Shown: positions 1 through 38,676 of the stretch, piece by piece
Layout: each line of letters starts with the position of its first letter
How positions within the stretch are numbered: position 1 is the stretch's first letter
From: Aquisalimonas sp.
GTDB taxonomy: Bacteria > Pseudomonadota > Gammaproteobacteria > Nitrococcales > Aquisalimonadaceae
Length of the DNA stretch: 38,676 bases
Assembly: GCF_007120195.1 (NCBI RefSeq)
Contig: NZ_SKOG01000278.1
Span: 1-38,676 of the forward strand
Direction: 5' to 3'
Position numbers and translations under genes: made by a program
The notes under the pieces: generated by a model
The model's input: the letters and a program-made list of their open reading frames with translations, nothing else
Database searches by the model: none
Told to the model about the DNA's origin: nothing

Positions 1-9
1 ACGGTTCCT

Positions 10-95
10 GGCAAGGCGCGCCGACGAGGCGTAGCGGGGACTACGGCGAGGAGGCGCAACGCCGCCAGGGGCCGTCAGGGCCGCGACAATCGTAA
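10..95. repeat. Partial copy of a folded intergenic repeat family
   Basis: This non-coding stretch shares several ordered blocks with the repeat at 37688-37828: GCAAGGC near the left end, GCGTAGCGG, GCGAGG, and GCGCAACGCCGC followed by a GGCCG block. The shared order with diverged spacers suggests two members of one intergenic repeat family. This copy is shorter, and its left part may lie outside the window. No coding potential is seen. It stops just before the ACAGGACACTAG motif at 109-120. Confidence 0.5.
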
Positions 96-108
96 CGTTA
101 TTTGCGGG

Positions 109-120
109 ACAGGACACTAG
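109..120 (+). repeat. Dispersed 12-bp motif ACAGGACACTAG, copy 1
   Basis: An exact 12-base match to the motif at 32962-32973, and the reverse complement of 27997-28008. A 10-base version sits at 31351-31360. It lies 125 bp upstream of the yihY-like start, between the intergenic repeat and that gene. It may be the right terminus of an element whose left end is outside the window. A regulatory role is possible but less favoured. Confidence 0.5.
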
Positions 121-244
121 CGTCCGATTTTATTTGTCGGCGCGGGAATGACGGCGCTCGCCCGTGCTGCCAGACTGTGCGGAAGCAAGGGGATACCTGC
201 GCTTCACACCGCGAGTGCCGGGCCCCCATGGAGACTAAGGAGTC

Positions 245-1594
245 ATGAACGTCATCGCCAAGCTCCGAGAGGGCCATTCCAAACTCCGAGAGCGCCATCC
301 ACGGATCCAATCGCTTGAGTCCGCAGTGACGGAAACGATTGGCTTCATCAGGCACTTGGGCCATCGTTTCTTCCAGGATGGGTGCCTGGATAGTGCAGGG
401 ACGCTTGCCTATACGACGCTGTTGTCCATCGTGCCGCTTTTCGCCGTGATCTTCTCCATCATGACGGCCTTCCCGGTGTTCGAGGGGTTCAGCGCCAGGT
501 TGCAGGATTGGCTGTTCGAAAACCTCGTGCCCGCGTTCGGTGAGGTGGTGCAGGATTACTTGCAGCAGTTTGCCAGCCGCGCCGCCGGCCTGACGGCCGT
601 CGGGCTCGTGGGGATTGCGGTGGCTGCCATCATCATGATGGCAGCCATCGACAAGGCAATGAACCGCATCTGGCAGGGCGGCAAGCGGCGCTCGGCGGTG
701 CAGAGCTTCATGGTCTACTGGACAGTGCTCACCGTCGGTCCCTTTCTCGTGGCCACCTCCTTGGTGCTGTCCTCTTATCTCTTTGCCCTGGCCGAGTTTA
801 CCGATGTCGCCGATGGCGCATCAGTGGAGCAGCGCCTCCTGGCGATCGCACCGTTCTTCGCTCTCGTGCTCGCGTTCACATTTCTGTATGCGGCTGTGCC
901 GAATCGGCGTGTACCCTTTTGGCATGCTGTGACTGGCGCCGTGGTCGCGGCGTTGCTGTTTGAGGTGGCACAGCGGGGGTTTGCGGCGTTCGTCACCAAC
1001 GTTCCCACCTACGAGGCCGTTTACGGCGCGCTGGCGGCATTGCCGATTTTCCTCATCTGGGTCTATGTTTGCTGGGTGGTGGTGTTGTTGGGTGCTGAAT
1101 TCACCAAGGCGCTCAGCGGCTATCGACGGGGCCGTGAGGGGTCTCTGTCTGACCCGCGCTTGGCGCTTGTACTGGCCGTGCGCGTGACCGGCGATTTCTG
1201 GCGTGCTCAGCAGGAGGGGCAGGGTTTATCGCGACAGGCGCTGCTGGAGCTCGAGCCCGATGCCAGTGAGCCGGCCCTGTCAGACGCAATTGCCGCCTTG
1301 GAGCACACGCGGGTCATCCGCCGCACCGAAGAGGGCAGCTGGGTACTGGCACGGGATCCGTCGACGTATACATTGCTCGATCTGTACCGCGGCTATCCGT
1401 TCGTGCTGGCGAATGTGCCTCCGCGCCTGCGGGAGCGGGATGCGTGGAACAGGGCGTTGTCGCGAACCCTTGGTGAAGCCATCCACCGGAGCGAAGAGAT
1501 CCTGGATCTGCCGATTCGGGAGCTGTTCGAACGGGGGCGGGAAATCGGTCCGGTGGCATCGCAGACGGCGAAGGATCGCGTGGCGGGCGGGTAG
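245..1594 (+). CDS. YihY/UPF0761 family inner-membrane protein
   Basis: A 449-residue integral membrane protein of the YihY family, once mis-annotated as ribonuclease BN; its molecular function is not established. The start is supported by an AAGGAG Shine-Dalgarno six bases before ATG. About six hydrophobic segments run from roughly residue 55 to 290: one around TTLLSIVPLFAVIFS, a glycine/alanine-rich one near 120, two long ones near 160-220, then two before the conserved LGAEFTKAL region. About 150 hydrophilic residues follow as a probable cytosolic tail, longer than the minimal family core and typical of proteobacterial YihY proteins. The short gap to the acylphosphatase gene downstream suggests co-transcription. 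Confidence 0.85.
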   Translation: MNVIAKLREGHSKLRERHPRIQSLESAVTETIGFIRHLGHRFFQDGCLDSAGTLAYTTLLSIVPLFAVIFSIMTAFPVFEGFSARLQDWLFENLVPAFGEVVQDYLQQFASRAAGLTAVGLVGIAVAAIIMMAAIDKAMNRIWQGGKRRSAVQSFMVYWTVLTVGPFLVATSLVLSSYLFALAEFTDVADGASVEQRLLAIAPFFALVLAFTFLYAAVPNRRVPFWHAVTGAVVAALLFEVAQRGFAAFVTNVPTYEAVYGALAALPIFLIWVYVCWVVVLLGAEFTKALSGYRRGREGSLSDPRLALVLAVRVTGDFWRAQQEGQGLSRQALLELEPDASEPALSDAIAALEHTRVIRRTEEGSWVLARDPSTYTLLDLYRGYPFVLANVPPRLRERDAWNRALSRTLGEAIHRSEEILDLPIRELFERGREIGPVASQTAKDRVAGG

Positions 1595-1630
1595 GCCGCG
1601 TTTTGTCTGGTCCTAGCGCGAGGAAGTGGT

Positions 1631-1903
1631 ATGAGTGAGATCTGCATCCTTGGTCACGTCTCCGGGCGCGTGCAGGGCGTGTTCTTCCGTGGTACCACGC
1701 AGGAGGAGGCACGTCGCCTCGGCCTGCGCGGCTATGCGCAGAATCTTCCGGACGGGCGCGTGCGCATCCTGGCCAGCGGCCCCCCCGAGGCCCTGGAGTC
1801 GTTCAGGGAATGGGTCGCCCAGGGACCGCCGAATGCGCGTGTTGAGGAGGTCCATTGGCAGGAGGTGGATGAGGAGCCGCCCGCCGGGTTTCAGGTGCGC
1901 TAA
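1631..1903 (+). CDS. acyP: Acylphosphatase
   Basis: A 90-residue acylphosphatase, which hydrolyses the carboxyl-phosphate bond of acyl phosphates in the cytosol. The full family signature is present: GRVQGVFFR, with the phosphate-binding arginine at residue 20, and the downstream Y-A-Q-N-L-P-D-G block, whose Asn38 is the family's catalytic asparagine. Length matches the usual 90-100 residues. An AGGAAG Shine-Dalgarno precedes the ATG. It starts 36 bases after the yihY-like gene and probably shares its transcript. Nothing is missing or unusual. Confidence 0.93.
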   Translation: MSEICILGHVSGRVQGVFFRGTTQEEARRLGLRGYAQNLPDGRVRILASGPPEALESFREWVAQGPPNARVEEVHWQEVDEEPPAGFQVR

Positions 1904-2212
1904 CGGGCCGGTCGGCGGATGGTGACGGCTCGGTGCAGAAGCTTCGGGTTGGTATCCGAGTCGGACGCGACTATCATTTAGCCGATAGTGTTACGCTTTT
2001 CGCCCTTTGACGCGGGCGGATGGGCTGAGCTAGGCGCTGTCGGCGCGTGCATGGCGGCGTGCTTGGCCAGTTTAAAGGAGTGCAGCAGGGTGTCCTTTAC
2101 GGTTGCTGCAATCCCTGGAACCATAAAAAGTTGATTGTGGGGTACCACCCAAGGGCGGCCACGACATCGCCGCCGACCACTCGTCACACGAAAGAAAAAC
2201 AGAGAGCATTCC
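1904..2212. other. Intergenic region with a 7-bp dyad before the cytochrome pair
   Basis: There is no convincing gene here. A dyad TAAAGGA / TCCTTTA (2073-2079 and 2093-2099, 13-base spacer) lies about 115 bases upstream of the first cytochrome start. A smaller dyad ACTATC / GATAGT is at about 1970-1988. Either could be an operator or a transcript hairpin. The small open frames here have poor starts and no recognisable protein. Confidence 0.4.
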
Positions 2213-2542
2213 ATGAAATTGAAGATCCTGTTTCTCGGACTGACGCTCGGCGCCTCTGGTGCGATGGGAGTCGTTCATGCGGACGACGAACAAGGTGATC
2301 CGGCTGTGGGTGAACGCCTCGCGGCGACGTGCATGGGCTGTCATGCGGTGGCAGGGGCACGCAACGCGTACCCTTCGTACCGTGTGCCCAAGATCGGTGG
2401 GCAGTTTGAGGAATACATTGTGAACTCCCTCAAGGCCTACCGAGATGGTGAGCGTGAGCATGCGACCATGCACGCGCAGGCCGCAACCCTCACCGAGCAG
2501 GAAATGCGTGATATCGCGGCGTTCTTTGCACAAGAGCGCTGA
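2213..2542 (+). CDS. Monoheme c-type cytochrome, c4-like domain (first of pair)
   Basis: A periplasmic c-type cytochrome of 109 residues, probably a soluble electron carrier. The signal peptide (MKLKILF... ending VVHA) would be cut before DDEQ. The single heme motif is CMGCH at about residues 40-44. Downstream come a GGQ block, a Y-I-V-N-S-L-K-A-Y segment and a methionine-containing M-H-A-Q region that could supply the distal ligand. These match one half of diheme cytochrome c4. I chose the ATG at 2213 because the signal peptide begins there; longer frames add an unlikely hydrophilic leader. It is followed 54 bases later by a paralogous cytochrome. Confidence 0.88.
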   Translation: MKLKILFLGLTLGASGAMGVVHADDEQGDPAVGERLAATCMGCHAVAGARNAYPSYRVPKIGGQFEEYIVNSLKAYRDGEREHATMHAQAATLTEQEMRDIAAFFAQER

Positions 2543-2596
2543 GGCCGGGTGCATCTGCGGATCCCCGCGGTTCCGACTCAAGGAATTGATAGACAG

Positions 2597-2944
2597 ATGA
2601 TCAAACACAGCCTATTTGCCGCCTTCAGCAGCCTCGCCGTGTTGGTCTCCGGGCCCCTTCTGGCCATTGACCGGGGTGACCCTGCGGCGGGTCAAGAAAT
2701 CGCCGAGGCTCAGTGCGTGGCCTGTCACGCGGTGGACGGGACGGCGGACAACCCGGAATGGCCCAAGATCTCCGGTCAGTACGTGGACTACCTCGTGAAA
2801 TCACTGCAGCAGTATCAGGATGGCACGCGGGAAAACGCGGTGATGCAGGGCCAGGTCGCGGATCTCTCCGCGCAGGATCTGCGCGACGTCGCATCCTACT
2901 ACTCCGACCTCGACGGTGAGCTGTACGTCCCGAGACGCCGTTGA
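2597..2944 (+). CDS. Monoheme c-type cytochrome, c4-like domain (second of pair)
   Basis: A 115-residue exported c-type cytochrome. The signal peptide (MIKHSLFAAFSS... to about LLA) is followed by a G-D-P-A-A-G segment and a single CVACH heme motif. WPKISGQY and the Y-L-V-K-S-L-Q-Q-Y block align with the preceding cytochrome, as does a possible distal methionine in VMQGQ. The C-terminus carries a short arginine-rich tail. The start was set at 2597 because the earlier in-frame methionine gives a non-signal leader. The two genes look like a tandem duplication and, together, like a split diheme c4. A partner for either protein cannot be read from the sequence. Confidence 0.88.
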   Translation: MIKHSLFAAFSSLAVLVSGPLLAIDRGDPAAGQEIAEAQCVACHAVDGTADNPEWPKISGQYVDYLVKSLQQYQDGTRENAVMQGQVADLSAQDLRDVASYYSDLDGELYVPRRR

Positions 2945-3023
2945 TTGACGGAACAGCCGGGGCTGGCTGGCAAGTCGCCGCCGGTGCGCCTTCCGAGATG
3001 TTGTCACGGGCCTGATCGGCGAG

Positions 3024-3051
3024 ACGGGAGAGTAGCTGTAGCACTTCCCGT
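3024..3051. terminator. Weak hairpin between convergent cytochrome and regulator genes
   Basis: ACGGGA-g-AGT pairs with ACTTCCCGT with one bulged G and a 9-base loop, between the cytochrome stop and the regulator stop. There is no T-tract on either side, so an intrinsic terminator is only weakly supported. Confidence 0.25.
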
Positions 3052-3127
3052 GGAGGCGGCCCCGTGTCCCCGGCAGGTTTCCGCGTGTTGTGACGCCCTC
3101 CCCGGTGTTGGCAGCGTTTCGGGAGCC

Positions 3128-4534
3128 TTACTGCTCGGCCTGATTCCAGGCCTTGACCTTGCGCTCGAGGGTCTTCCGCGAGACCCCAAGGCGGCGCGCC
3201 GCCTCGGACTTGTTGCCGCCAGCCGCGCCAAGGACCTTGCGGATGTGGAGTCTTTCCACTTCTTCCAGCGACATGTCCGTGGGGAACCCAAACTCGCTGC
3301 CCTCTGCTCCCAGGAAACCGGGCGCATCGAGTTGCTCCTGTCCCAGACACTCCGATGGCGTTTGGTTGAGCAGCATGGCGCGTTCGATGAGATTCTTGAG
3401 CTCGCGCACATTGCCCGGCCACTGGTGCTGCGACAGGCGTTCGATATCCGCGCGAGTGAACTGCAATGGCGGCAAGCCCAGCTCCTCGGCGAGGTTGTCC
3501 GCAAACAGCCGGGCCAGGTGCGGAATATCCGACGGCCGTTCGCGCAGGGGCGGCAGACGTAGCCCCAGGACATTGAGCCGGTAATAGAGGTCTTCCCGGA
3601 AGCGGCTCTGCGCCACCTCCTCGGCCATGTCGCGGTTCGTGGCCGTGACAATGCGGACATCGACCGGTCGTTCACGTTCCGATCCCACCGGGCGTATCAC
3701 CCGTTCCTCGAGCACCCGCAGGAGTTTCGACTGCATGGCGAGCGGCATCTCGCAGATTTCATCGAGAAACAGCGTCCCGCGGCTGGCATGGACAAACAAC
3801 CCCTCACGGGCTTGTGTTGCCCCCGTGAATGCCCCCTTGGTGTGGCCGAACAGCTCGCTCTCGAGTAGTTCGGGCGCAATGGAGCCGCAATTGACCGGCA
3901 CAAAGGGGCCGCGCCGGCCGCTGAAACGGTGCAGACAGCGTGCGGCGACCTCTTTGCCGGTACCGGATTCGCCCTCAAGCAAAACGGTTGTGTTACGGCT
4001 GGCAACCCGACGGATCAAGCCCATCAGGCTGCGCATGGCCTCGCTGTGGCTGACGATTCCCTCCAGCCCGCCCCCCGGTTTCGCCGGCAGCGCCTCGAGG
4101 GGCGCCGCGGACGCATCGAGGCAGTACTCCACTGCCGCCAGAATCTGATCCAGCGAGAACGGCTTTGATACGAAGCAGACCTCAGGCAGGTCAGCGGCCT
4201 CGTGCGAATCGATGTCCTCCGGGTAGGCGCTCATGAGCACCATTGGGGTTCGCACGCCGGCGTGGCGCAGCGCGCGGGCCCAGTCGAGCCCGGAGCGGTC
4301 CGGCATGCGGATGTCGATGATGAGTACGTCAAAATGGCAGCGCCGCCGCAGCGCGTCCGCTTCGTGGATACTTGCCGCGACCTCCACGAACGAGCAGCGC
4401 CGTGCGAGCGCGAAGCGCATGAAATCCCTGATATTGAGCGCGTCGTCAACGACCAGCGCCGCCAGTTGGCTGTCTGGGTTGCGCGGCCCCTGCGGGCTCG
4501 CGTTTGCAACGACTTCGTTCACGGATTCATTCAC
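3128..4534 (-). CDS. Orphan sigma-54-dependent response regulator (NtrC family)
   Basis: A 468-residue cytosolic transcription activator with three domains. The N-terminal receiver has acidic residues Asp30/Asp31, phospho-acceptor Asp74 in IIDIRMPD, Ser102 and Lys124. The central AAA+ domain has Walker A GESGTGKE at 188-195, the sigma-54 contact loop GAFTGA at 234-239 and Walker B GTLFLDEI at 253-260. The Fis-type helix-turn-helix is at the C-terminus (KSEAARRLGVSRKTLE). All catalytic motifs look intact. No histidine kinase gene is adjacent, so it is an orphan within this window. It does not resemble NtrC itself in the receiver and C-terminus. Two candidate -24/-12 promoters (13863 and 32901) are possible targets; that link is inference. 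The start has a poor ribosome site, so a slightly later start cannot be excluded. Confidence 0.93.
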   Translation of the reverse strand: MNESVNEVVANASPQGPRNPDSQLAALVVDDALNIRDFMRFALARRCSFVEVAASIHEADALRRRCHFDVLIIDIRMPDRSGLDWARALRHAGVRTPMVLMSAYPEDIDSHEAADLPEVCFVSKPFSLDQILAAVEYCLDASAAPLEALPAKPGGGLEGIVSHSEAMRSLMGLIRRVASRNTTVLLEGESGTGKEVAARCLHRFSGRRGPFVPVNCGSIAPELLESELFGHTKGAFTGATQAREGLFVHASRGTLFLDEICEMPLAMQSKLLRVLEERVIRPVGSERERPVDVRIVTATNRDMAEEVAQSRFREDLYYRLNVLGLRLPPLRERPSDIPHLARLFADNLAEELGLPPLQFTRADIERLSQHQWPGNVRELKNLIERAMLLNQTPSECLGQEQLDAPGFLGAEGSEFGFPTDMSLEEVERLHIRKVLGAAGGNKSEAARRLGVSRKTLERKVKAWNQAEQ

Positions 4535-4881
4535 ACACGAACCCCATTGGGTGTTGAAGTTGTCTCATTCTGGCAACTGTGTCCAAGAGCGTCGACTGGC
4601 ACCTTTGTTTTAGGCCGGTCCGCGCGCCACGGTGCCAACCCCAAAATGCAGCAGATTCAGGCCGTAGATCCGGGGTAAATTGCGACGCAATGGACCAGTT
4701 GGCGATCAATTTGGTGCTTAATGACCCAGTGCATGCCATTGTCCCAATTTAGTGCATCCGATTCGCGCTGTCATCTTCAACCTCTTGTGCAGTGCGGCGC
4801 TTCGGTGATTGGTCATGGAGCGCTGCCGCGAAACCCCGGACAGGCTGCTATCATGCGGTCGTTACTCGCTGGCAGGACCGC
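4535..4881. promoter_or_regulatory. Divergent intergenic region with 11-base direct repeats
   Basis: About 350 bases separate the regulator gene from mobA. Near-identical direct repeats CAATTTGGTGC (4707-4717) and CAATTTAGTGC (4745-4755) are 38 bases apart, and a further AGTGCAT lies between them. The arrangement suits a transcription-factor site but no known consensus is matched. A TGGCAC at about 4595 lacks a proper -12 element. Confidence 0.35.
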
Positions 4882-5523
4882 ATGATGACCCAACCGCAGT
4901 TGCACAGCGTCACGGGGATAATCCTGGCAGGCGGGCGAGCGACCCGCATGGGCGGCACGGACAAGGGGCTGGTGGAACTCGCCGGTCAGTCCATGGTGGA
5001 TCATGTTGCGCAACGACTTGCCCCGCAGACTGGCGCCCTGGTGATTAATGCCAATCGCAACCGTGTGGCCTACGAACAGCGGGGCTGGCCGGTGGTGCCC
5101 GATGCGTTCGGCGAGTTTGCCGGGCCTCTGGCCGGAATGGCGGCCGGCCTCACCGCGAGCACCACGGCGTGGGCTGTGACCGTGCCGTGCGATTCGCCCC
5201 TGGTTCCGCCCGATCTGGTCGCCCGGCTCAGCAGCGCCGTGCATGCTGACAACGCCGATCTTGCTGTTGCGTGGGGCGCGGGGCGGATGCAACCGGTCTT
5301 CGCCCTGCTGCCGCGTCGGCTGCTTCCCGACCTGGAGGCATTCCTGCGCGACGGTGGCCGCAAGATCGATCAATGGTACGCCCGTCACCGGGTGGCGCAG
5401 GCCGATTTCGAGGATTGTGCCGAGGCGTTCTTGAACGTCAACACCCCGGAAGACAGGGATGCCCTGGAGGCGCGCCTGACCCGGCTCGAGGCGCCTGGAG
5501 CGGCACAACCGGGGGAACTTTAG
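4882..5523 (+). CDS. mobA: Molybdenum cofactor guanylyltransferase MobA
   Basis: A 213-residue cytosolic enzyme that transfers GMP from GTP to molybdopterin to give the bis-MGD cofactor used by DMSO-reductase-family enzymes such as formate dehydrogenase. The nucleotide-binding signature is complete near the N-terminus: ILAGGRATRMGGTDKG. Further family features are PDAFGEFAGPLAG, the V-P-C-D-S-P-L metal-binding segment and the late N-V-N-T-P-E-D motif. I chose ATG 4882 (or the adjacent ATG 4885) because it directly precedes the conserved core and has GGCAGGA upstream; a 30-residue N-terminal extension is unlikely. The next gene begins four bases after the stop, so the two are probably translationally coupled. 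The product is consistent with the FDH operon downstream. Confidence 0.93.
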   Translation: MMTQPQLHSVTGIILAGGRATRMGGTDKGLVELAGQSMVDHVAQRLAPQTGALVINANRNRVAYEQRGWPVVPDAFGEFAGPLAGMAAGLTASTTAWAVTVPCDSPLVPPDLVARLSSAVHADNADLAVAWGAGRMQPVFALLPRRLLPDLEAFLRDGGRKIDQWYARHRVAQADFEDCAEAFLNVNTPEDRDALEARLTRLEAPGAAQPGEL

Positions 5524-5527
5524 TCTG

Positions 5528-7924
5528 ATGCACCAGCAGGAGTTGGCGCCAGATATTGAGGCTCTTGCGGAGGCGGACCACGCAGGCTATGCAGCATCCA
5601 TGGGTGCTGCATCGGTGGATCGCGCCGACATAAGACGGCTTAATCGCCATGCGGCGCGGCGTGACCGGCCACTGGTCATTATTGGCACGGACACCACGGC
5701 GTTGTTGGCGCACTGGTCGCGTCGGCATGCCAGCAAGCACCCGGAAAGCGAGTGTTTCACGCACTTTGTTGGCTGTACCGCGGAGAGTCGGCGAACGGAG
5801 CGGTTGCTTGAACGCTTGTTGCTGTGGCTGCGGCGGATCGCCGCGCTCCCGGACCCCATTCCCGCGGACCCTCAGGCGCGCCGCGAGTTGCTGCCGAACT
5901 GGCTGGCCCGGGCCGCGGCGCGGCGGGGCCTCGTGCTGGTGCTGGACCGTGTCGAGGGGCTTGAAGATGCCAACGCCGCGCAGGCCCTCGACTGGCTGCC
6001 GGATCATTTGCCACCAAACGTTCGGCTTGTGGCGGGTGCGAAGAAGGGTGTAGCCGCGGCAGAGCAGCTGCGTCAGCGGGGCTGGCAGTTGCACTTTCTG
6101 AGTGATGCTGATGATGCTGATGCGACAGCGCGACTGCCAGACGACGTGCCGCCGGCGATGCTGCGCTTGCTGTGGGCGTGTCGCCGGGGGATGACGTACG
6201 CGGAGCTGGCGGCCGCCGGCCACTCGGACCTTGGATCGGTCAGTGGCGCGATCTATGAAGCGGATGGCCGCCTGCAGCTGGCCGGACCGGGCGTCAGGGA
6301 CGCCGTGCGCCGGCAGCTCGTTGCCGATGGGGCTGACCGCCAAGCGGCCCACATGGAACTCGCCGAGCTGCTGGGAGGGCATGTATCGGCCCCGCGTCAA
6401 TTGGACGAACTCCCCTGGCAGTGGACAGAGGCGAGGCACTGGGAGCGCCTGGCGACCATGCTGGGGCAGCCCGTGGCACTTCTGGCACTATTGCAGCAGC
6501 CGGACCGGCTCGATCTCATGCACTGGTGGCGCGCTTGGGGTCTCGACGAGGCGCTGGTGGAGTGGTATGCCGAGCGCTTGGCGGACTGGCGTGCGGCGAT
6601 GGCCGTGGACGCCTTCGCGGAGCTCGTCGTGGAGCTGTGCGCCGCTTTCCGCGAGGCGGGTTTAACCGGGGGGCTGGGGCCCTTCTTCCAGGCCCTGGAT
6701 GTGATGGACGCGCCGCTGTGCGCAAGCCTGCAGGCGCGGGTGCTGTCACTGCGTGGCAGCTGGCTCATGGAGCACGGCGAGCTTGCCGCAGCCGAAAAAC
6801 CATTGCGCCGCGCACTGGCGTTGCGCCTGGAGACGCTCGGTGCGGATCATCCGCAGACGCGCACCAGCCGCCATCAACTGGCAACCTGGCATGAGGAGCG
6901 CGGCGAGCTATCCGCGGCGGAGGAGCTCTACCGTGTTGCGCTGCAGGAACGCGAGCAGTCGTTGGGTGAGCACGCCGCCGGCCTGATTCCGTACCTCACG
7001 AACCTGGGCGCCGTGCTCAAGGCCATGGACGACGTCGATGGCGCCAAGCGCTGTCTCCGGCGGGCGCTGGAGATCGCCGAGCGCCAGTACGGGAACACGC
7101 ATCCGACCATGGCGGCCTGCCTGGATAACCTGGCCGGCGCGGTGTATGCGGAGCATGACTACCAGCAGGCGGAGACGCTTTACCAGCGGGCACTGGGCAT
7201 TGCGGAGACGATTTTCGGCCCCACCCATGCGGCGACCGCGGCGGCAGCCCACAATCTGGGCGCGGTGATGGATGCGCAGCAAGATTTCCGTACAGCGGAA
7301 ATGCTCTTTCAGCGCGCGCTGGATGTTCGCGAGGCGCTGTTTGGCCCGGAGCATGTCGATACGGTGTCGAGCCTGCACAACCTCGCCGGGGTCAAGGACG
7401 CCATGGGCCGGTACGACGACGCCGAGCCGCTGTACCGCAAGGCGATTGCTAACTGGGAGGCGCTGGTGGGCAAGGATCACCCGGCCACGGCCACCAGTGT
7501 GAACAATCTTGCGGATTTGCTGCGCGAGACCGGGCACTACGACGAGGCGGAGCAGTTGTATCGGCGCAATCTGGAGACCTGGCGGGGGCTCATGGGCGAG
7601 GAGCACCCGCATACCCTGATGACGCTTTGTGAACTGGCGGGACTTTACGCGGACCGGAAACGCTTTCGCGACGCGGAGCCGATGCTCTCCGACGCGGTAG
7701 AACGTACGGCGCGGGTGCTCGGCCGGGACAACATGGATCACATCAATGCGGTCACCCGGCTTGCGGCACTCTACCGCGATACGGGCCGCCGTGATGAGGC
7801 CAGGCGGCTGCTGATGCAGACGATTACTGCGGTGGAGGGCACGCTGGGGATGATGTCGCCACGGGTGCAGAAGCTCAGACGGCATCTGGAGGCCCTGGAC
7901 GTGGATCCGGATCGGCTGCATTGA
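5528..7924 (+). CDS. TPR protein with degenerate STAND/NACHT-like N-terminal domain
   Basis: A 798-residue, probably cytosolic protein. The C-terminal half (about 410-790) holds about nine kinesin-light-chain-type tetratricopeptide repeats of ~42 residues with the pattern L-G-x-x-H-P ... E-A-E-x-L-Y-x-R-A-L, a protein-binding solenoid. The N-terminal region resembles bacterial NPHP3-like STAND NTPases: an LLAHW helix start (59-63), HFVGCTAES (79-87) and a Walker-B-like LVLVLDRVEGLED (134-146). The P-loop expected at about 50-57 reads IIGTDTTA and lacks the glycine-rich GK[ST], so nucleotide binding is doubtful. No effector domain (TIR, CHAT, protease) precedes it. GGGGGAAC upstream of the ATG is a good ribosome site, and the gene is tightly linked to mobA. 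Its function is unknown; scaffold or regulatory roles are guesses. Confidence 0.8.
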   Translation: MHQQELAPDIEALAEADHAGYAASMGAASVDRADIRRLNRHAARRDRPLVIIGTDTTALLAHWSRRHASKHPESECFTHFVGCTAESRRTERLLERLLLWLRRIAALPDPIPADPQARRELLPNWLARAAARRGLVLVLDRVEGLEDANAAQALDWLPDHLPPNVRLVAGAKKGVAAAEQLRQRGWQLHFLSDADDADATARLPDDVPPAMLRLLWACRRGMTYAELAAAGHSDLGSVSGAIYEADGRLQLAGPGVRDAVRRQLVADGADRQAAHMELAELLGGHVSAPRQLDELPWQWTEARHWERLATMLGQPVALLALLQQPDRLDLMHWWRAWGLDEALVEWYAERLADWRAAMAVDAFAELVVELCAAFREAGLTGGLGPFFQALDVMDAPLCASLQARVLSLRGSWLMEHGELAAAEKPLRRALALRLETLGADHPQTRTSRHQLATWHEERGELSAAEELYRVALQEREQSLGEHAAGLIPYLTNLGAVLKAMDDVDGAKRCLRRALEIAERQYGNTHPTMAACLDNLAGAVYAEHDYQQAETLYQRALGIAETIFGPTHAATAAAAHNLGAVMDAQQDFRTAEMLFQRALDVREALFGPEHVDTVSSLHNLAGVKDAMGRYDDAEPLYRKAIANWEALVGKDHPATATSVNNLADLLRETGHYDEAEQLYRRNLETWRGLMGEEHPHTLMTLCELAGLYADRKRFRDAEPMLSDAVERTARVLGRDNMDHINAVTRLAALYRDTGRRDEARRLLMQTITAVEGTLGMMSPRVQKLRRHLEALDVDPDRLH

Positions 7925-8005
7925 GCGCGGGAGCGGCGGTTGTCGACCTCCCCGGGAGGTGCAGCGGCGCCACCTGGTGACAGCCATCTGCATTCAAGCG
8001 CCGAT

Positions 8006-8758
8006 TCAGCGGCGGATTACATCGACCAGCAGCCCCGGCTGTTTCAGGCTTGTGAGCACGACGCGATCGAAGCGCTCGCCGCCGTCGAGGATGTGGCGGG
8101 CCGTCTCCTCGGCGGCGCGGCGGGCGGCGGGCGTGTCCACCATGTTGAGAACCGGTACCGGGGTGACATTGGCGCAGCCGCGCAGCATCCCCTGCGGATG
8201 GGTATAGAGCCGGGCCATGTCGGCTGGGGTGAGGAGCTGATCCTCGCACAGGCCCGTGATTGCCAGGACGCGGTCGAGGCGATGGGCGATGCGCTCGTTG
8301 ACCGGCCGTGCCAGGGCTTGCACGGAACCCACGAGCAGGGCGACGTCGGCGCACGCCGGAATTATCGGCTCATCATCGCGGGGTGCCTTGATCTGGCGCA
8401 TGCGGGCGCCGTCGGCCTTGACGACGGTGAGTGCGAAGGCGCCCTCACGGTGGATCGCCGCAAGGGTCTGTGCCGAGACGCCAGCCAGCCGGCCGACCTT
8501 GCTGCAGGGCTGGGCGTAGAGAATGCGCCCGGCGCTGTGACTCGGTACCCGGTCGCGCAGGGCGGTTTCCTCGTCCACCACCACGGCGGCAGCGAGTTTC
8601 GGCGGTGGCTGGTAGGTGAACACCGTGGCGGTCATGGCGGTGCGCCCGGGGTGGTGTTGCAGCAGGTGGTAGAGCAGGGTCTTCTTGCCGCCCGCACCGA
8701 CGGCGCAGACAATGCCCCGTTCGGCGCCCAGTGCTTCATACAGGGTGTCGCGACTCAT
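8006..8758 (-). CDS. yqeC: YqeC-family molybdoenzyme accessory protein
   Basis: A 250-residue protein resembling YqeC, a putative accessory factor originally tied to selenium-dependent molybdenum hydroxylases. Near the N-terminus is a P-loop-like GAGGKKT (21-27). A conserved VVKADGARMRQIKAP segment and a TGLCEDQLLTPADMARLYTHPQGMLRG stretch (quoted here only as landmarks from ITGLCED to the later THPQG) are typical of the family. ATG 8758 overlaps the stop of the upstream BNR gene (ATGA), implying translational coupling and favouring this start over a longer frame. The usual hydroxylase partners are absent, and FdhA here uses cysteine rather than selenocysteine, so a general molybdenum-cofactor role is more likely locally. 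The biochemical activity is not established. Confidence 0.75.
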   Translation of the reverse strand: MSRDTLYEALGAERGIVCAVGAGGKKTLLYHLLQHHPGRTAMTATVFTYQPPPKLAAAVVVDEETALRDRVPSHSAGRILYAQPCSKVGRLAGVSAQTLAAIHREGAFALTVVKADGARMRQIKAPRDDEPIIPACADVALLVGSVQALARPVNERIAHRLDRVLAITGLCEDQLLTPADMARLYTHPQGMLRGCANVTPVPVLNMVDTPAARRAAEETARHILDGGERFDRVVLTSLKQPGLLVDVIRR

Positions 8759-9882
8759 GGCACTCGCTCCGCGGGGACCACCGCTGCCGTGACAGAAAGG
8801 ATGCGCGGCAGGAACGCAGCCAGCAGCTTCCAGCGCTGGCCGCGGTCGCTGCTTGCGAAGAGGTGGCCGCCGGATGTGCCGAAATAGACACCGCATTCCG
8901 GCAGGTCATCCACATCCATGGCATCCCGCAGCACCGAGACGTAGGCGTGCTCCTGGGGCAGCCCCTTGGTCAGGGCGTGCCAGCTGTGCCCGGCGTTGGC
9001 CGTGCGATAGACGCGCAGCCGCCCGTCCACGGTCGTACGCAAGTGATTGCTGTCGATAGGGATGACATAGAGCGCGTCCGGGTCGGCCGTCTCGGTCACG
9101 GCCGCGTAGCCGAAGTCGCTCGGCAGGCCGGCGGTGATCTCCGTCCAGCGGTCGCCGGCATCGTCGCTGTGGTACACGCCGTGATAGCACTGGCGATAGA
9201 GACGATCGGACGTGCGCGGATGCACGACCAGGCGATGGATGTTGTGGCCGGTTTCTGGACTGGCCTGGGGCAGGTGCTCGGCGCGCACGCCGGCATTGAT
9301 CGGCGTCCAAGAGCGCCCGCCATCATCACTTCGAAATGCGCCTCCCGCGGAGACCGCCGCGAACATCCGGTTCGGGTTGTCCGCAGCGACATGGATGGAA
9401 TGCAGGAAAAATCCGCCCCGCGCCGGTTCCCAGGTGTCGCGAGAGGGATGATGATTGATGCCCTGGACTCCGGCCCAGGAGCCGCCTGCGTCGGTGGTCA
9501 CGAACAGCCCCGCGGGGTCAATGCCGGCGTACACCGTCTCCGGCGCGTCGGCTGCCCCGGGCGCCAGGAACCAGATCGCCCGCAACGCGGATTCCTGTTC
9601 GCCAGGGGGATGGCTCGGCCGCGCCGGCAGGGAGTCCCAGGACGCGCCGGCATCGTCGCTGCGGTAGACGTGGCTGCCCCAGATCGGGTGATTGGCCGCG
9701 GCATAACCGCGGGTAGGCCGGCGCGGGTCCAGCCAGGCGTGGAGGACCTCGTAGCCGGCGATCAGGGGACCCTCCATGCGCCATGCGTCCCGCTCGGTGT
9801 CGCTAACCAAGCGGAACAGTCCCTTTTGGGTGCCGACCAGCAGAATAACGCGGGCGTGGCGGTGCCGAGTGGATGGACCCAT
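8755..9882 (-). CDS. WD40/YVTN/BNR-repeat beta-propeller protein (sialidase-like fold)
   Basis: A 375-residue protein with about six Asp-box (BNR) motifs of the form S-x-D-x-G-x-x-W: YRSDDAGASW, TTDAGGSW, RSDDGGRSW, HSDDAGDRW, RTANAGHSW and SSDRGQRW. This predicts a six- or seven-bladed beta-propeller. No signal peptide is visible with the chosen start, so a cytosolic location is likely. ATG 9882 has a near-perfect GAGGAG ribosome site; the longer open frame has none. It overlaps yqeC by four bases and is divergent from the JAMM/E1 pair. Such propellers occur beside MoaD/ThiS-like genes in other genomes, but the function is unknown. Sialidase activity is not supported, since the catalytic residues of true sialidases were not seen. 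Confidence 0.75.
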   Translation of the reverse strand: MGPSTRHRHARVILLVGTQKGLFRLVSDTERDAWRMEGPLIAGYEVLHAWLDPRRPTRGYAAANHPIWGSHVYRSDDAGASWDSLPARPSHPPGEQESALRAIWFLAPGAADAPETVYAGIDPAGLFVTTDAGGSWAGVQGINHHPSRDTWEPARGGFFLHSIHVAADNPNRMFAAVSAGGAFRSDDGGRSWTPINAGVRAEHLPQASPETGHNIHRLVVHPRTSDRLYRQCYHGVYHSDDAGDRWTEITAGLPSDFGYAAVTETADPDALYVIPIDSNHLRTTVDGRLRVYRTANAGHSWHALTKGLPQEHAYVSVLRDAMDVDDLPECGVYFGTSGGHLFASSDRGQRWKLLAAFLPRILSVTAAVVPAERVP

Positions 9883-9986
9883 GTGACTCCTCAGGTTGCG
9901 CTCGGTTGTGAGTCGGGACGCGCGTTGGCACGCATTGCACCAGATAAAGGGGGCGTGCGGCGATCCTGAACTGATATCATAAGGCC

Positions 9987-10385
9987 ATGAGTGAGACGCA
10001 ACTGCTTTCCGGTCTGCGCGGGGCGCTGGTTGCACACGCGCGCAGAGCGGCGCCCGAAGAGGCCTGTGGCCTATTGCTCGGACAGCACGACCGTCCCACG
10101 GAGGTCGTTCGTTTGAGCAATCACGCCCACCAGCCTGTCCGCCGCTACGCCCTGGATCCGCTGGAGTACATGCAGGTGGAACGCTCCGCTGATCAGCGCG
10201 GGCTCGCCGTGGTCGGCGTCTGGCACAGCCACCCGGATGGCGGTGCGGAACCCTCGGAGACAGACCGCCGCGCAGCCTGGCCGGGGTGGCTGTACATCAT
10301 CGTCGGCTTACCCGCATCGGGCGACCCGGAGATTCGTGGCTGGCGGCTGCATGGTAACCGCTTTTGTGAGGACACGCTGCGCTGA
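9987..10385 (+). CDS. JAMM/MPN+ metalloprotease (Mov34/JAB family)
   Basis: A 132-residue JAB-domain protein. The zinc protease signature is complete: Glu25 in EEACGLLLG, and H80-S-H82-P ... S90-x-x-D93 in VWHSHPDGGAEPSETD. Prokaryotic JAMM proteins of this type are linked to ubiquitin-like ThiS/MoaD proteins and can cleave after their C-terminal Gly-Gly or remove C-terminal extensions. The stop codon overlaps the start of the next gene (TGATG), and that gene encodes a ubiquitin-like domain fused to rhodanese and E1 domains. A substrate-protease relationship is therefore the natural inference. AAGG precedes the ATG, and the upstream gene is divergent. Confidence 0.9.
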   Translation: MSETQLLSGLRGALVAHARRAAPEEACGLLLGQHDRPTEVVRLSNHAHQPVRRYALDPLEYMQVERSADQRGLAVVGVWHSHPDGGAEPSETDRRAAWPGWLYIIVGLPASGDPEIRGWRLHGNRFCEDTLR

Positions 10386-11830
10386 TGCCCGTCGTGACCG
10401 TACGCTTGCCCACGCCATTGCGCCCGCACGCCGGGGGGGCGCCGGAGCTCAGCCTTGAGGCCAGCACGCTCGCGGAGCTCCTGACCCGTGTCGCGGAGGA
10501 TTACCCCGGGCTGGGACAACGGCTGTTGACGCCCGAGGGGGACGTGCGGGCGTTTGTCAATATCTTCGTGGGTGAACACAACATGTCGGCCCTGGATGGG
10601 CAGCAGACCGAGCTTGAGGACGGACAGGTGATCTCCATTCTGCCCGCCGTCGCCGGCGGCTCGGGTAAGGCCCGTGATCGCCACCTGGAGCGCCTGCGTC
10701 AGGAAGTCGGTGAGCTCGAGCCCCTTCAGGCGCAGGCCATGGCGGCTGACGGGGCGGCGCTTATCGACGTTCGCGAGCCTGACGAAATCGCCTCGGGGAG
10801 CCCGGAGGGGGCGCTGCGCATGGGGCGTGGTTACCTGGAGCTGCGCATTGAGGAGGAAATCCCCGACCTCGATCGTCCCGTGATTGTCTTGTGCGCGAGT
10901 GGGTCGCGTTCGCTGCTTGCGGGCGGCGATCTACGCCGGCTGGGCTATAGCCGCGTTTACTCCGTCGCCGGCGGGTTCAACCGCTGGAAGGACGACGGGC
11001 TGCCATTTACCGTGCCCCGGGTGCTGGACGCGGATGCCCGCGCGCGGTACGCCCGCCACCTGCTTATGCCGGAAGTAGGTGAGAGGGGGCAAATGCGGCT
11101 TATGGACAGCAAGGTGTTGCTGGTCGGGGCCGGGGGGCTTGGCTCGCCGGCGGCTTTGTACCTGGCCGCCGCCGGCGTGGGCCGCATTGGTATTGTCGAC
11201 CATGACGTGGTCGATCGCAGCAACCTGCAGCGGCAGGTCATCCACAGTGAAGAGCGCGTCGGCGAGTCCAAGGTCGCTTCCGCGCGGGAGGCGATTCGCC
11301 AGCTCAACAGCGCGGTGACCGTCACAGGGCATGCGTGTTACCTCAACTCCGAGAATGTGGAAGACATCTTCGGTGATTACGACGTGATCCTCGACGGTGC
11401 GGACAACTTTCCCACCCGCTACCTGGTGAATGACGCCTGCGTGAAGCTCGGCATTCCCAATGTCCACGGTGCCGTCTACCGCTTCGAGGGCCAATTGTCG
11501 GTGTTCTGGCCCGGCCGTGCGGGCGCCCCAGGGCCCTGTTATCGCTGTCTCTTCCCGGAGCCACCGCCGCCTGAACTCGCTCCCTCGTGCGCCGAGGCCG
11601 GTGTGCTCGGTATTCTCCCCGGTGTCATCGGGCTGATGCAGTCGGTTGAGACGATCAAACTGCTACTTGGCGTGGGGGAGCCGCTCGTGGGGCGGTTGCT
11701 GCACTACGATGCCCTGGCGGCGCGTTTCCACGAGCTCAAGGTTGAGCGAGACGTGGGCTGTGCGTACTGCGGTGAGGGCCAAGTGTTTCCGGGGTATGTG
11801 GACTACCAGCTGTTTTGCGGCCAGGGGTAA
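10385..11830 (+). CDS. Ubiquitin-like (MoaD/ThiS) - rhodanese - E1-like (MoeB/ThiF) fusion
   Basis: A 481-residue three-domain protein. Residues 1-92 are a MoaD/ThiS-like beta-grasp domain ending ILPAVAGG, so the terminal Gly-Gly (91-92) is internal. Residues about 105-208 are a rhodanese domain with a candidate active-site Cys170 (VLCASGSRS). Residues about 215-481 are an adenylating E1 domain: GAGGLG nucleotide loop at 248-253, the D-x-V-D-x-S-N-L-x-R-Q motif, zinc pairs CYRC (385/388) and CAYC (459/462), and Cys402 in SCAEAGVLG. It should activate and sulfurate a MoaD-type carrier for molybdopterin synthesis, with the rhodanese as sulfur donor. A free carrier would require cleavage after Gly92, plausibly by the overlapping JAMM protease. 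The order differs from MOCS3, where rhodanese follows E1. Confidence 0.9.
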   Translation: MPVVTVRLPTPLRPHAGGAPELSLEASTLAELLTRVAEDYPGLGQRLLTPEGDVRAFVNIFVGEHNMSALDGQQTELEDGQVISILPAVAGGSGKARDRHLERLRQEVGELEPLQAQAMAADGAALIDVREPDEIASGSPEGALRMGRGYLELRIEEEIPDLDRPVIVLCASGSRSLLAGGDLRRLGYSRVYSVAGGFNRWKDDGLPFTVPRVLDADARARYARHLLMPEVGERGQMRLMDSKVLLVGAGGLGSPAALYLAAAGVGRIGIVDHDVVDRSNLQRQVIHSEERVGESKVASAREAIRQLNSAVTVTGHACYLNSENVEDIFGDYDVILDGADNFPTRYLVNDACVKLGIPNVHGAVYRFEGQLSVFWPGRAGAPGPCYRCLFPEPPPPELAPSCAEAGVLGILPGVIGLMQSVETIKLLLGVGEPLVGRLLHYDALAARFHELKVERDVGCAYCGEGQVFPGYVDYQLFCGQG

Positions 11831-11852
11831 TGGTCTTGCCCCGGATGCCGGG

Positions 11853-13130
11853 TTAACCCATCACGCCTTCGAACGGCTGCACCTCCACACGGCTTCCCGC
11901 GGCAACATCGCCGCCGTCGTGGGGTAGTACGATGAAGCAGTTGGCCAGGCTGACCGAGCGCAGAATGCCGGACCCCTGGCTGCCTGTTGTCGTCACCACA
12001 AGCTCGCCGTCGCCATCGCGGCTGAGCACCCCGCGCTGGAATTCTGTCCGTCCCGGGCGCTTGCGCAAGGCATTCGCGGTGCGCACACGAAATGTCATGG
12101 GCGGTTGCGGGTCTTCGCCCATGAGCCGTCGTAGCGCCGGCTGCACGATCTGGTACCAGGTGGCAACCACGGAGACCGGATTGCCCGGCAGCCCGAAGAA
12201 ACGGGCCTGCCCAATGGTGCCGAACGCCAGCGGCCGCCCTGGGCGCATGGCGATCTTCCAGAAGGCCACCTCGCCAAGTCGGCCCATGATCTCCTTGACG
12301 AAATCGGCCTCCCCTACCGAAACCCCACCCGAGGTGATAATGGCGTCCGCAAAGGAGGCGGCATCGGTAAATGCCTGTTCCATCACGTGGGGATCATCCG
12401 CCACCACGCCCATGTCCGTCGCTTCCACGCCCAACCGCTGCAGGGCAGCAAACAGGGTGTAGCGGTTGCTGTCGTAGATCTGACCCGGTTCCAGGGTCGA
12501 GCCCGCGATGCGCAGCTCATCCCCGGTGGAGAAGAAGGCCACCCGTACCCGCCGGTAGACAGGGACTTCCACCAGTCCGAGGCTGCCGAGCATGCCCAGC
12601 TCTGCCGGACCGACGCGTTGTCCGGCCATGAGGACGGTATCCCCCTGCAACAGATCCTCCCCCGCGGGACGCACATTCTGACCTGGCGTCTCCGCGGCTT
12701 GAATCGTGATCTGCCTACCCGCGCATTGAACGTTTTCCTGCATGACGACCGTGTCGGCGCCGGGCGGAATCGGAGCGCCGGTCATGATTCGCACACATTC
12801 CCCCGGCTGCATCGCCCGGGTAAAGGAAGCCCCCGCGAGCACGGTTCCGACACAGGCAAGTGTTTGCGTTCCCGCCGCGGGAATGTCCGCGCCCCGCAGG
12901 GCGTAGCCGTCCATGGCGGCGTTGTCCTGGGCAGGGACGTTGATGCTGGACTGGACCGGTGCGGCGAGGACGCGCCCCAGTGCCTGGCGCACAGTCACCC
13001 GTTCCGTACCGTGCACCGGCTCGATGACCGTGCGTATGCGCTCCCACGCGGCTTCTACGGGGAGGGAGCGTGGATCATGATCACTCCGGCAGGAGGGCTC
13101 ATTTTGGAACGCTGTGTCTTTATCAGTCAT
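11853..13130 (-). CDS. moeA: Molybdopterin molybdenumtransferase MoeA
   Basis: A 425-residue cytosolic enzyme that inserts molybdate into adenylylated molybdopterin. Signature regions are present in order: the QDNAAMDGYALR segment, IMTGAPIPPGADTVVMQE, FFSTGDEL, GQIYDSNRYTL, ITSGGVSVGEADFVK, MRPGRPLAFG and the late FGLPGNPVSVV. ATG 13130 was chosen; upstream in-frame codons extend into the divergent DUF6494 gene and lack similarity. Its ribosome site is weak (GGGT). It is convergent with the E1 fusion (22-base gap) and divergent from the small gene at 13189, within the molybdenum-cofactor cluster that precedes formate dehydrogenase. Confidence 0.95.
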   Translation of the reverse strand: MTDKDTAFQNEPSCRSDHDPRSLPVEAAWERIRTVIEPVHGTERVTVRQALGRVLAAPVQSSINVPAQDNAAMDGYALRGADIPAAGTQTLACVGTVLAGASFTRAMQPGECVRIMTGAPIPPGADTVVMQENVQCAGRQITIQAAETPGQNVRPAGEDLLQGDTVLMAGQRVGPAELGMLGSLGLVEVPVYRRVRVAFFSTGDELRIAGSTLEPGQIYDSNRYTLFAALQRLGVEATDMGVVADDPHVMEQAFTDAASFADAIITSGGVSVGEADFVKEIMGRLGEVAFWKIAMRPGRPLAFGTIGQARFFGLPGNPVSVVATWYQIVQPALRRLMGEDPQPPMTFRVRTANALRKRPGRTEFQRGVLSRDGDGELVVTTTGSQGSGILRSVSLANCFIVLPHDGGDVAAGSRVEVQPFEGVMG

Positions 13131-13188
13131 GATACCCGGGAAACCCATTAGTGGGTTGCTCTGTTCGTTTACCCAAGACAGGTGTGCC

Positions 13189-13401
13189 ATGAGTGATGAT
13201 GCCCTGAATATGCAGATTCGCAAATGCCTCAAGCAGTTTGGGGTGACCTCGCAGCAGGAGATTGAGCGTGCGCTTGGCGCGGCCCTCGAGAGTGGCAAGC
13301 TCGGCGGCAATGAGACCCTCACCGTGCGAATGACCCTGGAGGTCGATGGACTGGACCTGCGTCATACGATCAGTGGTGAACTCGACTTGAATTCAGACTG
13401 A
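13189..13401 (+). CDS. Small DUF6494-type protein
   Basis: A 70-residue protein with no catalytic motif. From memory it matches the DUF6494 pattern: an N-terminal helical stretch (DALNMQIRKCLKQFGVTSQQEIE), then SGKLGGNETL, and a beta-strand-rich end (VRMTLEVDGLDLRHTISGELDL). No signal peptide or membrane segment is seen. The start ATG 13189 has AGACAGG upstream; the longer in-frame start falls within the moeA leader. It lies divergently, 58 bases from moeA, and just before the FDH promoter region, so a role tied to molybdenum-enzyme maturation is possible but unproven. Confidence 0.75.
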   Translation: MSDDALNMQIRKCLKQFGVTSQQEIERALGAALESGKLGGNETLTVRMTLEVDGLDLRHTISGELDLNSD

Positions 13402-13862
13402 CGGCAAGCGCCGGTCATTGGCTTGGCGGCACCCGAGGCTGTCACCGAAGTATCGTGTCGGCGTTAGTCGCTGCACGGCTTGGTTTCTGCACGCCGCATC
13501 CGTGGGAGACGGCTCGCGTCGGTGTGATGAAACGATGCACTGCTGCACCGCCGCATGGTGCAATGTGACCCGCTTCAGGTGGCAGATGGATGTCGGAGCT
13601 TGTCGCCTGACCGCTGCGGCGATCGTGTCAAACCAGGCGGCGTGATGGGGGAGAGGCACTTTTGGTCTGGCTGCCAGTGATTCCCCGTTCATGGCTTTAT
13701 GCAGTTTCATAACTAACTGAACGAAAAGGGTATTATTTTTTGTCTCAACGCCAAGAGGCGAGTTGACGGCTGCGATGCGGCGGGTTGAACGGATCGTTGT
13801 CGACGGCATGAAACTGCCACCTATCTGTCGGATCTGCCACTTTGTGCCATAATTTTTCTGAG
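13402..13862 (+). promoter_or_regulatory. Upstream region of the FDH operon with candidate activator sites
   Basis: No gene is supported in this stretch. Notable features are a dyad TCAACGCC-aaga-GGCG-ag-TTGA at 13747-13766, about 110 bases above the -24 element, the usual distance for a sigma-54 activator site. A second dyad TGCACC-N7-GGTGCA is at 13544-13562. GTGGCAGAT occurs at 13579 and again inverted at 13832-13840. An AT-rich run near 13720-13742 could bend. None is matched to a known activator. Confidence 0.35.
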
Positions 13863-13878
13863 TGGCACCGGTCTTGCT
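13863..13878 (+). promoter_or_regulatory. Sigma-54 (-24/-12) promoter of the formate dehydrogenase operon
   Basis: TGGCAC (13863-13868), five bases, then TTGCT (13874-13878). This matches the RpoN consensus TGGCAC-N5-TTGC[A/T] at every defined position, with the GG and GC doublets at correct spacing. Transcription would start near 13889, about 40 bases before the preferred start of the DUF3305 gene. An enhancer-binding activator would be required; an orphan one is encoded at 3128-4534. Confidence 0.85.
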
Positions 13879-13928
13879 ACAGGTTTTGCCGGGGCGTATG
13901 GGTCATGTGGAGGAAAGGCGTGCAGGAT

Positions 13929-14471
13929 GTGACTGACGGCAATCGGCCCGCAGGTTGGAGCGAGGACGCTGTGCTCCCGGCAGCGGTGATCATCGCGCAC
14001 ACGGCGGCCGGGCGATCCGAGGTCAACGGCGTTGTCGTGGGGCGGAGGTTTGCCAGCGAGTCCCGCCACTGCACCTGTATTCGCTCAGACGACGAGGCAA
14101 GCCTGTATTTGTGGTCCGGATTCACCCTCCGGTTGCGCCGCCCGCTGGCCGAGGACTACTACCTGAATATTCGCGGCGATGTGCCCGCGGTGTTTGTCAT
14201 CGGCCGCCTGCAAGAGGGTGGTTTCACGCCAGAGCGCGTGACTGTCAGTCTGGATGAAGCACAGGACCTGGACGCCACGGAATCACGTCGCTCTGATGAG
14301 ACGGTCAAGCGTACGGCGATGCCCCCGGAAGTCTACCGGTGGGTGGAAGCCTTCGTACTGAATCACTACGAACCGCGCAGGAAGGGGGGCAAGGGGCGCG
14401 GAAAGAAACGCAGCAAAGCGGTGTATGACGCAGAGGTTGGTGACCAGGCGGAACAGGAGGGCGAGTCTTGA
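13929..14471 (+). CDS. DUF3305 protein, FDH operon accessory
   Basis: A 180-residue protein with the DUF3305 pattern: an early beta-rich block (VIIAHTAAGRSEVNGVVV), LYLWSGFTLRLRRPLAEDYYLNI in the middle, a VTVSLDEAQD segment, and MPPEVYRWVEAFVLNHYEP followed by a lysine/arginine-rich tail. The family is found almost only beside formate dehydrogenase genes with DUF3306 and TorD; its function is unknown, probably assembly. I prefer GTG 13929, which has AGGAAAGG ten bases upstream. ATG 13905 is the alternative, with no clear ribosome site. The open frame back to 13842 includes the promoter and cannot be translated from it. It overlaps the next gene by four bases. Confidence 0.8.
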   Translation: MTDGNRPAGWSEDAVLPAAVIIAHTAAGRSEVNGVVVGRRFASESRHCTCIRSDDEASLYLWSGFTLRLRRPLAEDYYLNIRGDVPAVFVIGRLQEGGFTPERVTVSLDEAQDLDATESRRSDETVKRTAMPPEVYRWVEAFVLNHYEPRRKGGKGRGKKRSKAVYDAEVGDQAEQEGES

Positions 14472-15088
14472 CGGAGCATGAGCGCCAAACCGTTGAGTCG
14501 GGCTTCTTTGAGCGTTGGTCGCGTCGAAAGGCGGGGAGGCGGCAGGGTGAGCTGTTGCCCGATGAACCCGAAGGCCTGAGCGATCCAGACCTGCCCGGCG
14601 AACAGACTGATGCGCAGCCGCAACGAGAGGAGGCACCGGTACGTATCGATGCCCGCACCGGCAAGCCCTTTGATGAATTGACGGACGCCGACATGCCCGA
14701 TGTGGAATCCCTCTCCCAGGATTCTGACGTCAGTATGTTTCTGGCGCGCAACATCAGCCCCACGTTGCGCAGGCAGGCGTTACGCAAGTTGTTTCATATG
14801 CCCAAGTTCAACAAGGTCTCCCTGTGCGCCGAGTACGCCGGGGACTACACCACGTGGCAGCCCATCGGCGATGTCGTCCCTCATGACTGGAAGCGCGCCA
14901 TCACCCGGGAGGCCGAACGGGCGCGGCAGAAGCTCGCCGCCATGGACGAAGCTCAGGGCGAGTCCGAGACCACCGCTGAAGCCGCCGATAGGCAGGGATC
15001 CCCGCAATCGGAGGAGCAGACAGTGGCCCAATCGCGGCGAGCCGGGGCGCCTCGGGACGGCGGCCAGACCGGTGACCCTGACGAGTAA
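14468..15088 (+). CDS. DUF3306 protein, FDH operon accessory (TTG start)
   Basis: A 206-residue soluble, highly charged protein of the DUF3306 type. The N-terminal FFERWSRRK motif is characteristic, as is the central block with LDP-like PDVESL, FLARNISPTLRRQALRKLFHMPKFN and the D-Y-T-T-W-Q-P-I segment. The C-terminal 60 residues are low-complexity, rich in Glu, Gln, Ala and Gly. The start is TTG 14468: AGGAGG lies eight bases upstream, the codon overlaps the previous stop, and the next methionine would remove the conserved RWSRRK. The overlap implies translational coupling with DUF3305. A role in FDH maturation is inferred from context only. Confidence 0.82.
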   Translation: MTEHERQTVESGFFERWSRRKAGRRQGELLPDEPEGLSDPDLPGEQTDAQPQREEAPVRIDARTGKPFDELTDADMPDVESLSQDSDVSMFLARNISPTLRRQALRKLFHMPKFNKVSLCAEYAGDYTTWQPIGDVVPHDWKRAITREAERARQKLAAMDEAQGESETTAEAADRQGSPQSEEQTVAQSRRAGAPRDGGQTGDPDE

Positions 15089-15105
15089 CCGAATCATGAG
15101 GTTTG

Positions 15106-16809
15106 ATGACTGATTATTTGAATGTCTACGCAGACATGGCACTGCCGGCTTCCGGAGCAGCGCGAGATGCTGCCCTGCAGGCGGGAGCGGTCGTGGAGGT
15201 CGCGGCCACCTCACTGGTGGGTTATCGCTCCGCCGGCCACTTGCTGCTGATTGGGCCGGAACTCGATGCCCTCGAGTGTGCGGCGCGTCTGCGAGAGCAG
15301 CTGACATGCACCATACTCGCCACTCGCGCTCACGAGGGTGAGCTGCCTGACGAGGCGGCTGCGGCGCGTGCGGACCAGCAGCGCGTGACCGTCCTTTACG
15401 GAGAGCCGGCGAGTGTGGAGGGGCACCTTGGTCATTTTGATATGGCGCTGCAGACACCCCGCGGTGAAAGCCTGCGTGCGGCGGATCTGAACGGCACCGA
15501 CCACCCCTGGTTTGATCTTGTGCTGGATCTGCGCCGCGAGCCCTCCCTGCAGATGGATCTGCCGCCGTTCGGGTATTACGCGCCCGCCGGCGATGGGGAT
15601 GCGCTGGAGCGCGCGTTGGTCGAGATCCCCGAGATGACCGGGGAGTTCGAGAAACCCAAGTTCTTCAATTACAGCCCTGACATTTGTGCCCATGGCGACA
15701 GCGGGCTCACCGGTTGCACGCGTTGCCTCGACGCCTGCCCGGCGGATGCCATTGCCTCGGCGGGTGAGATCATCCAGGTTGACCCCTATCTGTGTCAGGG
15801 CGGCGGGACCTGTGCCACGGCCTGTCCCACCGGTGCGATAATTTATGCCTACCCGGGCCCCAAGGACCTCGCCGCCCGGGTTCGGGCCATGCTGCAGGCG
15901 TTCCGCGAGGCCGGCGGCACGCACCCGGTGCTGCTGTTCCACGATGACGAGGCAGGGGCCGAGCGGCTGCGGGCGATCGCGCCGGCTTTGCCCGAGCCCG
16001 TGATTCCCGTGCGAGTCGCCGAGATCGGCTCCGTGGGCATGGATCTCTGGTTGACCGCGCTCGCCTATGGGGCCTCGGGCATCACCTTGCTGGACACACC
16101 AGCGGTGCCGCCCACGGTGCGCTTGGAGGTGCAGCGTCAGCTCGGCTACACGCGCAGCCTGCTTGATGCCCTGAACCTCGGTGGGGAGCGCATCGCCCTA
16201 TCACCGCGCCAGGAGAGCCCGGTGTCAATGCTCTCGGCCATGAGCGATTGGCAGCCCGTGAGCCCGGCAACCTTCGAGACCTTCAACGAGAAGCGCGGCA
16301 CGCTGCGGCTGGCGATCGACCACCTGTACGGTCAGGCGATCGCACGTCCGCAGTTGACGGCCATGCCAGCCGGGGCACCGTTCGGTCAGGTTCTCGTTGA
16401 CGTCGACAAATGCACGCTGTGCATGGCCTGCCCGCAGGTCTGCCCCACGCGGGCATTGACCGACGCAGGTGATCGGCCGCAGCTGAATTTCACTGAAGAC
16501 CTCTGTGTTCAGTGCGGACTGTGCCAGAGCGCCTGTCCGGAAGCGGCCATCACTCTGGAATCGCGCTACCTGTTCGATTGGGAGCAGCGCCGTCAGGCCC
16601 GCGTCCTGAACGAGGAAGAGCCCTTTGAGTGCATTAGCTGCGGTACGCCCTTCGCTACACCCAGCGTCATTGAGCGGATGACCCAGCGCCTCGAGGGTCA
16701 CCATATGTTTCAATCGGAAGCGAGTATGCGGCGGTTGAAGATGTGCGGTGACTGTCGCGTGAAGGACATGTTCGAATCCGAGCAGCGCTCGGGCAACACG
16801 GGAACATGA
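15106..16809 (+). CDS. Polyferredoxin-like 4Fe-4S protein of the FDH operon
   Basis: A 567-residue soluble iron-sulfur protein without a signal peptide. It carries two cysteine clusters in the first half (Cys194/204/207/211 and Cys230/236/240) and two classic CxxCxxCxxxCP motifs in the second (Cys436-446 and Cys467-477). A late quartet (Cys509/512 and Cys547/550) may bind a further cluster or zinc. The region between about 260 and 400 lacks cysteines and has an MvhD/CoA-like alpha/beta look (LLFHDDEAGAERL). Homologues sit beside FDH genes with DUF3305, DUF3306 and TorD. Electron supply during cofactor insertion, or to a cytosolic acceptor, are both guesses. ATG 15106 has GAGG upstream; TTG 15103 is adjacent. 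Confidence 0.85.
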   Translation: MTDYLNVYADMALPASGAARDAALQAGAVVEVAATSLVGYRSAGHLLLIGPELDALECAARLREQLTCTILATRAHEGELPDEAAAARADQQRVTVLYGEPASVEGHLGHFDMALQTPRGESLRAADLNGTDHPWFDLVLDLRREPSLQMDLPPFGYYAPAGDGDALERALVEIPEMTGEFEKPKFFNYSPDICAHGDSGLTGCTRCLDACPADAIASAGEIIQVDPYLCQGGGTCATACPTGAIIYAYPGPKDLAARVRAMLQAFREAGGTHPVLLFHDDEAGAERLRAIAPALPEPVIPVRVAEIGSVGMDLWLTALAYGASGITLLDTPAVPPTVRLEVQRQLGYTRSLLDALNLGGERIALSPRQESPVSMLSAMSDWQPVSPATFETFNEKRGTLRLAIDHLYGQAIARPQLTAMPAGAPFGQVLVDVDKCTLCMACPQVCPTRALTDAGDRPQLNFTEDLCVQCGLCQSACPEAAITLESRYLFDWEQRRQARVLNEEEPFECISCGTPFATPSVIERMTQRLEGHHMFQSEASMRRLKMCGDCRVKDMFESEQRSGNTGT

Positions 16810-17444
16810 GTAGACGGCTTATGGGTACGAAACACGAATCGGCCTCCACCTCACACGCTGCCACGCGGGAAGATGAATTCCGGGCCGGTACCTGGACACT
16901 GCTGGGTCGGCTGCTTGCGACCTCACCCGACGAGACGGTGTTGGGGTTGCTGCGCCAGATCCCCGGCATCGAACAGGGACGCGATGCCGACGCGCTGGCA
17001 GCTGCCTGGCGAGAGCTCCGTGCGGGTGCCGAGCAGGCCGACCTGGAACTTTTGAAGCGTGAATTTCATGAGCTATTCATAGGGGTAGGAGGCGGTGAAC
17101 TCACGCCATACGCCTCGTGGTATTTGACCGGTTCGCTCATGGAGCGTCCACTGGTGGTGCTGCGCCAGGATTTACAGCAATTGGGCGTGGAACGTCTGGA
17201 GGGTAACAGTGAGCCGGAGGATCATGCCGCTGCGATCTGCGACGTCATGGCGTTGGTGATCAGCGACCCGGATGTCTCCTTCGAGTGGCAGCGGGAGATC
17301 TTCCAAAAGCATGTGGAGCCCTGGATGGGGCAGTTCTTCCACGATCTGGAGCACGCTGAGAATGCCGAGTTCTACACAGCCGTGGGGCGGGTTGGCGTTG
17401 CCTTCGTGGCCCTGGAGCAGGATTACTTTTCCATGCTCGCCTGA
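16806..17444 (+). CDS. TorD/DmsD-family molybdoenzyme chaperone
   Basis: A 212-residue all-helical cytosolic chaperone of the TorD/NarJ/DmsD family, which binds the Tat signal and immature molybdoenzyme until the cofactor is inserted. Characteristic features are L-x-R-E-F-H-E-L-F-I-G near residue 90, a P-Y-A-S-W-Y segment, and the family hallmark E-P-E-D-H at about 136-140 followed by AAICDVMALV. The start overlaps the preceding stop by four bases (ATGA), indicating coupling; a second in-frame ATG lies at 16821. FdhA, two genes downstream, is the obvious client. The stop codon sits inside an 11-bp hairpin. Confidence 0.9.
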   Translation: MSRRLMGTKHESASTSHAATREDEFRAGTWTLLGRLLATSPDETVLGLLRQIPGIEQGRDADALAAAWRELRAGAEQADLELLKREFHELFIGVGGGELTPYASWYLTGSLMERPLVVLRQDLQQLGVERLEGNSEPEDHAAAICDVMALVISDPDVSFEWQREIFQKHVEPWMGQFFHDLEHAENAEFYTAVGRVGVAFVALEQDYFSMLA

Positions 17445-17464
17445 CACCGACCGGGTGTCAGGCG
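17438..17464 (+). promoter_or_regulatory. Perfect 11-bp hairpin spanning the torD-like stop codon
   Basis: CGCCTGACACC (17438-17448) pairs perfectly with GGTGTCAGGCG (17454-17464) around a five-base loop. No T-tract follows, so it is not a standard intrinsic terminator. Its position between the maturation genes and the structural genes suggests mRNA processing or protection of a segment. Confidence 0.6.
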
Positions 17465-17527
17465 GGTGAGCGTGACGAACAGGACAGTCGAACGACTCGA
17501 CGCGTCTTTAGCAGGAGGAGACAGATT

Positions 17528-17743
17528 ATGAGCACGCCAGACACTGATAACACCCGTCCTTCGCGGCGGCGGTTTCTGAAGACAGTGGTGGCCTCGGGCG
17601 GCGCCGTGGCGTTGACGGCGGGCGCAGGGGGTGTGCTTGCGCAAAATCCTCGCGATCAGGCCGAGGACGAGCCGCACCACGGCAAGAAGGGTTACCACGA
17701 AACCAAGCATATTCGCGATTACTATGCGAGGGCGGATTTCTGA
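17528..17743 (+). CDS. Small twin-arginine protein of the FDH region (formate_TAT type)
   Basis: A 71-residue protein with a twin-arginine signal SRRRFLKT followed by a hydrophobic, glycine/alanine-rich segment ending VLAQ. The mature part is only about 35 residues and ends HIRDYYARADF. This is the pattern of the 'formate dehydrogenase region TAT target' family (TIGR02811, from memory), always found just before fdhA. It is probably exported with, or as a small partner of, the FDH catalytic subunit, since it lacks any cofactor motif. A strong GGAGGAG ribosome site precedes ATG 17528. It is the first gene after the operon's first hairpin. Confidence 0.85.
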   Translation: MSTPDTDNTRPSRRRFLKTVVASGGAVALTAGAGGVLAQNPRDQAEDEPHHGKKGYHETKHIRDYYARADF

Positions 17744-17799
17744 GTCGTGCGCACGTCCTGTGACCGCCATGAAATCGCCTCGAATGGAGGAGTAAGATC

Positions 17800-20679
17800 A
17801 TGAAACTGACCAAGAAAAAGGCTGCGGGGGCCGGTGCCGCGGCTCCGGGGCTACTCGGCAAGGCGCTGACTCGACGAGCCTTTCTGCAGGGGTCGGGGTT
17901 GGCCGTCGGTGGTGCCGCCGTCGCGGGGATGCTGCCGACGTCCATGATGAAAAAGGCGAAGGCCGCGCGCCGCATCGATCCGGACCAGGAGATTAGAGAG
18001 GTATTGACGGTCTGCGGCCATTGTTCGGTTGGCTGCAGCACCATCGCCGAAGTGCAAAACGGCATTTGGGTTGGCCAGGAGCCCGCGCTGGATAGCCCCA
18101 TTAACCTTGGGGCCCACTGTGCCAAGGGCGCAGCGCTGCGCAACCACGGCCACAGCACGCGCCGGGTCAAGTACCCGATGAAGAAAGTCGGGGGGCGCTG
18201 GGAGCGCATCAGCTGGGAGCAGGCCATCGACGAGATCGGTGACAAGATCCTGCATATTCGCGATGAATCCGGCCCGGACTCGCTGTGGTTTGCCGGCTCC
18301 TCGAAGGCAAACAACGAGGGCGCCTATCTGCAGCGCAAGCTGGCGGCATTCTGGGGGTCCAACAACTGTGACCACCAGGCGCGTATCTGCCACTCCACCA
18401 CTGTGGCCGGTGTGGCGAACACCTGGGGATATGGCGCGCAGACCAACTCCTACAACGACATTCTCAAGTCCAAATGCATCGTCATGTGCGGCTCCAACGC
18501 CGCCGAGGCCCATCCAGTGGCGATGCAGATGATTCTGCGCGCGAAGGAGAACGGGTCGCACATGGTGGTCATGGACCCCCGCTTCACGCGCACCGCCGCG
18601 CACGCCGACACCTACGTCCGGTTCCGCTCGGGCACGGACGTGGCACTGATCTTCGGCATGCTCTACCACATCTTCGAGAACGAGTGGGAAGACAAGGAGT
18701 ACCTTGAGCAGCGTGTCTTCGGCATGGATCGCGTCCGGGAAGAGGTGAAGAAGTGGACACCCGATGAAGTCGAGCGTGTCACCGGTGCCTCCGAAGAGGC
18801 GGTCTACGAGGTGGCCAGGATCATGGCCGAGAACCGTCCGGGGACGTTCGTCTGGTGCATGGGCGGCACCCAGCACACCATCGGCAACAACTACGTGCGC
18901 GCCTACAACTGCCTGCAGCTCGCGCTTGGCAACATCGGCGTCGAGGGCGGCGGTGCCAACATCTTCCGTGGCCACGACAACGTCCAGGGGGCGACCGACG
19001 TGGGCCCCAACCCGGACAATCTGCCCGGTTACTACCCACTCTCGGAGGGTGGCTGGCAGCACTGGGCCCGGGTGTGGGACGTCGACTACGAATGGCTGGC
19101 GGAGCGCTTTGACCAGGAGGAGTACGACGACGGCCAAAATGGCAAGATCAAGCCCATGAACTCGGGCGGCATTACCGTCTCGCGCTGGATCGACGGGGTG
19201 CTGGAAGACAAGGAAAACATCGCCCAGAGGGACAACATCCGCGCGGTGATGATGTGGGGTCACGCCCCGAACTCCCAGACCCGTCTGCCGGAAATGAAGG
19301 AGGCGATGGAGAAGCTCGACCTGCTGGTGGTCATCGACCCCTATCCGACTGTCTCCGCCGTGCTCCATGAGCGCACGGACGACACCTATCTGCTGCCTGC
19401 GGCAACCCAGTTCGAGCAGGCCGGCTCGGTGACCGCGTCCAATCGTTCGCTGCAGTGGCGCTTCCAGGTCATTGAGCCGCTCTACGAGCACAAGCCGGAC
19501 AAGGACATCGCCTATCTGTTCGCCGAGAAGTTTGGCTTCGCCGACGAGATGTTCAAGAACATCGAGGTGGTGAACAAGCAGCCGACCTCCGAGAGCATCC
19601 TGCGGGAGATCAACAGGGGCACGTGGTCCATCGGCTACACCGGCCAGAGCCCGGAGCGGCTGAAAGAGCACATGGAGAACCAGCGCACGTTCAACGTGGC
19701 GAGCCTCAAGGCCGAGGGCGGCCCGGTGGATGGTGAGATCTACTGTCTGCCGTGGCCGACGTACGGCACCCCGGAGTTCAAACACCCCGGTACCCACGTG
19801 CTCTACGACACGAGCAAGCATGTGCTGGATGGCGGGGGTAACTTCCGTGCCAACTTCGGTACCGAGTACGAGGGTGAGAACCTGCTCGCCGAAGGGTCCT
19901 ACTCCAAGGGCGCGGAGATCCAGGATGGCTACCCCGAGTTCGATTCGGAACTCCTGAAGCAGCTGGGTTGGTGGGATGACCTCACCGAGGAGGAAAAGGC
20001 CGAGGCCGACGGCAAATCCTGGACGACCGACCTCTCGGGCGGCATTATCCGGGTAGCCATGGAGCGCGGCTGCCATCCGTTTGGCAATGCCAAGGCCCGG
20101 GCCTACGTCTGGAACTTCCCGGACCCGATCCCCTTGCACCGGGAGCCGCTCTATACGCCGCGCTACGATCTGGTCGAGGACTATCCGACCTACGAAGACC
20201 GCAAGGTGTTCTACCGGCTGCCGACACGCTATGCGTCCGTTCAGGCGACCGACTACTCGGACGACTTCCCGCTGATCCACACCAGTGGCCGCTTGGTCGA
20301 GTACGAGGGCGGCGGCGAGGAGACCCGTTCCAACCCCTGGCTCGCTGAGCTCAAGCAGGACATGTTCGTGGAGATCAATCCGGCGGATGCCAACGATGCG
20401 GACGTGCGTAATGGCCAGATGGTGTGGCTGGAAGGGCCTGAAGGCGGCCGCATCCGCATTAAGGCCCTGGTCACGGAGCGCGTTGGCCGCGGCACGGTGT
20501 TCACGCCGTTCCACTTTGGTGGACGCTTCCAGGGCGAGGATTTGCTCGAACGGTATCCTGAGGGAGCCAGTCCCTACGTCCGTGGTGAGTCGAACAATAC
20601 GGCGACGACCTACGGCTATGACTCGGTGACCATGATGCAGGAAACCAAGACGACGCTATGCCGCGTGACGCCGGCCTGA
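17800..20679 (+). CDS. fdhA: Formate dehydrogenase catalytic (alpha) subunit, Cys type
   Basis: A 959-residue molybdopterin oxidoreductase that oxidises formate to CO2 in the periplasm. The Tat signal LTRRAFLQGSG has Arg25-Arg26 after a lysine-rich n-region. The N-terminal 4Fe-4S site uses Cys72, Cys75, Cys79 and Cys107. The active-site segment reads DHQARICHSTTVAG: Cys197 takes the position of selenocysteine in E. coli FdnG/FdhF, followed by the conserved His198. Downstream come bis-MGD-binding features (GSNAAEAHP, GGTQHTIG, HTSGR and the C-terminal cofactor-binding domain). No in-frame UGA is involved. AGGAG lies upstream of ATG 17800. MobA, MoeA and the TorD-like protein in this window would supply and insert its cofactor. 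Confidence 0.95.
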   Translation: MKLTKKKAAGAGAAAPGLLGKALTRRAFLQGSGLAVGGAAVAGMLPTSMMKKAKAARRIDPDQEIREVLTVCGHCSVGCSTIAEVQNGIWVGQEPALDSPINLGAHCAKGAALRNHGHSTRRVKYPMKKVGGRWERISWEQAIDEIGDKILHIRDESGPDSLWFAGSSKANNEGAYLQRKLAAFWGSNNCDHQARICHSTTVAGVANTWGYGAQTNSYNDILKSKCIVMCGSNAAEAHPVAMQMILRAKENGSHMVVMDPRFTRTAAHADTYVRFRSGTDVALIFGMLYHIFENEWEDKEYLEQRVFGMDRVREEVKKWTPDEVERVTGASEEAVYEVARIMAENRPGTFVWCMGGTQHTIGNNYVRAYNCLQLALGNIGVEGGGANIFRGHDNVQGATDVGPNPDNLPGYYPLSEGGWQHWARVWDVDYEWLAERFDQEEYDDGQNGKIKPMNSGGITVSRWIDGVLEDKENIAQRDNIRAVMMWGHAPNSQTRLPEMKEAMEKLDLLVVIDPYPTVSAVLHERTDDTYLLPAATQFEQAGSVTASNRSLQWRFQVIEPLYEHKPDKDIAYLFAEKFGFADEMFKNIEVVNKQPTSESILREINRGTWSIGYTGQSPERLKEHMENQRTFNVASLKAEGGPVDGEIYCLPWPTYGTPEFKHPGTHVLYDTSKHVLDGGGNFRANFGTEYEGENLLAEGSYSKGAEIQDGYPEFDSELLKQLGWWDDLTEEEKAEADGKSWTTDLSGGIIRVAMERGCHPFGNAKARAYVWNFPDPIPLHREPLYTPRYDLVEDYPTYEDRKVFYRLPTRYASVQATDYSDDFPLIHTSGRLVEYEGGGEETRSNPWLAELKQDMFVEINPADANDADVRNGQMVWLEGPEGGRIRIKALVTERVGRGTVFTPFHFGGRFQGEDLLERYPEGASPYVRGESNNTATTYGYDSVTMMQETKTTLCRVTPA

Positions 20680-20705
20680 GAACGATTTGAGAGGAGAATG
20701 CCGTT

Positions 20706-21296
20706 ATGGCACGAATGAAGTTTCTGTGTGACGCCGAGCGGTGCATCGAGTGCCAGGCCTGTGTCACTGCCTGCAAGAACGAGCACGAGGTGCCCTGGGG
20801 CGTGAATCGGCGCCGGGTGATTGTCATGAACGATGGCAGGCCCGGCGAGAAATCCATCTCTGTTGCCTGCATGCACTGTACGGACGCACCCTGTGCGGCG
20901 GTCTGTCCCGTGGATTGCTTCTACACCACGGCCGACGGGATCGTGTTGCACGATAAGGATCTGTGCATCGGTTGCGGCTATTGCTTCTACGCCTGCCCCT
21001 TCGGAGCGCCGCAGTACCCGCAACAAACCGCGTTCGGGGTTCGGGGCAAGATGGATAAATGCACCTTCTGCGCAGGTGGTCCCGAACCGGTGCATTCCCA
21101 GGAGGAGCTCACCAAGTACGGCACAAACCGTGTCGAGGAAGGCAAGCTGCCGTTGTGCGCCGAGATGTGTGCGACCAAGGCCCTGATTGCGGGTGACGGT
21201 AACGTGATTGCGGATATCTATCGCAAGCGCGTCATGACCCGTGGCGGCCGACCGCAGACATGGGGGTGGCAGGCAGCCTACGGCGACGACATATGA
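20706..21296 (+). CDS. fdhB: Formate dehydrogenase iron-sulfur (beta) subunit
   Basis: A 196-residue subunit with four 4Fe-4S sites, which relays electrons from FdhA to the membrane subunit. Cysteine sets are 13/16/19/23, 55/58/63/67, 87/90/93/97 and 119/122/151/155. Unlike E. coli FdnH (about 290 residues), it lacks a C-terminal membrane anchor and ends AYGDDI, like the shorter beta subunits of FdhABC systems. No export signal of its own is present, so export piggybacked on FdhA's Tat signal is expected. AGAGGAGAATG upstream supports the start. It follows fdhA by 26 bases and is followed by a 12-bp hairpin. Confidence 0.95.
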   Translation: MARMKFLCDAERCIECQACVTACKNEHEVPWGVNRRRVIVMNDGRPGEKSISVACMHCTDAPCAAVCPVDCFYTTADGIVLHDKDLCIGCGYCFYACPFGAPQYPQQTAFGVRGKMDKCTFCAGGPEPVHSQEELTKYGTNRVEEGKLPLCAEMCATKALIAGDGNVIADIYRKRVMTRGGRPQTWGWQAAYGDDI

Positions 21297-21305
21297 CCGG
21301 GGTGA

Positions 21306-21337
21306 GGGCCGGGGCCCATTGCGCAGGGCCCTGGCCC
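21306..21337 (+). promoter_or_regulatory. 12-bp GC-rich hairpin after fdhB
   Basis: GGGCCGGGGCCC (21306-21317) pairs with GGGCCCTGGCCC (21326-21337) around ATTGCGCA. Eleven Watson-Crick pairs and one G-U pair make a very stable stem. There is no T-tract. It sits nine bases after the fdhB stop and may stabilise the fdhAB part of the transcript or attenuate the distal genes. Confidence 0.65.
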
Positions 21338-21386
21338 ACTGGGCTTGCTGGACCAGAACAACGGGACCGCTGAAGAGGAGCATTCT

Positions 21387-21581
21387 ATGATGCCGAAAAA
21401 AATTGCCCTTTCGGCCATTGCCGCGCTCAGCCTGGGGTTGTTGGCAGGCTGTGGCGACGTGACGCTCTATGAGCCAGGGGTCTACAAGGGCTCAGGCGAC
21501 GAAACGGCCTCAGAAGAAGCCGCCGAGCGGCGAGCCGACGCCCTGAGGGATCGGGCTCAAGCTGCCCATACTGACCGCTAG
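21387..21581 (+). CDS. Small lipoprotein in the FDH operon
   Basis: A 64-residue protein with a lipoprotein signal: positively charged MMPKK, a hydrophobic stretch and a lipobox LLAGC at about residues 17-21. The mature part (GDVTLYEPGVYKGSGDE..., then a Glu/Ala/Arg-rich helix) is about 45 residues and has no cofactor motif. GAAGAGGAG gives a good ribosome site for ATG 21387. It lies between fdhB and fdhC, just 17 bases ahead of the fdhC start, so it is almost certainly co-translated with them. A periplasmic tether or assembly aid for the FDH complex is a guess. Confidence 0.78.
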   Translation: MMPKKIALSAIAALSLGLLAGCGDVTLYEPGVYKGSGDETASEEAAERRADALRDRAQAAHTDR

Positions 21582-21598
21582 CTGTGGAGGAGGTCGAC

Positions 21599-22720
21599 AT
21601 GAACAAGCACCACGACGCAGCGGTGCGGGCCAGGCGGCGGTGGCGCTCGATGGTTTGGAGCATGATGGCGATTGTGTTCCTGGCCATGGCATTGCCCTCT
21701 GCGGGCTATCTGTTCGCCCAAGTCGGCGAGCCCACCGGGGAGCCGCAACGCCAGTTCTCGGAGCAAAGGGAGACCAACCCCCGTTCGGATATGTGGCGTG
21801 ACGGACGCCGCGGCGAGGGTGGTTTTACCACGCAGACTGGACCCTACGTTACCAATCAGTTGATGACCAATGTCGGTGAGAATTATCGCCAGATTCGCCA
21901 GGGCCCATTAATGACAGTCGGTGGGTGGTTCCTGGTGGCGGTTTTTCTGGCGATCACGGCGTTCTACCTGCTGACCGGCCAGAAAAAAATTGATGGAGGA
22001 CGTACCGGCAGGACCATCGTTCGTTGGAAGGCGTATGAGCGATTCCTGCACTGGTTCAATGCAATCTGCTTCATCATTTTGGCCATCACTGGGTTGAGTC
22101 TTTTGTTCGGGAGAACGGTGCTGATTCCCATTGTCGGGCATCAGGCCTTTTCCAGCTACGCCGAGTTCGCCTACGGTGCCCATAACTTTGTCGGACCAGC
22201 GTTCTCGGTGGGCGTATTGGTGATGATCGTGCTCTGGGCGCGTCACAACATTCCCAAGAAGCATGACTGGGTATGGTTCAAGGAAGGCGGGGGGATTATC
22301 GGTAACAAGCACCCGCCCGCGGGCAAGATGAACGGCGGTGAGAAGGTGTGGTTCTGGGTTGGCGTCTTTGCCCTGGGGCTGACGGTGATCATCACCGGGT
22401 TGATCGCGCTGTTCCCGAATCTGGGTTTCCAGACCCGAGAGATCATGTCCTGGGCGCTGATCATCCATGCCACGGCAGCGATTCTGTGGATGGGTTTGTT
22501 CCTGGGCCATGCCTACATCGGCACCCTTGGTACCGAAGGGGCGCTGGAAGGCATGACGCGCGGCCGCGTCGATGTCGCGTGGGCGAAGCAGCACCATGAC
22601 CTGTGGTATGAGGATGTGGTCGCTGCGGGTGAAAAACCCGTTTCCGAAGAGGAACTACACGGCCGGCAGCAACAAGGCCCCGCACCTGGTTCGACCCCTG
22701 CGGGCGAGCGAGGCACTTGA
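21599..22720 (+). CDS. fdhC: Formate dehydrogenase cytochrome b (gamma) subunit
   Basis: A 373-residue membrane subunit that takes electrons from FdhB via heme b and reduces quinone. It has an extra N-terminal hydrophobic segment (residues about 18-40) and a periplasmic-looking loop with GPYVTNQ, then four membrane helices of the FdnI type: ERFLHWFNAICFIILAITGL, a segment with the HNFVGP histidine, VFALGLTVIITGLIALF, and IIHATAAILWMGLFLGHAYIG. The conserved histidines in the first and last two helices are the expected heme ligands. It is longer than E. coli FdnI (217) but normal for this FdhC type. GGAGGAGG six bases before ATG 21599 fixes the start. Confidence 0.92.
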   Translation: MNKHHDAAVRARRRWRSMVWSMMAIVFLAMALPSAGYLFAQVGEPTGEPQRQFSEQRETNPRSDMWRDGRRGEGGFTTQTGPYVTNQLMTNVGENYRQIRQGPLMTVGGWFLVAVFLAITAFYLLTGQKKIDGGRTGRTIVRWKAYERFLHWFNAICFIILAITGLSLLFGRTVLIPIVGHQAFSSYAEFAYGAHNFVGPAFSVGVLVMIVLWARHNIPKKHDWVWFKEGGGIIGNKHPPAGKMNGGEKVWFWVGVFALGLTVIITGLIALFPNLGFQTREIMSWALIIHATAAILWMGLFLGHAYIGTLGTEGALEGMTRGRVDVAWAKQHHDLWYEDVVAAGEKPVSEEELHGRQQQGPAPGSTPAGERGT

Positions 22721-22747
22721 CCTGCAGAACGTGAAGTCTGCCCGGTG

Positions 22748-22781
22748 ACGGCAGGCGCCCCCCCGTGGGGACGTCTGCCGT
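22748..22781 (+). terminator. Hairpin after fdhC, possible attenuator or terminator
   Basis: ACGGCAGGCG (22748-22757) pairs with CGTCTGCCGT (22772-22781), with one G-U pair and a C/G-rich loop that could extend the stem. It is followed by TTCGTCGTTCG rather than a clean T-run, so termination may be partial. The DUF6505-type gene begins about 20 bases later. Confidence 0.5.
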
Positions 22782-22800
22782 TCGTCGTTCGTGAGGTATG

Positions 22801-23307
22801 ATGAGTGCAATGAAGTTCATGCGCGTAGCACGTCTAGACGACACGGACGAGCACGTCTACGAGCGGGCGGCGCAGGTCGGCGAGCCGGCGGTTCCGGGGA
22901 GTTTCGCTTTTACGTTCTCGGATCGGGATCCAGCGACGTTTGCCGGCAAGGAAAGACAGGCGTTTCGCCATGGCTTCCTCGGGGTGCGCAGCTTTGGCTG
23001 GGCCACTGTCGTGGTGGTCGTTGAAATTGAGGAAGGTGAGTATAAGAGTGTGATCGAAGCGCTGGCCCACCATTTTGTTAGTAAGTATGGCGCACCCTCG
23101 TTGGAGGCAGCGCTACCGGTGGCCCGAGAGGAAGCAGAGTATGCGGCCAGCCTCTGCGAGCAGGAAGACAACACACTGCTTGCCGTAGAGCGCGCAGTAG
23201 ATGACAAGGGCATTCACGAGGCCTTCAAGACACTGCAGCCCCGGGCGAACTGGCAAGGGGAGGGGAAGCAGCCGGTGCGTGTGTGGGATTTCTTTCGCGA
23301 GGAATGA
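22801..23307 (+). CDS. DUF6505-type protein at the end of the FDH operon
   Basis: A 168-residue soluble protein that I believe matches DUF6505: MKFMRVARLDDTDEHVYERAA near the start, then a PGSFAF block, a G-K-x-R-Q-A-F-x-x-G-F-L-G segment, FGWATVVVVVEI, and a C-terminal WDFFREE. No catalytic motif, signal or membrane segment is seen. Start choice is uncertain: ATG 22798, 22801 and 22810 are all in frame. GAGG at 22793 favours 22801; similarity begins at the methionine at 22810. It follows fdhC after a hairpin, so it may be expressed at a lower level. Function unknown. Confidence 0.7.
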   Translation: MSAMKFMRVARLDDTDEHVYERAAQVGEPAVPGSFAFTFSDRDPATFAGKERQAFRHGFLGVRSFGWATVVVVVEIEEGEYKSVIEALAHHFVSKYGAPSLEAALPVAREEAEYAASLCEQEDNTLLAVERAVDDKGIHEAFKTLQPRANWQGEGKQPVRVWDFFREE

Positions 23308-23511
23308 TCGCCACCCGGGTACAATGGCGGCTGCGTATTGCGCCAATCATGCTGACGAGCAGAAATGCCGCCGGCGGGCGAGTCCCCATTAATAGTGGCT
23401 AGGGGGTCTACAAACGTTTCATCGGGCGCCCCGTCACGAACCCGTGACGTCGCTCAGGACATACACGACCGGGCGTCCAGAGCCCGGCCTAGGCAAATGA
23501 GGGGAAACTCC

Positions 23512-25314
23512 ATGAGTCAGTCCCAAGGTCCAACATCGCAGGTTGATCCGGAAAAGCTCTCCAATTCCATGCTGGAGGTGGCGGGAAAAAGCCAGAAGCT
23601 TGTCCAGGATTTTCTCTCGCGGCAGGAGTCGATGAAGACGATCAGCGGGGATGATTCCCGCCACATGCTGCAGCTGTTCCAGGATTTCTATGCGCGGCTG
23701 ATGGCTGACCCGGTGGCCCTGGTACAGGCCCAAATGCAGCTGTGGCAGAACTACATGTCGCTGATGCAGAACACCAGCATGCGCATGATGGGAATTCAAT
23801 CCGAGTCGTCGGTGAAGCCAGGGGCGGGCGACAAGCGTTTCAAGGACGCCCAGTGGGAGGAAAACCCACTTTTCGATTTCATCAAGCAGTCCTATCTGCT
23901 CACGGCAGATCATGTCCACAACACGGTGGCGAACGTCGAGGGCTTGGACGACAAGACGAAGCGTAAGGTGGATTTCTACACCCGACAGTTCGTCAATGCG
24001 ATGTCGCCGTCGAATTTTGTCGCCACGAATCCGGAGGTTCTGCAGAAGACCATCGATACCGGTGGCCAGAACCTTCTCGATGGTTTGAATAAGTTGCTAG
24101 AGGATCTGGAGCGGGGTAACGGTGAACTCAAGATCCGCATGACCAAGCCGGACGCGTTCGAGGTCGGCAAGGACGTGGCCATGACTCCCGGCAAGGTCGT
24201 GCACCAGAACGAGCTGATGCAGTTGATTCAGTACGAACCAACCACAGAAAATGTTGCGAAGCGGCCGATCATCATTACGCCGCCATGGATCAACAAGTTT
24301 TATATCCTCGACCTACGCCCGGCGAACTCAGTCGTTCGCTGGCTGGTCGAGCAGGGCCACACGGTGTTCATCATCTCCTGGCGCAATCCGACGCCGGAAC
24401 TCGCCGAGAAGAGCTTCGACGACTACATGCTGGAGGGGCCACTGACCGCGTTGGATGTGGTCGAGGAGATTACCGGCGAATCGGAAATGAACATGGTCGG
24501 GTACTGCCTCGGTGGAACGCTGCTTGCCTGTACGCTGGCCTACTGCGCCGAGAAAGGCGACAAGCGACCCCAGAGCGGCACGTTCTTTGTCACGCTGCTG
24601 GATTTCGAAAACCCTGGAGATCTGGAGCTGTTCATCGACGAGGAGCAACTCGACGTGCTCGACAAGCAGATGGGCGAGCGCGGTGTGCTCAAGGGCAGCC
24701 AGATGGCGACGGCCATGAACATGCTGCGGGATAACGACCTGATCTGGTCGTTTTTCGTCAACAACTACCTGCACGGCGAGGACCCGTTCCCGTTCGATCT
24801 ACTGTACTGGAACCAGGATTCCACCAACATGCCTGCGCGCATGCACTCGTTCTACCTCCGCAACATGTATCTCAAAAACCGTTTGCGGGAGCCCGGCGGT
24901 ATTACCCTCAATGGCGTGCCCATCGATCTCTCCAAGATCGCAGCGCCGGCCTATTACATTTCCACCAAGGAAGACCATATTGCCCCCTGGCTTGCGACCT
25001 ATGAGGGGGCGAAGCTACTGTCCAGTAACGTCAAGTTCACTTTAGGCATGTCCGGCCATATCGCCGGCATCGTGAATCCGCCGTCAAAGAACAAGTACGG
25101 CTACTGGACCAATCCCGAGAGCGGCCAAATCCCGGCGAGCCCGGACGACTGGTTGGAGAAGTCCGAGTTTAATGAAGGCTCCTGGTGGCCGGACTGGCAG
25201 CGCTGGCTTGCTGAGCTAGGTGGTGACGAAGTGCCGTCGCGCAAGGTGGGCAGTAAGAAGCACCCGCCCATCGAGGATGCGCCAGGCAGTTATGTTCGGG
25301 AACGCCACGACTGA
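23512..25314 (+). CDS. phaC: Class I poly(3-hydroxyalkanoate) synthase PhaC
   Basis: A 600-residue enzyme that polymerises (R)-3-hydroxyacyl-CoA into storage granules. The lipase-like box is GYCLGG at 330-335 with nucleophile Cys332. The other triad members are Asp488 (TKEDHIAPW) and His516 (GMSGHIAG), in the same spacing as Cupriavidus PhaC. The length and long N-terminal region indicate class I rather than class III, and no phaE or phaB is nearby. ATG 23512 has GAGGGG upstream; the longer open frame upstream lacks similarity. It is monocistronic here, since the next gene is convergent. Confidence 0.95.
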   Translation: MSQSQGPTSQVDPEKLSNSMLEVAGKSQKLVQDFLSRQESMKTISGDDSRHMLQLFQDFYARLMADPVALVQAQMQLWQNYMSLMQNTSMRMMGIQSESSVKPGAGDKRFKDAQWEENPLFDFIKQSYLLTADHVHNTVANVEGLDDKTKRKVDFYTRQFVNAMSPSNFVATNPEVLQKTIDTGGQNLLDGLNKLLEDLERGNGELKIRMTKPDAFEVGKDVAMTPGKVVHQNELMQLIQYEPTTENVAKRPIIITPPWINKFYILDLRPANSVVRWLVEQGHTVFIISWRNPTPELAEKSFDDYMLEGPLTALDVVEEITGESEMNMVGYCLGGTLLACTLAYCAEKGDKRPQSGTFFVTLLDFENPGDLELFIDEEQLDVLDKQMGERGVLKGSQMATAMNMLRDNDLIWSFFVNNYLHGEDPFPFDLLYWNQDSTNMPARMHSFYLRNMYLKNRLREPGGITLNGVPIDLSKIAAPAYYISTKEDHIAPWLATYEGAKLLSSNVKFTLGMSGHIAGIVNPPSKNKYGYWTNPESGQIPASPDDWLEKSEFNEGSWWPDWQRWLAELGGDEVPSRKVGSKKHPPIEDAPGSYVRERHD

Positions 25315-25417
25315 CCCATGGGCGCAATGGCTGGAGGTCGGCTGTGCGCCGGGCTCCAGCCGTTCCCGCTACGTTTAGAGTCGTCGAGCTGGTACGCCTG
25401 CGGCGTTCTCTGCGGGG

Positions 25418-26620
25418 TCAGTCTATCGACAGGTGCGAGCGAATCCGGATCTCACCCTCTAGCGTGCGGTGCACCGGGCAGCGATCCGCAATCTCCAGCA
25501 TCCGCTGCCGCTGTTCTTCGCTTAGGTCACCTTCGATCGAAATGGAGCGCGTCAGCTCGTCCAGTCTGCCCTCGCGGGTTTCGCAGTCTTCGCAGTCCCT
25601 CGCGTGCACTTTGCGGTGCGTCACCCCGCAGGTCACTCTGTCAACCGGCAGCTTTTTCTGGCGGGCATACATGTTCAAGGTCATCACGGTGCAGGCGCCC
25701 AGGGCAGAAGCGAGGTACTGATACGGATCAGGGCCCATGTCCGTGCCGCCATGGGCTTGCGGCTCATCCGCTGTGAGCCCGTGCCGACCCGTTTGCACGC
25801 TGCACAGAAACCGGTCCTCCGTGCGCCCCCGCACCAGTGCGCCGTCGGCCGGCTCCGGTCGCTGAAACTGCAAGAACCGGGACGCCCAGGCCGCCATCAC
25901 GCCACCGGCGTACTCCGAGTCCTCGGCGCTTGAGAGCAGATGATCGGCATTATCGAGGCTGATAAAGCTCTTCGGGTGCAATGCCGCGGCGAAAATGGCC
26001 TGGGCCTGATCGACGGAGACGATTCGGTCGTTGGGTGCGTGCATGACCAGCAGTGCGCGTCGCAGGCGTCGCAGGCGCTCCGCCAGGTCATGGTTGCGCG
26101 CGTCTTCGATGAAGTCGCGCCGGATTCGAAACGTCCGCCCGGCGAGTTCGACCTCGGCACTACCCGTTTCCTCGATGCGCTCGCGGTCTTCGCCGAGCTG
26201 CTTGAGGACGTGATCCGGGCGCGAGGGGGCGCCCAGTGTGGCAACCGCGCGCACGCTCTGCAGACGTTCGGCGACGGCGAGTACGGCGGTACCGCCCAGC
26301 GAGTGGCCCACCAGGAGCTGGGGCGCGGCCAGGTGCTCCGTCAGCCAGGCGGCGGCATCTTCCAGATCGTCGAGGTTGCTGGAGAACGTGGTATCGGCGA
26401 AATCGCCTTCGCTCTCGCCCAGCCCCGTGAAGTCGAAGCGCAGCACCGCGAAGCCGGATCGGGCCAGCGCGCGGGTGACGTTCCGGGCTGCTTTGATGTT
26501 GCGCGAGCAGGTAAAGCAATGGGCAAATACCGCCGTTGCCTGCCAGGAGCCACCTGCAGGCAGCTCCAAGGTGCCGGTGAGTTGCAGGCCGTTGCGCGCC
26601 GGGAATCGAATGGTGGCCAT
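25418..26620 (-). CDS. Alpha/beta hydrolase - OsmC fusion protein
   Basis: A 400-residue bifunctional-looking protein. Residues 1-255 are an alpha/beta hydrolase with nucleophile elbow GHSLGG, an early HCFTCSRN oxyanion region, and candidate acid and base in APNDRIVS and NADHLL. Residues about 265-400 are an OsmC/Ohr-like domain with two redox cysteines, one in LGACTVMTLNMYARQK and one in DRCPVHRTL, as used for thiol-dependent hydroperoxide reduction. This hydrolase-OsmC arrangement is known in proteobacteria; its natural substrate is not established. AGGA precedes the ATG. It is convergent with phaC. Confidence 0.9.
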   Translation of the reverse strand: MATIRFPARNGLQLTGTLELPAGGSWQATAVFAHCFTCSRNIKAARNVTRALARSGFAVLRFDFTGLGESEGDFADTTFSSNLDDLEDAAAWLTEHLAAPQLLVGHSLGGTAVLAVAERLQSVRAVATLGAPSRPDHVLKQLGEDRERIEETGSAEVELAGRTFRIRRDFIEDARNHDLAERLRRLRRALLVMHAPNDRIVSVDQAQAIFAAALHPKSFISLDNADHLLSSAEDSEYAGGVMAAWASRFLQFQRPEPADGALVRGRTEDRFLCSVQTGRHGLTADEPQAHGGTDMGPDPYQYLASALGACTVMTLNMYARQKKLPVDRVTCGVTHRKVHARDCEDCETREGRLDELTRSISIEGDLSEEQRQRMLEIADRCPVHRTLEGEIRIRSHLSID

Positions 26621-27028
26621 GGGCAGTCCTGTTCAGGTCAGGGGTGACATGGAGGGGACCTTCGGTGCTGGATCGAACCACTTCCAGCATAGCAGTCCGG
26701 CTGCGGCGGGGGCGTAAAAATGCGCCCAGCCAAGCGGTTGCCAGGACCACGGCATCGAGCAGGTCGTCTTCCAGGTCAGGGTAGGGGGGCAGCCCGCCGT
26801 AAGTGAACAAAGACGGCAGGGGAACACCGAAGTCGATTCGACCCGCGCTGCCGTGCCTGAGGACACGCTACCGGGGAATCTCTAGGATGACCTGTGCCGC
26901 GATACGCGTTCTGGCCAAAGGAGCGCTGGCCGGTTGTGTAACGTCGGCGGCGCCCTCCCATACAGTACACGGGTCGTTATACTGATCGCAGCGCCCGACC
27001 AACGAGCGAAAACAACTTGTGAGGGACT
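26621..27028. other. Intergenic region, divergent; possible decayed coding remnant
   Basis: About 400 bases between the hydrolase-OsmC gene and the hotdog gene. A minus-strand frame around 26690-26860 reads protein-like (PPYPDLEDDLLDAVVL) but has no good start and runs into the next gene out of frame, so it may be a remnant. A TATACT at about 26976 is a possible -10 element for the rightward gene, with no clear -35. Confidence 0.25.
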
Positions 27029-28000
27029 ATGCCTGCACGCCTCGCGGAGGTAAACGAGGAAGCTTCCGAGCTGATTTTCGAGCGGATTCACATCGACGTC
27101 GCTCGCAACGCCAGCGATGACTTCAACCCGTTCCACGATAGCAGCAAATGGAGCCGCATTCAGGGCAATCCCTTTGGCGGCCCCATCGCTCTGGGCTTTC
27201 AGCTCGAGTGCCTGATGGAGTACCTGGTCAGCATCCAACGCGACCAGGATGGTCTGGAGGCCCCCGGCACCGGCTTCCGCAACTACCAGTTCACCTTCGC
27301 TGACGTGCTTCACCCCGGTGAGCCTTTTTCACCCCGGGTTCACCCGGCGCGGCGCACTACCGACCGAAATGGACGGCCCTTGCTGAGCAACCGCATCACG
27401 GTGCGCAAACGCGAGGGCCTTATCCTCCTCGGTAACGTCCGCGACAGTGACACGCCCCAGTGCGCGGTCGCCGAACAGGGCCTTGCCCTGCTGGGTGTCA
27501 TGCCGGCGGATATTCGGGCCGCCAAGGACCGCTCGACCATCCCCGGCACGGGTTTCTTCCTGAAGCGCAAGTACCTTATGAACGGGAATGCGAAAAACCT
27601 GATTTCGGCTTCGCTGGCGGATCAGAACTGGTATTTCGACGAGATCGAGCGTCGAATCAACTTCCCCGACATGGTGCCCGCCTCGCTGATCTCGTGCGCC
27701 CTGCTGGAACGCGCGGACGCTGTCGGGCATGACTTCTACACCGACCCCATGGTATACGCGGCGCACCATATCAGCGTGGATCAGGGCCGCGCGCGCCGAC
27801 TGCGAAGCAACGACATGCTCCATATTCTTGTCGATGATCCGGTCGAAGTCGCCCAGGCCGAGGGGCTGCGCGGCGCCAAACTCGTGCAGCAGCGGCACCG
27901 ATGCCTCGGGATACTCTCCGACGGGAGCACCCTGTTCGGGGCGGAAGTCCTGCTGGCGCCATTGCGGTCCATCCACTTGCGCGGCGGCGAGTCCTGCTAG
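27029..28000 (+). CDS. MaoC/hotdog-like protein near the PHA synthase
   Basis: A 323-residue soluble protein. The N-terminal part has the hydratase-like motif of MaoC/PhaJ hotdog proteins: [13 protein letters not shown], then [14 protein letters not shown], equivalent to D-x-N-P-x-H ... P-I-A-H-G, but the second motif lacks its usual His. The remainder has no second clear motif and may be another hotdog half. PhaJ-like enzymes supply (R)-hydroxyacyl-CoA to PhaC, which lies 1.7 kb upstream, but the altered motif makes activity uncertain. The TAG stop (27998-28000) is supplied by the CTAG of a dispersed motif, so the native C-terminus may have been changed. Confidence 0.6.
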
Positions 28001-28008
28001 TGTCCTGT
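27997..28008 (-). repeat. Dispersed 12-bp motif, copy 2 (inverted)
   Basis: CTAGTGTCCTGT, the exact reverse complement of ACAGGACACTAG at 109-120 and 32962-32973. It forms the left end of the 28-33 kb block. Its TAG ends the hotdog gene, and the palindromic CTAG also ends an open frame on the other strand. Confidence 0.55.
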
Positions 28009-28516
28009 TCGCGAGCTGGTCTGCCGTCGTGGGGCAGGTGCTCGGCATCGTCCGCCCGGCCGCGCCCGGCTCGCCGGCGGGCTCTGGGGCCTGTTCCCCG
28101 GTGAAATATCGAGCACGATGGACCAGGCTGGTGCCGCCGGCGTTACGCCGACGGCCTCTGTGCCCATGGTCTGTCGCTTCCTGTGCGTGTTGGCGTTGTC
28201 CTCGCCGGTGCGGTTGGGCGCGTGGCCCTGCGGCGAGGCCTCGAAGGCGGCCAGCGCTTCCAGCCACTGCTTGCAGCCGGCATGTCAACCCGACTCATTC
28301 CAGAGGCAATTCGCGAGTAAGATCGACGACCAAGCGCAGGCGCCGACAAACGCGGGGAGGGGTGCTGCGGGTGCTGACGGACGAAACGGCGATTTATACT
28401 GCCTATACACAGATATGTCGGCATCCGGGGCCTCCACCCGCCACCGCAGTCTTCGTTACCATGGCGGTTTGGCCGCTGCGACCGGCCCGCCCATCCATGG
28501 ATGCCGAAGGTCGACA
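28009..28516. other. Intergenic region inside the repeat-bounded block
   Basis: About 500 bases with no confident gene. The minus-strand frame from about 28285 to 28000 is open for about 95 codons, has no start, and its first 35 codons read protein-like ([15 protein letters not shown]). It ends at the CTAG of the dispersed motif. It could be the truncated end of a lost gene; otherwise I see nothing here. Confidence 0.25.
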
Positions 28517-30454
28517 ATGATGTCTCCCGACACCGCCGCCGACACGCTTCCCGACGTTCTCGCCGGGCCAGTGCTGCGACGAATTGCCCCGTTGCGCCTC
28601 GTGATCTGGCTGGTGGCCTCGCGCCCCCTAAAGCTCGAGCTGATGCTTCACCCGGCGGGACACCCCCCGCGCCGTCTGACCCTGAACGACCGCCGCCTTA
28701 GGCGCGTGCCGCTGGGCCGCCATGCCTGGCTGTACCTGATCGACGTGCCCCTCGACACGCCGTTGCCCCACGGCGTGCGCATCGACTACGACCTGAAGAT
28801 CGCCGTGGACCAGGGGACGATCGGCATCGCCGACTGGGCGCCCCACCTGTTGCACGAGGGGGCGGCGCATCCCTGCTTCGTGCTCGCCGGCAACCATCGC
28901 CGGCTTCTCCACGGTTCCTGCCGACGCCCGCACCATGACGGCCCGGATGGCCTGGTGCGCGCCGATGCCTGGCTGGCCGAGCGGCGCGAGACACCCGAGG
29001 CCTGGCCCGCCTGGCTGTTGATGACCGGCGACCAGGTCTATGCCGACGACGTCGCCGGCCCCATGCTGGTGGCCATCCACGCGCTGATCCACTGCCTGGG
29101 GCTCTTCGACGAGACCCTGGAGGGCGCCACGGTGGACGACAGCCAGGCCCTCTACAAGGCCTCTGCCACCTACTACCGGCGCGAGGCGCTGTTGCCGGAC
29201 ATAGAGAGCAGCGCCGACCTGCGCGAGCGCTTTTTCGGCGGCGTGCGCAAGCCGGTCTTCACCTCGGCCAACGCCCACAACCACCTGATGACCTTCGCCG
29301 AGGTCATTGCCATGTACCTGCTGGTTTGGTCGCCGGTGCCCTGGCGGCTGGTGGAGATGGCCGAGCCGCCGCTGGCCGAGGAAAAAGCGGCGCTGTTTCG
29401 CCGTGAGCAGGCGATCATCGAGCGCTTCGTCGAAGGGCTGCCAGCCTGCGCACGTCTGATGGCCCACATTCCTTCGCTGATGATCTTCGACGACCACGAC
29501 ATCACTGATGACTGGAACCTCACGGCGGACTGGGAGCTCACCGCCTACGGCCATCCCTTCTCGCGGCGTATCATCGGCAACGCCCTCCTCGCCTACCTGC
29601 TCTGCCAGGGCTGGGGCAACGACCCGGACCGCCTGGCCGGACCGGTGGACGAGGCCGCCGATCTGCTGGAGAACGCGGCGAACACCGATGGTTGGTTGCC
29701 CACCGAAGAGCAGGATGCCGTCATCGGGCGCCTGCTGCGTTTCCAGGGCTGGGAGGTAGAGGTCGACGGGGCGCCGAAGCTGATCATGCTGGACACCCGC
29801 ACCCGACGCTGGCGGAGTGAACGCAGCCCGAAGCGCCCTTCCGGGCTGATGGATTGGGAGGCGCTGTCGGAGCTTCAGCAGCACATCCTTGACGCCCCCT
29901 CGGTGGTCATCGTCTCGCCGGCGCCGATGTTCGGCGTCAAGCTGATCGAGGTGATCCAGAAACTCTTCACCCTCGCCGGCAAGCCGCTGCTGGTGGACGC
30001 CGAGAACTGGATGGCCCACCGCGGCGCGGCCAGCGTGTTGCTCCACATTTTCCGCCACACGCGCACGCCGGGGCATTACGTGATCCTATCCGGCGACGTG
30101 CACTACTCCTTCGCTTACGATATCCGCATCCGCCATCACCCAGAGGGGCCCTGGCTCTGGCAGATCACCTCCAGCGGCGTGAAGAACGCCTTCCCCGATA
30201 CCCTGCTCGGCTGGTTCGACCGCGCTAACCGCTGGCTCTACGCGACGCGTTCACCACTCAACTGGATCACCAAGCGTTGGCCCATGGAGATCAGCCCGAG
30301 AGACCCCGACCAGGCCAAGGCGGGAGAGCGACTCTGGAACGGTGCCGGTATAGGCCTGGTGGAACTCGACCAGAGCGGGCGCCCGCACAGCATTCTTCAC
30401 CTCGATGCCCGCGGCTTCGACGTGACCTTCCCGCCCCGCAATCAAGACGCCTGA
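28517..30454 (+). CDS. PhoD-like metallophosphatase (alkaline phosphatase D family)
   Basis: A 645-residue protein with the metal-binding motifs of the PhoD/alkaline phosphatase D superfamily: MTGDQVYADDV at about 169-179, FDDHDITDDWN at about 323-333, and LSGDVHYSF near 523-531. No Tat or Sec signal is seen, unlike secreted PhoD, so it may act in the cytosol. The substrate is unknown; phosphomono- or diesters are typical. ATG 28517 (or the adjacent 28520) has GAAGG upstream and starts where similarity begins; the longer frame covers the intergenic region. Halomonas-like genomes carry similar proteins, which fits transfer, but this is from memory. Confidence 0.82.
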   Translation: MMSPDTAADTLPDVLAGPVLRRIAPLRLVIWLVASRPLKLELMLHPAGHPPRRLTLNDRRLRRVPLGRHAWLYLIDVPLDTPLPHGVRIDYDLKIAVDQGTIGIADWAPHLLHEGAAHPCFVLAGNHRRLLHGSCRRPHHDGPDGLVRADAWLAERRETPEAWPAWLLMTGDQVYADDVAGPMLVAIHALIHCLGLFDETLEGATVDDSQALYKASATYYRREALLPDIESSADLRERFFGGVRKPVFTSANAHNHLMTFAEVIAMYLLVWSPVPWRLVEMAEPPLAEEKAALFRREQAIIERFVEGLPACARLMAHIPSLMIFDDHDITDDWNLTADWELTAYGHPFSRRIIGNALLAYLLCQGWGNDPDRLAGPVDEAADLLENAANTDGWLPTEEQDAVIGRLLRFQGWEVEVDGAPKLIMLDTRTRRWRSERSPKRPSGLMDWEALSELQQHILDAPSVVIVSPAPMFGVKLIEVIQKLFTLAGKPLLVDAENWMAHRGAASVLLHIFRHTRTPGHYVILSGDVHYSFAYDIRIRHHPEGPWLWQITSSGVKNAFPDTLLGWFDRANRWLYATRSPLNWITKRWPMEISPRDPDQAKAGERLWNGAGIGLVELDQSGRPHSILHLDARGFDVTFPPRNQDA

Positions 30455-30596
30455 CGCCGCCGCCCCCGGGGGCAGGCCCGCAACCACCAGGCCCCAAGGC
30501 CCCCCCCTGCAGCGAGCCGAACGAACGTGCCGGCGGCCGAGGGAGAGCGTCCCAGGCCGAAGCCGGCGGCCAGTCAGAGAGTGATCGTCTCCACGC

Positions 30597-31331
30597 TCAC
30601 CCGGCCTTCAGCGCCTGGCGTTCCAGCTCGACGGCCAGGGCCGGTTCCAGGTCGAGTGCCTTGGCCAGCTGGTCGAGCCAAGCCCGCTCCATGGGATTCT
30701 GCTCGTCGATCACCGCCACGCTGACCAGATAGATCTCCCGGGCCGCCTGGGGGGAGTCGGCCTGACGCGCCAGTGCCTCGGCGTCCAGCGGCGCCTTGAA
30801 CTGCCGCTCGACCCACTCATGCAGTTCCCGGTCGGCACCCAGGGCGTCGATCTGCTCGTTGAGCAGCGCTTGCTCCCGCTCGTCGACATGCCCGTCCGCC
30901 CGCGCCGCCATGATCAGCGCCTGCAGAAGCTCCAGGCTGCGCTGCTCCACGGCCTGGCCACTCAGCTGTTCCACCGGTTGGCCCTGGTTCGTGCTGGTTG
31001 TCTCATTGCCGCGGGAACCGGCCTGGGAATTCTGCCAGGCCTTCCAGGCGAGCACCCCGACCCCGGCGATGGCACCATACTTCAGTGCCTTGCCACCCAG
31101 CTTGCGCCCACGCTTCGAGCCCACCAGCAGCCCCAGGGCGCCACCGCCGAGCAGGCTCTTCATGTCGAATCCACCGCTTGCGGAGGCGGCTCCCTGCCGG
31201 CCACTGGCCTGCTGGCCACCGCCGTACTGTCTTGACAGCCCCTCGAACATCCCCTGTAGATCAACACCGCCGGCGCCGGATTTGCCGCCGGCCTGCTGCA
31301 TCAACTGATCGAGAATCCTGCTGGCGTTCAT
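30597..31331 (-). CDS. DUF533/TerB-like protein (YebE type)
   Basis: A 244-residue protein. The N-terminal 60 residues are glycine/glutamine-rich and low-complexity. A glycine-zipper and hydrophobic segment follows (SLLGGGALGLLVGSKRG, then a GAIAGVGVLAWKAW membrane-like stretch). The C-terminal ~130 residues are helical with the TerB/DUF533 pattern: LLQALIMAARADGHVDEREQALL and the later IDEQNPMERAWLDQLAKAL. It probably attaches to the inner membrane; E. coli YebE is the named relative and its function is unknown. AGAGGAG upstream supports ATG 31331. It is convergent with the PhoD-like gene, and a dispersed motif lies 20 bases upstream. Confidence 0.85.
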   Translation of the reverse strand: MNASRILDQLMQQAGGKSGAGGVDLQGMFEGLSRQYGGGQQASGRQGAASASGGFDMKSLLGGGALGLLVGSKRGRKLGGKALKYGAIAGVGVLAWKAWQNSQAGSRGNETTSTNQGQPVEQLSGQAVEQRSLELLQALIMAARADGHVDEREQALLNEQIDALGADRELHEWVERQFKAPLDAEALARQADSPQAAREIYLVSVAVIDEQNPMERAWLDQLAKALDLEPALAVELERQALKAG

Positions 31332-31350
31332 GGCGTTGCTCCTCTTGGAA

Positions 31351-31363
31351 AGTGTCCTGTAGC
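31351..31363 (-). repeat. Dispersed motif, copy 3, 13-bp inverted match to copy 4
   Basis: AGTGTCCTGTAGC, whose reverse complement GCTACAGGACACT occurs exactly at 32959-32971. It shares the 10-base core with the other copies but lacks the flanking CTAG. It sits between the TerB-like gene start and the IS66-like remnant. Confidence 0.5.
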
Positions 31364-31559
31364 TGACCTGCAGCCAATCTTGTCGTTCACATCACCGGTA
31401 CACCGCTGACCCGGCAATGCAGGTGGAAGGCTGAAGGGATAGTAGACCAGAAGGCCGAGGTTGCCGCTTGAGTGACCGGGTCGCGGTCCGCCCGAGTGGC
31501 ACCGAGGAGCGCTGTTGGCTACGGGATTGCGCCGCTCAGCCCAGATCCTGCATTGTGAG

Positions 31560-31705
31560 ACCTGCTGACAGCAGGGCGCGCGGAGTGCCTCCGGCGTCCT
31601 CGCCGTCGGCAGTTGCTCGAAGAGGTCAGTCAGGTAGGCATACGGCCCCAGGCCGCCGGCTGTGGCGGTTAGGACCAGCGCATTCTGTGTGTCCCCCGGT
31701 TGCAA
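31560..31705 (-). pseudogene. IS66-family transposase remnant (C-terminal fragment)
   Basis: The minus-strand frame here encodes ALVLTATAGGLGPYAYLTDLFEQLPTART (read from about residue 9), which closely resembles the conserved C-terminal end of IS66 TnpC transposases (E-T-A-x-x-N-G-L-E-P-Y-A-Y-L-R-x-x-F-x-x-L-P-x-A-x-T). The rest of the transposase, its DDE domain and tnpA/tnpB are absent. No IS66 terminal repeats were recognised. It is a decayed fragment inside the repeat-bounded block. Frame changes follow the conserved stretch. Confidence 0.5.
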
Positions 31706-31810
31706 CCCCGTCGTCCCCCAGGGCGAGCCGTTGTTGCATCCGATAACAGGGCGGGGGTGGGGGGCGAGCGGACCGGCGCAGCGTACCGACGCGCCGGCGC
31801 AGCAATGACG

Positions 31811-32650
31811 TCAGCCGTCGGCACGGGGCCGTAACGCGAGCACCGGGCAATTGATACTGTGAATGACGTCGCGAGCGACGCTGCCAAAGGCGAGCTTGCG
31901 CACCCCGGTGTGGCCATGGGTGGTCATGGCCACGATGGCACCCGGGTAGCCCGCCACGTACTCCGCGATCGTGCGGCCCGGATCCCTTCCGTGCAGGACG
32001 TCCCAGTTGGCCTTCAGGTGGTGGTCGCGTTGTACCTCCGCGGCCTTGGACTGTAGATATCCGGACTCGGCGGCATCCTGGATCATCGCCTGGTGCGATG
32101 CCTCCGGCTGCTGTACTTGCACAAGCATGAGTCCGGAGCCGGTGGCGCTGGCCATGGCCGCCGCAGGTGCGAGGATACGTTCGGACAGCTCGGAGCCATC
32201 AAGACAGGCGATGACGGTCCGCAGTGGTCCCTGCCAGTCGGCACTGAAGCGGGGGCCGATCAGGGCGACAGGGTGGGCGGAACCTTCGAGAATGTCGCTG
32301 GCGACACTGCCCAGGAGGACATCTCCGATGGCGCTGCGGGCGTGGGTTGCCATGCACACCAGGGCGTCCGGCGATTGATTGATCACTCGCATGAGCGTGC
32401 CTTCGCGCTCGCCAATCGGCACGGTGTTGAGATCGGCTTTGAGGATGGAGATCTGCGGTTCACGGATGCCGCGCTGCTCCGCTTCCTCGCGGACGCCACG
32501 GCGGCGCGCCTCGATCTCGGACTCGGTGGGGACGATGGACACCAGATGCAGGCTGCGTCCGGTCTGTTTCGCCAAGACGCTGGCGGGAATCATCGCAGCC
32601 AGTGAGCGCCGGGTCCAGTCGACGGGGACAATGACTTCCGGGGTGGTCAT
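31811..32650 (-). CDS. Tandem universal stress protein (UspA family)
   Basis: A 279-residue cytosolic protein with two Usp domains. Each ends in the ATP-binding type motif: ATHARSAIGDVLLGSVASDIL in domain one (about residues 100-120, given as landmarks only) and THGHTGVRKLAFGSVARDVI in domain two. Domain two has the complete G-x2-G-x9-G-S pattern; domain one replaces the first glycine with alanine. The N-terminus is a short beta strand, IVPVDWT. A strong AGGAGGAG ribosome site precedes ATG 32650. It is divergent from the enzyme I gene and lies inside the repeat-bounded block. Its specific stress role cannot be read from sequence. Confidence 0.9.
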   Translation of the reverse strand: MTTPEVIVPVDWTRRSLAAMIPASVLAKQTGRSLHLVSIVPTESEIEARRRGVREEAEQRGIREPQISILKADLNTVPIGEREGTLMRVINQSPDALVCMATHARSAIGDVLLGSVASDILEGSAHPVALIGPRFSADWQGPLRTVIACLDGSELSERILAPAAAMASATGSGLMLVQVQQPEASHQAMIQDAAESGYLQSKAAEVQRDHHLKANWDVLHGRDPGRTIAEYVAGYPGAIVAMTTHGHTGVRKLAFGSVARDVIHSINCPVLALRPRADG

Positions 32651-32900
32651 TCTCTGCTCCTCCTGTGCAGGCGCCTGGATCGAGGCGTCCCGTTGGTTAA
32701 GAGGCTATCGTGTCGCGGCCGTCATCCCCTTGATCAGGATCAACAGATCACGCATCGGTGTGAACAGCCGCGCCGTTGCGCCCAAGTGGTGGGTTTGCAG
32801 TTGTGGATTTTCGGCGGGCTTGAGGGACAGGGTGTTTAGGATGCCTATACTTCCAGAAGGAAGGCGCGACCAGCCTCCGCTCGTCATGCAGCGCCTACAT

Positions 32901-32916
32901 TGGCACAATGGTAGCA
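32901..32916 (+). promoter_or_regulatory. Candidate sigma-54 promoter of the enzyme I gene
   Basis: TGGCAC (32901-32906), five bases, TAGCA (32912-32916). It matches TGGCAC-N5-TTGC[A/T] at all but one defined position (A for the second T), with the GG and GC doublets correctly spaced. Transcription would begin near 32927, giving a ~50-base leader. The other ~250 bases upstream, from 32651, hold no gene that I can see. Confidence 0.5.
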
Positions 32917-32958
32917 GTCAAGCAGGCACCGAGGCAGCTCAAAAGACAGCGAATTTCG

Positions 32959-32973
32959 GCTACAGGACACTAG
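32959..32973 (+). repeat. Dispersed motif, copy 4, containing the enzyme I ribosome site
   Basis: GCTACAGGACACTAG, which includes the full 12-base motif. AGGA within it lies eight bases before the ATG at 32976 and is the only visible Shine-Dalgarno for that gene. It is the right end of the candidate block. Confidence 0.55.
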
Positions 32974-32975
32974 CC

Positions 32976-34637
32976 ATGGCCACTCAGGGCGAAGTTCGTT
33001 TGCGGGGCTTACCGGTGAGCCCGGGTGTGGCGCTCGGCAGAGCCTGTTTCTATCGCTCCCCCGCCCACCCAACCCGCACGGCGGGAACCGCTCACACAGC
33101 GATCGCGGAGAAGGCGCGCCTGCAAGGGGCACTTGAGGCGCTGACCGGGCGGCTGAATAGCCTTGCACGGGATGCCGAGGCAAGAATCGACGCAGAGACG
33201 GCGGCCATCTTCGGCGTGCACCGGATGATCCTGGACGATGCAGAGCTCCGGCATCTGCTGTTTCGGGGCATCGAGCAGGAAGGCCTCAGCGCTGAGGCTG
33301 CGGTCAGCCGAGAGCTGCAACGCTACCAAGGCAAGCTGCGCGCGCTCGATTCAGAGTACATGCAAGAGCGTGCCGCGGACATCGCCGAGCTGCAACAAGC
33401 ACTGCTCGAGCGCCTCAGGTGTCATAAACCCTACCTACAATGCGCCCAGGCAAGCGGTTGCCAGGTGGGCGAGTGCCGTCTGCACAATAACCACATCCTG
33501 GTCGTGCTGGAGCTGACCCCCGGACTCACCCTGGAAGTGGACCATCAAACGCTGGGGTTTGTGGTCGAGAAAGGCGGGCCGACGTCACATGCGGCCATCC
33601 TCGCCAAGGCCCTGGGGCTTCCCGCCGTCAGCGGCATCGAGCGGTTGGAAGGCACCATACCGTTAAGCGCGGAGATCCTGGTGGACGGCGATTCGGGCCT
33701 GGTCATCCTCAACCCGTCTGCTGACACACTGGGGCACTATCGCAAGGCCCGCCGCGAGGGGCGCATCAGCCGGCCGGTCACCGGACCGGTCCCGGACGTG
33801 ACAGTGCTGGCGAATATCGACCTGTCCACCGATGTCACCAAGGCCGTGGCCGCTCAGGCCGAGGGCGTCGGACTGTACCGTACCGAGATCGAAGCGTTGG
33901 TTAAGGGCCGCTTGCTCACCGAGGCCGAGCAAGAAGAGCGGTTCAGGGACGTGCTAACGGCGATGGGCGACAAGCCGGTGTATGTCCGCCTGCTGGACCT
34001 GGGGGCGGATAAGTCGGGTGAATGGCTGGAACTGCCCGCTGAGGCCAATCCGGCGCTTGGCATGCGCGGCGCCAGGCTGCTGTTGTTCCGTCCCGAGCTG
34101 CTCCGGGAGCAGGCGCGCGCGTTGACCCGGGCAGCGCGATTTCGTCGTGTCCACGTCGTCTACCCCATGGTCGCCACGCTCGGTCAGTTCCATCAATTGC
34201 GGGCCTTATTTGATGCCGCCGCGGATGATCTGCCGCCGGGCTTGCTCTCCCACGGAGTCATGTTCGAGGTGCCTTCCGCCTGCGTGCAAGCAGGGGAGCT
34301 ATTGGCTGCGGCGGATTTCGGCTGCATCGGCTCCAATGATCTCATCCAATACCTCTTCGCTGCCGATCGGGGTAACGAAAACATCGACTACAACGAGCTC
34401 CTCGGCGAGCCGGCCCTGTGGAAACTGCTCGACGATGTCAGGCGTGCCGCGATGGAAGCGCGCACGCCGCTTTCGTTATGCGGTGATTTGGCCGGCGATG
34501 CGCGTATTACGGCGAAAATCATTGCCGCCGGGTTTCAAGTGATCAGCGTCGCGCCAGGCGCCATCTCCCAGGTGCGGCAAGCCGCCCAAGGCGGCCGTAG
34601 TGCGTATGCAAACCGCAGCCAGCCTCGGTCGAGTTGA
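32976..34637 (+). CDS. PEP-protein phosphotransferase (PTS enzyme I-like)
   Basis: A 553-residue cytosolic enzyme that takes phosphate from phosphoenolpyruvate and passes it to an HPr-type protein. The catalytic His205 lies in GGPTSHAAILAKALGLPAVSG (landmark only to ILAKA). PEP and metal sites are intact: LYRTE with Arg302, LDLGADK, NPALGMRGAR, GSNDLIQY and the late CGDLAGD cysteine. There is no GAF domain, so it is not the canonical nitrogen-PTS PtsP. An unusual cysteine-rich stretch (Cys149, 156, 162, 167 with His150 and His170) precedes the phosphorylation domain. No HPr or EII gene is nearby. A candidate sigma-54 promoter lies upstream, and the ribosome site is within the dispersed motif. 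Confidence 0.92.
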   Translation: MATQGEVRLRGLPVSPGVALGRACFYRSPAHPTRTAGTAHTAIAEKARLQGALEALTGRLNSLARDAEARIDAETAAIFGVHRMILDDAELRHLLFRGIEQEGLSAEAAVSRELQRYQGKLRALDSEYMQERAADIAELQQALLERLRCHKPYLQCAQASGCQVGECRLHNNHILVVLELTPGLTLEVDHQTLGFVVEKGGPTSHAAILAKALGLPAVSGIERLEGTIPLSAEILVDGDSGLVILNPSADTLGHYRKARREGRISRPVTGPVPDVTVLANIDLSTDVTKAVAAQAEGVGLYRTEIEALVKGRLLTEAEQEERFRDVLTAMGDKPVYVRLLDLGADKSGEWLELPAEANPALGMRGARLLLFRPELLREQARALTRAARFRRVHVVYPMVATLGQFHQLRALFDAAADDLPPGLLSHGVMFEVPSACVQAGELLAAADFGCIGSNDLIQYLFAADRGNENIDYNELLGEPALWKLLDDVRRAAMEARTPLSLCGDLAGDARITAKIIAAGFQVISVAPGAISQVRQAAQGGRSAYANRSQPRSS

Positions 34638-34781
34638 CTCACTGGAGGCCGGGCCGGGCGCGGTGTTGCGTCGCGCGCTCTCGTGCACAGTCACCGCGGA
34701 CGCCGAGTTCCGCGGTCCAGGCGGCGGGCCGGGGGGAGATCACGGGTCGACCGCCGGTGATGGCCGCACCGTCACGGCGTC

Positions 34782-35621
34782 TCACTGAGGGCGCTGGACG
34801 ATACAGATGACGTCGGACTGGATGTGGTCGAGAATCCGTTCTGCCGTGTTGCCGACCACGGCTCCCGTCATGCCGGTGCGCGGGATTGAGCCCAATATGA
34901 CCAAGGGGTTATCGAGCTCTTGCGCCACAGTGCTGATCAACGCATCGGGCGAGGCGTCTCCCACGTGGGCCTGCCCGGGTCCGACGCCCGCACGTTTGGC
35001 GAGCTCTGGCGGCTGGACGACGTTCGTCGAGCCGCTGTAGGCGCTCACGGCGTGCAGCTCGGCGCCGGTGAGCAGCGCGAGGCCTTGGGCAAACTCGAGC
35101 ACATGGTCGGTCAATCGCTGATGCGGCTCATCCTTCGCGCGCATATCGACGGCCGCGAGGACCTTGTCGACCCTGTCGTGCTCTTCCGACTTGACGAACA
35201 GAACGGGTGAGGAGGAATGACGCAACAGCATCCAGTCCGTGGTCTTCAGCACCCGCCGGTGGAGGGCTGATCGTGGCGTGCTCGCGCGGACGACGAGATC
35301 CGCACCGGATCGGGTCGCGGCACCGACCAGCGCCCTGCGCCAGTCATCCTGGCATTCGATCTCGGTCGTGATTTTTAACCCATTGGCCTGCTGCAACGCT
35401 ACGATCTCTGCCAGCCACGCGCGGTGGCGTGAGTGCTCCGCCTCGCGAAACGCCTCGCGACGTTCAGTGGGGAGGCTGCCCGGCAGACTGAAGCACAGGT
35501 ACGCATGAACGACGGCCCCCGTGACCTGAAGCGCCATGTTCGCCGCGCGCAAGAGGGCACGCTGGGTGTTCGTGGTGGGGTCGATCACACAGAAAATCTT
35601 TCTAAGCCGCAACCTCGGCAT
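34782..35621 (-). CDS. Tandem universal stress protein, UspE-like
   Basis: A 279-residue protein with two Usp domains, resembling UspE more than the neighbour at 31811. The first domain begins RKIFCVIDPTTNTQRALLRAANMA and ends SSSPVLFVK; the second begins KVLAAVDMR and ends with GMTGAVVGNTAERILDHIQSDVICIV, which has the G-x2-G-x9-type motif in altered form. Domain one lacks a clear ATP motif. I set the start at ATG 35621, with GAGG eight bases upstream, rather than the TTG at 35672. It is convergent with the enzyme I gene across a 144-base gap. Confidence 0.88.
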   Translation of the reverse strand: MPRLRLRKIFCVIDPTTNTQRALLRAANMALQVTGAVVHAYLCFSLPGSLPTERREAFREAEHSRHRAWLAEIVALQQANGLKITTEIECQDDWRRALVGAATRSGADLVVRASTPRSALHRRVLKTTDWMLLRHSSSPVLFVKSEEHDRVDKVLAAVDMRAKDEPHQRLTDHVLEFAQGLALLTGAELHAVSAYSGSTNVVQPPELAKRAGVGPGQAHVGDASPDALISTVAQELDNPLVILGSIPRTGMTGAVVGNTAERILDHIQSDVICIVQRPQ

Positions 35622-36134
35622 GACCGTGTCCTCGACAAAGCGGGCGGGCTCCTTGCGCGCGAGCGCTTGCAAGGCCGAAGCCGTCAGTAGATTTTACAGT
35701 CAAGACGCGAGCCCCTGATCACTTGACGACTGGCTAAGGCGTAGCATGGCGTTGGTGATGACGCAATAGCGGTCGTACGCGTGCAGGGTTGCCTGATGCG
35801 TTGTTGTGAGCGACCCCCCTCACTGGCCCAGCGATACTGCTCGGGTGCCATTTCGGGCCATGCCCGCGCGCGGACTCTCCGGCGTGGTGTTGGATCGGCT
35901 CGTAGCCCCTGGGCCCTGCTTCGCCAGAACCGTCAGAAAGCCTTACAGGTCACCACCGTTCGCCGATACAAGCACTCCATATCGCGGTGTTTCAGTGTGG
36001 CAGGCTAACTGCATGTCGAAGCATTTGTTGGAGCAATGGAGCGATTGGCTGGTCCCTGCGTATAGACAGCCATCAGGCCAAAGCGATGACCCTATGCGAC
36101 AGGCGCCAGCGCGGCTGAGTCGACGGGGGTTACA
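35622..36134. other. Divergent intergenic region, about 500 bases, no gene seen
   Basis: The open frames here have poor starts and no recognisable protein. No RNA gene, sigma-54 element or strong hairpin was seen. Promoters for the Usp gene and the lipoprotein gene presumably lie here. Confidence 0.3.
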
Positions 36135-37673
36135 ATGGCTATTTATGGGCGAAACGAGGCGGATTGGTTCCTTCGATTAGTTGCGAGGGGGACGCTGATA
36201 CTCGCCATGGCGGCGTTCCTGGCAGGCTGCTGGGGCGGTAGCAGCGACGACAATGGCAGCGGGGTGGAACTCAGTGGCACCATCGCCGGACCCGATGAGT
36301 CCGCGGCGGGTGCCGGCGGCGCGGTTGGCACGGCGGCAATGCTGAGCACCTCGGCTGTTGGGATGGGCGCGAATGGCGAGACCGAGTGCGAGAATGTGCC
36401 GCGGGGATACGTCCCGTTGCGCTCAGCCACTCTGATCGCGCTCGATGGCAATGACGAGGCGTTGGGGGAGTTCGCGCAGACCGACGCGTGCGGGCTGTTC
36501 TCGGGGCGTGCACCGCGCGGTACCCAGACAGTTCGCGCTGAGGCCGCTGGTTATCGCCCGCTGGAGACGTCGGTGCAGCGTTTTACCGCGGAGAGTCGAA
36601 GCCCACTTGCTTCAACCATTTCCGCCGATTCCGGGTACGTCATCGGTGTGCTCCAGCGGCAGTCGGACGGACGGATGGCCTTCACGGTCGTGGATGACAA
36701 GACCAGCCGCAGCGTGATCGGTATCCCGGCCCGGGCGTTCTCGGTCGAAGTCAACGGCGCGCAGGTCGGCGTGACGGAGATCAGCGATGCCGCTGTCACG
36801 GGCGAGGCGGCTTCGGTGGTTCTGGTTCTCGACGCGAGTGGGTCGATGAGCCGCGGGGCGTACATCGACCCCGACGGCGTTCGGTTCACTCGGTGGCACC
36901 TCACCCGTTTGGCAACCCATGAGTTTCTGGATAGCAAGGCCCCCGCTGACAAGGTGGCGTTCTTGATTTTCGATCGCAGCGTCGACTTTATTGATAATGA
37001 GTGGATCGAGAACAACTGGACCGTGCGCAGCAGGATGGATGGGTCCGAAGTGGGGTATCGGTTTAGCGACAGTGGGTTTACGACCGAGGCTGAGGACTTG
37101 CGGCTCATTGCCGACGCGTTCAGTCCGTATTCCTCTGTTTATCAGAATCCGCGGACGTCTTTCAGACTGCCGGATGCGGAGATGCACCCGGTGACAGCGG
37201 CCCTGGACCTTGAGATCGAGCGGTATGCCTGGGGAGGTTTCACCGCGCTGTTTGCCGCTGTCGATGAGGGCATCGATCGGTTGCTGGGCGCAGGCAATGA
37301 ACGCAAGGTGTTGGTGACCATGGGGGACGGTGGCGATAATTCCTCATGGCCGATCACAAAGGAGCACGTGATTGAGCGGGCGAACCAGAACGGGATTACC
37401 ATGTACGCCGTTGGTCTGGGGGTAGGTGATCCGGATCGCCGTCGGGCCGCCGGTGCTTTGCGTGATTTGGGTGAGGAGACCGGCGGCGCCTATTTCGGGG
37501 TCGAAAGCCTGGATTTGCAGGGGGCGTTCGACAGCATCCAGACGGGTATCGTCTTCCAGTACCTTGCCACTCTCACAGAAGAAGTGAATCCAGGCGACAC
37601 GGTGAAGCTGACATTGTCCATTTCCGGGCTTGAGGCCGAGCGCGAGGTCACGATAGCGGGAGCCTCGGAGTAG
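36135..37673 (+). CDS. Lipoprotein with von Willebrand factor A domain
   Basis: A 512-residue envelope protein. The N-terminus has a lipoprotein signal: a hydrophobic stretch then lipobox FLAGC at about residues 28-32, followed by a Ser/Asp/Gly-rich linker. A carboxypeptidase-regulatory-like region may lie near 75-150 (LRSATLIALDGNDEALGEFAQTD region). The vWA domain starts near 225 with the metal site D-A-S-G-S (VLVLDASGSMS), and its last conserved strand is VTMGDGGDNSS. It should bind a metal and a protein partner at the cell surface or in the periplasm. ATG 36135 has only a GGGGG-type ribosome site. Flanking genes give no function. Confidence 0.82.
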   Translation: MAIYGRNEADWFLRLVARGTLILAMAAFLAGCWGGSSDDNGSGVELSGTIAGPDESAAGAGGAVGTAAMLSTSAVGMGANGETECENVPRGYVPLRSATLIALDGNDEALGEFAQTDACGLFSGRAPRGTQTVRAEAAGYRPLETSVQRFTAESRSPLASTISADSGYVIGVLQRQSDGRMAFTVVDDKTSRSVIGIPARAFSVEVNGAQVGVTEISDAAVTGEAASVVLVLDASGSMSRGAYIDPDGVRFTRWHLTRLATHEFLDSKAPADKVAFLIFDRSVDFIDNEWIENNWTVRSRMDGSEVGYRFSDSGFTTEAEDLRLIADAFSPYSSVYQNPRTSFRLPDAEMHPVTAALDLEIERYAWGGFTALFAAVDEGIDRLLGAGNERKVLVTMGDGGDNSSWPITKEHVIERANQNGITMYAVGLGVGDPDRRRAAGALRDLGEETGGAYFGVESLDLQGAFDSIQTGIVFQYLATLTEEVNPGDTVKLTLSISGLEAEREVTIAGASE

Positions 37674-37687
37674 TGTGAGACACGAAC

Positions 37688-37828
37688 AGGCCGCTGCAAA
37701 AGCGGCGAGGGCGGCCAGTTGCAAGGCCCGCGGAGCGTAGCGGCAGAGACATAACAGATCGTCAGCGAGGGAGCGAGCACCGCGCAACGCCGCAGAGCTG
37801 GCCGCCGCAACCCTTTTTTTAGCGGCCT
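37688..37828. repeat. Folded ~140-bp intergenic repeat (ERIC-like in design)
   Basis: Nested inverted arms define the element: AGGCCGCT (37688-37695) with AGCGGCCT (37821-37828), and inside, GGCGGCCAG (37710-37718) with CTGGCCGCC (37798-37806). CCGCT-gcaaa-AGCGG adds a small hairpin. A run of seven T follows the inner stem, so it could also terminate the upstream vWA gene. It shares ordered blocks with 10-95. It is an unrelated sequence to enterobacterial ERIC. Confidence 0.65.
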
Positions 37829-38101
37829 GGCAAATTGCGCACGCCGCCGGTGCGCTGATGCCCAGGCCGGAAGCCCGCTCTGTGAGCAGTCGCTTGTCGC
37901 CACGACAACGCGTGGCGCACAGGGCGGGCTTGTCACTGCCTCCCCGGTGAGCGAGCGAAACGCGTAGGCGTTCAACGGCGGTGTCGGCATTCCCCCGAGT
38001 CCGTAACCCGACCACCAGCACACACCGCCACGCGCTTGGCATGCGAACCACGCATGAGCCACCCACCCAAGCCCGAAGAACCCGCCGGTCGAGCTGGACT
38101 G
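37829..38101. other. Intergenic region between convergent genes, no gene seen
   Basis: About 270 bases after the folded repeat and before the stop of the outer-membrane gene. No credible gene, RNA or further repeat was found. Confidence 0.3.
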
Positions 38102-38656
38102 CTACAGATAGAAATTGATGCTGACGTGGGCCACCCCTAGGTTGAACGTCGTATCACCGGGATCCGCATCGAACAGCTCGGCACCCACCCGGCCCGAGAC
38201 ACTGAAGTGACGCGCGACGTTATACTCCGCGCCGAGGTGACCGGCGATGCCGAACACATCGACACCGTCGGCAAAGATGGTGACCTCGCCATCGACAAAC
38301 GTGCGAAGGTTCCCGGTATCGCCGGGGAGTTGGTAGAACCGCGAGCCGCCGCGCAAGAGCACAGCCGTATCGTCGCCGGAATGTACCCTGATCGCACCAT
38401 AGGGCATGATGTCGTCCGTCAAGAAGAATCCGACGTTGTAGGTCATCTCTTCTAGAGAACTCATGCTGGCGACACCACCCCCTTCAAAGTCACCAGTAAA
38501 TGGATCAAAGTCACCGGGCAATACAGCGGTGAGCGATTCGGCAAAACTCATATGCGTGAGCGTCAGGGCAAAGCTGCCTTGCCCGGGTTGCTCGGCTTGG
38601 GCTGTACCGACAAGCATCACGGATGACACGGCTAACGTGGACAGGATCTTGCGCAT
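38102..38656 (-). CDS. Outer-membrane beta-barrel protein
   Basis: A 184-residue exported protein. The signal peptide (MRKILSTLAVSSVMLVGTAQA) should be cut before EQPG. The mature part alternates polar and non-polar residues over several strands (YNVGFFLTDDIMPYGAIRV, RTFVDGEVTIFAD, HLGAEYNVARHFSVSGRVGAEL as landmarks) and ends INFYL, a hydrophobic terminus typical of outer-membrane barrels. This suggests an 8-stranded OmpW/OmpA-type barrel with unknown cargo. The start has an AAGGAG ribosome site. The gene is complete, ending 20 bases from the window edge. Confidence 0.78.
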   Translation of the reverse strand: MRKILSTLAVSSVMLVGTAQAEQPGQGSFALTLTHMSFAESLTAVLPGDFDPFTGDFEGGGVASMSSLEEMTYNVGFFLTDDIMPYGAIRVHSGDDTAVLLRGGSRFYQLPGDTGNLRTFVDGEVTIFADGVDVFGIAGHLGAEYNVARHFSVSGRVGAELFDADPGDTTFNLGVAHVSINFYL

Positions 38657-38676
38657 TGTATTTCTCCTTCTCTAAT

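Follow-up and report, generated by a model that had tools for sequence, protein, structure and literature searches.

A JAMM protease gene overlapping a gene for a sulfur carrier fused to rhodanese and E1 domains in Aquisalimonas sp.

The gene pair, the fusion protein and their neighbours

The window, by which we mean the whole 38,676-nucleotide stretch analyzed here, is contig 15 of a 4.05 Mb Aquisalimonas sp. genome assembled in 292 contigs. It carries a JAMM/Prok-JAB metalloprotease gene (9987..10385, + strand; 132 aa, Pfam PF14464) and a gene on the same strand (10385..11830, +) encoding a 481-aa protein in which a ubiquitin-like sulfur-carrier domain (UbL) is fused to rhodanese and E1 domains, as assigned by Pfam and NCBIfam PRK08762. 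As noted in a preliminary description of this DNA, the two genes overlap by one base: the ORF coordinates agree and, at the junction CTGCGCTGATGCCC, the TGA stop of the JAMM gene and the ATG start of the fusion gene share one A (TGATG). The complete JAMM signature named there was also recovered, Glu25, His80, His82 and Asp93 being found together with Ser90 (EACG...HSHPDGGAEPSETD), which corresponds to the Glu plus HxHx7SxxD zinc site of JAMM/MPN+ (Prok-JAB) proteins. The nearest solved chains are 2kcq, 2kks and JAMM1 (5lda/5ld9), and the protein scores below the cut-off of the desampylase family NF041370 (105.8 vs 130 bits). Pfam matches are strong for all four domains of the module (Prok-JAB, E 1.8e-27; ThiS family, 5.6e-11; rhodanese, 6.4e-14; ThiF, 2.7e-80), and a chance origin was rejected.

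Residues 1-92 of the fusion protein (10385..10660, +) form a CysO-like ubiquitin-fold sulfur-carrier domain, with the ThiS family match covering residues 6-92. The codons for Gly91-Gly92 (10655..10660, +) lie within PAVAGGSGKA, and cleavage is predicted after Gly92. A rhodanese domain (residues 116-203; 10730..10993, +) and an E1/MoeB-type adenylation domain of the ThiF family (residues 222-459; 11048..11761, +) follow in the same chain; Pfam bears out the domains first proposed, and the individual residues named there are correct. The classification of the UbL as MoaD/ThiS-like stood in part: there is a ThiS family match, but the domain is neither a classical MoaD nor a classical ThiS and is rather CysO-like. 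Among solved structures CysO matches it best (3dwg, E 1.5e-16), and among curated carrier families SAMP1 does so (44.5 bits, under the cut-off of 60); it is 57-59% identical to stand-alone UbLs from three genomes of the same genus.

The rhodanese active-site loop with Cys170 (CASGSRS) and the CxxC pairs 385/388 and 459/462 are intact and invariant in a chosen 24-row alignment. Two CxxC pairs distinguish MoeB-type from MoeZ-type E1 enzymes (PMC3227635), and the E1 of the fusion has both. The rhodanese-E1 part (residues 97-480) passes the PRK08762 cut-off (611 vs 449 bits). In an AlphaFold model built with 24 rows (mean pLDDT 84.6, pTM 0.59), the sole stretch of at least three residues with pLDDT below 50 is residues 90-94, spanning Gly91-Gly92. 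This would fit an exposed hinge at the Gly-Gly and says nothing of domain docking. Separate production of rhodanese-E1 from an internal translation start is unlikely, as there is no start codon at the hinge: between residues 82 and 146 the only in-frame ATG, GTG or TTG codons are at 82, 119 and 146, the latter two inside the rhodanese domain.

Several neighbours are related to molybdenum-cofactor synthesis. A convergent moeA (11853..13322, -; NCBIfam PRK10680; longest ORF, the true start possibly lying inside) is a conserved neighbour in the window's lineage (loci L003, L004, L011 and L017). On the other side, a yqeC-type gene (8006..8896, -; longest ORF; TIGR03172, 142.6 bits, cut-off 73) and a gene for a BNR-repeat protein divergent from the JAMM gene (8755..10035, -; BNR and Sortilin-Vps10 matches; longest ORF, start uncertain) are conserved as well, and mobA (4792..5523, +; TIGR02665, 233.6 bits, cut-off 152) lies upstream, some 4.5 kb from the JAMM gene. 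Beyond the module and moeA, 15103-22720 (+) holds a cluster for a molybdopterin oxidoreductase, in which ferredoxins, cytochrome b561 and a chaperone weakly resembling TorD are also encoded.

Related loci and previously described systems

A genome scan with the fusion protein yielded 117 relatives, and the best 80 loci were kept. Leaving out the window and its copy, a UbL was found in 26 of these 80, and each of the 26 also has a JAMM in the locus: in 24 it adjoins the UbL, and in L069 and L070 it comes after an E1. Among the 54 loci without a UbL, a JAMM was found in one (L022) and CysM in three; a missing UbL need not mean absence in some of these, because contig ends cut the locus (e.g. L023 and L060). 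In L022 (2273-4170) the JAMM adjoins a rhodanese-E1 with no UbL found nearby, an exception to the pattern. In L069 and L070, both from Nitrospirales, UbL and JAMM are clustered with a pair of E1-like genes and a pair of genes for PLP-dependent enzymes.

UbL and rhodanese-E1 form a single chain in some loci and are encoded by two overlapping genes in others. Within one clade (support 100/99), L005 is fused and L012, L015, L031 and L039 are split, all with a JAMM. The order UbL-E1-rhodanese, present in four Gemmatimonadota MAGs and one deltaproteobacterial MAG, is read as a putative separate fusion event, and the rhodanese-E1 tree requires 10 changes among fused, split and no-UbL states. In 24 further JAMM loci, an E1 neighbours the JAMM in 10 and a UbL in two (L227 and L229). 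In L200 and L201, a UbL stopping exactly at Gly-Gly precedes a JAMM gene, after which comes a gene for rhodanese-E1.

A cysteine synthase match was found in 21 of the 26 UbL loci (best 80 of 117) and MoeA in four; the one locus with neither, L006, is a short contig. No match to CysM of the linked type was found in the window, nor was such a CysM found in its own genome, where eight more distant matches exist, the best of them 37% identical. The cognate CysM of the CysO/Mec+/CysM pathway was thus not found in the window or genome.

Operons with JAB, E1-rhodanese and ThiS/MoaD genes were described in 2006 (Iyer et al., PMC1779556, rows 4b and 4c), row 4b naming Alkalilimnicola ehrlichei among the species that also have a ThiS/MoaD-like ubiquitin and row 4c adding a cysteine synthase. 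Its authors proposed that the JAB may free ThiS/MoaD from fusions and characterized such operons, in the account given there, as being without other cofactor genes (PMC1779556). As in rows 4b and 4c, a JAB, a ThiS/MoaD-like UbL, an E1 and a rhodanese are encoded together here. In contrast to those rows as described, with separate genes and the rhodanese C-terminal to the E1, the present protein is one UbL-rhodanese-E1 chain, and the window's lineage has MobA, MoeA and YqeC as neighbours. The module likewise resembles the Mec+/CysO/CysM/MoeZR system in its CysO-like UbL, adjoining JAMM and rhodanese-E1, with CysM in 21 of the 26 related loci, but differs from it in the lack of an adjacent CysM, the fusion of carrier and E1, the rhodanese N-terminal to the E1 and the molybdenum-related neighbours.

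Both the kind of operon and the idea of cleavage have therefore been known since 2006; for MoaD-MoaE, cutting by a JAMM has been demonstrated in other systems. New here are a carrier fused to its own E1, fusion and splitting that recur across the loci, and the tail rule presented below. Titles and abstract openings in the literature searched, a scope that cannot exclude an earlier account, gave no description of a carrier fused ahead of rhodanese and E1, nor of the tail rule.

Carrier termini and the presence of a JAMM

UbL ends were compared using the best-80 loci, matches listed in the window's relatives and a class-level sample (UbL match in 10 of 369 genomes), 57 distinct UbLs being left once five duplicates were removed (for the relatives, among the matches listed). 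A UbL was scored JAMM-positive if a JAMM was present in the locus or the genome had a Prok-JAB match at E 1e-12 or better, and JAMM-negative if there was no match at E 1e-12; for the best-80 loci, status was scored by locus only. Many JAMM-negative genomes have weaker Prok-JAB matches, some above the Pfam cut-off. Five such matches were checked as possible hidden JAMMs, and four of the five (those of G017, G047 and G016 and a second match in the own genome) are RadC. The fifth, from G038 (33 bits), is a larger protein without HxHx7SxxD in the part covered. This large Prok-JAB protein (L187:1-1890, +) has a sub-threshold prokaryotic E2 match and is unrelated to the UbL locus.

Among the matches listed, the 46 JAMM-positive UbLs comprise 27 fused, 12 tailed (1 to 37 residues) and 7 ending exactly at Gly-Gly, and all 11 JAMM-negative UbLs stop exactly at Gly-Gly. 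Every UbL in the best-80 loci extends past the Gly-Gly, split forms by a tail of 1 to 11 residues. The preliminary description had suggested a survey of homologues and stated that a fusion persisting without the Gly-Gly would speak against release; no such case occurs, all 27 distinct fused UbLs (22 UbL-rhodanese-E1 and 5 UbL-E1-rhodanese, among the matches listed) keeping the Gly-Gly with a JAMM beside each. A tail is not required where a JAMM is present, given that 7 of 46 JAMM-positive UbLs and 8 of 18 JAMM-positive MoaDs stop at Gly-Gly. So does a JAMM-positive UbL fragment at a contig end (L229), which is outside the count of 57. L203-L205, from the class-level sample, sit on long branches as distant relatives, two of the three being JAMM-negative.

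A Fisher test on the 57 UbLs gives p 1.7e-7, a value that overstates the support because the rows are related by descent and the distribution follows lineages. On the tree of UbLs, which is based on 89 columns and leaves many forks unresolved, extension has to change 8 times, JAMM 3 times and fusion 11 times; the tree contains three independent pairs differing in JAMM, one of them on supported branches. UbL and MoaD tail patterns both cluster by lineage and independent comparisons are therefore few, so that the case rests on consistency and on the contrast provided by genome G017 rather than on a significance value.

That contrast is found at a single syntenic site flanked by YqeC, BNR and MoeA genes in relatives. 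JAMM and fusion occupy the site in the window and in G004, G006, G009 and G015. In G001, G002, G003, G005 and G008, it holds a JAMM and a stand-alone UbL, tailed in three and not in two, and no rhodanese-E1 of the window type was found in these five genomes. In G017 there is no JAMM of the window kind (the weak Prok-JAB match being RadC), and an in-frame TAA directly after the Gly-Gly is followed by a separate rhodanese-E1, MobA and MoeA; the position of G017 is weakly supported in the rhodanese-E1 tree. In eight more JAMM-negative genomes the UbL stops at Gly-Gly, with YqeC, MobA and MoeA matches within 2.5 kb and, in seven of the eight, the BNR protein as well. YqeC thus stands beside UbL, MobA and MoeA in relatives of the window's order (window 8006-8896, -; L269-L276), and the BNR-repeat protein often adjoins the UbL family, stand-alone UbLs included (window 8755-10035, -; L206 and L207).

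The own genome encodes further carriers. A MoaD next to the only MoaE found (L085:1483-1758, contig 13, - strand) ends in PPVSGG-HRGRS, five residues past the Gly-Gly; it was called by its place beside MoaE and a Pfam match and scores under the NCBIfam moaD cut-off (36.9 vs 66 bits). Additionally, there are a second stand-alone MoaD-like protein, which stops at Gly-Gly, a ThiS next to ThiG, and a stand-alone E1 passing the MoeB subfamily cut-off. The suggested check for stand-alone moaD and moeB hence found both, and the earlier view of a self-contained system for molybdopterin was not supported in that form: MoaD, MoaE and MoeB exist elsewhere in the genome, for which reason molybdopterin synthase was rejected as sole client, and CysM accompanies 21 of the 26 related loci.

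A MoaD match was obtained in 46 of the 59 genomes that were searched, the own genome among them, and each of the 46 C termini was read. Tails are present in 10 of 18 JAMM-positive and 0 of 28 JAMM-negative genomes. The ten tails have 5 to 9 unconserved residues, nine of them being in relatives and differing in sequence from that of the own MoaD; all ten fall in one family, in which another genus has a JAMM without tails. The class-level profile search gave MoaD matches in 17 of 369 genomes, a low yield that reflects the small number of candidates scored. Among 15 further MoaDs of this class sample, one of three JAMM-positive cases is a MoaD-MoaE fusion (L243:1012-1788, -, in G223; MoaE part confirmed), and none of 12 JAMM-negative cases is extended.

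Proposed maturation and client pathways

The most likely reading of this comparison, proposed with good confidence, is that the JAMM cuts the fusion protein after Gly92 and that the freed carrier is loaded by the rhodanese-E1. Carrier release, as first suggested for this locus, is favoured by the 27 of 27 fused UbLs that keep the Gly-Gly and the 11 of 11 JAMM-negative UbLs that end there. The carrier would be made fused in front of its own sulfur-loading enzyme and, since it is fused to rhodanese-E1, would be blocked at synthesis. Hydrolysis of the bond after Gly92 would yield a 92-residue carrier with a C-terminal Gly-Gly and a rhodanese-E1 enzyme. By analogy with MoeB, MoeZR and CysO, the E1 would then adenylate the C terminus of the freed carrier, and a persulfide on rhodanese Cys170 would provide the sulfur of a carrier thiocarboxylate. 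The same JAMM would probably also trim the tail of the own MoaD (GG-HRGRS).

In the QbsD/QbsE and HcyD/HcyS pairs, a JAMM matures the UbL by trimming residues past the Gly-Gly. HvJAMM1 cleaves SAMP1-MoaE and restores molybdopterin-dependent growth (PMC4443979), DR0402 cleaves MoaD-MoaE (PMC8832034), and the mycobacterial MoaD-MoaE fusion MoaX has to be cut behind its second glycine, the paper naming no protease for this step (PMC4326299). CsRpn11 takes a nine-residue tail off CsUb after the Gly-Gly (PMC6043591). In all these a carrier or UbL with an internal Gly-Gly has to be cut to become active or mature, and owing to the MoaD-MoaE, MoaX and CsRpn11 precedents the present JAMM should cut after Gly92. 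Unlike the MoaD-MoaE fusions, in which the partner is the MoaE of molybdopterin synthase, the partner here is the carrier-activating enzyme and, compared with the tail-trimming JAMMs, the "tail" is a rhodanese-E1 of 389 residues. With cleavage as proposed, the maturation of sulfur carriers by JAMM proteases would come to include a zymogen-like arrangement in which the carrier is fused to the enzyme that activates it. Such cleavage would also supply a simple and widely testable genomic rule, namely that residues after the Gly-Gly predict a JAMM, and the tail rule points to JAMM-dependent molybdenum-cofactor synthesis.

Other roles of the JAMM and UbL were weighed. The JAMM may act mainly like Mec+, freeing the loaded carrier of its cysteine or of some other product, with exposure of the Gly-Gly secondary. 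MoeZR puts sulfur on CysO and MoaDs in thiocarboxylate form, and CysO-cysteine is the substrate that Mec+ hydrolyses (PMC3227635); the present UbL is nearest to CysO, 21 of the 26 related UbL loci (best 80 of 117) have a cysteine synthase, and a JAMM also accompanies carriers already stopping at Gly-Gly. Nevertheless, a search next to the window module gave no CysM, the own genome's best match to the linked CysM is 37% identical, the neighbours in this lineage are molybdenum-cofactor genes, and the tails and fusions found only with a JAMM would be left unexplained, which makes a mainly Mec+-like role a minority option, though the strongest of the alternatives. Somewhat less probable still, the freed carrier could feed cysteine synthesis here too, via a non-adjacent cysteine synthase: the linkage in relatives' loci and the eight more distant matches in the genome would allow it, against which stand the same 37% identity and the molybdenum-related neighbourhood.

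We consider it improbable that the fused UbL is never released and acts as a docking or regulatory domain of the E1, the JAMM serving other carriers such as the tailed MoaD. The genome does have other carriers, and a different role was suggested for the fused domain where a ThiF with a fused ubiquitin-like domain occurs with a separate ThiS (PMC1779556). Yet the Gly-Gly is invariant in the fusions, UbL and enzyme are encoded separately in close relatives (e.g. L005 fused vs L012, L015, L031 and L039 split, all with a JAMM), and genomes of the same genus retain JAMM and UbL without the fused enzyme. Ubiquitin-like conjugation, as in archaeal sampylation, seems equally improbable; here the E1 would activate the released UbL so that it could be attached to proteins, from which the JAMM would take it off again. 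The NCBIfam scores for desampylase (105.8 bits), SAMP1 (44.5 bits) and SAMP-activating E1 (328 bits) recall such a system, all under their cut-offs; against it, the rhodanese attached to the E1 points to sulfur transfer, the neighbours are biosynthetic, and the scanned window proteins (part of the ORFs) gave no E2-family match.

The client pathway is the least certain part of the preferred reading, in which the JAMM releases the carrier for loading. In the window's lineage the conserved YqeC/MobA/MoeA neighbourhood makes a molybdenum link plausible, and we give a molybdenum-cofactor role roughly even chances, ahead of cysteine synthesis, which appears unlikely here. We know of no role for a carrier in this conserved neighbourhood, in which the present, uncharacterized one is now placed. 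For YqeC, an accessory function with selenium-dependent molybdenum hydroxylases has been suggested (PMC2276186). YqeB, however, had no match in the own genome and passed its cut-off in 0 of 59 genomes (G053 coming near, 206 vs 220 bits); alongside YqeC, the module could possibly play a sulfur-related part in molybdenum-cofactor synthesis. Tentatively, the observations could be joined by taking the one JAMM as a master maturase for more than one carrier in the window's lineage, which frees the carrier from its E1 and trims MoaD, molybdenum-cofactor synthesis thus needing the JAMM. With a JAMM, stop codons after the Gly-Gly could drift or vanish, loss of the JAMM would force the stop back, and the freed carrier would, with YqeC, bring sulfur to the molybdenum cofactor by an undescribed route.

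A separate association was seen on a Rhizobium plasmid (L279:869-9013), where a UbL and a rhodanese-E1 are clustered with YcaO-like, TfuA-like and LanM genes. This UbL, which is outside the count of 57, stops at Gly-Gly, with no JAMM match in 9.4 kb, and the UbL and rhodanese-E1 of this cluster are possibly supplying sulfur for a modified peptide.
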